In this document: piece by piece, positions 1 to 40,818 of the stretch
Position numbering within the stretch: position 1 is the stretch's first letter
Layout: each line of letters begins with the position of its first letter
Source: Gemmatimonadaceae bacterium
GTDB taxonomy: Bacteria; Gemmatimonadota; Gemmatimonadetes; Gemmatimonadales; Gemmatimonadaceae
DNA length: 40,818 bases
Assembly: GCA_037721215.1 (NCBI GenBank)
Contig: JBBJNV010000029.1
Coordinates: forward strand, 1-40,818
Reading direction: 5' to 3'
Position numbers and translations under genes: made by a program
The notes under the pieces: generated by a model
What the model saw: only the letters and a program-made list of their open reading frames with translations
Database searches by the model: none
What the model was told of the DNA's origin: nothing

Positions 1-108
1 GAGCAACGCATCGCCGGTGGGTAGAGCTCGCCCGGACAAGCCGGGCAGCGCCGATACAAACCGCGGAACAAGACGAATGAGAACTCTTTCTCTTAACCCC
101 TTACAGAA

Positions 109-153
109 GGGGACATTTCTAATGGCGTAAGAACGGGGACATTTCTAATGGCG
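109..153. repeat. Two 19-bp direct repeats, possible insertion-sequence end remnant
   Basis: The 19-mer GGGGACATTTCTAATGGCG occurs at 109-127 and again at 135-153, seven bases apart. Such closely spaced terminal repeats recall the multiple end repeats of IS21-type and related integrase-core elements, but no transposase lies in the window, so this is inference. The rest of 1-354 holds no convincing gene. A GCCCGG/CCGGGC hairpin (30-46) could end a gene lying to the left. Confidence 0.4.
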
Positions 154-354
154 CTTGACACGCAACCGAAAAGTGCTTGCCGCGGCCACCATTGCGTCGT
201 ACTATAGGTCGCTTCGCATGGAACGGCCCCTGAGCAGCACGACTGCCTGGATTCTCGCTGACGCCCGCGTTTGACGCCAACCGAATCTGAGAACGGCCGG
301 GCTCGGCTCTCCTTCCCACCGCTCGGGCATCGGTAACTCTCTCTCAGGAGGTGT

Positions 355-894
355 ATGATGCACTGCTTCAGAATCACACTGACGGGGCTCACTGCGACGG
401 CTTTACTGCTTGGCTGCGGGGAATCAACAACTCCACTAGAGACCACCCGGCCACCGGCTGACGGCCCGAGAACTACAGCCGCATTGGGCTTCACCTCAAC
501 AACAGTGGCTCGCGGAAACGCCGGAATCTTCGACGTCTTCTCGCAAGCCGACGGATACAACGCTCGGCTCAGGTCAACGAGCAATTCGGATGTCTTAGTA
601 TCAAATGTTGTCGTGGTTCCTGGGGGGACGTCAGGATGGCACTCCCATCCGGGTCCTGTCGTCATTGTGGTCAAGACCGGCGCGCTCACGTTCTATCACG
701 GTGATGGCCACGGGGGTTGCACGACCAGAGTTTATGAGGCAGGGGGCGTATACTTCGAGAAAGGTGGAGAGATCGGCACCTTGGAAAACGAGGGAGATGT
801 CGAGGGAACACTGACCGTCACGTTCTTCCTTCCGGCGGGGGCGCCAGCGCGTATTGATCAGCCGGCATTAGCAGGGTCCCATTGCCCTCCCTGA
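355..894 (+). CDS. Cupin-domain lipoprotein
   Basis: A 179-residue exported protein with a cupin fold. The N-terminus is a lipoprotein signal peptide (hydrophobic stretch, then LLLGC with the lipidated Cys near residue 21). The C-terminal two thirds form a single cupin barrel: PGGTSGWHSHPGP supplies the first-motif His residues, followed by VVKTGALTFYHGD and a second motif around EAGGVYF. It is probably an outer- or inner-membrane-anchored small-molecule-binding or metal-dependent protein; the substrate is unknown. A strong Shine-Dalgarno sequence AGGAGGTG (346-353) precedes two consecutive ATG codons (355 and 358); the second has the better spacing. A hairpin terminator follows, so the gene appears to be transcribed alone. 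Confidence 0.8.
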   Translation: MMHCFRITLTGLTATALLLGCGESTTPLETTRPPADGPRTTAALGFTSTTVARGNAGIFDVFSQADGYNARLRSTSNSDVLVSNVVVVPGGTSGWHSHPGPVVIVVKTGALTFYHGDGHGGCTTRVYEAGGVYFEKGGEIGTLENEGDVEGTLTVTFFLPAGAPARIDQPALAGSHCPP

Positions 895-954
895 TTCGCC
901 CGCCATTTGGTTGTTTTCCGCTCTGGCGGCTCCAAAACTGAACTTTCATTCTAC

Positions 955-995
955 AAGCGGCGGCCGGAATCTTACGATCTGGCCGCCGTTTATTT
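955..995 (+). terminator. Rho-independent terminator after the cupin gene
   Basis: Perfect 8-bp stem CGGCGGCC (958-965) / GGCCGCCG (981-988) with a 15-nt loop, followed by TTTATTTG. It lies about 60 bases past the cupin stop codon. The remainder of 895-1198 shows no gene. Confidence 0.6.
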
Positions 996-1198
996 GTATC
1001 ATATCGTGCAGAACCACGCGTTTGTGCACGGCACAAGCGTACTACTTCTGTCATTTTAACAAGTCCAGTTTGTCCGATTGACAGGCGGATGTGCAACGCA
1101 CCACCGTCATCCGGTCACACTGGCAGAATCTCCTGGAACGCCCGTTGCTTTTCCAGCACCCGGCTCACCAACAGCATATTCAACCAGGAGGAAGATAG

Positions 1199-1411
1199 AT
1201 GCTTTACAGAGCGAGCCTTTCCGCACCCATGTTTGGTCTCCGCCGGGAAATCGACAGACTGTTCGAAGTCACCTTTGCACGGGGTGACGGCGTTACCAAC
1301 TGGAGTCCAGCGGTAGACGTATCCGAATCGGCCAGTGAATTGAGACTGGAGATCGAGCTGCCCGGCATCCGTCCCGATGACGTCGAGATAACAGCGGAAA
1401 ACAAAATGTAA
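1199..1411 (+). CDS. Small heat shock protein Hsp20, N-terminal part (split gene)
   Basis: This 70-residue reading frame carries the N-terminal arm and first half of an alpha-crystallin domain: REIDRLFEV near the start, then WSPAVDVSES and LRLEIELPGIRPDDVEIT. Hsp20 proteins are ATP-independent holdase chaperones. Translation ends at TAA (1409-1411) directly after AENKM, where intact family members continue with a hydrophobic residue and LTVRGEKR. The rest of the domain follows in another frame whose ATG shares the final A of this stop (TAATG). Compared with the family pattern there are two extra nucleotides in ATGTAATG (1406-1413). The start has a strong Shine-Dalgarno AGGAGGA (1186-1192). 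Either a frameshift mutation, a sequencing error, or a coupled two-part chaperone. Confidence 0.75.
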   Translation: MLYRASLSAPMFGLRREIDRLFEVTFARGDGVTNWSPAVDVSESASELRLEIELPGIRPDDVEITAENKM

Positions 1412-1755
1412 TGACTGTCCGCGGCGAGAAGAGGGGAGAACGGACAGAGGGTGAGGACAGTCGCTACCATCTCGTCGAGAGAAGCTACGGGTCGTTCACC
1501 CGATCTTTCCAGCTTCCGCAAGGGCTCGACGAGTCCAAGATCGAAGCCGAAGCCAACAACGGCATCCTCTCCATCCGCATCCCCAAAGCCGCCTTACCCC
1601 AGCCGCGCCGGATTGAGATTGGCAAGGCGGCTGGAAGCAGACGCGGCGGACAAAGCGGCAGGCAGATATCGCAGCAAGACGCAACGCGCGTTACTCAGGG
1701 CGCGCAACCCCGTTCGCAAACCGTACGCGCTGAGGCCCCACCCGCCGGCGCCTGA
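1411..1755 (+). CDS. Small heat shock protein Hsp20, C-terminal part (split gene)
   Basis: A 114-residue frame beginning MTVRGEKR, which is the exact continuation of the alpha-crystallin domain interrupted at 1411. It contains ERSYGSFTRSFQLP, the diagnostic EAEANNGILSIRIPK (A-x-x-N-G-I-L), and a C-terminal tail rich in Gln, Arg and Ala. Its ATG overlaps the upstream TAA by one base, the classical arrangement for reinitiation by the same ribosome, so both halves could be made in equal amounts. Whether two fragments could assemble into a working domain is unknown. The adjacent DUF6766 gene is often seen in stress-related neighbourhoods. The simplest alternative is one inactivated hsp20. Confidence 0.75.
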   Translation: MTVRGEKRGERTEGEDSRYHLVERSYGSFTRSFQLPQGLDESKIEAEANNGILSIRIPKAALPQPRRIEIGKAAGSRRGGQSGRQISQQDATRVTQGAQPRSQTVRAEAPPAGA

Positions 1756-1851
1756 CAATCGATCGAGCGATTTGTATGCGCTGTGCCTTCAGGATTTCCA
1801 GGCAGTTTCGCGATTGACCGCCCACGCCAGGGCGAGTATATAGGTCGTCCC

Positions 1852-2583
1852 ATGACAACTCTTCACAGCGCTGAGGATCGGCAAACCACCCTCGGCAGAG
1901 ACGGCGAGAAACGATCACCTGAAGCTGCCGGCTGGATGAAGCGTCACGGCTTATCCCTGGCAATGCTTGCTCTCTTCATTCTCTCGCTGCTCGGGCAGAT
2001 TGCAGTCGGTCATGCCGACTACAACGACAATGCTTTGCAGCATGGACAACCAGCGATCGCACTTGTGGGCTACCTGGGCTCGGGACACTTCATCGAGGCC
2101 GTCTTCGAGAATTGGGAATCGGAATTTCTGCAGATGGCGGCCTTTGTATTCCTCTCCGCGTATCTGTATCAGATAGGCTCGCCGGACTCGCGGAAGCTGG
2201 AAGGCGAACCAGAGCTGGACATCGATCCCCGGGAGCAAATAAGAAGCGATTCGCCATGGCCCGTGCGCCGCGGCGGCGTAGTGCTGCGGATCTACGAGCA
2301 TTCTTTAACCCTCGCGCTGCTGGCTCTGTTTGCAATGTCGTTCCTCCTTCACGCTCATGGCGGCGCTCGTGAATACAGCTCAGAGGAGATGAGCCACGGC
2401 GGTTCAGCCGTTTCAACGATTGCCTACATGGGAAAGTCGCGCTTCTGGTTCGAATCGCTGCAGAACTGGCAAAGCGAGTTCCTGTCGGTAGCCGCACTCA
2501 CGTTGCTTTCGATTTTCCTGCGCCAGCGTCACTCGCCGCAATCCAAGGCGGTCGCTGACCCGCATTCAAAGACAGGCGATTAG
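1852..2583 (+). CDS. DUF6766-family membrane protein with an internal duplication
   Basis: A 243-residue integral membrane protein matching the DUF6766 family by recall of its motifs. It is built from two homologous halves. Half one has a transmembrane segment, then HGQPAIALVGYLGSGHF, FENWESEFLQ and a second membrane segment. Half two repeats this as HGGSAVSTIAYMGKSRF, LQNWQSEFLS and a final membrane segment ending SIFLRQRHS. The linker carries the family motif DPREQ...PWPVRRGG. No biochemical role is known for the family. The ATG at 1852 was chosen because the family starts just ahead of the first membrane segment; upstream in-frame residues look like read-through of noncoding DNA. It lies 96 bases after the split hsp20 and may be co-transcribed with it. 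Confidence 0.8.
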   Translation: MTTLHSAEDRQTTLGRDGEKRSPEAAGWMKRHGLSLAMLALFILSLLGQIAVGHADYNDNALQHGQPAIALVGYLGSGHFIEAVFENWESEFLQMAAFVFLSAYLYQIGSPDSRKLEGEPELDIDPREQIRSDSPWPVRRGGVVLRIYEHSLTLALLALFAMSFLLHAHGGAREYSSEEMSHGGSAVSTIAYMGKSRFWFESLQNWQSEFLSVAALTLLSIFLRQRHSPQSKAVADPHSKTGD

Positions 2584-2621
2584 TGCGAACCACCTGGTAC
2601 GTACGGCGGGCTGCATGTGCA

Positions 2622-2654
2622 GAACGGCGCCGCGGAAACCACGCGACGCCGTTC
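2622..2654. terminator. Hairpin between convergent genes
   Basis: GAACGGCG (2622-2629) pairs perfectly with CGCCGTTC (2647-2654) across a 17-nt loop, between the stop of the DUF6766 gene and the convergent WGxxGxxG gene. There is no clear T-run on either side, so termination is only suggested by its place. Confidence 0.3.
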
Positions 2655-2722
2655 GAGCAGTACCGAAATCGAAGGACCAAATAAAAGACTACAGATTCAA
2701 CACTCTTTCTTGAACCTGTGCG

Positions 2723-2980
2723 TCACGGCGTCCGGGGACGTGTTGTCGTAGCCGGGTCCACATAAACTGTCTTGTCTTCCCGCTTGCGTCCCATGAGGCC
2801 AGCGAGGCCGAGCAGCCCGAGCAGGCCCCATGGAAAATCGGTATCGGCCTCTTCAACCGGTACCTGCACCGGGACTGCGCCAGCGTTCATGGCACTGTCC
2901 GCGGTAGTCTGAGCTCCCGCCGTCGACGCAAGTGACATGACGAGAGAAAGAACGATAGCAAGCTTGAGTCGATTCACCAT
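2723..2980 (-). CDS. WGxxGxxG small exported membrane protein
   Basis: An 85-residue protein with a cleavable signal peptide (hydrophobic segment ending STAGAQ) and a short acidic linker. It then has the hallmark FPWGLLGLLGLAGLMGRKR, matching the WGxxGxxG pattern followed by a basic stop-transfer stretch. Members of this family are small proteins of unknown function thought to be C-terminally membrane-anchored, rather like CTERM sorting signals. The start is well supported: AAGGAG stands seven or so bases before the ATG at 2980 on the minus strand. Confidence 0.7.
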   Translation of the reverse strand: MVNRLKLAIVLSLVMSLASTAGAQTTADSAMNAGAVPVQVPVEEADTDFPWGLLGLLGLAGLMGRKREDKTVYVDPATTTRPRTP

Positions 2981-3076
2981 CGGGTCACTCCTTTGAGAAA
3001 GTTTGAACCAGTAGTCCGCCCCTCAGGCAATCATTGAGCCAAAATACGCGGGGAGGCAAAGGGGTTGCTAAAACCG

Positions 3077-4729
3077 CTAGAACCGCGATGCCCTGAGCCA
3101 GGTGTCCGACCGGGCCCAGGCCGCAGCGAACTGACGATGAACCTCGGCGGCATCTGCAACCCGGCCCTGTTTTGACAATGCCTGTTCCAATCCTATCAGG
3201 CTCCATCCGTTCCGCGGCCGGTGATCGAGCGCGGCGCGATAGACCCGCTCGGCGTCCACTGGCCGTCCTCTCTCGAGCAGTGCAGCGCCGAGCCAGTCAC
3301 TAGCGGAAAAATTGAGCGGCTCGGGTTCATCGTAGCGGAGTTTTTGTTCGAGTAAAACCGCGCGCTCGAACAATGGAATTGCTTCGTCCAGCTTGCCCTG
3401 CTTCCGCACCAACTCCCCACGCAGAATGCCGCCCGCAATGCCGAGTATCGATGACGCAGTGTGTCCGCGAAACGACACTGAGTCAGGCGTGGTGCGGCCG
3501 GTGCGCTCGACGCGCTCGAGGTACGCGCGCGCATTATCAGCATCCCCCACCCGCAGGTGGGCATATCCCCGCGCGAACTCCCAGAGCCCGCGCTGAAGCG
3601 GGTCAGTCGGCGGCGTCTCGAGCTCCAGTATTTCGTCGAACCGGCCGAACCGCAGCAATACCAACGCCCGATAGAAAACACCGCCCGGCACCAGCTTCGC
3701 AAAGTCACGAGCGGCCTGCTCAGCTACCGCACCCTGGCCATCCATCGACGCCGAGAAGAGCAGCATATGGAGGTTGTGCGCCGGATAGATCGCGAATCCG
3801 CCGCCGGTCGCTGAGCGCTGGTCGGAATGAAATGCAGCCACGTTTGCCCGCACGGCATCGCCCCACCGGCCAATGCGGTTAAACGTATGGGACGGCATAT
3901 GATTGATGTGGCTCGCACCAGGAATGCTGCTACCGAGCAACTCGGCGCATGATTCAGCGCGGCCGGCATGAGGGGTGGTTTCAGTCGCGTGAACATAGAG
4001 GTGACACGCTCCGGGATGAGCGCGATTGCGGGACAGCACGCCTTCGAGAACCTGATGAATCCGCTTGATCGACGGTTTTTCGAGACTCCACACACCGCGC
4101 CGCGGCTCGAGCAGCATCAGCGACTCGGCATAAAGCGTAGCGACGTCGTCGTCGCGCGGGAACTTCGCGTGTACACGCGCCATCGCGTCGGAGTAGGTGG
4201 AATCCATCCGCGCGCGCTCCGAACGGCGAAAGTCCGGGGCGTAACGGATGGCCATCGCGTCAATCATTGCACGATCCACAGCTCTCGTGTTTGCAGTCAC
4301 GAGCGCCTTTGCCCGTCGCGCCGCGGAGTAGGCAGCAGCGCCACCCGTTGAATCCATTGGCGCATTCAGGTACGCGCCACGGGCCCAGGCCTCGCCCCAG
4401 AAGCATGAGGCGCAGGTCGAATCGCGACGGCCGGCTTCATTAAAGGAGCGTACTGCTTCGCCCTGCGCAAACGCGTACATGAGCTGCATTCCCTGATCGA
4501 AATACGACTGAGCGTCACGCGTGACCGTTCCGGCACTGCGAGTGAAAGGTCCGAGTGCGTCGCGATACAGCGGCATTGCGCCACCCTTGCCGGGACCCTG
4601 CGCCGCAGCAGTCGGTTGCGAAGCGCCAGGGATGGTGTGCTCGGCGTGTTGCGCGGCAGCGGTCGAGGTTGCGAGAAACAGGAAGAAAGGTGCGAGGACC
4701 GGGACTGCGAAAGACAGTTGCGAAGACAT
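3077..4729 (-). CDS. Exported TPR-repeat protein
   Basis: A protein of about 550 residues with a signal peptide (hydrophobic run ending TAAAQ) and many helix-turn-helix TPR units. The first is clear around YFDQGMQLMYAFAQGEAVRSF with a CASC pair soon after, and C-terminal units include GKLDEAIPLFERAVLLEQ and GRPVDAERVYRAALDHRP. A His-rich middle section (HPGACHLYVHATE, HINHMPSHTFNRIG) is typical of a large secreted TPR family of unknown function that I recall from soil bacteria. The His clusters could bind metal, but that is inference. The ATG at 4729 (MSSQLSF) places the signal peptide correctly; an ATG at 4756 would add nine residues. It is divergent from the M28 peptidase gene. Confidence 0.75.
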   Translation of the reverse strand: MSSQLSFAVPVLAPFFLFLATSTAAAQHAEHTIPGASQPTAAAQGPGKGGAMPLYRDALGPFTRSAGTVTRDAQSYFDQGMQLMYAFAQGEAVRSFNEAGRRDSTCASCFWGEAWARGAYLNAPMDSTGGAAAYSAARRAKALVTANTRAVDRAMIDAMAIRYAPDFRRSERARMDSTYSDAMARVHAKFPRDDDVATLYAESLMLLEPRRGVWSLEKPSIKRIHQVLEGVLSRNRAHPGACHLYVHATETTPHAGRAESCAELLGSSIPGASHINHMPSHTFNRIGRWGDAVRANVAAFHSDQRSATGGGFAIYPAHNLHMLLFSASMDGQGAVAEQAARDFAKLVPGGVFYRALVLLRFGRFDEILELETPPTDPLQRGLWEFARGYAHLRVGDADNARAYLERVERTGRTTPDSVSFRGHTASSILGIAGGILRGELVRKQGKLDEAIPLFERAVLLEQKLRYDEPEPLNFSASDWLGAALLERGRPVDAERVYRAALDHRPRNGWSLIGLEQALSKQGRVADAAEVHRQFAAAWARSDTWLRASRF

Positions 4730-5012
4730 GGCAGGGTCAGTTGGCGTGCACGGCAACGGGTACGAACTTTAGTACCAGCGGCCGATGACCGGGCAGCGGC
4801 TACCGGCTGTACAAAGTCCCCTCGAACAACTCGGAATTCTAACGCTGGAATACGCCGAATGCATGGCTTATCTCGCTCTATCGCCTGCTGCGCCGGCGCG
4901 AAAACTCGTACCTTCAGATAGATCCGGCCGACGTCGACGCCGTGCTGGCACCACACCTGCCTGTGAGACGGAAGCGGCGCACCACCAGAAAAAAACAATC
5001 CAGGAAAGACAA

Positions 5013-6815
5013 ATGACAGCAGGCAGTGCGCGGTGTACAGCGCCGACATCATCTACATCAACGGGCAAGCCACCGCGTTGCGAATCACGGGCGAGCACGG
5101 CGTCGCTGCAGTTACGGAGGCGGTTCATCGTCCTCGCGATCACGGCGTTGTCATCCGGGGCAATCTCCTGCGCACCGTCAAGCCGTCCCCTGCCCGGCCC
5201 CGCCTTACCTGTCCGCACGACAAAAGACATCACGACCGCCGATGTCCGCGCCCGCATCTTTATCGTGGCCGACGACTCGATGCTCGGCCGACAATCGGCT
5301 ACCCGTGGCAATTTTATGATGACGCAATATCTCGCGTCGGAGTCAGCAAGGCTCGGCCTGGAGCCCGGTGGGGAAAATGGGACGTGGTTCCAGACATTGC
5401 CGCTCGTTCGACGGTCCGCCGATTCGGCATCGTTCATCAGGGCTGGGGGGATGGCGCTGGGTCTGTTCACCGGGTTTGCTCCAATCAGACCGACTCTCAC
5501 CTTGCGGCTTGGCGCCCGTCTCGCCGTGGACAGCGCCGTGGCGATTTACGGCGGGCGCGCCGGCGATACCGTTGCTGTGATTTCCGCCAGTGACGCTGCG
5601 GGACGCATTGTCGTGCTGGACGCGCCGCTTGACGTGAACAGCCGGCCGAGCGGTGTCTATGCCGCCTCGGCCACGGTTGCGGTGCGGCAGTTCCCGGGCG
5701 CTGCGGCGATTGCCATCGCTGCTCTCGACTACGTCACACCGGCAACTGCAACGAGCCTGAGAGGGCGAGGCGTCGGAGTCATCAATACCACGGCCGATTC
5801 GAATCCAGTGGGGCTCCTTGTGTCGCGGGCTGCCGCTGCGCAGCTGATGCGCGCTCCGCTGGAGAATATGCGGGTTGGACAGATCGGGTCAAAGGTTCAG
5901 GCGCGAGTGGGATTCACCGACCTGCCGGCGCAGGCGCCCGCGCGAAACGTCATTGCGATACTTCGCGGGTCTGACCCGCGATTGCGCAACGAATTCGTTG
6001 CTGTCGGCGCACACAACGATCACCTCGGGACAGCGACGCGGCCCGTTGATCATGATTCTCTCCGCGCCTATAACCGCGTCATGCGGCCGGAGGGCGCGCA
6101 GACGGCAGCAGCAGTGCCGAAGCCCGAGCAAATCGCACGTATCGCGGTGATTCTCGATAGCCTTCGCCAACGTTCGCCGGCGCGGGCAGATTCCATCTAC
6201 AATGGTGCTGACGACGACGGCTCCGGCTCTGTGGCCGCGCTCGAAATCGCCGAGTCGCTCGCTGCCGGGCCTCGTCCGAGACGATCTATCGTTTTCGTAT
6301 GGCACACCGCCGAAGAGGCCGGGTTACTGGGTTCCGCCTGGTTCACCGAGAACCCTACAATTCCGCGTGAATCGATCGTTGCGCAGCTCAACATGGACAT
6401 GGTTGGACGGGGCTCGGCTGCGGATGTACCGAAGGGCGGCCCGCGGAATTTGCAGGTGATCGGATCGAGGCGGCTTTCGACCGACCTGGGGAATGTCGTC
6501 GATTCGGTGAATGCGAGGAGCCGTGAGCCGTATCTGATCGACTACTCGTTCGATACGCCGCGGCATCCCCTTAACCGCTATTGCCGGAGCGATCATTACA
6601 TGTATGCGCGGTACGGAATTCCGATCACATATTTTTCTCGCGGATATCATATGGACTACCATCAGCTCACAGATGAACCGCAGTACATCAACTATGAAGG
6701 GCTGACCAAGGTTGCTGGTTTCGTAAAGAATGTGGCCGTGGCGCTTGCCAATCGGGACGATAGAGTGGTGGTCGATAAGGCCCGGCCTGATTTGCGGGCA
6801 CCCTGCCGGCAGTAG
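5013..6815 (+). CDS. M28-family metallopeptidase (Zn aminopeptidase), lipoprotein-like
   Basis: About 600 residues. The M28 catalytic domain is complete: VGAHNDHLG (zinc His), NGADDDGSGS (bridging Asp), WHTAEEAGLLGS (general-base Glu and zinc Glu), LNMDMVGR (zinc Asp) and SDHYMYARYGIP (zinc His). A protease-associated-like insert sits between the N-terminus and the catalytic part. The family cleaves N-terminal amino acids or dipeptides outside the cytoplasm. The chosen ATG at 5013 follows AGGAAAG (5002-5008); hydrophobic residues 38-52 and Cys53 (GAISC) suggest a lipoprotein signal with an unusually long basic N-region. The reading frame is open further upstream to 4785, but that part is not protein-like. 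Confidence 0.85.
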   Translation: MTAGSARCTAPTSSTSTGKPPRCESRASTASLQLRRRFIVLAITALSSGAISCAPSSRPLPGPALPVRTTKDITTADVRARIFIVADDSMLGRQSATRGNFMMTQYLASESARLGLEPGGENGTWFQTLPLVRRSADSASFIRAGGMALGLFTGFAPIRPTLTLRLGARLAVDSAVAIYGGRAGDTVAVISASDAAGRIVVLDAPLDVNSRPSGVYAASATVAVRQFPGAAAIAIAALDYVTPATATSLRGRGVGVINTTADSNPVGLLVSRAAAAQLMRAPLENMRVGQIGSKVQARVGFTDLPAQAPARNVIAILRGSDPRLRNEFVAVGAHNDHLGTATRPVDHDSLRAYNRVMRPEGAQTAAAVPKPEQIARIAVILDSLRQRSPARADSIYNGADDDGSGSVAALEIAESLAAGPRPRRSIVFVWHTAEEAGLLGSAWFTENPTIPRESIVAQLNMDMVGRGSAADVPKGGPRNLQVIGSRRLSTDLGNVVDSVNARSREPYLIDYSFDTPRHPLNRYCRSDHYMYARYGIPITYFSRGYHMDYHQLTDEPQYINYEGLTKVAGFVKNVAVALANRDDRVVVDKARPDLRAPCRQ

Positions 6816-6824
6816 ATTGCATCA

Positions 6825-6897
6825 GCGCTCGTAGCTCAACGGATAGAGCATCTGACTTCGGATCAGAAGGTTGGGGGTTCGAGCCCCTCCGGGCGCA
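6825..6897 (+). tRNA. tRNA-Arg (anticodon TCG)
   Basis: A full cloverleaf: acceptor GCGCTCG pairs with CGGGCGC (6890-6896), with discriminator A6897. The anticodon stem TCTGA/TCAGA encloses loop CTTCGGA with anticodon TCG at 6858-6860, and the T arm is GGGGGTTCGAGCCCCT. No CCA is encoded. It reads CGA codons (wobble allowing others). Its 3' 46 nt are repeated at 15871-15916, which marks it as the integration site of a genomic island. Confidence 0.95.
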
Positions 6898-6912
6898 TCG
6901 CATAAAATCCAT

Positions 6913-6950
6913 AAGGGGCAGTGACCTAGACAGTCGACGGCCCCCTTTTT
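6913..6950 (+). terminator. Terminator after tRNA-Arg
   Basis: AAGGGGC (6913-6919) can pair with GCCCC/GCCCCC starting at 6940, followed by TTTTT (6946-6950). The loop is about 20 nt. It fits the end of the tRNA-Arg transcript. Confidence 0.5.
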
Positions 6951-7027
6951 ACTGCCGCCACAATTTGCTGGTACTACCAAAGTGCTACAGCATGGGCGAA
7001 CCCGGTAATCGTGGCGCGCGACTTTTC

Positions 7028-7056
7028 TTGACAGTCATATACCGTCGGTCTAACGT
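7028..7056 (+). promoter_or_regulatory. Candidate sigma-70 promoter of the TonB receptor gene
   Basis: TTGACA at 7028-7033 is a perfect -35 hexamer; 17 bases later TAACGT (7051-7056) matches three of six -10 positions. It lies just ahead of the Shine-Dalgarno GGGAGG (7065-7070) and ATG at 7079. Confidence 0.4.
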
Positions 7057-7078
7057 GGGCAGACGGGAGGTCCGACGA

Positions 7079-9244
7079 ATGGCTGAACTCCGCCTGCACA
7101 CCATGCGTCGGAGTGCAGTTTGGCTGCGAACGATTCTGTTGGGCATATCGGTTTGGGGGGGCGCGCTTTCCATAGGCGCGCGAAAGGCGTCCGCACAGGG
7201 AATCACCACGGCCGCCATTCATGGAACAGTAGACTCCGAGGACGGCGCCAGCATCGATGGAGCGCGGGTCCGCGTTATCTCGTCCGCCACCGGATTTGTC
7301 CTCGACACGCGCGTTCGACACGGCCGCTTTCTCGCGCAGGGGCTCGAGGTGGGTGGCCCATATGTTGTCGAGATTCGGCAGATCGGCTTCGTCCCTCAGC
7401 GGAGCGCGCCCCTCTATGTCACGCTCGGGGAACCGCTGCGCGTTCGATTCGTTTTGCGGCCACGTCCGGTCGCGCTCGACACTGTGGTAGTCGCGGGTCG
7501 CGTGCGTGACGCGTCGGCGTCAGCAAGCGGCGCGACTACAGTGATTCCGGAAGCGATGGTCCACCGACTGCCCACGCTGAACCGCAACTTCTATGATTTT
7601 GTGGCGCTGGCGCCGCAGGTCTCCACAAAGGTCGGATTGCAGCGGAGCGGCGTGTCCGCCGCGGGCGCGAACCTTCGGTTCAATAGCTTTCTCATCAACG
7701 GCGCGGACGAGCGCTTCGTAAACGGGAGCGTTTCGGCGGCCGCCAGCGTCGGCAAATCCATCCCCCTCGACGCGGTGAAGGAGTTCCAGGTGCTGATCGC
7801 GCCGTACGACGTCCGGTACGGGGATTTCGCGGGCGCTCTGGTCAACACAGTCACGCAATCCGGCACGAACGACTTTCACGGCTCAGCGTTCGCCTATTGG
7901 CGGAACGACCGGCTCGCGCGTGGGGGCGAGCTCGCGCCGCCATTGCCATATGACCGGCTCCAATACGGCTTCTCCGCCGGCGGGCCAATCGTGCGAGACC
8001 GGGCGCACTTTTTCATAGCGCCGGAAATCCAACGCCTGACTTCCCCTGCGCCGGGACCGTACGTCGGCCAGCCCTCTGCGGCGGCGCCGGCAGTCCCGGT
8101 ACGCGAGGCCGATCTCGATCGCATGGGGCAGATCATGCGCGGGTACGGCCTGGAAGCCGGGTCGGCGGGCGCGGTCAAAAACGACACGCCGCTGAGAAAT
8201 CTGTTCGCTCGAATTGACGCAACGATCCCCGGTTGGAACAGCCGTGCGATGGGATTCGTGCGCTACGGCCGCATGGAGAGCGATCAGTTTTCACGGGCCG
8301 CGCGCGACACTTTTTACCTGTCGAGCTATCAGTCCGCCTCGGCGACCCAGGTGCTACTCACTTCCATCCAGCTCCACACTACGCTGCCCCGCATGGGCGG
8401 CGGGCACAACGAACTGGTAATGTCCCAGGCAACTGACCGCTCTGGTCCCATGCCGGATGTCGCGCAGCCGCTCGTGCGCGTCCTGGTCCCGGGCGCGAGC
8501 GGTGGTGCCGTTACGATCACCACCGGGACGCCCGAGCAGGCGCAGGGGAGGTTCGCCCGCTCGCAGTCGTTCCGCATTCGCGACGAGCTGACCCTTCCGT
8601 GGGGCGGCAGGCACATGCTGCTGCTCGGCGCGCAGGGCGAGGGCTTTCGGGTGCAGCGCGGCGCACTGCGCAGATACGGTACCTGGATGTTCGCCAGCCT
8701 CGATGACCTGGCGGCCGGACGCGCCGAGCGGTTCGAGCTGCGCAGGGATCTGAGTGGCGCAAGCGCCCCATTGGAGGGAAGGCAGTACGCGTTGTACGTC
8801 GGAAATGAATGGCACGCCGGCGATCGACTTTCCATAACGACGGGCGTTCGCGCCGACGTGATGCGTCTCGACTCGCGTGCGCCGTACAACCCCGTGGTAG
8901 ACTCGATCTTCGCGCGCCGCACTGACGAGATGCCTCGCAGCCGGGCGCACATTTCTCCGCGCCTCGGATTCAGCTGGGACCTCTTCGGCCACGGCCGCGA
9001 CCGTATCCGAGGCGGGATCGGCGTCTTCACCGGGCGCCCGCCGCTGGCCTGGTTCGTTCCAGCAATTTTGAGCTACGGCCTCGGAATCGAAACCCTCAGA
9101 TGCGGGCCCTTACCGACCGACGCCGGCCCCGCGCCGGCATTCATCCCCGAGTCCGCTCACCGCTCGCTCAGGGGAAGTGGATCTGCTCGATCGGACTCTG
9201 CGAATGGCGCAATCGCTGCGAGGGTCCGTTGCGTACGACCGTAA
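7079..9244 (+). CDS. Oar-type TonB-dependent receptor, N-terminal part (frameshifted gene)
   Basis: This frame encodes the first two thirds of an outer-membrane receptor. It begins with a signal peptide ending KASAQ and a carboxypeptidase-regulatory-like beta-sandwich (AAIHGTVDSEDGASIDGARV). The plug domain follows: LPTLNRNFYDFVALAPQV, FLINGADERF, PLDAVKEFQVLIAPYDVRYG, NTVTQSGTNDFHGSAF. Barrel strands then run to GGIGVFTGRPPLAWFV. Such receptors take up siderophores, oligosaccharides or peptides using TonB energy; the substrate is not evident. Family-like sequence stops near 9145 and the frame ends at 9244 in unrelated residues, while the rest of the barrel resumes in another frame. One extra base somewhere in 9145-9177 explains it; GGGG at 9171-9174 is a candidate. 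GGGAGG at 7065-7070 supports the ATG at 7079. Confidence 0.8.
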   Translation: MAELRLHTMRRSAVWLRTILLGISVWGGALSIGARKASAQGITTAAIHGTVDSEDGASIDGARVRVISSATGFVLDTRVRHGRFLAQGLEVGGPYVVEIRQIGFVPQRSAPLYVTLGEPLRVRFVLRPRPVALDTVVVAGRVRDASASASGATTVIPEAMVHRLPTLNRNFYDFVALAPQVSTKVGLQRSGVSAAGANLRFNSFLINGADERFVNGSVSAAASVGKSIPLDAVKEFQVLIAPYDVRYGDFAGALVNTVTQSGTNDFHGSAFAYWRNDRLARGGELAPPLPYDRLQYGFSAGGPIVRDRAHFFIAPEIQRLTSPAPGPYVGQPSAAAPAVPVREADLDRMGQIMRGYGLEAGSAGAVKNDTPLRNLFARIDATIPGWNSRAMGFVRYGRMESDQFSRAARDTFYLSSYQSASATQVLLTSIQLHTTLPRMGGGHNELVMSQATDRSGPMPDVAQPLVRVLVPGASGGAVTITTGTPEQAQGRFARSQSFRIRDELTLPWGGRHMLLLGAQGEGFRVQRGALRRYGTWMFASLDDLAAGRAERFELRRDLSGASAPLEGRQYALYVGNEWHAGDRLSITTGVRADVMRLDSRAPYNPVVDSIFARRTDEMPRSRAHISPRLGFSWDLFGHGRDRIRGGIGVFTGRPPLAWFVPAILSYGLGIETLRCGPLPTDAGPAPAFIPESAHRSLRGSGSARSDSANGAIAARVRCVRP

Positions 9245-10310
9245 GCTGCCGTGGGGACTGCTGGCTACCGGTGAAGCTCTCGTCAGTCGCGGTCTTTCGG
9301 ATTTCATGTTCGTGAACCTGAATCTGCGCGGCCCGCAGGCGGAAGATCGCTTCGGCCGGGTATTGTACGGCACCATCGGCGCGAACGGCGTTCCAGCGCC
9401 GGCGCTGCGCGCGGGCCGCTTCTCCGAGGTGATAGATCTGAGAAACACCGGGCGGAATTACTCGCAGCAGCTTTCGGCGCGCGTGGAAAGGCGGTTGGCG
9501 GGTGGGGTGGGGGGGAGCGTGTCGTACACGCATTCGCGCGTGCGGGACGTGCAGTCACCGAGCCGCGTCAACAGCCCGGGGATCATCCTGTGGGCCGACG
9601 CGCGCGCCACGTCAGGCCGCCACGAGGACGCAGCTCGCGGTATTTCCCTGAACGACATACCGCACCGCGCAACTGCGGCGCTCGCGTACGCCGCGCCCTG
9701 GCTGCGCCGCGCTACCACGTTCGCATTTTATTACGTAGGCGAATCGGGCGGACCCTTCACCTACCTCGCGACGGGCGTAAACCGCCGGGGGGACCTCAAT
9801 GCCGACGGGTCGAACGCGAACGATCCTATCTACGTTCCCCGCGACGCGCGCGATCCAGCGGAGATGCTGTTCTTGCCATTTTCCGTGCCGGCTGCTGGGC
9901 CGGGTGCGTCCACCGGTACGGTCACCGTGGAGCAGCAGGCGGATGCGTTCGAGCAACGTATCGAGCGCACGCCCTGCCTCAGAATACAGCGAGGACGCAT
10001 CCTCGAGCGCAACAGCTGCCGCGAGCCGTGGTCGCATACGACGATCGCGTCAGTGCGCCACACGGTCCCGGTCGGTACCCGCGCGGTAGAGGCGCAGCTC
10101 GAGGTTTCCAACGTGCTCAACCTGTTGAGCGGGCGGTGGGGGCGCTATCGCGTAGCGGATCCGCGGATCCTCGAGCACGTCGGGCAGACAACAGGAGCAG
10201 CGGGAGCGACCCAGCCCATTTTCCGCTTTGACGCAACGCGGCCGGATTGGACGACTGTCCAGGCCGAGTCCGCCTTCCAGCTCCAGCTCGCGCTGCGGTA
10301 CCGCTTCTAG
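9177..10310 (+). CDS. Oar-type TonB-dependent receptor, C-terminal part (frameshifted gene)
   Basis: Continuation of the receptor barrel in a different frame. It opens with residues matching the expected next segment (VDLLDRTLRMAQSLRGSVAY, then DRKLPWGLL), passes through FMFVNLNLRGP and a surface region with DLNADGSNANDPIYVPRD, and finishes LQLALRYRF. The terminal aromatic residue is the outer-membrane beta-barrel sorting signal. GTG at 9177 is only the first possible start in this frame. No ribosome-binding site is evident, so it is probably not translated alone. Unless the shift is a sequencing error or programmed, the receptor is inactive. The PD40 lipoprotein gene follows after about 125 bases on the same strand. 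Confidence 0.8.
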   Translation: MDLLDRTLRMAQSLRGSVAYDRKLPWGLLATGEALVSRGLSDFMFVNLNLRGPQAEDRFGRVLYGTIGANGVPAPALRAGRFSEVIDLRNTGRNYSQQLSARVERRLAGGVGGSVSYTHSRVRDVQSPSRVNSPGIILWADARATSGRHEDAARGISLNDIPHRATAALAYAAPWLRRATTFAFYYVGESGGPFTYLATGVNRRGDLNADGSNANDPIYVPRDARDPAEMLFLPFSVPAAGPGASTGTVTVEQQADAFEQRIERTPCLRIQRGRILERNSCREPWSHTTIASVRHTVPVGTRAVEAQLEVSNVLNLLSGRWGRYRVADPRILEHVGQTTGAAGATQPIFRFDATRPDWTTVQAESAFQLQLALRYRF

Positions 10311-10436
10311 GGAACGCGGCGCGCGCCGGCCCCCGCTCTGGATGGCCCTTTTACATGAACCCGGTGTGATGTGAAGCAGGGAGACGCTACCCCCGGGAAC
10401 GCGCACACTCAAAAACGCCCTTCCAGAGGAAGATCC

Positions 10437-10850
10437 ATGACCGCTCAAGATTCCAGGTTGCCGCGCCTGTTCGCGGTGCTCGAATTCGTGCGACAGCGCC
10501 AGGTCGCGCGGCGATTGGCTTCCGTGCTGACGCTGGCGGCGGCGGCATGTACAGATATTTTCGAGCCCCCGGCCTCCCGAATCGCGCCGGTCGAAGGAAA
10601 TAATCAGTTCGGCCTTGCCGGCCTGGCGCTGGCAAAGCCCCTGTCGGTCAAACTCACGGATTCCTTTCTCAACCCGATAGCGGGGGTTCCGGTCAGGTTC
10701 GACATCGTGGCCGGTGGCGGCACGATTGCCGGCGGAACCGCGACGACGAGCGCCGCGGGGATCGCCACATCCGGCGCATGGACCCTAGGATCGCGTGGCC
10801 CACAGCAAGTGAGGGCGCGGTCGCAAGGCACCGAGGTTGTCTTTGACGCC
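10437..10850 (+). repeat. First copy of a 414-bp direct repeat
   Basis: The start of the PD40 lipoprotein gene up to GTCTTTGACGCC is repeated, with few differences, at 15174-15586 (413 bp, one base shorter). Homology ends abruptly at the same GACGCC in both copies. Confidence 0.85.
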
Positions 10851-11720
10851 CGAGCCTGTGCGTCCATCGCGTGGGGCTGCGATGACCCCGAAGCTGCCCA
10901 ATCGGTCATCATCTTCGCCGGGGGGCCGGGCAACCTCTTTCGCTCTGCCGTCGATAATCCGAAGCCGGTGCAGATCACGCAGAGCATGAGCGGAGATACT
11001 CACGTTAGGAATCCTGAGTGGTCTCCCGACGGATCTCGCGTCGCCTTCGTGCGGTTCGCTCAAAACCGTTTCGACATTCACATCATCAGGGCGGGCGGCG
11101 AGTTGACCCCGCGCACGACCGATGGGAACTATTTTCATCCAACATGGTCACCCGATGGCCGACAGCTCGCCGTGGCCAAGCTGGAGCCAATGGGATTCGG
11201 CATCTACGTGATGAGCGCCGACGCCGATGGCAAGCCGCCGCTCCGGCTCACAGCGGGGTGGAATCCAACGTGGTCGCCTGACGGATTGCGCATCGCATTC
11301 GACAATAACCGGGGGGGCATCGATCGCGTCAACGTGGATGGCACAGGCCTGACATCACTCATTTCGGCGGGTAATGGTCGCGGGTTCAGTGGCCCGGCCT
11401 GGTCGCCCGACGGTCGTAGCATCGCCGTCATGGTTATCGAGAACAACTGCGACTTGGATGAGGAGGGGGGGGGGAGCTGCGACACCGCCATCGGAGTGTT
11501 AGAGCCCGGCGCCACCGAAATACGACTGATCGCTCGTGGCCCGAAGGGACGTTCCTCCGTCTCGGAGCCTACATGGTCGCCGGATGGGAGCACAATCGCC
11601 TTCACTAAGGAGTCGTTCGGAATAAATGGATGGTCTATGTCCGTTTCGGCGGTTCAGGTGGACGGCACCAACGAGCGCATGCTCATCGCTAATGGTGCGA
11701 GCCCGACATGGCGCCGCTGA
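10437..11720 (+). CDS. PD40 (TolB-like propeller) lipoprotein with an Ig-like domain
   Basis: A protein of 427 residues. A long basic N-region and hydrophobic segment end in LAAAACTD, a plausible lipobox. An Ig-like (Big-1-like) domain follows: PLSVKLTDSFLNPIAGVPVR and AGGGTIAG...TTSAAGIATSG. Five PD40 repeats then form a propeller, each with the signature W-S-P-D-G: NPEWSPDGSRVAF, HPTWSPDGRQLAV, NPTWSPDGLRIAF, GPAWSPDGRSIAV and EPTWSPDGSTIAF. It is probably a periplasmic binding or scaffold protein anchored at a membrane, possibly serving the TonB receptor just upstream. AGAGGAAG supports the ATG at 10437. Positions 11465-11474 are a run of ten G, able to slip and shift the frame. The first 414 bp are duplicated at 15174-15586. 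Confidence 0.75.
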   Translation: MTAQDSRLPRLFAVLEFVRQRQVARRLASVLTLAAAACTDIFEPPASRIAPVEGNNQFGLAGLALAKPLSVKLTDSFLNPIAGVPVRFDIVAGGGTIAGGTATTSAAGIATSGAWTLGSRGPQQVRARSQGTEVVFDARACASIAWGCDDPEAAQSVIIFAGGPGNLFRSAVDNPKPVQITQSMSGDTHVRNPEWSPDGSRVAFVRFAQNRFDIHIIRAGGELTPRTTDGNYFHPTWSPDGRQLAVAKLEPMGFGIYVMSADADGKPPLRLTAGWNPTWSPDGLRIAFDNNRGGIDRVNVDGTGLTSLISAGNGRGFSGPAWSPDGRSIAVMVIENNCDLDEEGGGSCDTAIGVLEPGATEIRLIARGPKGRSSVSEPTWSPDGSTIAFTKESFGINGWSMSVSAVQVDGTNERMLIANGASPTWRR

Positions 11721-11796
11721 TGCGCTCACCTGAGTCAGAGCGGGCTTGCGGCTGCATACTTTCGTCAGGGAGCCAACCCGCATGGAGACCGTAGCG

Positions 11797-14427
11797 CTAC
11801 TGCCTCGGCATACGCAGTCGCCTCTTGAGCCGCTCGAACCGCGAATCGCGGCGTAGGTCCGCGAACATCGGACCCATGAGGTATATCCGTACGCTGCCTT
11901 CGTCAACCGCTTTGTCCAGCCACGCGAAGGCCCTGTCGTACTCACCGAGCCCCGCGTAAATCGTCGCGATCCCGAAGGCACCATCACTGCGCTTGCGTCC
12001 GGCCTGGAGGTCCGAGAGGATAGCAGTCGCTTCCTCACGCTCGCCTGACCGCGCCAGCGCATATCCGAGAAACGCCAATGCGGCCCCCGATGATGCCGAT
12101 TGTGCCTCCACGGCCCAGCGGAACTCGGCGATGGCTTCACGCCACATCTCCTTTTCCGCGTAGCACTGCCCGCGTATCACCCCGGCCACGCTGGCCGGCG
12201 GGCTCAGGGATTTCAGCGGGAGCAGTCGTTGCAGCGCCTCGTCACAACGACCGTTAACCATCAGCGCCAGCGCCAGCTCCCGTATCGCAGAGGCAGAGAG
12301 CGGGTCTGTCTGTTCGCCTATCTTCGCAGCGGCCAGCTGCTCGGCTGGCCGCTGGAGCCACATGTATACTCGCGCCAGGCCTTCATACCCGCGACGCACG
12401 TTCGGATCGAGCGCGACGGCGCGCTCCAGCTCCGCTTCGGCCGCCGCGTATTGCCGATCGGCCTGCAGCGTCCAGCCGAGCGCGACCCGGGCTTCGGCAA
12501 GAGAGCTGTCGAGCGCTACGGCTTTGAGCGCTGCCTCGTGAGCCTTTGCGATCCAATCGCGTCGAGTCTGCTCCGGACCTGTCCACCCCAAATAACGGTG
12601 TGCCAGCGCGGCGTATGCGGCGGCGAAGTTTGAATCGGCCGCGATGGCGCGATTGAAGTAATCCAGGCCTTGCTGGCGCCCCACGTCGCTGCGCAACAAG
12701 GCCGTGTTCATCCCTCGCAAGTACCACTCGTACGCCGCGACGTTCGGGGTGTAGCGGCGGGGCGCGCTCGCGGCGGCGCTCGCGCTGGAGCCCCCCGCGC
12801 TCCCCAGCCGAACATCAAGCTCGCGTGCGACTGCGCGCGCGATGTCGTCCTGCATTGCGAAGATGTCGCCGAGCCCCCGGTCATAGGTTTCCGACCACCG
12901 GGTGGAACCGTCGCGCGCATCCACCAGCCGAATCTGCATTCGCAGCCGCGACCCAGCCGTCTGAATTCCCCCTTCGAGCACGTGCGACACGCGCAGGCTT
13001 TCCGCGATCTGGCGTACATCCATGTTCCGACCTCTGAGCGCGAAAACCGATGTGCTCGCGATCACCCGGACGTTGCCAGCTCTGCTTATCGTTGCGATCA
13101 GCTCTTCCGTCATGCCGTCCGCCAGCGCCGCGCCGCGCGTGTCAGTGCTGAGATTCATGAGAGGCAGCACTGCGATCGAAGGCGCCGTACCCGTCGGCGG
13201 CAGATCCAGTTCAATTGAGGCGCGGCGCAGCTGTGTCGCCCCAAACACCACAAGCGCCAGCGCCAGTGCGCCGAGGGCATACGCCATTTGTCGCCGCGAC
13301 TGCTTTGACGTTGATCCGTTCGCGGGGGCTTGTGAGCTTGCGGACTGTCCTACGTTGGTGGGCAGTGACTCGAGGCTCGCAAGAACCGCCGCCGCGCTCG
13401 CCGGTCGCGCCGCCGGTTCCTGCGCCAGGCAGCTCATCACCAGCTCCGCAAGCTCCGGCGGACAGTCCGGTCTGCTTACGCGAGCCGGAACGGCGTTGAG
13501 GCGCGCGAGCACGATCTCGCGCGTCGATTCACCGCGGAAGGGAGACCGCCCTTCCAGCATTTCGTACATCACGAGGCCGGCGGCGTAGATGTCCACGCGA
13601 TGGCTGGCGTCGCGGTCCCCCGTGACCTGCTCGGGCGCCATGTATGCTGGAGTCCCGATCGTCAGGCCGGTAGCGGTCGCGTCGGCGTCACTGGTCGCGG
13701 CCTCGAGCGCGCGGGCAATCCCGAAGTCGGTGACGAGTGCGTTCCTCTCTCCGACAAGAATGTTCGCCGGCTTGATGTCGCGGTGCATCACTCCTTTGCT
13801 GTGCGCGTACGACAGGGCGTCCAGCACGTCGCTCCAGATCCGCACCGCATCCCGCGTTTCCAGAGCGCCGTCGCGCGCCAGCCGCGCGCGCAGGGACTCG
13901 CCCGCAACGAACGGCATGGTGTAGTACAGCAGCGCCCCCTCTGACTCGCTCGCCAGCACCGGCACTATGTGCGAATGTTGCAGCTGCGCAGCGAACTGAA
14001 TTTCGCGTCGGAACCGATCCGTGCTCACGCTTACAGCCAGTTCGGGTGGAAGCACCTTGATCACTACCTTGCGGCCGAGCTTGATCTCCTCCGCCAGGAA
14101 GACGCGGCTCATCGATCCGCCACCGAGCTCGCGCTCGAACCGGTAGCTGCCGGCCAGCGCCGCTTCGAGCTGCGCAGGCAGCGCCGGGTCGGCACCCGAG
14201 CCAGAGGTTCCCGCAACCGCAGCGTACGCGGGAGAGACAATCCTGGCGCCGAGATCTTCGAAATACCCGCCGGCTGAGTCGTGCGCTGCGAGCAGAGAGT
14301 CGAGCTCCTGTCTGAGCGCTGCGTCGCCGGCGCACGCGCTCTCCAGAAATTCGGCGCGCCGGGATTGCGGCACGGGTAGCGCCTGGTCGAACAGGGTGAT
14401 GAGTCGCTCCAACCGGGAATCGTCCAT
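11797..14427 (-). CDS. Transmembrane Ser/Thr protein kinase with TPR repeats
   Basis: 876 residues. Residues 1-60 are a helical N-region common in ECF-linked kinases. The kinase domain (about 95-355) has a glycine loop (ELGGGSMSRVFLAE, with Ser where Gly is usual), ATP-binding Lys124 (VVIK), HRDIKPAN (215-222), DFG (234-236) and YMAPEQ (262-267). A membrane segment spans about 380-398. An adenylate-cyclase/TolB-like alpha/beta domain begins SIAVLPLMNLS (417-427). The rest is TPR repeats (ARVALGWTLQADRQYAAAEA, EAIAEFRWAVEAQ). All catalytic residues are present, so it should be active, with the periplasmic TPR part as sensor or binding surface. It starts 10 bases after its ECF sigma factor gene, a pairing typical of this group, and probably phosphorylates that sigma factor or a partner (inference). 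Confidence 0.9.
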   Translation of the reverse strand: MDDSRLERLITLFDQALPVPQSRRAEFLESACAGDAALRQELDSLLAAHDSAGGYFEDLGARIVSPAYAAVAGTSGSGADPALPAQLEAALAGSYRFERELGGGSMSRVFLAEEIKLGRKVVIKVLPPELAVSVSTDRFRREIQFAAQLQHSHIVPVLASESEGALLYYTMPFVAGESLRARLARDGALETRDAVRIWSDVLDALSYAHSKGVMHRDIKPANILVGERNALVTDFGIARALEAATSDADATATGLTIGTPAYMAPEQVTGDRDASHRVDIYAAGLVMYEMLEGRSPFRGESTREIVLARLNAVPARVSRPDCPPELAELVMSCLAQEPAARPASAAAVLASLESLPTNVGQSASSQAPANGSTSKQSRRQMAYALGALALALVVFGATQLRRASIELDLPPTGTAPSIAVLPLMNLSTDTRGAALADGMTEELIATISRAGNVRVIASTSVFALRGRNMDVRQIAESLRVSHVLEGGIQTAGSRLRMQIRLVDARDGSTRWSETYDRGLGDIFAMQDDIARAVARELDVRLGSAGGSSASAAASAPRRYTPNVAAYEWYLRGMNTALLRSDVGRQQGLDYFNRAIAADSNFAAAYAALAHRYLGWTGPEQTRRDWIAKAHEAALKAVALDSSLAEARVALGWTLQADRQYAAAEAELERAVALDPNVRRGYEGLARVYMWLQRPAEQLAAAKIGEQTDPLSASAIRELALALMVNGRCDEALQRLLPLKSLSPPASVAGVIRGQCYAEKEMWREAIAEFRWAVEAQSASSGAALAFLGYALARSGEREEATAILSDLQAGRKRSDGAFGIATIYAGLGEYDRAFAWLDKAVDEGSVRIYLMGPMFADLRRDSRFERLKRRLRMPRQ

Positions 14428-14437
14428 GCGCCTTGGC

Positions 14438-15052
14438 CTAACCGCCGGCGCCGGGCTCGAGCTGCATTTCGCGCAGGAGCCACGCGCGCGCGAAGGTCCA
14501 GTCGCGCTTGGCGGTGCGGGGTGAAATCCCGAGCGCGGCCGCGGTATCGTCTACGCTCAGGCCTCCGAAGAAGCGGCATTCCACGACACGCGCCTGTCGT
14601 TCGGCAACCTGCTCCAGTCGCTTGAGCGCGACATCGAGCACCTCGAGTGTCTCGGCGTGGTCGTCGGTGATCGCGATCTGCGCGGCAAGGTCGTGCGTCG
14701 GACCGAGGCTGATGTGTACGGCGTCGCCGCCGCGTTTCTGCCTGTGACGATCGCGAGCGTAGTTGCACAGTATGTGGCGCATCGCCTTCGCGGCAACCGA
14801 GAAGAAGTGAGTTCGGCTTTCGGCGGGCAGTCGTTCCTGATCAACTAGCTTCAGGTACGCCTCGTGTACGAGTGCCGTCGTATTGAGCGTGATATCTCCG
14901 TGCCACATCCGCCGTTGATGATGTGCGAGCCGGCTCAGCTCGTCATAGACGAGCGGAAATAGGGTGTCGAGCGCATCGCGGTTTCCGCGCTCGACCGCCC
15001 GGAGCAGACCAGTGATGGAATCCTGTGGCGATGGGAGCATCGGTCCTGTCAT
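14438..15052 (-). CDS. ECF sigma factor (ECF-like, Ser/Thr-kinase-linked subgroup)
   Basis: 204 residues in the sigma-70-like subgroup modelled as TIGR02999 (from memory of its motifs). Region 2 is LLRAVERGNRDALDTLFPLVYDELSRLAHHQRR with TTALVHEAYLKLV and HFFSVAAKAMRHIL. Region 4 is LEQVAERQARVVECRFFGGLS followed by DDTAAALGISPRTAKRDWTFARAWL, a helix-turn-helix that reads the -35 element. It lacks a classical anti-sigma gene; members next to Ser/Thr kinase genes are thought to be controlled by phosphorylation. The kinase gene follows after 10 bases, so they form one transcription unit. Start codon choice between 15052 and 15040 is open. Confidence 0.9.
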   Translation of the reverse strand: MTGPMLPSPQDSITGLLRAVERGNRDALDTLFPLVYDELSRLAHHQRRMWHGDITLNTTALVHEAYLKLVDQERLPAESRTHFFSVAAKAMRHILCNYARDRHRQKRGGDAVHISLGPTHDLAAQIAITDDHAETLEVLDVALKRLEQVAERQARVVECRFFGGLSVDDTAAALGISPRTAKRDWTFARAWLLREMQLEPGAGG

Positions 15053-15173
15053 GGCCCCTGTGAGGCGGGCACGGTGTGGTGTGAGTCAGTGGGACGGTAC
15101 ATCATCCGACTCGCACACTCAAGAGACGTAAGGCCGTTGCTTCAATGGCTGAGCCATTTTCAGAGGAAAATTC

Positions 15174-15586
15174 GTGACCGGTCAGGATTCCGTGTTCCCG
15201 CGCATGCTCGCTGTTCTCGAATTCGTGCGACAGCGCCAGGTCGCGCGGCGATTGGCCTTCGTGCTGATGCTGGCGGCGGCGGCATGTACAGTTACTTTCG
15301 AGCCCCCGGCTTCCCGGATCGCGCCGGTCGAAGGAAATAATCAGTTCGGCCTTGCCGGCTTGGCGCTGGTAAAGCCCCTGTCGGTCAAACTCACGGATTC
15401 CTTTCTCAACCCGATAGCGGGGGTTCCGGTCAGGTTCGACATCGTGGCCGGTGGCGGCACCATTGCCGGCGTAACCACTACGACGAGCGCCGCGGGGATC
15501 GCCACATCCGGCGCCTGGACCCTGGGATCGCGCGGCCACAGCAAGTGAGGGCGCGGTCGCAAGGCACCGAGGTTGTCTTTGACGCC
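15174..15586 (+). pseudogene. Truncated second copy of the PD40/Ig lipoprotein gene
   Basis: Near-identical to the first 414 bp of the gene at 10437, including signal peptide, lipobox region (LAAAACT) and most of the Ig-like domain. A single-base deletion (GGCCCACAG became GGCCACAG near 15535) shifts the frame, giving a stop at 15546-15548 after SRGHSK. Homology is cut at 15586, where a terminase fragment begins, and the PD40 propeller is absent. The start is GTG with CAGAGGAA ahead of it, as in the first copy. It could still be expressed as a 124-residue lipoprotein with an Ig domain only, but the form indicates a broken duplicate. Confidence 0.8.
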
Positions 15587-15683
15587 GGCTGTATCCGGCG
15601 CGAATAGCCGCCTGAGTAGCGTTCAAATCGACGAGATACTCATCCACGAACCGTTGCTGCTTTTGAGTTAAACCACTCAGCAT
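15587..15683 (-). pseudogene. Phage terminase small subunit, N-terminal fragment
   Basis: From ATG at 15683 the minus strand reads LTQKQQRFVDEYLVDLNATQ then AAIRAGYS, the N-terminal DNA-binding helices of the phage terminase small subunit (Terminase_2 type, recalled from its very conserved motif). After about 32 residues the reading enters the reverse strand of the PD40 duplicate, so the gene is cut there. Terminase small subunits select phage DNA for packaging. This scrap sits about 190 bases inside the right boundary of the tRNA-Arg island and is the only phage-like sequence seen. Confidence 0.75.
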
Positions 15684-15870
15684 CAGAGTATTTCCAATTT
15701 CCAGTGGGGTTTCCTGCGGCTTTCTTCGCTCACGGAGGAATCCGGCAGGGGGCCGTTTGTAGGGCCGTTTCGAACGGCAAAGTGTGGCGGGAATGTCGGG
15801 ATTCTACGGCACCGACGCTCGTAGTCCTTCTGAAGTCCGGCAGAATATCGTTAATGGTTTCCCCCTGCCG

Positions 15871-15916
15871 CTGACTTCGGATCAGAAGGATGGGGGTTCG
15901 AGCCCCTCCGGGCGCA
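15871..15916 (+). repeat. attR: 46-nt copy of the tRNA-Arg 3' end
   Basis: CTGACTTCGGATCAGAAGG onward to GGGCGCA repeats tRNA-Arg positions 6852-6897 with one substitution (A15890 for T in the variable loop). The 5' half of a tRNA is missing, so it is not a functional tRNA. It is a right attachment site. The surrounding 15684-16181 holds no gene I can support. Confidence 0.85.
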
Positions 15917-16181
15917 TTTTCCTCTCTCGTCGCCTCCCTGCCCCCCGGTGCTCGGAGGCGATTCTTCGTTCCAGCTGCCTGCAGACCACGAGGACCGCGA
16001 TGCTCTCCTTTCAGCGGTCGACACTGATTTAACCCGTTGTCTACGTCATCTGACGTATTTGAAGCCGCCGCAAATCGACGACCTTGTTCCGGAGCAGCAG
16101 CGAATAAGAGGCCTGCCGACGACGAGTGCCGTTCAATCTGATCTGCACCACTGCTACCCAATCTCCCTCGAGGAGTCGAAG

Positions 16182-16643
16182 ATGCGTTTCCCTTTACTTT
16201 TCTGCGCGATTCTCCCGTTTGTGTCAAACACCTCGGCGGCGCAGGCATCGATCCCCGACCTAAGCGTCGGCACCCGCGTCCGCATCAGCGCCCCTGAGAT
16301 ATTGCCGCGCAGGTTCATTGGGGCCGTGTCAGAGCTCGATCAGGCCTCATTGAAAATCGCCGAGCAGAAAACCGGCGACCAGATCGTCGTTCCCTTCTCT
16401 GCCCTCAAGTCAGTAGAGCTCAGCACGGGCCGGAGCCGCGGCAGTGGAGCATGGCGAGGTGCCGTCATTGGGCTGCTGGCGGGCGTCGGACTTGGCGTGG
16501 CATGTGTTTCCATTTGCGACACGGGAAACGACGCGAATCTGGCACCCGCAGCAGGCCTTCTTTTCGGGCCCCCGGCGGGAGCCGTCCTGGGGGCAATTAT
16601 CGGCAAGGAAAGTTGGCAGAAAGTGTCAATCCTCAACCGCTAA
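16182..16643 (+). CDS. Small exported protein with glycine-zipper-like membrane segments
   Basis: 153 residues. It has a signal peptide ending NTSAAQA, then a small beta domain (VGTRVRISAPEIL, GAVSELDQASLKI, QIVVPFSALKSVELS). Two Gly/Ala-rich hydrophobic segments follow (AWRGAVIGLLAGVGLGVACV and AAGLLFGPPAGAVLGAIIG), separated by a CVSIC pair. Small beta plus glycine-zipper proteins of this shape are common hypothetical proteins of the envelope; function unknown. The ATG at 16182 follows GAGGAG (16170-16175). The open frame reaches back to 15948, but the signal peptide and ribosome-binding site fix the start here. It is the first gene beyond the island. Confidence 0.7.
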   Translation: MRFPLLFCAILPFVSNTSAAQASIPDLSVGTRVRISAPEILPRRFIGAVSELDQASLKIAEQKTGDQIVVPFSALKSVELSTGRSRGSGAWRGAVIGLLAGVGLGVACVSICDTGNDANLAPAAGLLFGPPAGAVLGAIIGKESWQKVSILNR

Positions 16644-16690
16644 GGATGCAGATCCGGTCGGTCATCGCATCGTCCCGGCGGCGTCATCGC

Positions 16691-16725
16691 ATCCTGCCGG
16701 GCGTGATCGCCCAGGATCCGGCAGG
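16691..16725. other. Intergenic hairpin
   Basis: CCTGCCGG (16693-16700) pairs with CCGGCAGG (16718-16725). An alternative nested fold pairs GGGCG (16699-16703) with CGCCC (16708-16712) around TGAT, extended by ATCCT/AGGAT. It lies between two same-strand genes. No T-run follows, so a role as terminator or processing site is unproven. Confidence 0.3.
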
Positions 16726-16781
16726 CGGCAACCGAATCGAAATTGAGGCAACCCACTTTGACCATCAGAGGAACTGAACAA

Positions 16782-17201
16782 ATGAGAATATCGCGCCTCT
16801 TCGTGACCACATCAATATTCGCCCTACTCGCATGCGCTGAGCCCGCGAGCGCGCCGGTGGCGGCGACGGGGCTCTCCGGCCTTTACAGCCTTGCCGGCGT
16901 ACCTCAACTCCTGATCGGGAGCCCAACTGAGGAAGTATTCATTGCGAGCGCCACAATGACCCTCCGCGACGACATGACTTTCGTCGAAATCAGAAATCTC
17001 GAGACGATGCTGCGTGCGGCTCAGGTCAAAACCAGAACTACCGACACAACCACTGGCAGTTACTCGGTCGTCGAGGGATTATACGGCAAGGAGATCACAC
17101 TCACCGATAGCAGCCGGAATTCCTACAACGGTTACTTCAGGGGAACACGGCTGACATACTTCCGCGGCGCAGCTTCATTTGTCTTTGAGAAAAAGCTGTA
17201 G
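16782..17201 (+). CDS. Small lipoprotein of unknown function
   Basis: 139 residues with a lipoprotein signal (IFALLACAE, lipidated Cys near residue 18). A mature domain of alternating beta strands follows: LSGLYSLAGVPQLLIG, ASATMTLRDDMTFVEI, TGSYSVVEGLYGKEITL and SYNGYFRGTRLTYF. The pattern resembles a calycin or lipocalin-like barrel of the kind used for lipoprotein quality or small-ligand binding, but I do not recognise the family. The ATG at 16782 has AGAGGA (16768-16773) in front. Confidence 0.65.
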   Translation: MRISRLFVTTSIFALLACAEPASAPVAATGLSGLYSLAGVPQLLIGSPTEEVFIASATMTLRDDMTFVEIRNLETMLRAAQVKTRTTDTTTGSYSVVEGLYGKEITLTDSSRNSYNGYFRGTRLTYFRGAASFVFEKKL

Positions 17202-17288
17202 TGTGTCCGGGATTCGCGAGCATTCGTCACTGACGCATTTTCGACGCCGGCCAAACCAGCACGCCTCAACAATTTGTCAGGATCAGTT

Positions 17289-17486
17289 ATGAGCGACGCA
17301 ACGCCCGTTTTAATCCGCCTGTGTGAAAAATGCGGCAGGGATCGGGTTCTCGAACCCGCACCAGCGCTGGCCGTGGATGAAGCAGATGACGCCACTCAGT
17401 CACGCTCCGATCAGGCACGGTGTGGCTGTGGTCGCGGCCCCCTTACCGATGCAGATATTGAAGCGCTCTCCGGCCGCGGCCCTTGA
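17289..17486 (+). CDS. Small Cys-rich (zinc-ribbon-like) hypothetical protein
   Basis: About 65 residues with CEKCGRDRVLEP and later CGCG, giving a possible four-Cys zinc site separated by an acidic linker. AGGA precedes the ATG. There is no recognised family. Its length, cysteine spacing and independent position make it plausible, but short overlapping frames here are equally open. Confidence 0.4.
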   Translation: MSDATPVLIRLCEKCGRDRVLEPAPALAVDEADDATQSRSDQARCGCGRGPLTDADIEALSGRGP

Positions 17487-17575
17487 TTACGCTTTTGTAA
17501 CATTGGCACCATCTGTGCAATACTACTAGATGATATGTATTTGTGATGTTGCGATATAAACTGGGAGTGTGCACA

Positions 17576-17926
17576 GTGACTTATAGAAGATTCAGCGATA
17601 GAAAAGGAGTGGGCTGGGAGGTGTGGCAAATCACACCGGCAGAGGTGGATCGGCGACGGCTCGAACGCCGAAACATGGCCGAGCGACGACGTACTGCCCG
17701 TCAGCCTGCGGTAGAGCGGAGAACGCGCGACCGGCGGGTTTTGGAATCGCCGGGATACGTGCGAGTTTCAACCGGATTCGAACACGGCTGGCTTTGCTTT
17801 TCCACGGTCGAGGAGACCCGTCGTCTCGCTCCGATTCCGCCACGCTGGCTCGAGGCGCCGCCCGAGCAACTCGAAATGTGGGCCGGCCTGGCTACCAAAG
17901 CATGGAAGTGCTCCACGGCGCTGTAG
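17576..17926 (+). CDS. YRRF-type small hypothetical protein
   Basis: 116 residues from GTG at 17576 (upstream in-frame starts GTG 17543 and ATG 17546 are possible). It opens TYRRFSDRKGVGWEVWQI, has a very basic middle (several ERR and DRR repeats) and ends with GWLCFSTVEETRRLAPIPP-W and a helical tail. I recall similar short proteins scattered through Gemmatimonadota, of unknown role. GGGAG (17562-17566) lies at good distance from the GTG at 17576. The AT-rich stretch before it (17490-17545) probably contains its promoter. Confidence 0.6.
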   Translation: MTYRRFSDRKGVGWEVWQITPAEVDRRRLERRNMAERRRTARQPAVERRTRDRRVLESPGYVRVSTGFEHGWLCFSTVEETRRLAPIPPRWLEAPPEQLEMWAGLATKAWKCSTAL

Positions 17927-17963
17927 CTGGAAATGGAGCCGGACGCAGTTTTCAGTGAACGAC

Positions 17964-17994
17964 AAGGGCCACGGGCAAAGCGTGGCCCTTTGTT
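17964..17994. terminator. Bidirectional terminator
   Basis: Perfect 10-bp stem AAGGGCCACG (17964-17973) / CGTGGCCCTT (17981-17990), loop GGCAAAG, then TGTTTT. It lies between the convergent small gene ending at 17926 and the prolyl oligopeptidase gene ending at 18005, and can serve both. Confidence 0.85.
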
Positions 17995-18004
17995 TTCCCG
18001 CAGA

Positions 18005-20140
18005 TTACTGAACGTATTTTGGAACGACCCCCAGATTCTGGAAAATGAACGAGTAGATATCCGCCGTCTGCTCGATCGCCTTGGTCGTACTGCTCGCACC
18101 ATGCCCTGAATTGGTGTCGATCCGTATCAGCACGGGATTGGTTCCCGCCTGCGCCGCCTGCATCGCCGCGGCGTATTTGTACGAGTGCGCCGGGACTACC
18201 CGGTCGTCATGATCCGCAGTAGTGATTAGTGTCGCGGGGTAGCGCGTTCCCGCACGGATATTGTGAATTGGCGAATACGCCCGCAAAATCCTGTACTCCG
18301 CTTCATTGTCCGCCGAGCCGTAGTCGGTGATCCAGTTCCAGCCGATGGTGAATTTCTGGAAGCGGAGCATATCCATCACTCCCGCCTGCTGAATGACGGC
18401 CTTGAACAAGTCGGGCCGCTGATTGGCAACCGCCCCGACCAGCAGTCCACCATTGGACACACCATGAATAGCAAGTCGCTCGGGAGAAGTGTAGCGGTTC
18501 GAGATCAGATACTCGGCGGCGGCGATGAAGTCATCGAATACGTTCTGCTTCTTCAGCTTCATTCCCGCTTCGTGCCACTTCTCGCCGTACTCGCCCCCGC
18601 CTCGCATGTTCGCCGATGCGTACACAACTCCCTGCTCGAGCAGGGCAAGGCGCAATGCGCTGAATGATGGAGAGGTGTTGCTGTTGAATCCGCCGTAACC
18701 GTACAGCAGCACGGGATTGGTACCGTCCAGCTTCATACCTTTCCGATAAGTCAGAAACATCGGCACCCTCGTGCGGTCCTTGCTGTTGAAGAAGACCTGC
18801 CGGGTTTCGTATGCCTCGTTGCTGAAGCCCGGGATTTTCGGCGATCGGAACACCGAGGACTTCCGGGAAGCGATGTCGTAGCGGTAGATGGTCGGCGGCG
18901 CGTTGAAGGAAGTGTACGTGTAGAAGATGAAGCGATCGTCAAAGTTGCCGCCAAAACCGGATGCAGTGCCCGGTCCGGGGAAAACAATCTCGCTTTCGCG
19001 TTTGCCGGACAGGTCGTGAACGTACGCCCGAGTCGTGACGTCCTTCAGATACGTCGCAAAGATTTTCCCGCCAGCGGTACTCACCCCCTCGAGCGGCTCG
19101 GCACGCTCGGCGAGCACAGTCTTCCAGTTTTTCTCGGCTGGATTCTTCGGATCGAACAGCACGAGCTTCCAGTTCGGTGAACCGGCGTTCGTCTGAATCA
19201 GCAGTTTGTCGCCGACATTGTCGACAACGTAGTAGAGATAGTCACCGACTTCAGCAACGATTGGCGTCCAGGTTTTTTCGCCCTTCGTCAGGTCACGATA
19301 AAAAACAGAGTTGCCCTTTTTGCCCTTTCCGCGATCCGAGATGGAAAGGAATGCAAAGCGTTCATCTTCGCTGGTGTTGACGTTGTGGAATCGCTGCGGG
19401 TTGGCCTTGAACTCGTACACGAGGTCGTCCGCCTCCTGCGCTGTGCCGATGCGGTGATAGTAGACCTTGTGACCTTCGTTTTTCGATGTGAGGGCGTTGG
19501 TCTGATCCGGCGCGTCGTACCGGCTGTAATAGAAACCGTCTCCAGCCCATGCAGTCCCGGTAACTTTCGCCCACTTGATGACGTCAGGGAGGATTTTTCG
19601 AGACTGCACTTCCATGACTCGGAACTCAGTCCAGTCGGAACCGCCGGTAGACACTCCGTAGGCGGCATAGCGGCCATTCTTCGAAAGCGAAAATCCCGCC
19701 AGCCGTGTGGTGCCGTCCGCCGACAATTTGTTCGGATCGAGCAGCAGATCCGCCTTTCCGTCGAGGCCCTTCTGAATGTAGAGAACGCTCTGATTCTGAA
19801 GCCCGTCGTTCTTCGAGAATACGAAATACTCACCGTTTCTCGAGGGGGCGCTGAAGCGCTGATAATTGTAGAGTTTCTCCAACCGGCTCTTGACCGCCGC
19901 ACGGTAGGGAATCTTTTCCAGATAACCGAAGGCGACCTTGTTCTGCTCCTCCACCCACCTGGTGGTTTCAGGAGATTTCTCCTCTTCGAGCCAGCGGTAC
20001 GGATCAGCGACTTTTTCACCAAAGTAGGTATCGACTTGTTCCGCCTTCCGGCTTTGCGGATAGGACAGAGTCTGAGCGCCACCGATTTCCGCAACGGCCA
20101 GGAAGCCGAGCAGGCTGAGAATGATCGGACGTGGTTTCAT
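18005..20140 (-). CDS. Prolyl oligopeptidase (S9A), secreted
   Basis: 711 residues, the usual length. After a signal peptide (ending IGGAQ) comes the N-terminal S9A segment YFGEKVADPYRWLE, a seven-bladed propeller, and the alpha/beta hydrolase domain. The catalytic triad is complete: Ser562 in GVSNGG, Asp in DHDDRVVP, His680 in SGHGAS. The substrate-side motifs LLYGYGGFN and NMRGGGEYGEKWHEAG are also present. It cleaves short proline-containing peptides after Pro, here in the periplasm or outside. The ATG at 20140 puts the signal peptide first; the 31 upstream in-frame residues do not look coding. No strong ribosome-binding site is seen. Confidence 0.92.
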   Translation of the reverse strand: MKPRPIILSLLGFLAVAEIGGAQTLSYPQSRKAEQVDTYFGEKVADPYRWLEEEKSPETTRWVEEQNKVAFGYLEKIPYRAAVKSRLEKLYNYQRFSAPSRNGEYFVFSKNDGLQNQSVLYIQKGLDGKADLLLDPNKLSADGTTRLAGFSLSKNGRYAAYGVSTGGSDWTEFRVMEVQSRKILPDVIKWAKVTGTAWAGDGFYYSRYDAPDQTNALTSKNEGHKVYYHRIGTAQEADDLVYEFKANPQRFHNVNTSEDERFAFLSISDRGKGKKGNSVFYRDLTKGEKTWTPIVAEVGDYLYYVVDNVGDKLLIQTNAGSPNWKLVLFDPKNPAEKNWKTVLAERAEPLEGVSTAGGKIFATYLKDVTTRAYVHDLSGKRESEIVFPGPGTASGFGGNFDDRFIFYTYTSFNAPPTIYRYDIASRKSSVFRSPKIPGFSNEAYETRQVFFNSKDRTRVPMFLTYRKGMKLDGTNPVLLYGYGGFNSNTSPSFSALRLALLEQGVVYASANMRGGGEYGEKWHEAGMKLKKQNVFDDFIAAAEYLISNRYTSPERLAIHGVSNGGLLVGAVANQRPDLFKAVIQQAGVMDMLRFQKFTIGWNWITDYGSADNEAEYRILRAYSPIHNIRAGTRYPATLITTADHDDRVVPAHSYKYAAAMQAAQAGTNPVLIRIDTNSGHGASSTTKAIEQTADIYSFIFQNLGVVPKYVQ

Positions 20141-20274
20141 GTTTCGGTTTTCGCGGGGGGAGGTTGGCGGTATCGCGGGCGGAAGTCGCTGCCGACAGCG
20201 AAAGCTAGCGCGGGTACCGATCTGCAGAGCCATGGCTCAGCCACTACACGGGGCTGTCTCAGCTTCGCCGAAGA

Positions 20275-20997
20275 CTACAGCCGGCTTTTCAGAAACTCGG
20301 GCGTGAATCCCTGAAGGTAGGAAGAGAGCCGCTCGAACTCGCTGGTGACCATCAGGAGTCCGACAATGATCAGCAACGTGCCGCTGACCCTGGTAATCCA
20401 GGCCATATGCCTGCTGACTTTTCTGAAGAGGAATATGAATTTGTTGACAGCGACGGCGGCGAGCAGGAATGGCATCGCCAGTCCGATGGAGTAAAACAGC
20501 AGCAGTGCAAGTCCGCGATTGAGATCTGCAGAGCTCGATGTGTAAATAAGGACAGACCCCAATATCGGACCGATGCACGGGGTCCATCCCGCACCGAAGG
20601 CCATGCCAACGAGAACGGTCCCGAAATATCCGGCCGGTTTGGTCGCGAGATGCACCCGACGTTCGCGCTCGAGCATACCGAGGTTGAATACGCCGAGCAT
20701 GTAGAGACCGAACAGAATGATAAGAACGCCGCCAATGCGGCTGATCCACTCCCGATAGGCAAGCATCACCTGCCCCAGAACCGTCGCCGTCGCCCCCAGC
20801 GCGAGGAAAACCGCGGTAAATCCGAGTACGAAGAGTGATCCATGCACGAGCGCCGTGCGACGGCCGCGGCCAACCTCTTCGACACTCAGCCCCGAGAGAA
20901 ACGTGATGTAGCTCGGGATTAGCGGCAGCACGCATGGGGAAAGGAAACTCAGCACCCCAGCGGTGAACGCCACCCCGAACCCGAGGTCCGGTGTCAC
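20275..20997 (-). CDS. ccdA: CcdA/DsbD-type thiol-disulfide transmembrane protein
   Basis: 240 residues with six predicted membrane segments and the two redox cysteines of the family, in LSFLSPCVLPLIPSY and GAGWTPCIGPILG. CcdA carries reducing equivalents from cytoplasmic thioredoxin across the membrane to periplasmic thiol proteins, for cytochrome c maturation or disulfide repair. The GTG start (20997-20995) overlaps the stop of the upstream thioredoxin gene in GTGA, so translation is coupled. The pairing makes TlpA the likely electron acceptor. Confidence 0.92.
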   Translation of the reverse strand: MTPDLGFGVAFTAGVLSFLSPCVLPLIPSYITFLSGLSVEEVGRGRRTALVHGSLFVLGFTAVFLALGATATVLGQVMLAYREWISRIGGVLIILFGLYMLGVFNLGMLERERRVHLATKPAGYFGTVLVGMAFGAGWTPCIGPILGSVLIYTSSSADLNRGLALLLFYSIGLAMPFLLAAVAVNKFIFLFRKVSRHMAWITRVSGTLLIIVGLLMVTSEFERLSSYLQGFTPEFLKSRL

Positions 20998-21518
20998 TGC
21001 GCCAACGCTGCCTCGATTGCGGCTCGGACTTTGGCCGCGCCTTCGGGGAACGCACCAGGGTTTCTAAACAACAGCTTTCCGTCCGGCGAGATCAGGTAAC
21101 TCTCGGGAATTCCAAGTGACTGATAGCGAGTCCTGATTATTCCCTCGGCATCATGACCGACGAGAAACGTCGCCTGGTATCGCCTCATGAACTCTCGAAT
21201 CTTCGTGTCATCACTATTGGAATCGACGCTCACCGCGAGCACGCGCAAACCTCTCGGCCCGTACTCGCGGTGAATGCGCTCGATGTCGGGAAACTCCCTT
21301 TGACATGGTACGCACCATGTCGCCCAGATATTGAGCAGCGTCAGTGGCTGTGGCTGCCCGTCGCCGACGCGCGCAGAGTCACCGGCCAGCGTGCGGGTGG
21401 CGTACGCGGGCACGGGATCGCCGATCGCCATCGGCTTGAAGCGTTCCTCCATCCCGCTGCAGGCGATCGCGCCGCACGCAGCCAGCACCAGGGATACGCG
21501 GTTGCACCTTCGGCTCAT
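20994..21518 (-). CDS. TlpA/ResA-type membrane-anchored thioredoxin
   Basis: 174 residues. A lipoprotein-like signal (GAIACSG, Cys20) is followed by a thioredoxin fold with active site WCVPC (68-72), NIWATWC before it and IPESYLISPDGKL containing the cis-Pro after it. Such proteins reduce disulfides in apocytochrome c or other periplasmic targets. The 4-base overlap with ccdA shows they act together: CcdA supplies electrons, this protein delivers them. Confidence 0.9.
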   Translation of the reverse strand: MSRRCNRVSLVLAACGAIACSGMEERFKPMAIGDPVPAYATRTLAGDSARVGDGQPQPLTLLNIWATWCVPCQREFPDIERIHREYGPRGLRVLAVSVDSNSDDTKIREFMRRYQATFLVGHDAEGIIRTRYQSLGIPESYLISPDGKLLFRNPGAFPEGAAKVRAAIEAALAQ

Positions 21519-21855
21519 TCAATACTTCCGGCGCGAACCATGATCTGGCTCTCACCGATGGCATGCAATGGTTTCACGGATTTCGGAGTCTTCATGTCAG
21601 GCGCCATTTTCCTTTCGTGATCCGCGGCTTGGGCGCTCTGTTCCGACCACGCCACTGTAACCTGGTTGCCAACTACGGCGAGTACTGGAAAGCTCGCAGA
21701 CCTGGCGGAAGAACGGCAACCCTGAGCATTGCCTGGCGGACAGAAAAGATTTCGTAACGTTGTGTGGCAAGTGACTGCCAGACGAAACGGAACACGGGCG
21801 CGAGTCGGTATGGCTCACGCCCGTATTCCCTCTGAGCAGCAATCAGGCGAAAAGG
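21519..21855. other. Intergenic region with a terminator-like hairpin
   Basis: No gene is supported in these 337 bases. Next to the 3' end of the DUF4394 gene, ACGGGCG (21794-21800) pairs with CGCCCGT (21818-21824), extended inward by GAG/CTC, a likely terminator for that minus-strand gene. The upstream region of tlpA must lie near 21519-21600; no clear promoter is seen. Confidence 0.45.
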
Positions 21856-22791
21856 TTACGGCGCGACCGCGATACTCCTGATCGGCGTGGGATTGTTGAT
21901 GGAGCCCAGTAACGTCGCGTTGCCGGTTCGCAGGTTGATCTGGTAGAGGCGTGATGGTCCTCCCGGCGCCGACATTGCCGTCAGGGAGGCGTACGCGATA
22001 TCAGTATCTCCAGCGATGTCGAATCCGACATCTTCGCTGGTGTCGAAATTGAGTGCGCCGATAGTGCGTATGGTTCCGCCGTTCGGGCTCACCAGGAACA
22101 CGAGCGCGTCGCGGTTGGAGTCGATCGCGAACAGATCGGTCGCGACCGGCGCAGGCCGTACGCTATTCGTGTAGGCTGTGCCGACGATGTTCGGATTCTG
22201 TCCCGCGTTGATGTCACCCGGGATGTAGGCCAGGACCGTATCGACCGCGGCCAGAGCTCCGGTAATCTGGTTAATCCGGAGATTCTGATCAGCGTTGGTG
22301 TGAATCCGAAGCCGGTCCGGGACCGGATTGAAGCCAACTCCGAATGCCGTGCCGGAGAGTCCCGGCGTGAAAGCTGTGCCGACTGCCGTTGCGGCGCCGC
22401 TGGTTGAGTTGAGCGTGTAAATCCGGCTTGTCGAGCTCACGGCGACCAGATCGCCGTTCGCCGGCCGGAAGTCGATACCGACAATCGTCTCGCCGGCAGC
22501 GAGGCCGGTGATCGCGACCTTGGCAATGATGCGATCCGGGGTGAACACCCCGAACGACATCAGGTTGTTGGTGCCATCAATAGCGAATATGGTGCGTCCA
22601 GCGACAGGCGCTCCGGGAGCACCAGGAGTGCCCGGTGCACCACCGGGTCCGGTTGGACCGGTTGGGCCGGCAGGGCCAGTTGGACCGGCGGGCCCGTCCG
22701 GGCCCGTGGGGCCTTCGCAGGCCGCAAGTGCGAGCGCGAGCATACCGGACAAAACCGCGAGGCGTTTCCGCCCCGCTACTGATGAGACCAT
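21856..22791 (-). CDS. DUF4394 lipoprotein with a collagen-like stalk
   Basis: 311 residues. A lipoprotein signal ends in LALALAACEG (Cys25). Residues about 27-62 are Gly-x-y triplets (GPTGPDGPAGPTGPAG and on), a collagen-like rod. The remainder matches DUF4394: IFAIDGTNNLMSFG, GIDFRPANGDLVAVS, GVGFNPVPDRLRIHTN, NLRINQITGAL and DLFAIDSNRDALVFL, a propeller-like secreted domain of unknown function. A likely design is a lipid anchor, an extended rod and a displayed head domain. GGAGGA before the ATG at 22791 supports the start. The triplet repeats make open shadows in other frames. Confidence 0.85.
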   Translation of the reverse strand: MVSSVAGRKRLAVLSGMLALALAACEGPTGPDGPAGPTGPAGPTGPTGPGGAPGTPGAPGAPVAGRTIFAIDGTNNLMSFGVFTPDRIIAKVAITGLAAGETIVGIDFRPANGDLVAVSSTSRIYTLNSTSGAATAVGTAFTPGLSGTAFGVGFNPVPDRLRIHTNADQNLRINQITGALAAVDTVLAYIPGDINAGQNPNIVGTAYTNSVRPAPVATDLFAIDSNRDALVFLVSPNGGTIRTIGALNFDTSEDVGFDIAGDTDIAYASLTAMSAPGGPSRLYQINLRTGNATLLGSINNPTPIRSIAVAP

Positions 22792-22895
22792 TTAATCCTC
22801 CGTCGAAGTGATTACTGCGGGTAAGGGGTCTTCTACACGCGTACCGATGAAAGAATTCGTGACATTGAAACGGCACTCGAACCTTGATTGATCCT

Positions 22896-23680
22896 CTACC
22901 CACAGGCACCAGTTCGCGCTTGCGAAGTTAATCGCGTAATTCGTGCCATCCACGCCGTGCATGACCGTACCGGCCGTCCCATTGCGTCGTGGTTCTTGAG
23001 CATGAACAGCGGCGAATCATTGAAGCGGAAATTCTTGACTGCTTTCGAGATTTTTCCATTCTCAATGAGGAAGGTGCCATCACGCGTGAGCCCTGTATAT
23101 AGAATGGTGCGGGGATCGACTTCACGGAGATACCAGAGGCGGGTGACGAGAACGCCGCGCTGGGTGGACTTGATCATGTCCTCCATCGAAGTGGTGCCGC
23201 CGTTCATGATGAACGATGTCGGCGCCCCGGTAGCGGTCTTGCCCTGCTTCTTTGCCCAGAAGCGAGAGTAGTAAAGCTCCTTGAGCACGCCCTTGTCGAC
23301 GAAAGTCTGGCGGCCCAGTGGCAAACCGTCCCGTCCCAGGGCTGCGAGAGAACCATGGGGTCGAATGGATCGGCGGTAATGCTGATGCGGGCATCGATGA
23401 TCTTCTCCCCGATCTTGTTGCCTCCACCGGTCTTTGTGAACGGGCTGCGTCCCTCGTCCGAAGCGCGGGCGTCGGCGTAGAACCCGACGAGCTGAACCAG
23501 ATCACCGACCGCCTGCGGTTCGAGAATAACGGTGTAACGCCCCGGTTCGATTGCAACGGGCTTGCGTGACAGGCGCGCCTTCTCTACCGCGCGTGCGCTG
23601 ACTGCGGCGATGTCGAGCTTGGTCCAGTCGGGGTTTTCCGCTCCAGCCCAGCCGGAACCTGTGCCATCTTCAGTTTGCCG
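22896..23680 (-). pseudogene. TldD/PmbA-family protein, C-terminal half (remnant)
   Basis: From about 23680 the minus strand reads DGTGSGWAGAENPDWTKLDI, then IEPGRYTVILEPQAV and TGGGNKIGEKIIDARI. After a one-base loss near 23331 (PWDG to LPLGRQTF) it continues YYSRFWAKKQGK, TSFIMNGGTTSMEDMIKST, LVTRLWYLREVDPRTILYTG and FRFNDSPLFML. This is the C-terminal half of the TldD/PmbA type that lacks the HExxxH motif. The N-terminal half is missing, replaced by another TldD gene, and the family's conserved end (KVRDFxFTSLSDAV) is also lost. Such proteins form TldD/E-like proteases that process modified peptides. It should be non-functional. Confidence 0.75.
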
Positions 23681-24656
23681 CGCACTTTTTCTGGTGGAGC
23701 GAGGAAGCTGGTGCCGGCGAAGTTGGCCTCGTAGCCGTTTGCGCGGTCGAGCTCGCTGGGATGTCCAATTGATTCGTGGATCGTGAGCCACAGATGCGAC
23801 GGGTGGAGGACGAGATCGTACCGGCCGACATCGACCGGTTTGGCCTTCAGCTTCTGCGAGGCCTCTTCGCCCCCTTTACGCGCGTTGCCGACGATGTCCA
23901 GCGATGTGACGTATTCGTACCCGCGGCCCGCCGGTGGTGAAACCGACCCGCGATTCTGGAAGTCCGACTGATCGGCCGAGATTGCGGTGAACTGCATGGG
24001 CACCCAACTTTGCAGGATTGTCTGTGTTATTACCGAGCCGTCGGTGTTGGCATAATTGCGCTCATCCTTTCGAAAGAACATTCCGCTGAAGACGAATTTC
24101 ACGTTCGGCGCCCTGAGTGCTTCGGCGTTTGCCTTTAGCAGCAGCTCAGCTTTCTGCTCGATGGGAATCGTGAACGGATCGACAGTGTAGGCGTTCTTCC
24201 AGCTCACGCCCTTGTACGCCGGCGCCGGTGCGAGCTCGACAGGCCGGTCACGCCCGATGCGTGTTGCCTTCGCTACCGCAACCGCTTTTCTCGCGGCGGA
24301 GGCGACACCGTCTTTTGTGAGTGTCCGAGTTGCCGCGAAGCCCCAGGTGCCATCGACGAGTGCGCGAACGCCGGCCCCCATCGAGTCGGTATCGACCACG
24401 TTGGTAATCTGCTCCTCCCGCGTCTGAACAAAGTTCTGCCGGTAACGCCGATGCGGACGTCGGCGTAGCTGGCACCGCCCATCTTTGCAGCGTTGAGGGC
24501 ATCCATCATCAGGTCGCGTGTTGCCGCATCCATAACCGGATCCGCAGGCGGCGGGAGCGGCGGCATTCCTGAGGCTCTGCGGAACGCTGCTTCGGCGGCG
24601 ATTGCGCCGGTGATCAGCGTGCCCTGCTTTAGGAAATCTCTTCGGTTTGATGTCAT
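23680..24656 (-). pseudogene. TldD-type metalloprotease, N-terminal half (frameshifted remnant)
   Basis: ATG at 24656 starts a twin-arginine signal (SNRRDFLKQG). The protein continues to ASYADVRIGVT, where a one-base loss near 24440 shifts the frame; it resumes at NFVQTREEQITNVVDTDSMG. It reaches the zinc protease motif HLWLTIHESIGHPSELDRA, in which HESIGH supplies metal and catalytic residues, and NFAGTSFLAPPEKV. There the TldD sequence breaks off and, out of frame, the C-terminal half of a second TldD/PmbA protein begins. The arrangement is what a large deletion joining two tandem tldD-like genes would leave. Three frameshifts or joins in one gene mean it is dead, unless the assembly is wrong. 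Confidence 0.75.
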
Positions 24657-24728
24657 GGCTCGGGATTCTTGTGGAGTCGGCGCTGTTAGGGGGGTGCCGC
24701 CCAGGATCAAGATGCACGCGGCAACGGC

Positions 24729-24777
<49 letters not shown>

Positions 24778-24850
24778 AGGGAATCTGTTAAGGGAGGACT
24801 GAGTGACGAATTGGATTAGACGGGGGGTGGTGCGCACGCTACCGAATTCA

Positions 24851-24950
24851 GTTCGCCTGTAACCTGTTACCCGTTTGCCGGTTACCCGGTACCCGTTCCC
24901 TCGTTGACCGTTGACCGTTGACCGTTGACCGTTGACCGTTGACCGTTGCC
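24851..24950 (+). repeat. Left inverted repeat with (CGTTGAC)n heptamers
   Basis: Starts GTTCGCCTGTAA, continues through GTTTGCCGGTTACCCGGTAC and CCGTTCCCTCG, then six perfect CGTTGAC units plus CGTTGCC (24902-24950). In inverted order the same elements occur at 25441-25531 (GTTCGTCTGTAA, then GTTTGCCCGTTACCCGGTAC, CTGTTCCTTCG and GTTCACC units). Confidence 0.85.
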
Positions 24951-25035
24951 GACGCAACACGCAAGACGCAAAGGCGAGAGTGTTGGCGCGGGTGAAGGAT
25001 GTCGCGGGTGAAGCGACGGCGGAACAGACTGCCGA

Positions 25036-25470
25036 ATGGCCAACTTCAGAAAACTCCGCGTGTGGCAATCGGCCGAAGCGCTGGCGATCGACGCCCATCG
25101 AATTGCGACGCGAATGCGCGGGGGACGAAGTGCAACGCTTCGCGACCAGCTCGAGCGGGCTGCGATGTCAGTACCGACGAACATTGTCGAAGGCAGCGCT
25201 CACGCGAGCCCAGCTGAGTTCGGGCGATTCCTCCGCTACGCGCTGGCGTCCGCAACGGAAGTAGAGGGCCACGCTCAACTCGCGCGTGACCTGGGGCTGA
25301 TGACCGAGCATGATTTTGCCGCCCTGCTCGGCCGTGTTGTCGACGTCCGTATGATGCTTCACGGTCTCCTCAAAAGCCTCGCTCCGCCGGCCGGCAAACA
25401 ACGCCAACGGTCACCGAATGAACGGGTATTGGTTAACGGCGAACGGGAAGCGGGTAGCGGTAAACGGTGA
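25036..25470 (+). CDS. Four-helix-bundle protein (S23/IVP family)
   Basis: 144 residues. It opens with the family signature MANFRKLRVWQSAEALAIDA, then QLERAAMSVPTNIVEGSA, EFGRFLRYALASATEVE and a last helix near MTEHDFAALLGRVVDVRMML. The family was first found as the protein encoded within 23S rRNA intervening sequences. It is related to the bAvd accessory protein of diversity-generating retroelements, which binds nucleic acid as a pentameric barrel. No reverse transcriptase or variable gene is seen here. The last 15 or so codons and the stop lie inside the right inverted repeat, so the repeat encodes the basic C-terminal tail. Confidence 0.85.
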   Translation: MANFRKLRVWQSAEALAIDAHRIATRMRGGRSATLRDQLERAAMSVPTNIVEGSAHASPAEFGRFLRYALASATEVEGHAQLARDLGLMTEHDFAALLGRVVDVRMMLHGLLKSLAPPAGKQRQRSPNERVLVNGEREAGSGKR

Positions 25471-25531
25471 ACGGTGAACGAAGGAACAGGTACCGGGTAA
25501 CGGGCAAACAGGTAACCGATTACAGACGAAC
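25441..25531 (-). repeat. Right inverted repeat of the four-helix-bundle unit
   Basis: Reading the minus strand: GTTCGTCTGTAA, then GGTTACCTGTTTGCCCG, TTACCCGGTACCTGTTCCTTC and GTTCACCGTTCACCGTTTACC. This mirrors the left repeat at 24851, but the heptamer array here has only three diverged units. Confidence 0.8.
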
Positions 25532-25596
25532 GGGCCTTGGTGTCTCCATCTGAAACGCCCCAGACTTCAGCTCTTCCGCCCCTAGCCCGTAAGCTG

Positions 25597-25826
25597 TCAC
25601 CCTATCTTGCTCACCGCCTCAACAACGGCAGCGACGTGTCCGTCAATGCTGACCTTAGGCAAAATCTTTCCAATGTTGCCATTCGCGTCGATCACGAACA
25701 GTCGTGCGCTCGACGCCCAAGCTACTTGACGCCGTACAGCGTCTTCTCCTTCCAGATGTCGTACGCATCGGCGAGGCGGTGTTCTTCGTCAACCAGCAGC
25801 GGATACGGCAGCGCGTGCATGAGCTT
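25597..25826 (-). pseudogene. bcp (peroxiredoxin Q) C-terminal fragment
   Basis: The minus strand reads [29 protein letters not shown], then GNIGKILPKVSIDGHVAAV and a natural end SKIG. It closely matches the last 75 codons of the bcp gene at 27651-28139. The N-terminal part with the catalytic residue is missing; the copy begins a few bases past the stop of the 5'-nucleotidase gene. Inside it a stop (AAG TAG, near 25730) and two single-base insertions destroy the frame. It is a duplicated remnant, old enough to have diverged. Confidence 0.85.
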
Positions 25827-25833
25827 CGACGGA

Positions 25834-27411
25834 CTATCGATTTTCGATGCGGGTTACGCGCTCTTTGCTCGGAGGATCGATTCTGCCAGTTCCACTGGAT
25901 GTGATGTGTCGCATCACGAGATCCACCGCCCGTGGTGCCGACCTTCGGGCTTCGCACGCCGCTTTCGCTTCGGGAACGTCGTATCCATCGCCCTTTTCGC
26001 ATGCCGGGTAAACGTTGAACGACAGGCGAATCGTGTCCGTTGCCTCGACGGGACGTCCATCGAGGCGTGTCACGTGGCCAACGATTCGCGAGCCTGACGC
26101 ATTCCGGGGGTCCCAGCTGTACCTGAGTCCGGAGACCTGGAGGTAGCCGCCTTTGCCAACGGTCCCATCGGATACCCCTTTTTCGAGCAGCGTGCGCACG
26201 CGCGCGCCGGTGATGGGAAATGTCATTATCCTCGTCTCATCAGGGAAAAGGAAAATCGATTCGAGCTGGTAGTTGGTGATTGGCCCGGCGGGGATGACGT
26301 CGTCGATCCGCATTGTACCGGCGTTCATGATTGCGACATCGGCGCCAGTCCCCATCCGGATTGCATCGGTTACGAAGCTGCCGAGTGCGGATTCGCGGCT
26401 GCGGTTGGCGGCGTCGCGGCCGTCCATGGGGAAGCTCGTGGACGCCACGACGCGCTCCTTACCCAGGCGTTTTACGAGGCTGTCCTGCCATGATCTGACG
26501 ATGGCGGCAGTGCTGGCGTCCAATGCCAGGCGGCGGTCGATTGTGATAAGCTCGTCGGACTGCGTCCAGCCGCCGGGTCGAGCCGTCAGAGTGATAAGCT
26601 GTGCGCTTCGCGAGTTGGCGTCGGCTTTGAGAAGGCGGCGATCGCCGACGAGGATACGGTGCGCATCGTGCTCGTGACCACCGAGTATCAGGTTGAGGTC
26701 CGGCTCGCGGACAAGGAGCGCGCTGTCGGCCTTCACAGTCTGGTGAGTGAGCCCGACGATCATACGGGCTCCCATACGTTTCAGATCGCGGATGGCGGCG
26801 CTTGCCGCGCTGTCGGGATCGGTGCACTTCACGTAGCGGCGGTAGTCACCGATGAGGGTGGTGCCGAAGATTCCAATCCGGACGCCGTTGATGGTGGTGG
26901 TGTCCCAGCGCGAGACACCCGGGAACGGTTCACCGGTGGCGGCCATACAGTTCGCCGATGTCCACTTGAACCGCGACTCGGCGATACGCGCAATCAGTGT
27001 ATCGCGGTCGATCTCGAATTCATGGTTGCCGAATGTGGCGTAATCGAGTTTGGCTGAATTGAACTGCTGAATCATCTGGATCCCGCGGTGCCATTTGCTG
27101 AGCAGGCTTGGGCTAAGAAAATCTCCTGCGAGCATGAAGGTTATCGGGCCGGTTCGTGCGAGGGAGTCGCGGAGGGCGGCGACACGGGCGAGGCCGGCGG
27201 AGCCGTCGCGGAGAGTGTCGCCGAGGTAGACGTCGTTGACGAGGAGGAATCGGACCGGGGCGGTCGCTGGTGGTGTTCGGACTGGGGGGCGGGAGACTGG
27301 TGCGCACGAGGTTACGCAAAGAGCGAGTGCAATTGCTGATAAGATGGCGCGAGCTGGGAGCAGCAATTCAGGGGTGCCCTGTTTGAGGAATGTGGCGCGC
27401 GAGGTTGTCAT
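25834..27411 (-). CDS. 5'-nucleotidase/UshA-family metallophosphoesterase, lipoprotein-like
   Basis: About 525 residues. A signal peptide ends CVTSCAP (lipobox-like). The metallophosphoesterase domain has FLLVNDVYLG, LAGDFLSPS, FGNHEFE and GLTHQTVKAD, with LNLILGGHEHD. These are the dimetal ligand motifs, although the first usually reads NDxH and here is NDVY, an odd substitution. The C-terminal nucleotide-binding domain has ALGSFVTDAIRMG, ADVAIMNAGTMR, LFLFPDETR-like spacing and LQVSGLRYSWD. The family dephosphorylates extracellular nucleotides. ATG 27411 is preferred; ATG 27441 is also in frame. The gene is flanked on both sides by bcp and four-helix-bundle sequence, suggesting a duplication around it. 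Confidence 0.85.
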   Translation of the reverse strand: MTTSRATFLKQGTPELLLPARAILSAIALALCVTSCAPVSRPPVRTPPATAPVRFLLVNDVYLGDTLRDGSAGLARVAALRDSLARTGPITFMLAGDFLSPSLLSKWHRGIQMIQQFNSAKLDYATFGNHEFEIDRDTLIARIAESRFKWTSANCMAATGEPFPGVSRWDTTTINGVRIGIFGTTLIGDYRRYVKCTDPDSAASAAIRDLKRMGARMIVGLTHQTVKADSALLVREPDLNLILGGHEHDAHRILVGDRRLLKADANSRSAQLITLTARPGGWTQSDELITIDRRLALDASTAAIVRSWQDSLVKRLGKERVVASTSFPMDGRDAANRSRESALGSFVTDAIRMGTGADVAIMNAGTMRIDDVIPAGPITNYQLESIFLFPDETRIMTFPITGARVRTLLEKGVSDGTVGKGGYLQVSGLRYSWDPRNASGSRIVGHVTRLDGRPVEATDTIRLSFNVYPACEKGDGYDVPEAKAACEARRSAPRAVDLVMRHITSSGTGRIDPPSKERVTRIENR

Positions 27412-27450
27412 CAGAAAATTTATTCGTGGCGGGTTGCTCATGGCAGAAAA

Positions 27451-27651
27451 CCCGTTACCCGTGGCCCGCTAGCCGTGGACGTCGTCGGCGCGGCGCGGCT
27501 TGAACGGTCCGAAGATGGGGCGGTTGACTGGCTGACGCGGTAGAACGGTGCGAGTGCGGATCCCGGGAAGCGAGAGTCCGATGTGGCGAATTTCCGAAAC
27601 CTGCGCGTCTGGCAGACGGCGCAAGCGTTGGCTGTAGACGTTTACCGACTT
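27451..27651 (+). pseudogene. Second four-helix-bundle gene, 5' stub with its left repeat
   Basis: ATG at 27583 begins MANFRNLRVWQTAQALAVDV then YRL, clearly the N-terminus of the same family as the gene at 25036. It is cut after 23 codons, where the 3' end of bcp starts. Upstream, CCCGTTACCCGTGGCCCGCT (27451-27470) resembles the repeat units of the complete unit. This is a truncated second copy. Confidence 0.75.
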
Positions 27652-28139
27652 TACTCCCCTGCCCGATCCCGTCCAACCTCCCCAACCGCCTCCGCCACAG
27701 CAGCAACATGGCCCTCGATGCTGACCTTCGGAAAAATCTTTCCAATGTTGCCATTCGCGTCGATCACGACGGTCGTGCGCTCGACGCCATGGTATTTGAC
27801 GCCGTACATCGTCTTCTCCTTCCAGATGCCGTACGCATCAGCGAGGCGGTGTTCTTCGTCAACCAGCAACGGATACGGCAGTGCATGCTTGGCACGAAAC
27901 TTCTGGTGTGACTTTGCGCTGTCCGGGCTGACTCCGAAAACCTCTGCGTTCATTTCCCCGAACCGGGGAAGGGCGTCGCGAAAATCGCACGCCTCACGCG
28001 TTCAGCCGGAGGTGTTATCCTTGGGATAGAAGAAAAGCACAACCGTGCGACCGCGGAGCGATGCAAGTGAAACGCGCGTCCCGTCATCGGCTTCGAGATC
28101 GAAATCCGGTGCGGGCTGAAGTTCCTCAGGGTGCTGCAT
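27651..28139 (-). CDS. bcp: Peroxiredoxin Q/Bcp, probable selenoprotein (in-frame TGA at the peroxidatic site)
   Basis: 162 residues if TGA is read through. ATG 28139, preceded by AAGGAC, starts [20 protein letters not shown], then [19 protein letters not shown]. Codon 46 is TGA (28002-28004) exactly where Bcp proteins have the peroxidatic Cys (family pattern TPGCTKEACDFRD). The frame continues without interruption as [15 protein letters not shown], keeping the resolving Cys51, and on to [17 protein letters not shown] and [20 protein letters not shown]. Bcp reduces peroxides using thioredoxin; Sec would raise reactivity. A GC-rich hairpin begins 8 bases past TGA. The alternative is a Cys-to-stop mutation. 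The stop codon at the 3' end is created at the join with the four-helix-bundle stub. A DUF gene lies 31 bases upstream, same strand. Confidence 0.7.
27972..27993 (-). promoter_or_regulatory. Candidate bacterial SECIS hairpin
   Basis: On the minus strand, starting 8 nt after the TGA, GGCGT pairs with ACGCC and above it GCGA pairs with TCGC, with one bulged G and a TTT apex. The apex is 17 nt from TGA, within the range known for bacterial SECIS elements (about 16-37). The usual G at the start of the loop is absent in the tight fold; if only the lower helix forms, the loop begins with G. Support is therefore partial. Confidence 0.45.
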
Positions 28140-28170
28140 CAGGATTGTCCTTCAGGAAAGGGTTGGCGGC

Positions 28171-28650
28171 CTACCAGGTTTTTTCTCGCTGCATCTCGAG
28201 CCGAAGCGGATGCTTGCTCTGCCCTTCTGCAACGATGTACGGAAGAACCATCTTCTGCCCCGAAATACTGCCAATGATCGGTTGGGACCGCTTGATCTGC
28301 TTGGTCCTGTCGGGAATGAATGTTATCTGGGTGCCGCGTACGGAAAACTTACCCTTGTAAGTCTCATTGAGGAGCGGGCCGGGCCGCACCGCGGTGCGCA
28401 GCGTCTTGTGCTGGCGATAATAACGGAACGAGGCAATGAAGCGTCCGTCGGGGCGAAGAGTGACGAGGCCTCCCTCCAGTTTGAACCAATGTTCCCACCC
28501 GGCGTTGGACGGAACCCGCTCGATGCGTGGCAGGGAGTGCGCATTGAGTCGGTTGGCGACGAACAGCCCTGTTGGGAGTGCCGACGAGGCGCCCGTTCCG
28601 TGTGCCGGAATAAGGAGTGCTGCAAGAAAAACCAGGAAGCGAAGTCGCAT
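28171..28650 (-). CDS. Exported hypothetical protein
   Basis: 159 residues with a signal peptide (LRFLVFLAALLIPAHGTGAS). The mature domain is rich in beta strands: WEHWFKLEGGLVTLRPDGRF, ASFRYYRQHKTL, GKFSVRGTQITFIPD and GSISGQKMVLPY. That pattern resembles extracytoplasmic lipocalin-like barrels, in which strands end with a turn such as PDGRF, but I do not recognise a named family. The ATG at 28650 starts the signal peptide; ATG 28665 would add five residues. The bcp gene follows after 31 bases, so they probably share a transcript. Confidence 0.65.
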   Translation of the reverse strand: MRLRFLVFLAALLIPAHGTGASSALPTGLFVANRLNAHSLPRIERVPSNAGWEHWFKLEGGLVTLRPDGRFIASFRYYRQHKTLRTAVRPGPLLNETYKGKFSVRGTQITFIPDRTKQIKRSQPIIGSISGQKMVLPYIVAEGQSKHPLRLEMQREKTW

Positions 28651-28829
28651 TATGTATGAAGACATGGTCGTGGGGTCAGTAGATGCAGTCCGTGTGTTAC
28701 CCTCCGAAAGCTATCGGGGTTCGCCTGCAGACGAGTCGCTGTGAGCCTACGAAATTGCCGATGCGGTGGGCTCACACCCATGTCAGGCGGCGGTTGGCGT
28801 CGCATACCGAGCGTACGTTAATTGTCACG

Positions 28830-29720
28830 ATGCCTGTCACAATCTCGCGCGCGCTTCTCATTGTCAACCCTGCTTCGCGCCGGGGTGGCCGGGTGATTCG
28901 CGATGCAAAGCTGGCGTTCGAGAAAGCCGGGGTCGTCTGCGACGCGATGATGACCGAATCGCCCGGCCATGCGGCCGATCTCGCGAAAAGGTTTGCGGCG
29001 AAATACGACGCCGTGTTCACACTTGGTGGCGACGGCACGGCGATCGACGTACTTGGCGCCCTGGCGCATTCCGGGCCTCCGGTTGGAATCCTCCCAGGAG
29101 GCACTGGCAACATTGTCGCTCGAACGCTGGGGACGTCGATGAACATCGGCCGGGCGGTGAACGCATTGCTTGCCGGTGAGGAGGCCCGCATCGATCTGGG
29201 TCGGCTGCACACGGGTAGGCGGTTCGCGATCGGGATGGGGATCGGGCTCGACGCGACGATGATCGAGTATGCGCCGGGTGCACTCAAGCGACGGCTGGGA
29301 TTCTTTGCGTATGTCGTCTCGGCCAGTCGGGCGTTTGTGAAGCTGGAAAAGTTCGACGTTCGGCTGACAGTCGATGGCGAGGTGATCGAGATGCGGGCGT
29401 CGGCCGTAATGATTGCGAATTTCGGGGCGGTGATGAACGATCTCCTTGCCTTCGGGCACGGTATCGAGCGGGACGATGGTTTGCTGGATGCGTGCGTGTA
29501 TTCGCCGCGAAACCAGCGTGATGCGCTGCGGATTCTGTGGAGGATGGCGCGGAAGAACTTTGCGCCTGACCCGTGTGTCTTCTATAGGAAGGGAAGCTCG
29601 TTCCGGATCGAGGCGATTCCGCCAAGAATGGGGCAGGCGGATGGTGAGTTGCTTGGGAATTCGCCGTTTGAGGTGATGGTGGAGCCGCTGGCCGGGCGGG
29701 TGTTGGTGCCCAAGCAGTAG
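28830..29720 (+). CDS. Diacylglycerol/lipid kinase (YegS/BmrU type)
   Basis: 296 residues, the normal length. RALLIVNPASRRGG is the start of the DAGK catalytic domain; TLGGDGTAIDVLGAL (GGDGT 66-70) binds nucleotide, and GILPGGTGNIVARTLG (about 87-102) matches the PxGTxN motif of the family. The C-terminal beta-sandwich includes IANFGAVMNDLLAFGHGI and DDGLLDACVY. It phosphorylates diacylglycerol or a related lipid at the membrane, in lipid recycling. The ATG at 28830 is chosen because the fold begins there; 49 upstream in-frame residues look noncoding. The gene is divergent from the DUF-bcp pair. Confidence 0.9.
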   Translation: MPVTISRALLIVNPASRRGGRVIRDAKLAFEKAGVVCDAMMTESPGHAADLAKRFAAKYDAVFTLGGDGTAIDVLGALAHSGPPVGILPGGTGNIVARTLGTSMNIGRAVNALLAGEEARIDLGRLHTGRRFAIGMGIGLDATMIEYAPGALKRRLGFFAYVVSASRAFVKLEKFDVRLTVDGEVIEMRASAVMIANFGAVMNDLLAFGHGIERDDGLLDACVYSPRNQRDALRILWRMARKNFAPDPCVFYRKGSSFRIEAIPPRMGQADGELLGNSPFEVMVEPLAGRVLVPKQ

Positions 29721-29773
29721 CGCGTTATGTTAAGCGGGGCGACTGTGAGAGCGGTCGCTTTTGCTATCGTACT

Positions 29774-29847
29774 CGGGGCGTAGCGTAGCCCGGTAGCGCG
29801 CCTGCTTCGGGAGCAGGAGGTCGCTGGTTCAAATCCAGTCGCCCCGA
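29774..29847 (+). tRNA. tRNA-Pro (anticodon CGG)
   Basis: Acceptor CGGGGCG pairs with CGCCCCG (29840-29846), discriminator A29847. The anticodon stem CCTGC/GCAGG encloses TTCGGGA with anticodon CGG at 29808-29810; T arm CTGGTTCAAATCCAG. It decodes CCG. No copy of its 3' end was found in the window, so it is not visibly an integration site. Confidence 0.95.
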
Positions 29848-29859
29848 CTTGTATAGATC

Positions 29860-29892
29860 AGCTCCATCGCCAATCAGGCGGTGGAGCTTTTT
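29860..29892 (+). terminator. Terminator after tRNA-Pro
   Basis: Twelve-pair stem AGCTCCATCGCC (29860-29871) / GGCGGTGGAGCT (29877-29888) with one T-G pair, loop AATCA, followed by TTTT. It is a strong rho-independent terminator. Confidence 0.9.
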
Positions 29893-30034
29893 GCTGATGC
29901 CACATCGATTGCTTGTTCCTAACTCGGTTTGCGGGGTGAAGGAGCAGGCATTTCCAACTACGAACGGGAACCTGCCTCTCTAGCAGCGGCTGCGCGCATT
30001 TCCTACTTTCTGACACTCAGTCGCCACGCTGCAG

Positions 30035-32716
30035 TTGTCATTCAAACCGGGTAACAGATTGGAGACAGCGGGCACAGTCGAACAGCTCAACAGCTCGCTG
30101 ACTGGACGTTACGCGATCGAGCGCGAGATCGGTCGCGGCGGAATGGCCACCGTCTACCTCGCGCGCGATCTCCGGCATGACAGGCGAGTGGCACTCAAGC
30201 TTCTCCTCGCTGAGCTCGGCGCAATCCTTGGCCCTGAGCGATTTCTCAGCGAGATCCGGGTTACCGCAAACCTTCAGCACCCGAATCTGTTGCCGCTGTT
30301 CGATTCGGGCGAAGCGGACGGACGTCTCTTCTATGTAATGCCATTCGCTGAAGGCGAGTCACTTCGACATAGATTAGCCCGCGAGAAACAGCTTCCGATC
30401 GCCGAAGCGCTCCGCATCGCAACTGCGTGCGCCAGCGCGCTCGATTACGCGCATCGCAACCATGTCATTCACCGCGATCTCAAGCCCGAGAACATTCTCC
30501 TCAGCGCGGGGCAGCCGGTAATAGCGGACTTCGGTATCGCCCTCGCCGTTTCCAATGCCGGCGGCGCACGCATCACGCAAAGCGGTCTGTCGCTTGGTAC
30601 GCCCCAATACATGAGCCCGGAACAAGCAGCCGGAGATCGCGACATAGATGGACGAAGCGACATCTACAGCCTCGCGTGCGTGGTTTACGAGATGTTGACC
30701 GGAGATCCACCGCACACCGGAAGCACTGTGCAAGCAGTAATCGCGAAGGTACTAGTCGAGAAGCCACGAAGCGCTCGATCGCAGCGGGAGCGGATACCTG
30801 AACACGTTGATGCTGCTATCGAGCGCGCTCTCGCAAAGATTCCTGCAGATCGGTGGGCAACCGCAGGCGAGTTCGGCCAAGCCTTGACCGACCCATCGAT
30901 GACATCGGCGGCGCACGAGTTGAGCGCGTCGGGAACCTCGCCGAGCTCTTACCCACAGCGTACGAGAACTGCGGCAAGGATCCGCCTCTTTGCGTGGCCT
31001 GCAGTGGCGGGAATTGCAGTAATTATGGCAGTCGCTGCCTGGTGGAAACTCTCATCAACTCCAGCCGACAAGCCGATTACGTTCGTCGAGGCCATGCCGC
31101 CGAATGCGAAGCTCGCGATCGAGCCAAGCTCGGTCGCTTTCGCTCCAGATGGCGGCTCGATCGTTTACTCGGGGATAGCTGGAGGCAGCAGACGTCTGTA
31201 TCTAAGGCAGCTTGCTTCGCCGTCCGCACGCGAGCTTCCGGGCACTGACGACGCGATTCTCCCCTTTTTCTCTCCTGACAGCCGATGGATCGCATTCGCT
31301 ACCGAAGCGGGCGTTCTATTCAAGGTGCCAGTAAGGGGTGGGCCACCGGTTCAGATCGGACGCACGCCTGCGTGGCGCGGCGGTGCATGGAGTTCGAGCG
31401 GAGATATTCTTGTCGGCAGCGATAGCGGGCTCTATCGGATCTCTGCCGCGGGAGGTCAGGCCGAAATGCTCACCAAACGCGACATCGCGAAGGGCGAGCA
31501 GGGGCACGTGCAACCGATGTTCCTGCCAGACGGACGGACGTTCGCATTCAGAGTCGAAGCCGCAACCTCGCGAGCCGACGATCAGCTCGCCGTGGGTTCG
31601 CTGAATGAAAAAGGATATCACCTGCTCGGTGTTCGTGGTGGCAACCCGCTCGGCCTCTTCCGGGGCAGGCTGTTTTATGGTCGCCCCGGAGGCATCATCG
31701 CTGCGATCCCATTCGATGCGCGACGGAGGAAGATCAACGGAGAAGCGACAACTATCCTCGAGGAAGTCAGCGTCTTCGCGGGCGCTGCTGCTTCGTTCGC
31801 TGCTGACGGCTCACTTGTCTACGTCAAATCGAATAACGCGAGCCAGCTCATCATTACGAACGATCACGCTGTCTCGACGGGAGAGGGCACTCCGCCTCGC
31901 CGTTACACTCGCCCTCGTTTTTCGCCGGACGGTCGTCGCGTGGCCGTCGAGATCTCATCCACAGGAACGAATCGTTCGGATATCTGGGCCTATGACATCA
32001 AGTCCGGAGTACTTTCGCGTCTCACGTCCCAATCGACGTCGCAATCGCCGGAGTGGACCCCCGATGGAACGCGCCTCGTTTATGTGCGCGGTGGAGAGAT
32101 CTGGCAGATCCCAGCCGATGGGAGCGGGTCTGAGGAAAGGCTTTTTGCTTCGCGTACTGCGGTGAGGGAGATTGGTTTGTCTCCCGATGGCAAGCTTGCA
32201 ATTTTTCGTGTTGAGAATCCGCGGACACGGTCAGACGTCTGGCTGTTGCCGCTGGAGGGCGAGACTGCGCAACGAAAGCCATCTCCGCTCCTGACGAGCG
32301 CGTTCAATGAACAAGGGGCGCGCATATCACCTGATGGTCGCTGGCTCACCTACGTCTCCGATGAGTCGGGGCGATACGAGGTATATGTGCGACCATTTCC
32401 GCGGCTCGGCCCGCGCGCTCAGATATCAGTTAATGGTGGCGCCGAACCTGTCTGGACTGCGAACGGCTCGCGCATTATTTACCGCGCGGCGGGCAAGTTC
32501 ATGGCCGCAAGCGTGAGTTATGGTTCAGGGATTACCGTAACGATGCGGCACCAGCTGTTCGAAGACGAGTATCAATCTTCGCTCTTCCGCTCCAATTACG
32601 ACGTCGATCGTACAGGAGAGACTTTTGTGCTGATGAAGCCTGTCGACAAGCCCGAGATCGTTGTGATGCTGGATGGACTGAATGCGTTATTAGCCGCAGG
32701 TTCAGACAAGCGTTGA
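30035..32716 (+). CDS. Transmembrane Ser/Thr protein kinase with a PD40 propeller
   Basis: About 893 residues. The kinase domain (about 26-285) has GRGGMATVYLA (33-43), Lys55 in VALK, HRDLKPEN (146-153), DFGIA (165-169) and YMSPEQ (192-197), all catalytic residues intact. A membrane segment spans about 319-337. Outside is a propeller with PD40-type repeats: VAFAPDGGSIVYSG, FFSPDSRWIAFA, PRFSPDGRRVAVEIS, PEWTPDGTRLVYV, IGLSPDGKLAIF and ARISPDGRWLTYVSD. It resembles the kinase at 11797 in its inner half but has a propeller where that one has TPRs. It should sense an extracytoplasmic ligand and phosphorylate cytoplasmic proteins; targets are unknown. The start shown is TTG (30035); TTG 30059 is an alternative, and no good ribosome-binding site is visible. 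Confidence 0.9.
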   Translation: MSFKPGNRLETAGTVEQLNSSLTGRYAIEREIGRGGMATVYLARDLRHDRRVALKLLLAELGAILGPERFLSEIRVTANLQHPNLLPLFDSGEADGRLFYVMPFAEGESLRHRLAREKQLPIAEALRIATACASALDYAHRNHVIHRDLKPENILLSAGQPVIADFGIALAVSNAGGARITQSGLSLGTPQYMSPEQAAGDRDIDGRSDIYSLACVVYEMLTGDPPHTGSTVQAVIAKVLVEKPRSARSQRERIPEHVDAAIERALAKIPADRWATAGEFGQALTDPSMTSAAHELSASGTSPSSYPQRTRTAARIRLFAWPAVAGIAVIMAVAAWWKLSSTPADKPITFVEAMPPNAKLAIEPSSVAFAPDGGSIVYSGIAGGSRRLYLRQLASPSARELPGTDDAILPFFSPDSRWIAFATEAGVLFKVPVRGGPPVQIGRTPAWRGGAWSSSGDILVGSDSGLYRISAAGGQAEMLTKRDIAKGEQGHVQPMFLPDGRTFAFRVEAATSRADDQLAVGSLNEKGYHLLGVRGGNPLGLFRGRLFYGRPGGIIAAIPFDARRRKINGEATTILEEVSVFAGAAASFAADGSLVYVKSNNASQLIITNDHAVSTGEGTPPRRYTRPRFSPDGRRVAVEISSTGTNRSDIWAYDIKSGVLSRLTSQSTSQSPEWTPDGTRLVYVRGGEIWQIPADGSGSEERLFASRTAVREIGLSPDGKLAIFRVENPRTRSDVWLLPLEGETAQRKPSPLLTSAFNEQGARISPDGRWLTYVSDESGRYEVYVRPFPRLGPRAQISVNGGAEPVWTANGSRIIYRAAGKFMAASVSYGSGITVTMRHQLFEDEYQSSLFRSNYDVDRTGETFVLMKPVDKPEIVVMLDGLNALLAAGSDKR

Positions 32717-32855
32717 GTAACAGACTTCACCGCGCAACTACAGCAGCTTGTCAGGTGTGATAGGCAGACGACGGTTGCTGCTTGAGGCAGATTGCTAACC
32801 CGGGTGTGGTCCCTGATTTGTCTGGGGTTGGACGTGGGCACACCATGATAAAGTT

Positions 32856-33698
32856 CTAGTCATCCACCCGAACCGACCAGTCACACGCTTTCGCGAAGCG
32901 CTGACTCAGCGCGCGTGCGTCGCCTCTACGCAAAGTTTCGCGAAACAGCTCGAGTTCCCGCTGTACTGCGGAAACGGCAGCTTCAATCGCGGGTGCATTG
33001 TCGAGCGCGACGGCGGTCCACACGTTCGGTGAGCCGGCTGCGAGGCGAGTGACATCGTGTCCGCCGCGTCCCAGTTGCCGTCGAGTGATCCCCGCGTCGG
33101 CGAGCGCCAGAGCAAGGGCAGTCGACACCAGCTGCGGCAGATGGCTCGACCACGCCAGCAAGTCATCGTGAGCGCCCGCGTCGATGACCTCAGGCTTTGC
33201 GCCAAGCGACATCCATAGCTGCCTGGCCAAAGCGAATGTCGTCGGCAGGGTGTCTGCGGCGGGACAGAGATAGACAGTGGCGCCTTCGAACAGATCCATG
33301 CGAGACGCCGCCCAGCCAGAGCGATGGTCGCCTGAAAATGGGTGCGAACCGACAAACCTCGGCCCCAGTCCCAGCCTCACTGCCGCCGAGACAATGCTGC
33401 GCTTGGTGCTTCCGACGTCGGTGACCAACTGCGCGGCTGTCGAGTGCTGCTCAATGCTTCTCAAAACATCAAAAACGGAGTCGCCATAAACCGCAATCAC
33501 AACGGTCTCGGCGTCGCCGATATCCTCCAGGCCGGGCGACAGCCGACGCGAGACTACTCCTTCCGATATGGCAGCGTCGAGGTGAGACGGATTGGAATCA
33601 TATCCGAGGACAGGAATCCCCCGTGCCGCGAGGCAGCGCGCGACCGATCCGCCGATCAATCCCAGCCCGATAACGGCGACACTACCAGCGGACTTCAT
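32856..33698 (-). CDS. tyrA: Prephenate dehydrogenase
   Basis: 280 residues. The Rossmann motif GLGLIGGSVARCLAARG binds NAD(P); VTDVGSTKRSIV and FVGSHPFSGDHRSGW are the substrate-side motifs of the TyrA family, and HDDLLAWSSHLPQLVSTAL is the conserved C-domain helix. It converts prephenate to 4-hydroxyphenylpyruvate, the tyrosine precursor. It is the last gene of the aroF-aroQ-tyrA operon, overlapping aroQ by 4 bases (ATGA). No ACT domain follows, so feedback inhibition through such a domain is unlikely; control may come mainly from the attenuator upstream. Confidence 0.95.
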   Translation of the reverse strand: MKSAGSVAVIGLGLIGGSVARCLAARGIPVLGYDSNPSHLDAAISEGVVSRRLSPGLEDIGDAETVVIAVYGDSVFDVLRSIEQHSTAAQLVTDVGSTKRSIVSAAVRLGLGPRFVGSHPFSGDHRSGWAASRMDLFEGATVYLCPAADTLPTTFALARQLWMSLGAKPEVIDAGAHDDLLAWSSHLPQLVSTALALALADAGITRRQLGRGGHDVTRLAAGSPNVWTAVALDNAPAIEAAVSAVQRELELFRETLRRGDARALSQRFAKACDWSVRVDD

Positions 33699-34003
33699 CC
33701 TTTCTCCATCTGCTGGGCCCTTCGTGATAGACCCAAAATGTGCCAGAATATCTCGCGCACCGTCTCTTCTGCCAGCCCTGCTTCACGCGCCTGTGTGACA
33801 GCGCCGCGAATCACGCTTGCCTCCCGTTGCGGATCGAGGATCGGAAATCCGAGAGCGCGCTTCAGCGTCCCCGTCCGCTGCGCCAGATCCACACGGCTCC
33901 GCAGCAGCGCCACAAACTCCCTGTCGATTCGCCCTATCTCCTCGCGGCACTCCTCCAGCTCGGCGAGGGCCGGTGATTCTTCCTCGCCAATCGAGCTCAT
34001 CAC
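33695..34003 (-). CDS. aroQ: Chorismate mutase (AroQ class)
   Basis: 102 residues, all helical. The AroQ pattern is clear: ECREEIGRIDREFVALLRSR (first helix with active-site Arg), DLAQRTGTLKRALGFPILDP (catalytic Arg/Lys), QREASVIRGAVTQAREAGL and VREIFWHILGLSRRAQQ. It rearranges chorismate to prephenate. Four-base ATGA overlaps join it to aroF before it and tyrA after it, giving a tightly coupled route from DAHP synthesis to 4-hydroxyphenylpyruvate. Confidence 0.93.
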   Translation of the reverse strand: MMSSIGEEESPALAELEECREEIGRIDREFVALLRSRVDLAQRTGTLKRALGFPILDPQREASVIRGAVTQAREAGLAEETVREIFWHILGLSRRAQQMEKG

Positions 34004-35073
34004 CGCACCAGTTCCCGGGAGGTAGTCCCGGGAAGCGACGCGCTCGGAACGGGTCGGGGGAGCTTGCGGTCGGCGGCGGCGGCAAAGGGTGCGAGACGCG
34101 CCATCAGATCGGCGAACGCAGGGAACGTCAGAGACTGATCGCCATCCGAAAGGGCGCGCTCGGGAGCCGGATGCACCTCGACGATCACGCCATCCGCGCC
34201 GGCCGCGATCGCTGCGAATGCAAGGGGGGCAACGAGATCTGCATCACCGCCGGCGTGACTTGGATCGACGATGATCGGCAAGTGGCTTTCTCGCTTGAGG
34301 ATGGGAATGGCGGAGATGTCGAGAGTGTTGCGGGTCGCCGTCTCAAAGGTACGTATGCCGCGCTCGCAAAGGACAACGTCGCCATTTCCGTGCGCCATTA
34401 TGTATTCGGCCGCCATCAGCAGCTCCGTTATCGTGGCCGAGAGTCCGCGCTTTAGAAGGACCGGCCGCTGTATGCGTCCCAACTCAGCGAGCAGCGCGAA
34501 GTTCTGCATGTTGCGCGCCCCCACTTGAAGCATGTCGGCATGCTCGGCTACAACCTCCACGTCGCGGGTGTCGAGGACTTCAGTGACGACAGGCAGCCCG
34601 GTCTGCAAGCGCACCTCAGCGAGCATGCGGAGGGCATCGACACCAAGACCCTGAAAGCTGTATGGGGAGCTACGCGGCTTGAACGCCCCGCCGCGCAAAA
34701 TGGACGCCCCCGCCGCTCGAACGGAAACGGCGGTGTCGCGGAGCATGTCAATATTCTCGACGGAACAAGGCCCGGCGATAATGGCCAGCGCCTTGCCTCC
34801 GAACGACGCGCCCGGCCCGACATTGACGATGGTTCTCTCAGCGGCAAAATCGAGAGAGGCAAGCTTGTACGGCCTGAGCACCGGCATCACCGACTCGACT
34901 CCAGGCAACGAGCGAAGGGCGATGCCTTCCAGTAACGATTCGTCGCCGATGCAGCCGACTATCGTCCTTCGTTCGCCGCGTGAAAGATGTGTTCGGAGAC
35001 CGGCTGCCTCAATCCGCTCGCGGATGTGATCGAGCTCGCGCTCGGTGATGTTCGGACGTGTGACGATGATCAT
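34000..35073 (-). CDS. aroF: DAHP synthase, KDOPS-like type (3-deoxy-7-phosphoheptulonate synthase)
   Basis: 357 residues. An N-terminal ferredoxin-like domain of about 90 residues (MIIVTRPNITERELDHIRER, with TIVGCIGDE) precedes the barrel: IIAGPCSVEN, ILRGGAFKPRSSPYSFQGLG, TEVLDTRDVEVV, QVGARNMQNF, VLLKRGLSATITE, VVLCERGIRTFE, PIIVDPSHAGG and GVIVEVHPAPERALSDGDQS. It condenses phosphoenolpyruvate and erythrose-4-phosphate, the first step of aromatic amino acid synthesis. The N-terminal domain is the usual allosteric (Tyr/Phe) site in this group. AAAGG precedes the ATG at 35073. A Tyr-codon leader and terminator lie directly upstream. Confidence 0.95.
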   Translation of the reverse strand: MIIVTRPNITERELDHIRERIEAAGLRTHLSRGERRTIVGCIGDESLLEGIALRSLPGVESVMPVLRPYKLASLDFAAERTIVNVGPGASFGGKALAIIAGPCSVENIDMLRDTAVSVRAAGASILRGGAFKPRSSPYSFQGLGVDALRMLAEVRLQTGLPVVTEVLDTRDVEVVAEHADMLQVGARNMQNFALLAELGRIQRPVLLKRGLSATITELLMAAEYIMAHGNGDVVLCERGIRTFETATRNTLDISAIPILKRESHLPIIVDPSHAGGDADLVAPLAFAAIAAGADGVIVEVHPAPERALSDGDQSLTFPAFADLMARLAPFAAAADRKLPRPVPSASLPGTTSRELVR

Positions 35074-35094
35074 TTGACCTTTCCCGGTAGAAAC

Positions 35095-35122
35095 AAAAAA
35101 GGCCCGTGAATTTCCACGGACC
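35095..35122 (-). terminator. Attenuator terminator ahead of aroF
   Basis: On the minus strand GGTCCGTG (35122-35115) pairs with CACGGGCC (35108-35101), loop GAAATT, followed by six U (35100-35095). It is a strong rho-independent terminator placed 21 bases before the aroF start codon, where only conditional termination makes sense. Confidence 0.88.
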
Positions 35123-35223
35123 GTCGAAGTATTGCGTAATGAGAGCTGTTACGAGTCTCCCTCAGTCAAGCGCACGCCTCCGAGCACGGCCCGTGATAGG
35201 GGTTTCGTAATAGTAGGAGGCGT
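35101..35223 (-). promoter_or_regulatory. Tyrosine attenuator: pause, antiterminator and terminator segments
   Basis: Three competing pairings are visible on the minus strand. (a) ACGCCTCC (35223-35216, covering Tyr and Ser codons) with GGAGGCGT (35181-35174), an 8-bp hairpin enclosing segment 2. (b) Segment 2, CACGGGCC plus GT (35195-35186), with ACGGTCCGTG (35124-35115), a 10-bp antiterminator. (c) The same segment 3 with CACGGGCC (35108-35101), the 8-bp terminator. A ribosome stalled at the Tyr codons (35224-35207) breaks (a), frees segment 2 to form (b), and prevents (c), so the operon is transcribed when charged tRNA-Tyr is scarce. The mechanism is inference; the pairings are read directly. 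Confidence 0.75.
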
Positions 35224-35245
35224 AGCATCGACGCAGGCAGGACAT
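35162..35245 (-). CDS. Tyrosine-rich leader peptide of the aroF operon
   Basis: 27 codons from ATG 35243-35245 to TGA 35162-35164. It begins MSCLRRCYASYYYETPITG, with Tyr at positions 8, 11, 12 and 13. Four Tyr in six codons directly before the antiterminator segment is the signature of transcription attenuation. No Shine-Dalgarno is present: the -10 element ends seven bases before the ATG, so transcription should begin at or next to the ATG, giving a leaderless message. The open frame runs back to 35359, but that part lies upstream of the promoter. Confidence 0.75.
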   Translation of the reverse strand: MSCLRRCYASYYYETPITGRARRRALD

Positions 35246-35251
35246 GCGCTC

Positions 35252-35281
35252 ACTGTAGCGCTGCACCACCAGTCTTGTCAA
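35252..35281 (-). promoter_or_regulatory. Promoter of the leader-aroF-aroQ-tyrA operon
   Basis: Minus strand TTGACA (35281-35276), an 18-base spacer, then TACAGT (35257-35252), matching six of six and four of six consensus bases. The predicted start site coincides with the leader ATG at 35245. Upstream, a 9-bp inverted repeat (35292-35300 with 35339-35347) may end the DUF3179 transcript. Confidence 0.65.
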
Positions 35282-35365
35282 GAAGGGCACGGGCCGGATG
35301 CTAACGGCGCAACCTAATGAAACGCAGTGCGGATCTCTCATCCGGCCGGGATGCCACACAAAGGC

Positions 35366-36517
35366 CTATCGCCCGATGCGAGTATCCGGCCGGAACACCG
35401 CCCACGCGAACCAGAAGAAATCCCCGTACGGTATCCGCACCAGTCGCCGGCCGCGAAGTGGCCCCGTGAGACCGTTCCCCAAAAGGTCCCAGCGCGTTCC
35501 TGTCTCGCGGTCGCGGAAGCCGCCGCCCTGAGCGGACTCGAAGGTGAGCGTACGATTCGCGAGCCTGCGGTCGAACACACCGGTGGCGCCGACGTCGCGT
35601 CCGCTCGCCATATCGGTTCTGTCCAGCGCGCTCGCGGTTCCCGGTGCCCAGAAGACTGCAATCGGCCGCCGCGCGATCATGTCGTTTATGACGCGCGCGG
35701 ATCGTAGCCGCGAGAACGGGTAAGCCACTGCCTCACGCTCCAGTCGCAGAGCGACGACACGCTCCATTGCAGGCAATCGCGCGTCGGTTTTGGACTTGAA
35801 GAACGCCGCAAGCGGGGATCCACCAGGAGCATCGTAACCCTTGTACGGATTCGTGCCGTACGGGCGATCGTACCCGGTCTTCCTCGAGAGAACCTGGGCT
35901 GCGGGGTACGCGCGCTTGAAATCGGCCCACGCCATTGTCTGCGATTCGAACAGTGTGAGTGCGTCACCGGCCATTACACCGACGATCGCCTCACCCGTTG
36001 CCTGCTGCCACCAGCTCTCCGTCAGCTTGTCATACATCACGAGATCGGAATGGCGGAGCCGCCCGGTTGTACCAAATTCGAGCACTCGTCCGTTGTGGCG
36101 GCGGTCGAACACCAGCGCCGTATTGCACAGGGGGCAAAATGTCACGGCGATTGGAAGATTGCCCAGGTTGTCGTTCACGATCTCGTGCCAGATGAGGATC
36201 TGGAGGGGATAGCCACGCGCCACTCCATCGTGCTCGACAACCATCACCGGTTCCCGCGGGGCCAGCCAGCGATCCGCAGACGCTACGCTTTCAAGCCGCG
36301 GGCGACTGAGTGCGGGAATTCCATCCTTGGGCGGTCCGCCCGATACGATCTCCGAGAGCGGAACCGTGTGGCGTCGGAAATCTGTCCGCCACTCAGCCGG
36401 TTGCTGGCCGCAGGCGTCATGGAGTGGGATGGCGGCGAGAAACGCACCAAACAGAAAAAGAGCAGGATGTCGCAAATCGACCTTGAGGGAGCGGGAAAGT
36501 GTCTGCAAGAGGTACAC
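35366..36517 (-). CDS. DUF3179-domain exported protein
   Basis: 383 residues. A hydrophobic N-terminal segment (LFLFGAFLAAIPLHDACGQQ) looks like a signal peptide or lipoprotein signal. The DUF3179 core follows: GIPALSRPRLESVA, PVMVVEHDGVARGYPLQIL, WHEIVNDNLG, PIAVTFCPLCNTALVFDR (CPLCNTA is the family hallmark, a possible metal or redox site), FGTTGRLRHSDLVMYDK, ESWWQQATGEAIVG, RVLSRKTGY-like YDRPYGTNPY. The function of the family is not established. The start is GTG at 36517; no strong ribosome-binding site is seen. Confidence 0.88.
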   Translation of the reverse strand: MYLLQTLSRSLKVDLRHPALFLFGAFLAAIPLHDACGQQPAEWRTDFRRHTVPLSEIVSGGPPKDGIPALSRPRLESVASADRWLAPREPVMVVEHDGVARGYPLQILIWHEIVNDNLGNLPIAVTFCPLCNTALVFDRRHNGRVLEFGTTGRLRHSDLVMYDKLTESWWQQATGEAIVGVMAGDALTLFESQTMAWADFKRAYPAAQVLSRKTGYDRPYGTNPYKGYDAPGGSPLAAFFKSKTDARLPAMERVVALRLEREAVAYPFSRLRSARVINDMIARRPIAVFWAPGTASALDRTDMASGRDVGATGVFDRRLANRTLTFESAQGGGFRDRETGTRWDLLGNGLTGPLRGRRLVRIPYGDFFWFAWAVFRPDTRIGR

Positions 36518-36762
36518 TCTGGCACGTCTATGTGTTCATAGAACGGAATCGCCGCGGCTCGACCCGCAAATAAATGATTCAATCCAGTATCTCCAAGAAA
36601 CTCCAGGCTGCAAAGCCATACTGACAGTCGGACGATCCAGTGAAGAATTCGCGCTTCGCCGGTGTCTGTTCAATCAGGGAGTGATCCGGGCCGACCGGGC
36701 CCCCCGCTTGGCCAGGCGCCATGCTACACCATTCCGATGCACTTACCCAAAACAGAGAACCT

Positions 36763-37242
36763 ATGACCTCGAAAATCACGGCAGGAGCCCTTGCGGGAAT
36801 CGCGGGCGGGCTCGTATTTGGCATGATGATGCAAATGATGAGCGCGCCAACGCCGGACGGTGGCTCGATGCCGATGATGGGCATGGTGGCGAAGGTCGTC
36901 GGCTCCACCAGCCTCGCCGCAGGGTGGGCCTATCATCTTTTCAACAGCGCGGTAATCGGAGTGCTGTTCGCCTTCGCCGCTGGCAACCGGATAACCGGCA
37001 ACGCCAGCGCTGCTGCGTTGGGAGCCGGCTGGGGTCTGTTGTGGTGGATCCTCGGAGGATTGATAATAATGCCAATCCTTCTCGGCATGCCTGCGTTTGC
37101 TCCGCTGCAAATGCCGCCCATGCGTCCAGTGGCTTGGGGCAGTCTGCTCGGACACCTTATCTTTGGGCTAATCCTCGGGTTGAGTTTCGTACGGCTTGCA
37201 CGTTCCAGCCGTGTCCAGGGTATGCCGGCGCAAGCCCGTTGA
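36763..37242 (+). CDS. Four-helix integral membrane protein of unknown function
   Basis: 159 residues with four predicted membrane segments: KITAGALAGIAGGLVFGMMM, WAYHLFNSAVIGVLFAFAAG, ALGAGWGLLWWILGGLIIMP and WGSLLGHLIFGLILGLSFV. The first is Gly-rich and followed by a Met-rich loop (MMQMMSAPTPDGGSMPMMGM), and PLQMPPM occurs later. Methionine clusters suggest possible copper or soft-metal contact, which is inference. An in-frame ATG at 36721 would add 14 polar residues. The ECF sigma gene follows on the same strand, within 30 bases. Upstream 36518-36762 shows no gene. Confidence 0.7.
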   Translation: MTSKITAGALAGIAGGLVFGMMMQMMSAPTPDGGSMPMMGMVAKVVGSTSLAAGWAYHLFNSAVIGVLFAFAAGNRITGNASAAALGAGWGLLWWILGGLIIMPILLGMPAFAPLQMPPMRPVAWGSLLGHLIFGLILGLSFVRLARSSRVQGMPAQAR

Positions 37243-37272
37243 GCCCGTAGTGGATGAGTGCGTGGCTTACGA

Positions 37273-37866
37273 ATGAAGCATCTCGGGTGGAATCACGCAG
37301 CCGAGACGAACCGGAGAACGTTCGAGGAGGTGGTGACACAGCATCTCGATCCACTCTACCGAACGGCTCTCCGATTGACACGGGGCCACACCGCGAACGC
37401 GGAGGACCTCGTTCAGGACTGCCTGCTTCGGGCGTGCGAAGGCTACGGCGAGCTGCGCAGCCACGAAGCTGTTCGAACCTGGTTCTACACGATTCTGCTT
37501 CGGACGCACTTCAACCGGCGGCGTACGGCAAAACGGCACCCGGAGTCGCTCGCGTGCGATCTTACCGATGCGGAATTCGAGCACGCTCTCGAGCGTTGGC
37601 CGGCCGACGGTTCTGGCATTTCGGCCGGAGGGAAATGGCCATCGTCTCAGGAGATCTGCGACGCTATCGATGCACTCGACGAGCCTCTTCGAAGTGTCGT
37701 GGTTCTGGTTGATGTCGAGGGATTTCGCCAGCGAGAGGTCGCAACGATGATCGGTCTGCCGGAAGGAACTGTGGCCTCGCGTCTTTTTCGGGCACGAAGG
37801 CTCCTGCGCGATTCGTTGGCCGAAGCGTCGGCGGGTCGCCACCGCAGCTCTATTCGCCACCAGTGA
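37273..37866 (+). CDS. ECF sigma factor (RpoE-like)
   Basis: 197 residues. Region 2: FEEVVTQHLDPLYRTALRLT then NAEDLVQDCLLRACEGY and EAVRTWFYTILLRTHFNRRR. Region 4: ICDAIDALDEPLRSVVVLVD then VEGFRQREVATMIGLPEGTV and ASRLFRARRLLRDSL. It directs RNA polymerase to a stress regulon and is presumably held by the anti-sigma factor encoded 16 bases downstream. ATG 37273 is used; GTG 37258 is an alternative. Confidence 0.92.
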   Translation: MKHLGWNHAAETNRRTFEEVVTQHLDPLYRTALRLTRGHTANAEDLVQDCLLRACEGYGELRSHEAVRTWFYTILLRTHFNRRRTAKRHPESLACDLTDAEFEHALERWPADGSGISAGGKWPSSQEICDAIDALDEPLRSVVVLVDVEGFRQREVATMIGLPEGTVASRLFRARRLLRDSLAEASAGRHRSSIRHQ

Positions 37867-37882
37867 AGAGCGAGTCCCAGCG

Positions 37883-38656
37883 ATGAGATGTGGCACTGCT
37901 CGGCGGCTTGCCTGGCCGGATGGCTCTCCGCGCGCCGTCGACGACGCAGTCGAATCGGCCGCGCAACACATCGAGCAGTGCGCCGCGTGCCGCGCGTTTG
38001 TTGCCGACATGCGTCAAGTCGCCGAGCGGCTCGCGAGATCAAATCAGGACGTTTCGGCGCCTCGAGAAGTTCGTGAACGGCTCTTCAACGCTCTGTCGCT
38101 GGCGCGCTCAGATTCCGGTCGCCGTGCGGGCAGGCGGGCGATCTCCTTCCGTTTCGCGGGCGCTGCTGCCATCGGCATAATTGTTCTGACGACGGCCGTC
38201 TGGCGCTTTTCGCCAGCAGATACAGCAACCCGGTCCGAGGTGGCGCCTGCGCTTGCGGACGATCACGGTCGCGTTCTACAACGCGATGGAATCGCTTCGG
38301 CTCGCGAATCGGATATCACTCACTGGCTCTCCGAGCGGGTCGGATTCGCGATTCACGCGCCGTCGTTCGCGAATGGCCGGCTGGTCGGCGCCCGCGTAAC
38401 CGATGTGAACGGGCAGCGCGGTGCTGTGCTCATGTATCGAATCGACGGGCAGGCGGTGTCGTATTACATAATGCCAATGCCGAGGACCGAGACACCGGAA
38501 CGGCCGCTGCAGCGGCCGGGCGTCAATATCTCGAGCTGGAAGGGTTTTCACGTGGCGGCCTGGCAGGAGCCTGGATTGACGCATGCTCTGGTTGGCAACC
38601 TTTCGGCGGCGCGGCTCGTCGGTCTGGCCCACGAGTGTATTGCGCAGATGGTCTGA
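37883..38656 (+). CDS. Zinc-finger anti-sigma factor, membrane-anchored
   Basis: 257 residues. The N-terminal cytoplasmic domain has the anti-sigma zinc motif HIEQCAACRAF (His29, Cys33, Cys36). A membrane segment spans about residues 89-107 (FRFAGAAAIGIIVLTTAVW). The external domain reads ITHWLSERVGFAIHAPSFAN, GARVTDVNGQRGAVLMYRID and WKGFHVAAWQEPGLTHALVG, resembling the sensor part of DUF3379/RsiW-like proteins. It should bind and release the sigma factor encoded just upstream in response to an envelope or redox signal. Confidence 0.88.
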   Translation: MRCGTARRLAWPDGSPRAVDDAVESAAQHIEQCAACRAFVADMRQVAERLARSNQDVSAPREVRERLFNALSLARSDSGRRAGRRAISFRFAGAAAIGIIVLTTAVWRFSPADTATRSEVAPALADDHGRVLQRDGIASARESDITHWLSERVGFAIHAPSFANGRLVGARVTDVNGQRGAVLMYRIDGQAVSYYIMPMPRTETPERPLQRPGVNISSWKGFHVAAWQEPGLTHALVGNLSAARLVGLAHECIAQMV

Positions 38657-38670
38657 TCGCCTGGTCGCGA

Positions 38671-39237
38671 TTACTTCACCCGGTCCACCGGCCGCGCAGT
38701 ACCAGCAGCGCGCGGCGCCAGCATCGGCCACGGGTTGACTGCGCCGCGTTCCGAATCGTAGATGCCGTAGTGGAGGTGAGGCGGAGTATCGCGCGCGTTT
38801 CCCGTGTTTCCGACGTAGCCAAGGGTATCACCGGCAATCACGATGACGCCCGGTTCGAAGGAGCCGTAACGATCGAGGTGCGCGTAGTAATGCAATTGCC
38901 TTCCCGGACCAAGAACGTTGATGATCTGTCCGCCGAGCCTGTTGGTGCCAACGCGCGAAACGATTCCTTCGGTCGCGCTGAGCACAGGTGTGCCGCGTTT
39001 CGCAAAGATGTCCACGCCATTATGTGATCGCCCTCCGCTTCGCGGTGCGCCCCAGGTGTCGAGAATATTGCGCTTGAGTACGCCTGCGACTGGAATCGTG
39101 ACTTCTGAAGGCGGACGCGAAGTGACAAGGCGAGCGAGAAACACCGGATGTCGGAGGGCCGGAAACGCGACGACCCCCACCAGGCAGAAGAGCGCGACGA
39201 GGGTCAGTGACGTAAGGCAGCCACCGAAGCGTCTCAT
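38671..39237 (-). CDS. M23-family peptidoglycan endopeptidase
   Basis: 188 residues with an N-terminal membrane segment (LTSLTLVALFCLVGVVAF) that is a signal anchor or signal peptide. The LytM/M23 domain has GRSHNGVDIFAKRGTPVLS (zinc His and Asp), GIVSRVGTNRLGGQIINVLG, YYAHLDRYG and PPHLHYGIYD (HxH). It cleaves peptide cross-links of peptidoglycan; all metal ligands are present. It is convergent with the anti-sigma gene, with 14 bases between stops. Confidence 0.9.
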   Translation of the reverse strand: MRRFGGCLTSLTLVALFCLVGVVAFPALRHPVFLARLVTSRPPSEVTIPVAGVLKRNILDTWGAPRSGGRSHNGVDIFAKRGTPVLSATEGIVSRVGTNRLGGQIINVLGPGRQLHYYAHLDRYGSFEPGVIVIAGDTLGYVGNTGNARDTPPHLHYGIYDSERGAVNPWPMLAPRAAGTARPVDRVK

Positions 39238-39515
39238 CAGAGGGCGTCGGTGTGGTCGTCGGTTCGTCGTTTCGTCTGAAACATCCGCGTCTACCTGTTT
39301 CGCCAGGTGACTGACGAGGTCAACACTTCAGTCGCGAACGGTTGTACCTGCCGCGATGTACCACTCTCGGTGTTGCCACCACTTCAACTGTCCCGCTCTC
39401 GAGGCCTGATGACATAGTCTCGGTAAAGCTTATCGCCGGAACCGTGCCTGTCGATCAGGCGCGTACCGCGGTGTCAACTCTGTCCACGCAAAACGCTCGA
39501 CCGCCGGGTGGATAC

Positions 39516-39704
39516 TTACCTCACCGGCAGCACATTATCTGCCGAGTTGCGGTCGATATAGAAGTTGTACGGATCTATACCCGCAGACCCCGGCTTCCTG
39601 TCGGTTACGAACCTCAGCACCTGGCGGCCCGACCGAATTGGGTGACGCCCGAGGCGAACCACGTGCGAACCATCGAAGGCGTCGCGCCCACGGAAATCGT
39701 AGTT
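39516..39704 (-). pseudogene. C-terminal fragment of an M1-type aminopeptidase
   Basis: The minus strand reads YDFRGRDAFDGSHVVRLGRH, RSGRQVLRFVTDRKPGSAG, IDPYNFYIDRNSADNVLPVR and stop. The AGIDPY...IDRN..DNV end is characteristic of M1 peptidases fused or linked to ABC transporter permeases, recalled from family knowledge. Only the last 60 or so residues remain; beyond about 39704 the plus strand is a histidine kinase tail. The 39238-39515 stretch is unassigned. Confidence 0.6.
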
Positions 39705-39929
39705 GTGGCCGCGGGCAGCGCGTCCGAGCTGAAGCTTTCGGTCAGGAACTCGAGCGGTAGCGGCGCGGTGCACTCCGCGGAAACCGGCACGGGCACCGGA
39801 CTGGCGAGGCTCCGCGAGCGGCTGGCGGTGTTGTACGGCAGCGCTGCGCGCCTGCAGTGTCGAGCCGATACGGATGGCGGCTTCGACGCCGTACTCGTCG
39901 TGCCCCGGCATCGCGCGCGGCCATCGTGA
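39690..39929 (+). pseudogene. C-terminal fragment of a LytS-type sensor histidine kinase
   Basis: In the frame ending at 39929 the plus strand reads LKLSVRNSSGSGAVHS, GTGTGLARLRERLAVLYGSA and DTDGGFDAVLVVPRH. This is the G2 box and end of an HATPase domain as in LytS/YehU kinases. The membrane sensor, the phospho-accepting His domain and the N box are missing, replaced by M1-peptidase DNA on the other strand. The fragment cannot be a kinase. Its stop TGA overlaps the GTG start of the response regulator (GTGA), showing the original operon. Confidence 0.75.
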
Positions 39930-40663
39930 AGGTCACGGCGTTCGTCGTCGACGATGAGCCGGTAGCGCGCGCGGGACTGCGCGCCATGCTCCGCGCGATT
40001 GACTGGGTAGAGGTCGTTGGAGAAGCAGGCGACGGTGAGTCGGCGGTCGCCGGGATCCAGGCGCTGCAGCCGGAGCTTGTCTTCCTCGACATACAAATGC
40101 CGGGGCTGCTCGGCACTGAGGTCGTGCGCCGCCTCGAGCGGCCACCGTTTGTCATCTTCACCACGGCGTTCTCCGAGCATGCCGTGACCGCCTTCGAGCG
40201 TGGCGCGGTAGACTACCTGCTGGAGCCGTTCGGCCCGTCGCGGCTAGCCGCAGCAATGGAGCGCGTGCATTCCGCGCTGGGCGAACCGTCTTCGTCCAAC
40301 GCATTCGAGCGGTTGAGCGGTGCACTCGCCGGCGGGCCAATCAGCCGGTTGTTCGTCCGAGTCGGCGGCATGCTCGTTCCGCTGCCGGTTGAACGAGTGT
40401 CATGGTTCAAGGCCGATGGCGACTACATCATCGCGCACGCGGGGAGCGCGCGCCACCTGCTGCATCTCTCGCTCAACCGCCTCGAGGCGCGTCTAGACTC
40501 GCGCCGGTTCCTGCGCGTGCATCGCACGCATATCGTGAACCTCGACCAGGTGCGCGCGTTCAAGCGCGATGCCAGCGGAAATCTGGAGGCGGACCTGCTC
40601 GATGGCGCACGCGTGCCGGTGAGTCGCGCGCGGGCGCAGGAGATTCGGAGCGTGGGGAGGTAA
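39926..40663 (+). CDS. LytTR-type response regulator
   Basis: 245 residues. The receiver domain has VVDDEPVARAGLRAML, phospho-acceptor Asp55 in LVFLDIQMPGLLG, and IFTTAFSEHAVTAF. It then reads DYLLEPF, where the conserved Lys (normally DYLLKPF) is Glu100, which should weaken phosphorylation signalling. The LytTR DNA-binding domain follows: LFVRVGGMLVPLPVERVSWF, ADGDYIIAHAG, RLDSRRFLRVHRTHIVNLDQ and VPVSRARAQEI. The start is GTG 39926, overlapping the kinase stop. With the kinase truncated and the Lys lost, the system is probably decaying, or the regulator now works without phosphorylation. Confidence 0.9.
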   Translation: MKVTAFVVDDEPVARAGLRAMLRAIDWVEVVGEAGDGESAVAGIQALQPELVFLDIQMPGLLGTEVVRRLERPPFVIFTTAFSEHAVTAFERGAVDYLLEPFGPSRLAAAMERVHSALGEPSSSNAFERLSGALAGGPISRLFVRVGGMLVPLPVERVSWFKADGDYIIAHAGSARHLLHLSLNRLEARLDSRRFLRVHRTHIVNLDQVRAFKRDASGNLEADLLDGARVPVSRARAQEIRSVGR

Positions 40664-40763
40664 GGCGAAGGCCCGAGGGGCATGGACCCGCAGTTAACAC
40701 ACCCTCAGAAAGCAGGAGAGTCGACTCTTCCAACGTGTGCTCTTCTCGTCTGCCTCCGGCTCG

Positions 40764-40818
40764 GGTGGTGGCGGAGGTGGTGGCGGAGGTGGTGGCGGAG
40801 GTGGTGGCGGAGGTGGTG
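40764..40818. repeat. 12-bp tandem repeat GGTGGTGGCGGA, 4.6 copies, at the window edge
   Basis: Perfect units at 40764, 40776, 40788 and 40800 plus a partial unit to the end. One plus frame is poly-Gly after FSSASGSG; the minus strand has a poly-Pro frame. It may be part of a gene lying outside, a slippage-prone repeat, or a contig end caused by low complexity. The 40664-40763 stretch holds no supported gene. Confidence 0.9.

Follow-up and report, generated by a model that had tools for sequence, protein, structure and literature searches.

A predicted tyrosine attenuator, conserved in Gemmatimonadota, upstream of aroF-aroQ-tyrA

The aroF-aroQ-tyrA operon of a Gemmatimonadaceae bacterium is, with high probability, controlled by a ribosome-mediated transcription attenuator responsive to the level of charged tRNA-Tyr. 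The candidate element lies on the minus strand of contig JBBJNV010000029.1, of which the whole 40,818-nucleotide stretch analyzed here is referred to as the window. Its anatomy, its conservation across the phylum, the covariation of its stems, and the match between its codons and the genes that follow can all be read in the DNA. Its features, in the order in which they would be transcribed, are these:

35276..35281 (35281-35276), minus strand: -35 box TTGACA, read directly; TTGAC occurs in 63 of the 79 homologous leaders, usually 35-42 nt 5' of the leader ATG
Between the two boxes, minus strand: promoter spacer of 18 nt from TTGACA to TACAGT, read directly
35252..35257, minus strand: -10 box TACAGT, 6 nt 5' of the leader ATG, read directly
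35162..35245, minus strand: leader peptide ORF MSCLRRCYASYYYETPITGRARRRALD, 27 codons plus TGA, read directly; 79 of the 118 distinct aroF upstream regions have a homologous leader
35216..35232, minus strand: segment 1, the 5' arm of protector hairpin 1:2, holding the first Tyr codon (MFE folding, swap and synonymous-codon nulls)
35207..35224, minus strand: sensing codons Y-A-S-Y-Y-Y, with Tyr at four of the six, read directly; Tyr is present in all 79 homologous leaders
35187..35195, minus strand: segment 2, the antiterminator 5' side CACGGGCCG, in the loop of hairpin 1:2; covaries with segment 3
35165..35181, minus strand: 3' arm of protector hairpin 1:2, reaching as far as the leader stop codon (folding, swap and synonymous-codon nulls)
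35114..35124, minus strand: segment 3, the antiterminator 3' side (35124-35116) and the terminator 5' arm (35122-35114) (folding, covariation and direct reading)
35101..35109, minus strand: segment 4, the terminator 3' arm TCACGGGCC, with the second copy of CACGGGCC; covaries with segment 3
35095..35100, minus strand: U6 tract of the intrinsic terminator, read directly (T6 in the DNA)
34000..35073, minus strand: aroF, DAHP synthase with ferredoxin-like and DAHP_synth_1 domains (Pfam PF18152 and PF00793; NCBIfam TIGR01361 over its cut-off)
33695..34003, minus strand: aroQ, chorismate mutase type II (Pfam PF01817); its start overlaps the aroF end
32856..33698, minus strand: tyrA, prephenate dehydrogenase (Pfam PF02153 and PF20463); its start overlaps the aroQ end

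An original prediction, made from the window alone, had described most of this arrangement. Direct reading of the minus strand bears out, base for base, its promoter TTGACA-N18-TACAGT, together with its 27-codon leader with four Tyr in six codons and its exact repeat of CACGGGCC, which occurs in exactly two copies, at 35195-35188 within segment 2 and at 35108-35101 within segment 4. The terminator, GGTCCGTGG(AAAT)TCACGGGCC, spans 35122-35101 and has a 9-bp stem followed by T6. The U6 tract had been placed directly before aroF; the tract is there, but it ends 21 nt upstream of the aroF ATG at 35073. Likewise, a hairpin over the Tyr codons is present, but its length is not the 8 bp proposed, since MFE folding gives 16 pairs with bulges (35232-35216 with 35181-35165). 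The leader stop codon is placed 3' of segment 2. Pfam agrees with the earlier naming of the downstream genes as aroF, aroQ, and tyrA. Just upstream of the attenuator lies a gene for a DUF3179 protein (window 35366-36517, minus strand).

The window leader contains four Tyr, no Phe, and no Trp codons. At a Tyr frequency of about 2.5%, the chance of four Tyr in six codons anywhere in 27 codons is p ~1e-4; conservation across the phylum is the stronger evidence against a chance arrangement. AroF orthologues were gathered across Gemmatimonadota and their upstream DNA was fetched, which gave 118 distinct upstream regions, and these were scanned with a detector that requires a strong terminator and a leader in which three or more of nine codons are aromatic. 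An aromatic leader with a terminator was found in 79 of the 118. Every one of these 79 leaders contains Tyr, which makes up 13.7% of their residues, so that the Tyr codons that had been expected to persist in relatives do so. The other 39 upstream regions failed the detector, some of them for want of a scored terminator. Phe codons also occur in many of the 79 leaders, and several relatives may accordingly sense more than Tyr.

The same scan was applied to other genes. Among trpE upstream regions of genomes of the family (L215-L244), an attenuator-like leader was found in 0 of 30. The idea that every biosynthetic operon in these bacteria is attenuated was thus rejected, and Trp must be controlled in some other way in the family. 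Upstream regions of paralogous DAHP synthases gave one positive in 16, and that one is Trp-rich; those of pheA gave aromatic leaders in two of 24. Several single loci were also observed. A paralogous DAHP synthase from the same order (L017) has a Trp-rich leader, MTSVAFRHLWWRWRGFSRGRPWCA, with a terminator, and the second DAHP synthase of genome G311 (L398) is preceded by a Phe-rich leader, LFTSAFFFGPHTG. Prephenate dehydratase genes have a Phe/Tyr-rich leader with a terminator upstream in a genome of the same genus (L262, genome G011) and a Phe-rich leader with a terminator in genome G033 (L267). Outside these loci, aroF orthologues mainly of Geobacter/Desulfuromonadales (L051-L110) carry leaders in which Phe, Tyr, and Trp are abundant together, for example MNSHRFYIAFSFYFWFGFYFRPSARVEL (L089), of which no report was found in the searched literature.

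Segment 3 can pair with either segment 2 or segment 4, and the claim of a mutually exclusive antiterminator and terminator is upheld by covariation of both stems in an alignment of 39 leaders. In the terminator, 96.1% of cells are paired, seven of ten pairs are changed on both sides, and the covariation score is 0.301 as compared to 0.155 after shuffling. In the antiterminator, 91% of cells are paired and four of nine pairs are changed on both sides, with 19 double-changed cells against a shuffled mean of 4.2. Concerted changes at three places keep segments 2 and 4 alike and both complementary to segment 3. A swapping test showed, consistently, that leader copies pair more strongly with terminators of the same class than with others. 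Compensatory changes had been anticipated in all three stems; they were seen for the terminator and antiterminator, while the evidence for the Tyr-codon hairpin comes from tests of another kind. RNAalifold on the alignment returned the terminator only. The absence of hairpin 1:2 from its output is as expected, because this hairpin shifts with codon position, and swap and synonymous-codon nulls were therefore used for it instead. Across the 79 loci, the mean energy of hairpin 1:2 is -27.1 kcal/mol with its own partners and -22.7 kcal/mol (sd 0.41) when partners are permuted, a difference of about 10 standard deviations, and none of 2000 permutations was as good as the own pairing. The hairpin was also stronger than synonymous recoding at 68 of the 79 loci. 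Relatedness may lie behind part of the swap effect; the synonymous-codon null is free of that weakness.

The start of the leader suggests how the ribosome would enter. In homologous leaders, TANNNT clusters at -13/-12 from the ATG, which leaves about 6 nt before the AUG, and words resembling a Shine-Dalgarno sequence precede seven of 79 leader starts versus 45 of 79 aroF starts. Because of this conserved spacing of the -10 box and the scarcity of such words, the AUG is predicted to be at, or adjoining, the 5' end of the RNA. The transcription start is thus probably the leader AUG itself or a position no more than 1-2 nt away, which would make the message leaderless. This leaderless look, the stop codon after segment 2, and a second Tyr leader in the genome, before phhA, are points that the original prediction did not include.

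We propose that start site, ribosome stalling, read-through, and the response to tyrosine are connected as follows. Transcription would begin at or adjoining the leader AUG, and a ribosome would load without a Shine-Dalgarno sequence. With ample Tyr-tRNA, the ribosome would clear the Tyr cluster and terminate at UGA; after its release, hairpin 1:2 would refold with segment 2 hidden inside the loop, whereupon the 3:4 terminator would stop transcription 21 nt upstream of aroF. With scarce Tyr-tRNA, a ribosome stalled on the YYY codons would cover segment 1, and the freed segment 2 (CACGGGCCG) would capture segment 3 ahead of the synthesis of segment 4, allowing RNA polymerase to enter the operon. 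If the leader were not translated at all, hairpin 1:2 would form and termination would follow.

Folding models of the window RNA bear on these steps. The naked RNA folds into hairpin 1:2 plus the terminator. The antiterminator forms when a ribosome footprint is masked at the second Tyr codon (Tyr11); with the mask at the fourth, it forms while segment 4 is still unmade. Stalling only at the first Tyr codon gave no antiterminator in the folding model. The last sensing codon is separated from the start of segment 2 by a narrow gap (median 9 nt), such that a stalled ribosome would cover segment 1 and leave segment 2 mostly free. A ribosome waiting at UGA also leaves segment 2 free in the folding model, in which case the antiterminator could precede the synthesis of segment 4, and so the off state would rely on quick release and refolding.

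A covariance model built from the tyrA- or aroQ-linked leaders extended the family to other genes. It gave one strong match in the window's own genome, and in 25 genomes of the family it matched, by coordinates, before the gene for phenylalanine 4-hydroxylase (phhA), where the leaders are Tyr-rich (for example MNRAPRSYSYRYYYVPRATGRERRRVRD). The phhA gene of the window's own genome has a diverged leader, MLTLARLFHSYRSYRKNSGSCGRSRVVV (HSYRSYR), with its own terminator (contig C3, ~123351-123486; L408), and this genome therefore probably has two tyrosine attenuators, one at aroF and one at phhA. The model also matched before hisG, and a His-rich leader with a terminator was found in all 30 Gemmatimonadaceae hisG upstream regions examined (L420-L449), that of the own genome (L438) included. 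Since the sensing codons are Tyr at phhA and His at hisG, they match the product of the gene that follows. The hisG leaders were seen to have the same promoter spacing as the Tyr leaders, and many of them share a TGRG tail with the Tyr leaders.

At aroF itself, codon identity varies with operon content. Where aroF is linked to tyrA (35 loci), 80% of the sensing aromatic codons are Tyr, Trp is present in one locus, and at least one Phe in 20. Without such a partner (28 loci), Trp is found in 22 and Tyr is down to 52%; in the four pheA-linked loci, Phe accounts for 52% of sensing codons. Fisher's test of codon choice against operon content gives p 7e-11, a value that ignores relatedness and is not taken as proof. 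On the AroF tree the operon state changes only about six times, so that an independent-pairs test, with one supported pair (six on the whole tree), is unable to reach significance. The Phe codons in tyrA-linked clusters and the Trp codons where aroF stands alone could mean that the attenuator responds to aromatic amino acids collectively (Tyr and Phe, in some cases Trp) and not to Tyr alone, which would also suit a DAHP synthase that supplies all three aromatic pathways. We consider group sensing possible but unlikely, since the window leader has Tyr codons without Phe or Trp, Tyr dominates and Trp is nearly absent in the tyrA-linked clusters, and phhA, which makes only Tyr, has the same Tyr element. 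The Tyr element before phhA and the variation of leader codons with operon content instead support the reading of the window element as a tyrosine attenuator, as had been put forward.

Two further explanations dispense with the leader as a sensor. The terminator forms by itself in folding when no leader is present, and the locus might thus be a constitutive intrinsic terminator with a small upstream ORF, serving transcript insulation or encoding a small protein, with no amino acid sensing. Such an arrangement is very improbable given that segment 2 covaries with segment 3, that hairpin 1:2 is kept beyond coding needs, and that the codons vary according to the genes behind them, with His at hisG as one case. 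Alternatively, the RNA could sense tRNA-Tyr or tyrosine directly, as a T-box, riboswitch, or protein-binding antiterminator, and the ORF would be incidental; in other bacteria, T-boxes are what has been cited as RNA-level control of tyrosine genes (PMC1262725). In Rfam searches at gathering and permissive thresholds, nothing came over threshold: the best hit was Leu_leader, with 15.9 bits against a cut-off of 50, none of the amino acid operon leader families (Trp, His, Leu, Thr, Phe) reached its gathering threshold, and no T-box match was found at E up to 5 within 35050-35320. The part conserved beyond segments 2-4, moreover, is an ORF with many codons for the product amino acid, and we regard direct sensing as the least probable of the explanations weighed.

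The tyrosine attenuator proposed here shares with the trp, his, and pheA attenuators of E. coli a product-rich leader peptide and mutually exclusive 1:2, 2:3, and 3:4 hairpins, but it differs in the amino acid, in the stop codon after segment 2, and in an apparently leaderless start without a Shine-Dalgarno sequence. In E. coli and enterobacterial designs, the leader stop codon is not placed after segment 2. Tyrosine T-boxes of Firmicutes use the same signal, tRNA-Tyr charging, at similar target genes, and none was detected here; T-boxes bind tRNA directly and do not need leader translation.

Attenuators before aroF are already known. The aroR leader of Corynebacterium glutamicum (Neshat et al. 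2014, as described in PMC11802643) belongs, like the window element, to a ribosome-mediated attenuator before a DAHP synthase gene and contains Tyr. It comes from another phylum, and its sequence is Phe-Tyr-Phe, whereas the window leader has four Tyr, no Phe, and aroQ-tyrA after aroF. In that account aroR, the nearest tested case that has a Tyr codon, responds to Phe limitation and not to Tyr availability, which by analogy may count against Tyr sensing by the window leader. The uORFC-13-1 motif of Acholeplasma, a computational prediction with 24 representatives upstream of aroF, shares the small ORF and the downstream terminator, but it belongs to another group and has at least one Phe codon in place of the Tyr cluster (PMC8632094). 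A leader peptide that apparently lacks a ribosome binding site has a precedent in the ilvBNC attenuator of C. glutamicum (Morbach et al. 2000, as listed in PMC4046766), for which a leaderless mRNA has been proposed and which concerns branched-chain amino acids in another phylum. In a comparative survey of 2005, attenuators are listed for histidine, threonine, and phenylalanine, whereas tyrosine has T-boxes only (PMC1262725). A Shewanella paper names an "attenuator sensing tyr-tRNA" for aroF, with reference to older E. coli work (PMC2659441). The searched literature, with most subscription papers outside its reach, held no tyrosine attenuator or attenuation in Gemmatimonadota, in line with the original statement that none is reported for the phylum, and no example of demonstrated tyrosine-specific ribosome-mediated attenuation was found in it. 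The element appears to be a real and conserved tyrosine attenuator, new in its specificity and phylum and ordinary in its mechanism class, with a response to tyrosine that is predicted from its sequence.

We lean, with some reserve, toward a broader view in which Gemmatimonadota use one leaderless attenuator frame, consisting of promoter, leader, and hairpin and often a conserved TGR tail encoding segment 2, as an interchangeable cassette. It would carry Tyr codons at aroF-aroQ-tyrA and phhA, His at hisG, Phe where aroF is linked to pheA, and a mixture of aromatic codons where aroF stands alone, and its codons would follow gene content over evolution. Such a cassette would include tyrosine-specific ribosome-mediated attenuation, tyrosine being largely absent among the amino acids known to be sensed in this way, and a cis-acting tyrosine regulon that takes in phenylalanine hydroxylase. 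It would also amount to a natural codon-swap experiment, made many times in one phylum within one RNA frame, so that the rules linking codon identity, position, and operon content would be directly testable. For Gemmatimonadota, a little-studied and mostly uncultured soil phylum, it would predict how aromatic and histidine synthesis are controlled, and that phenylalanine hydroxylase serves tyrosine supply.
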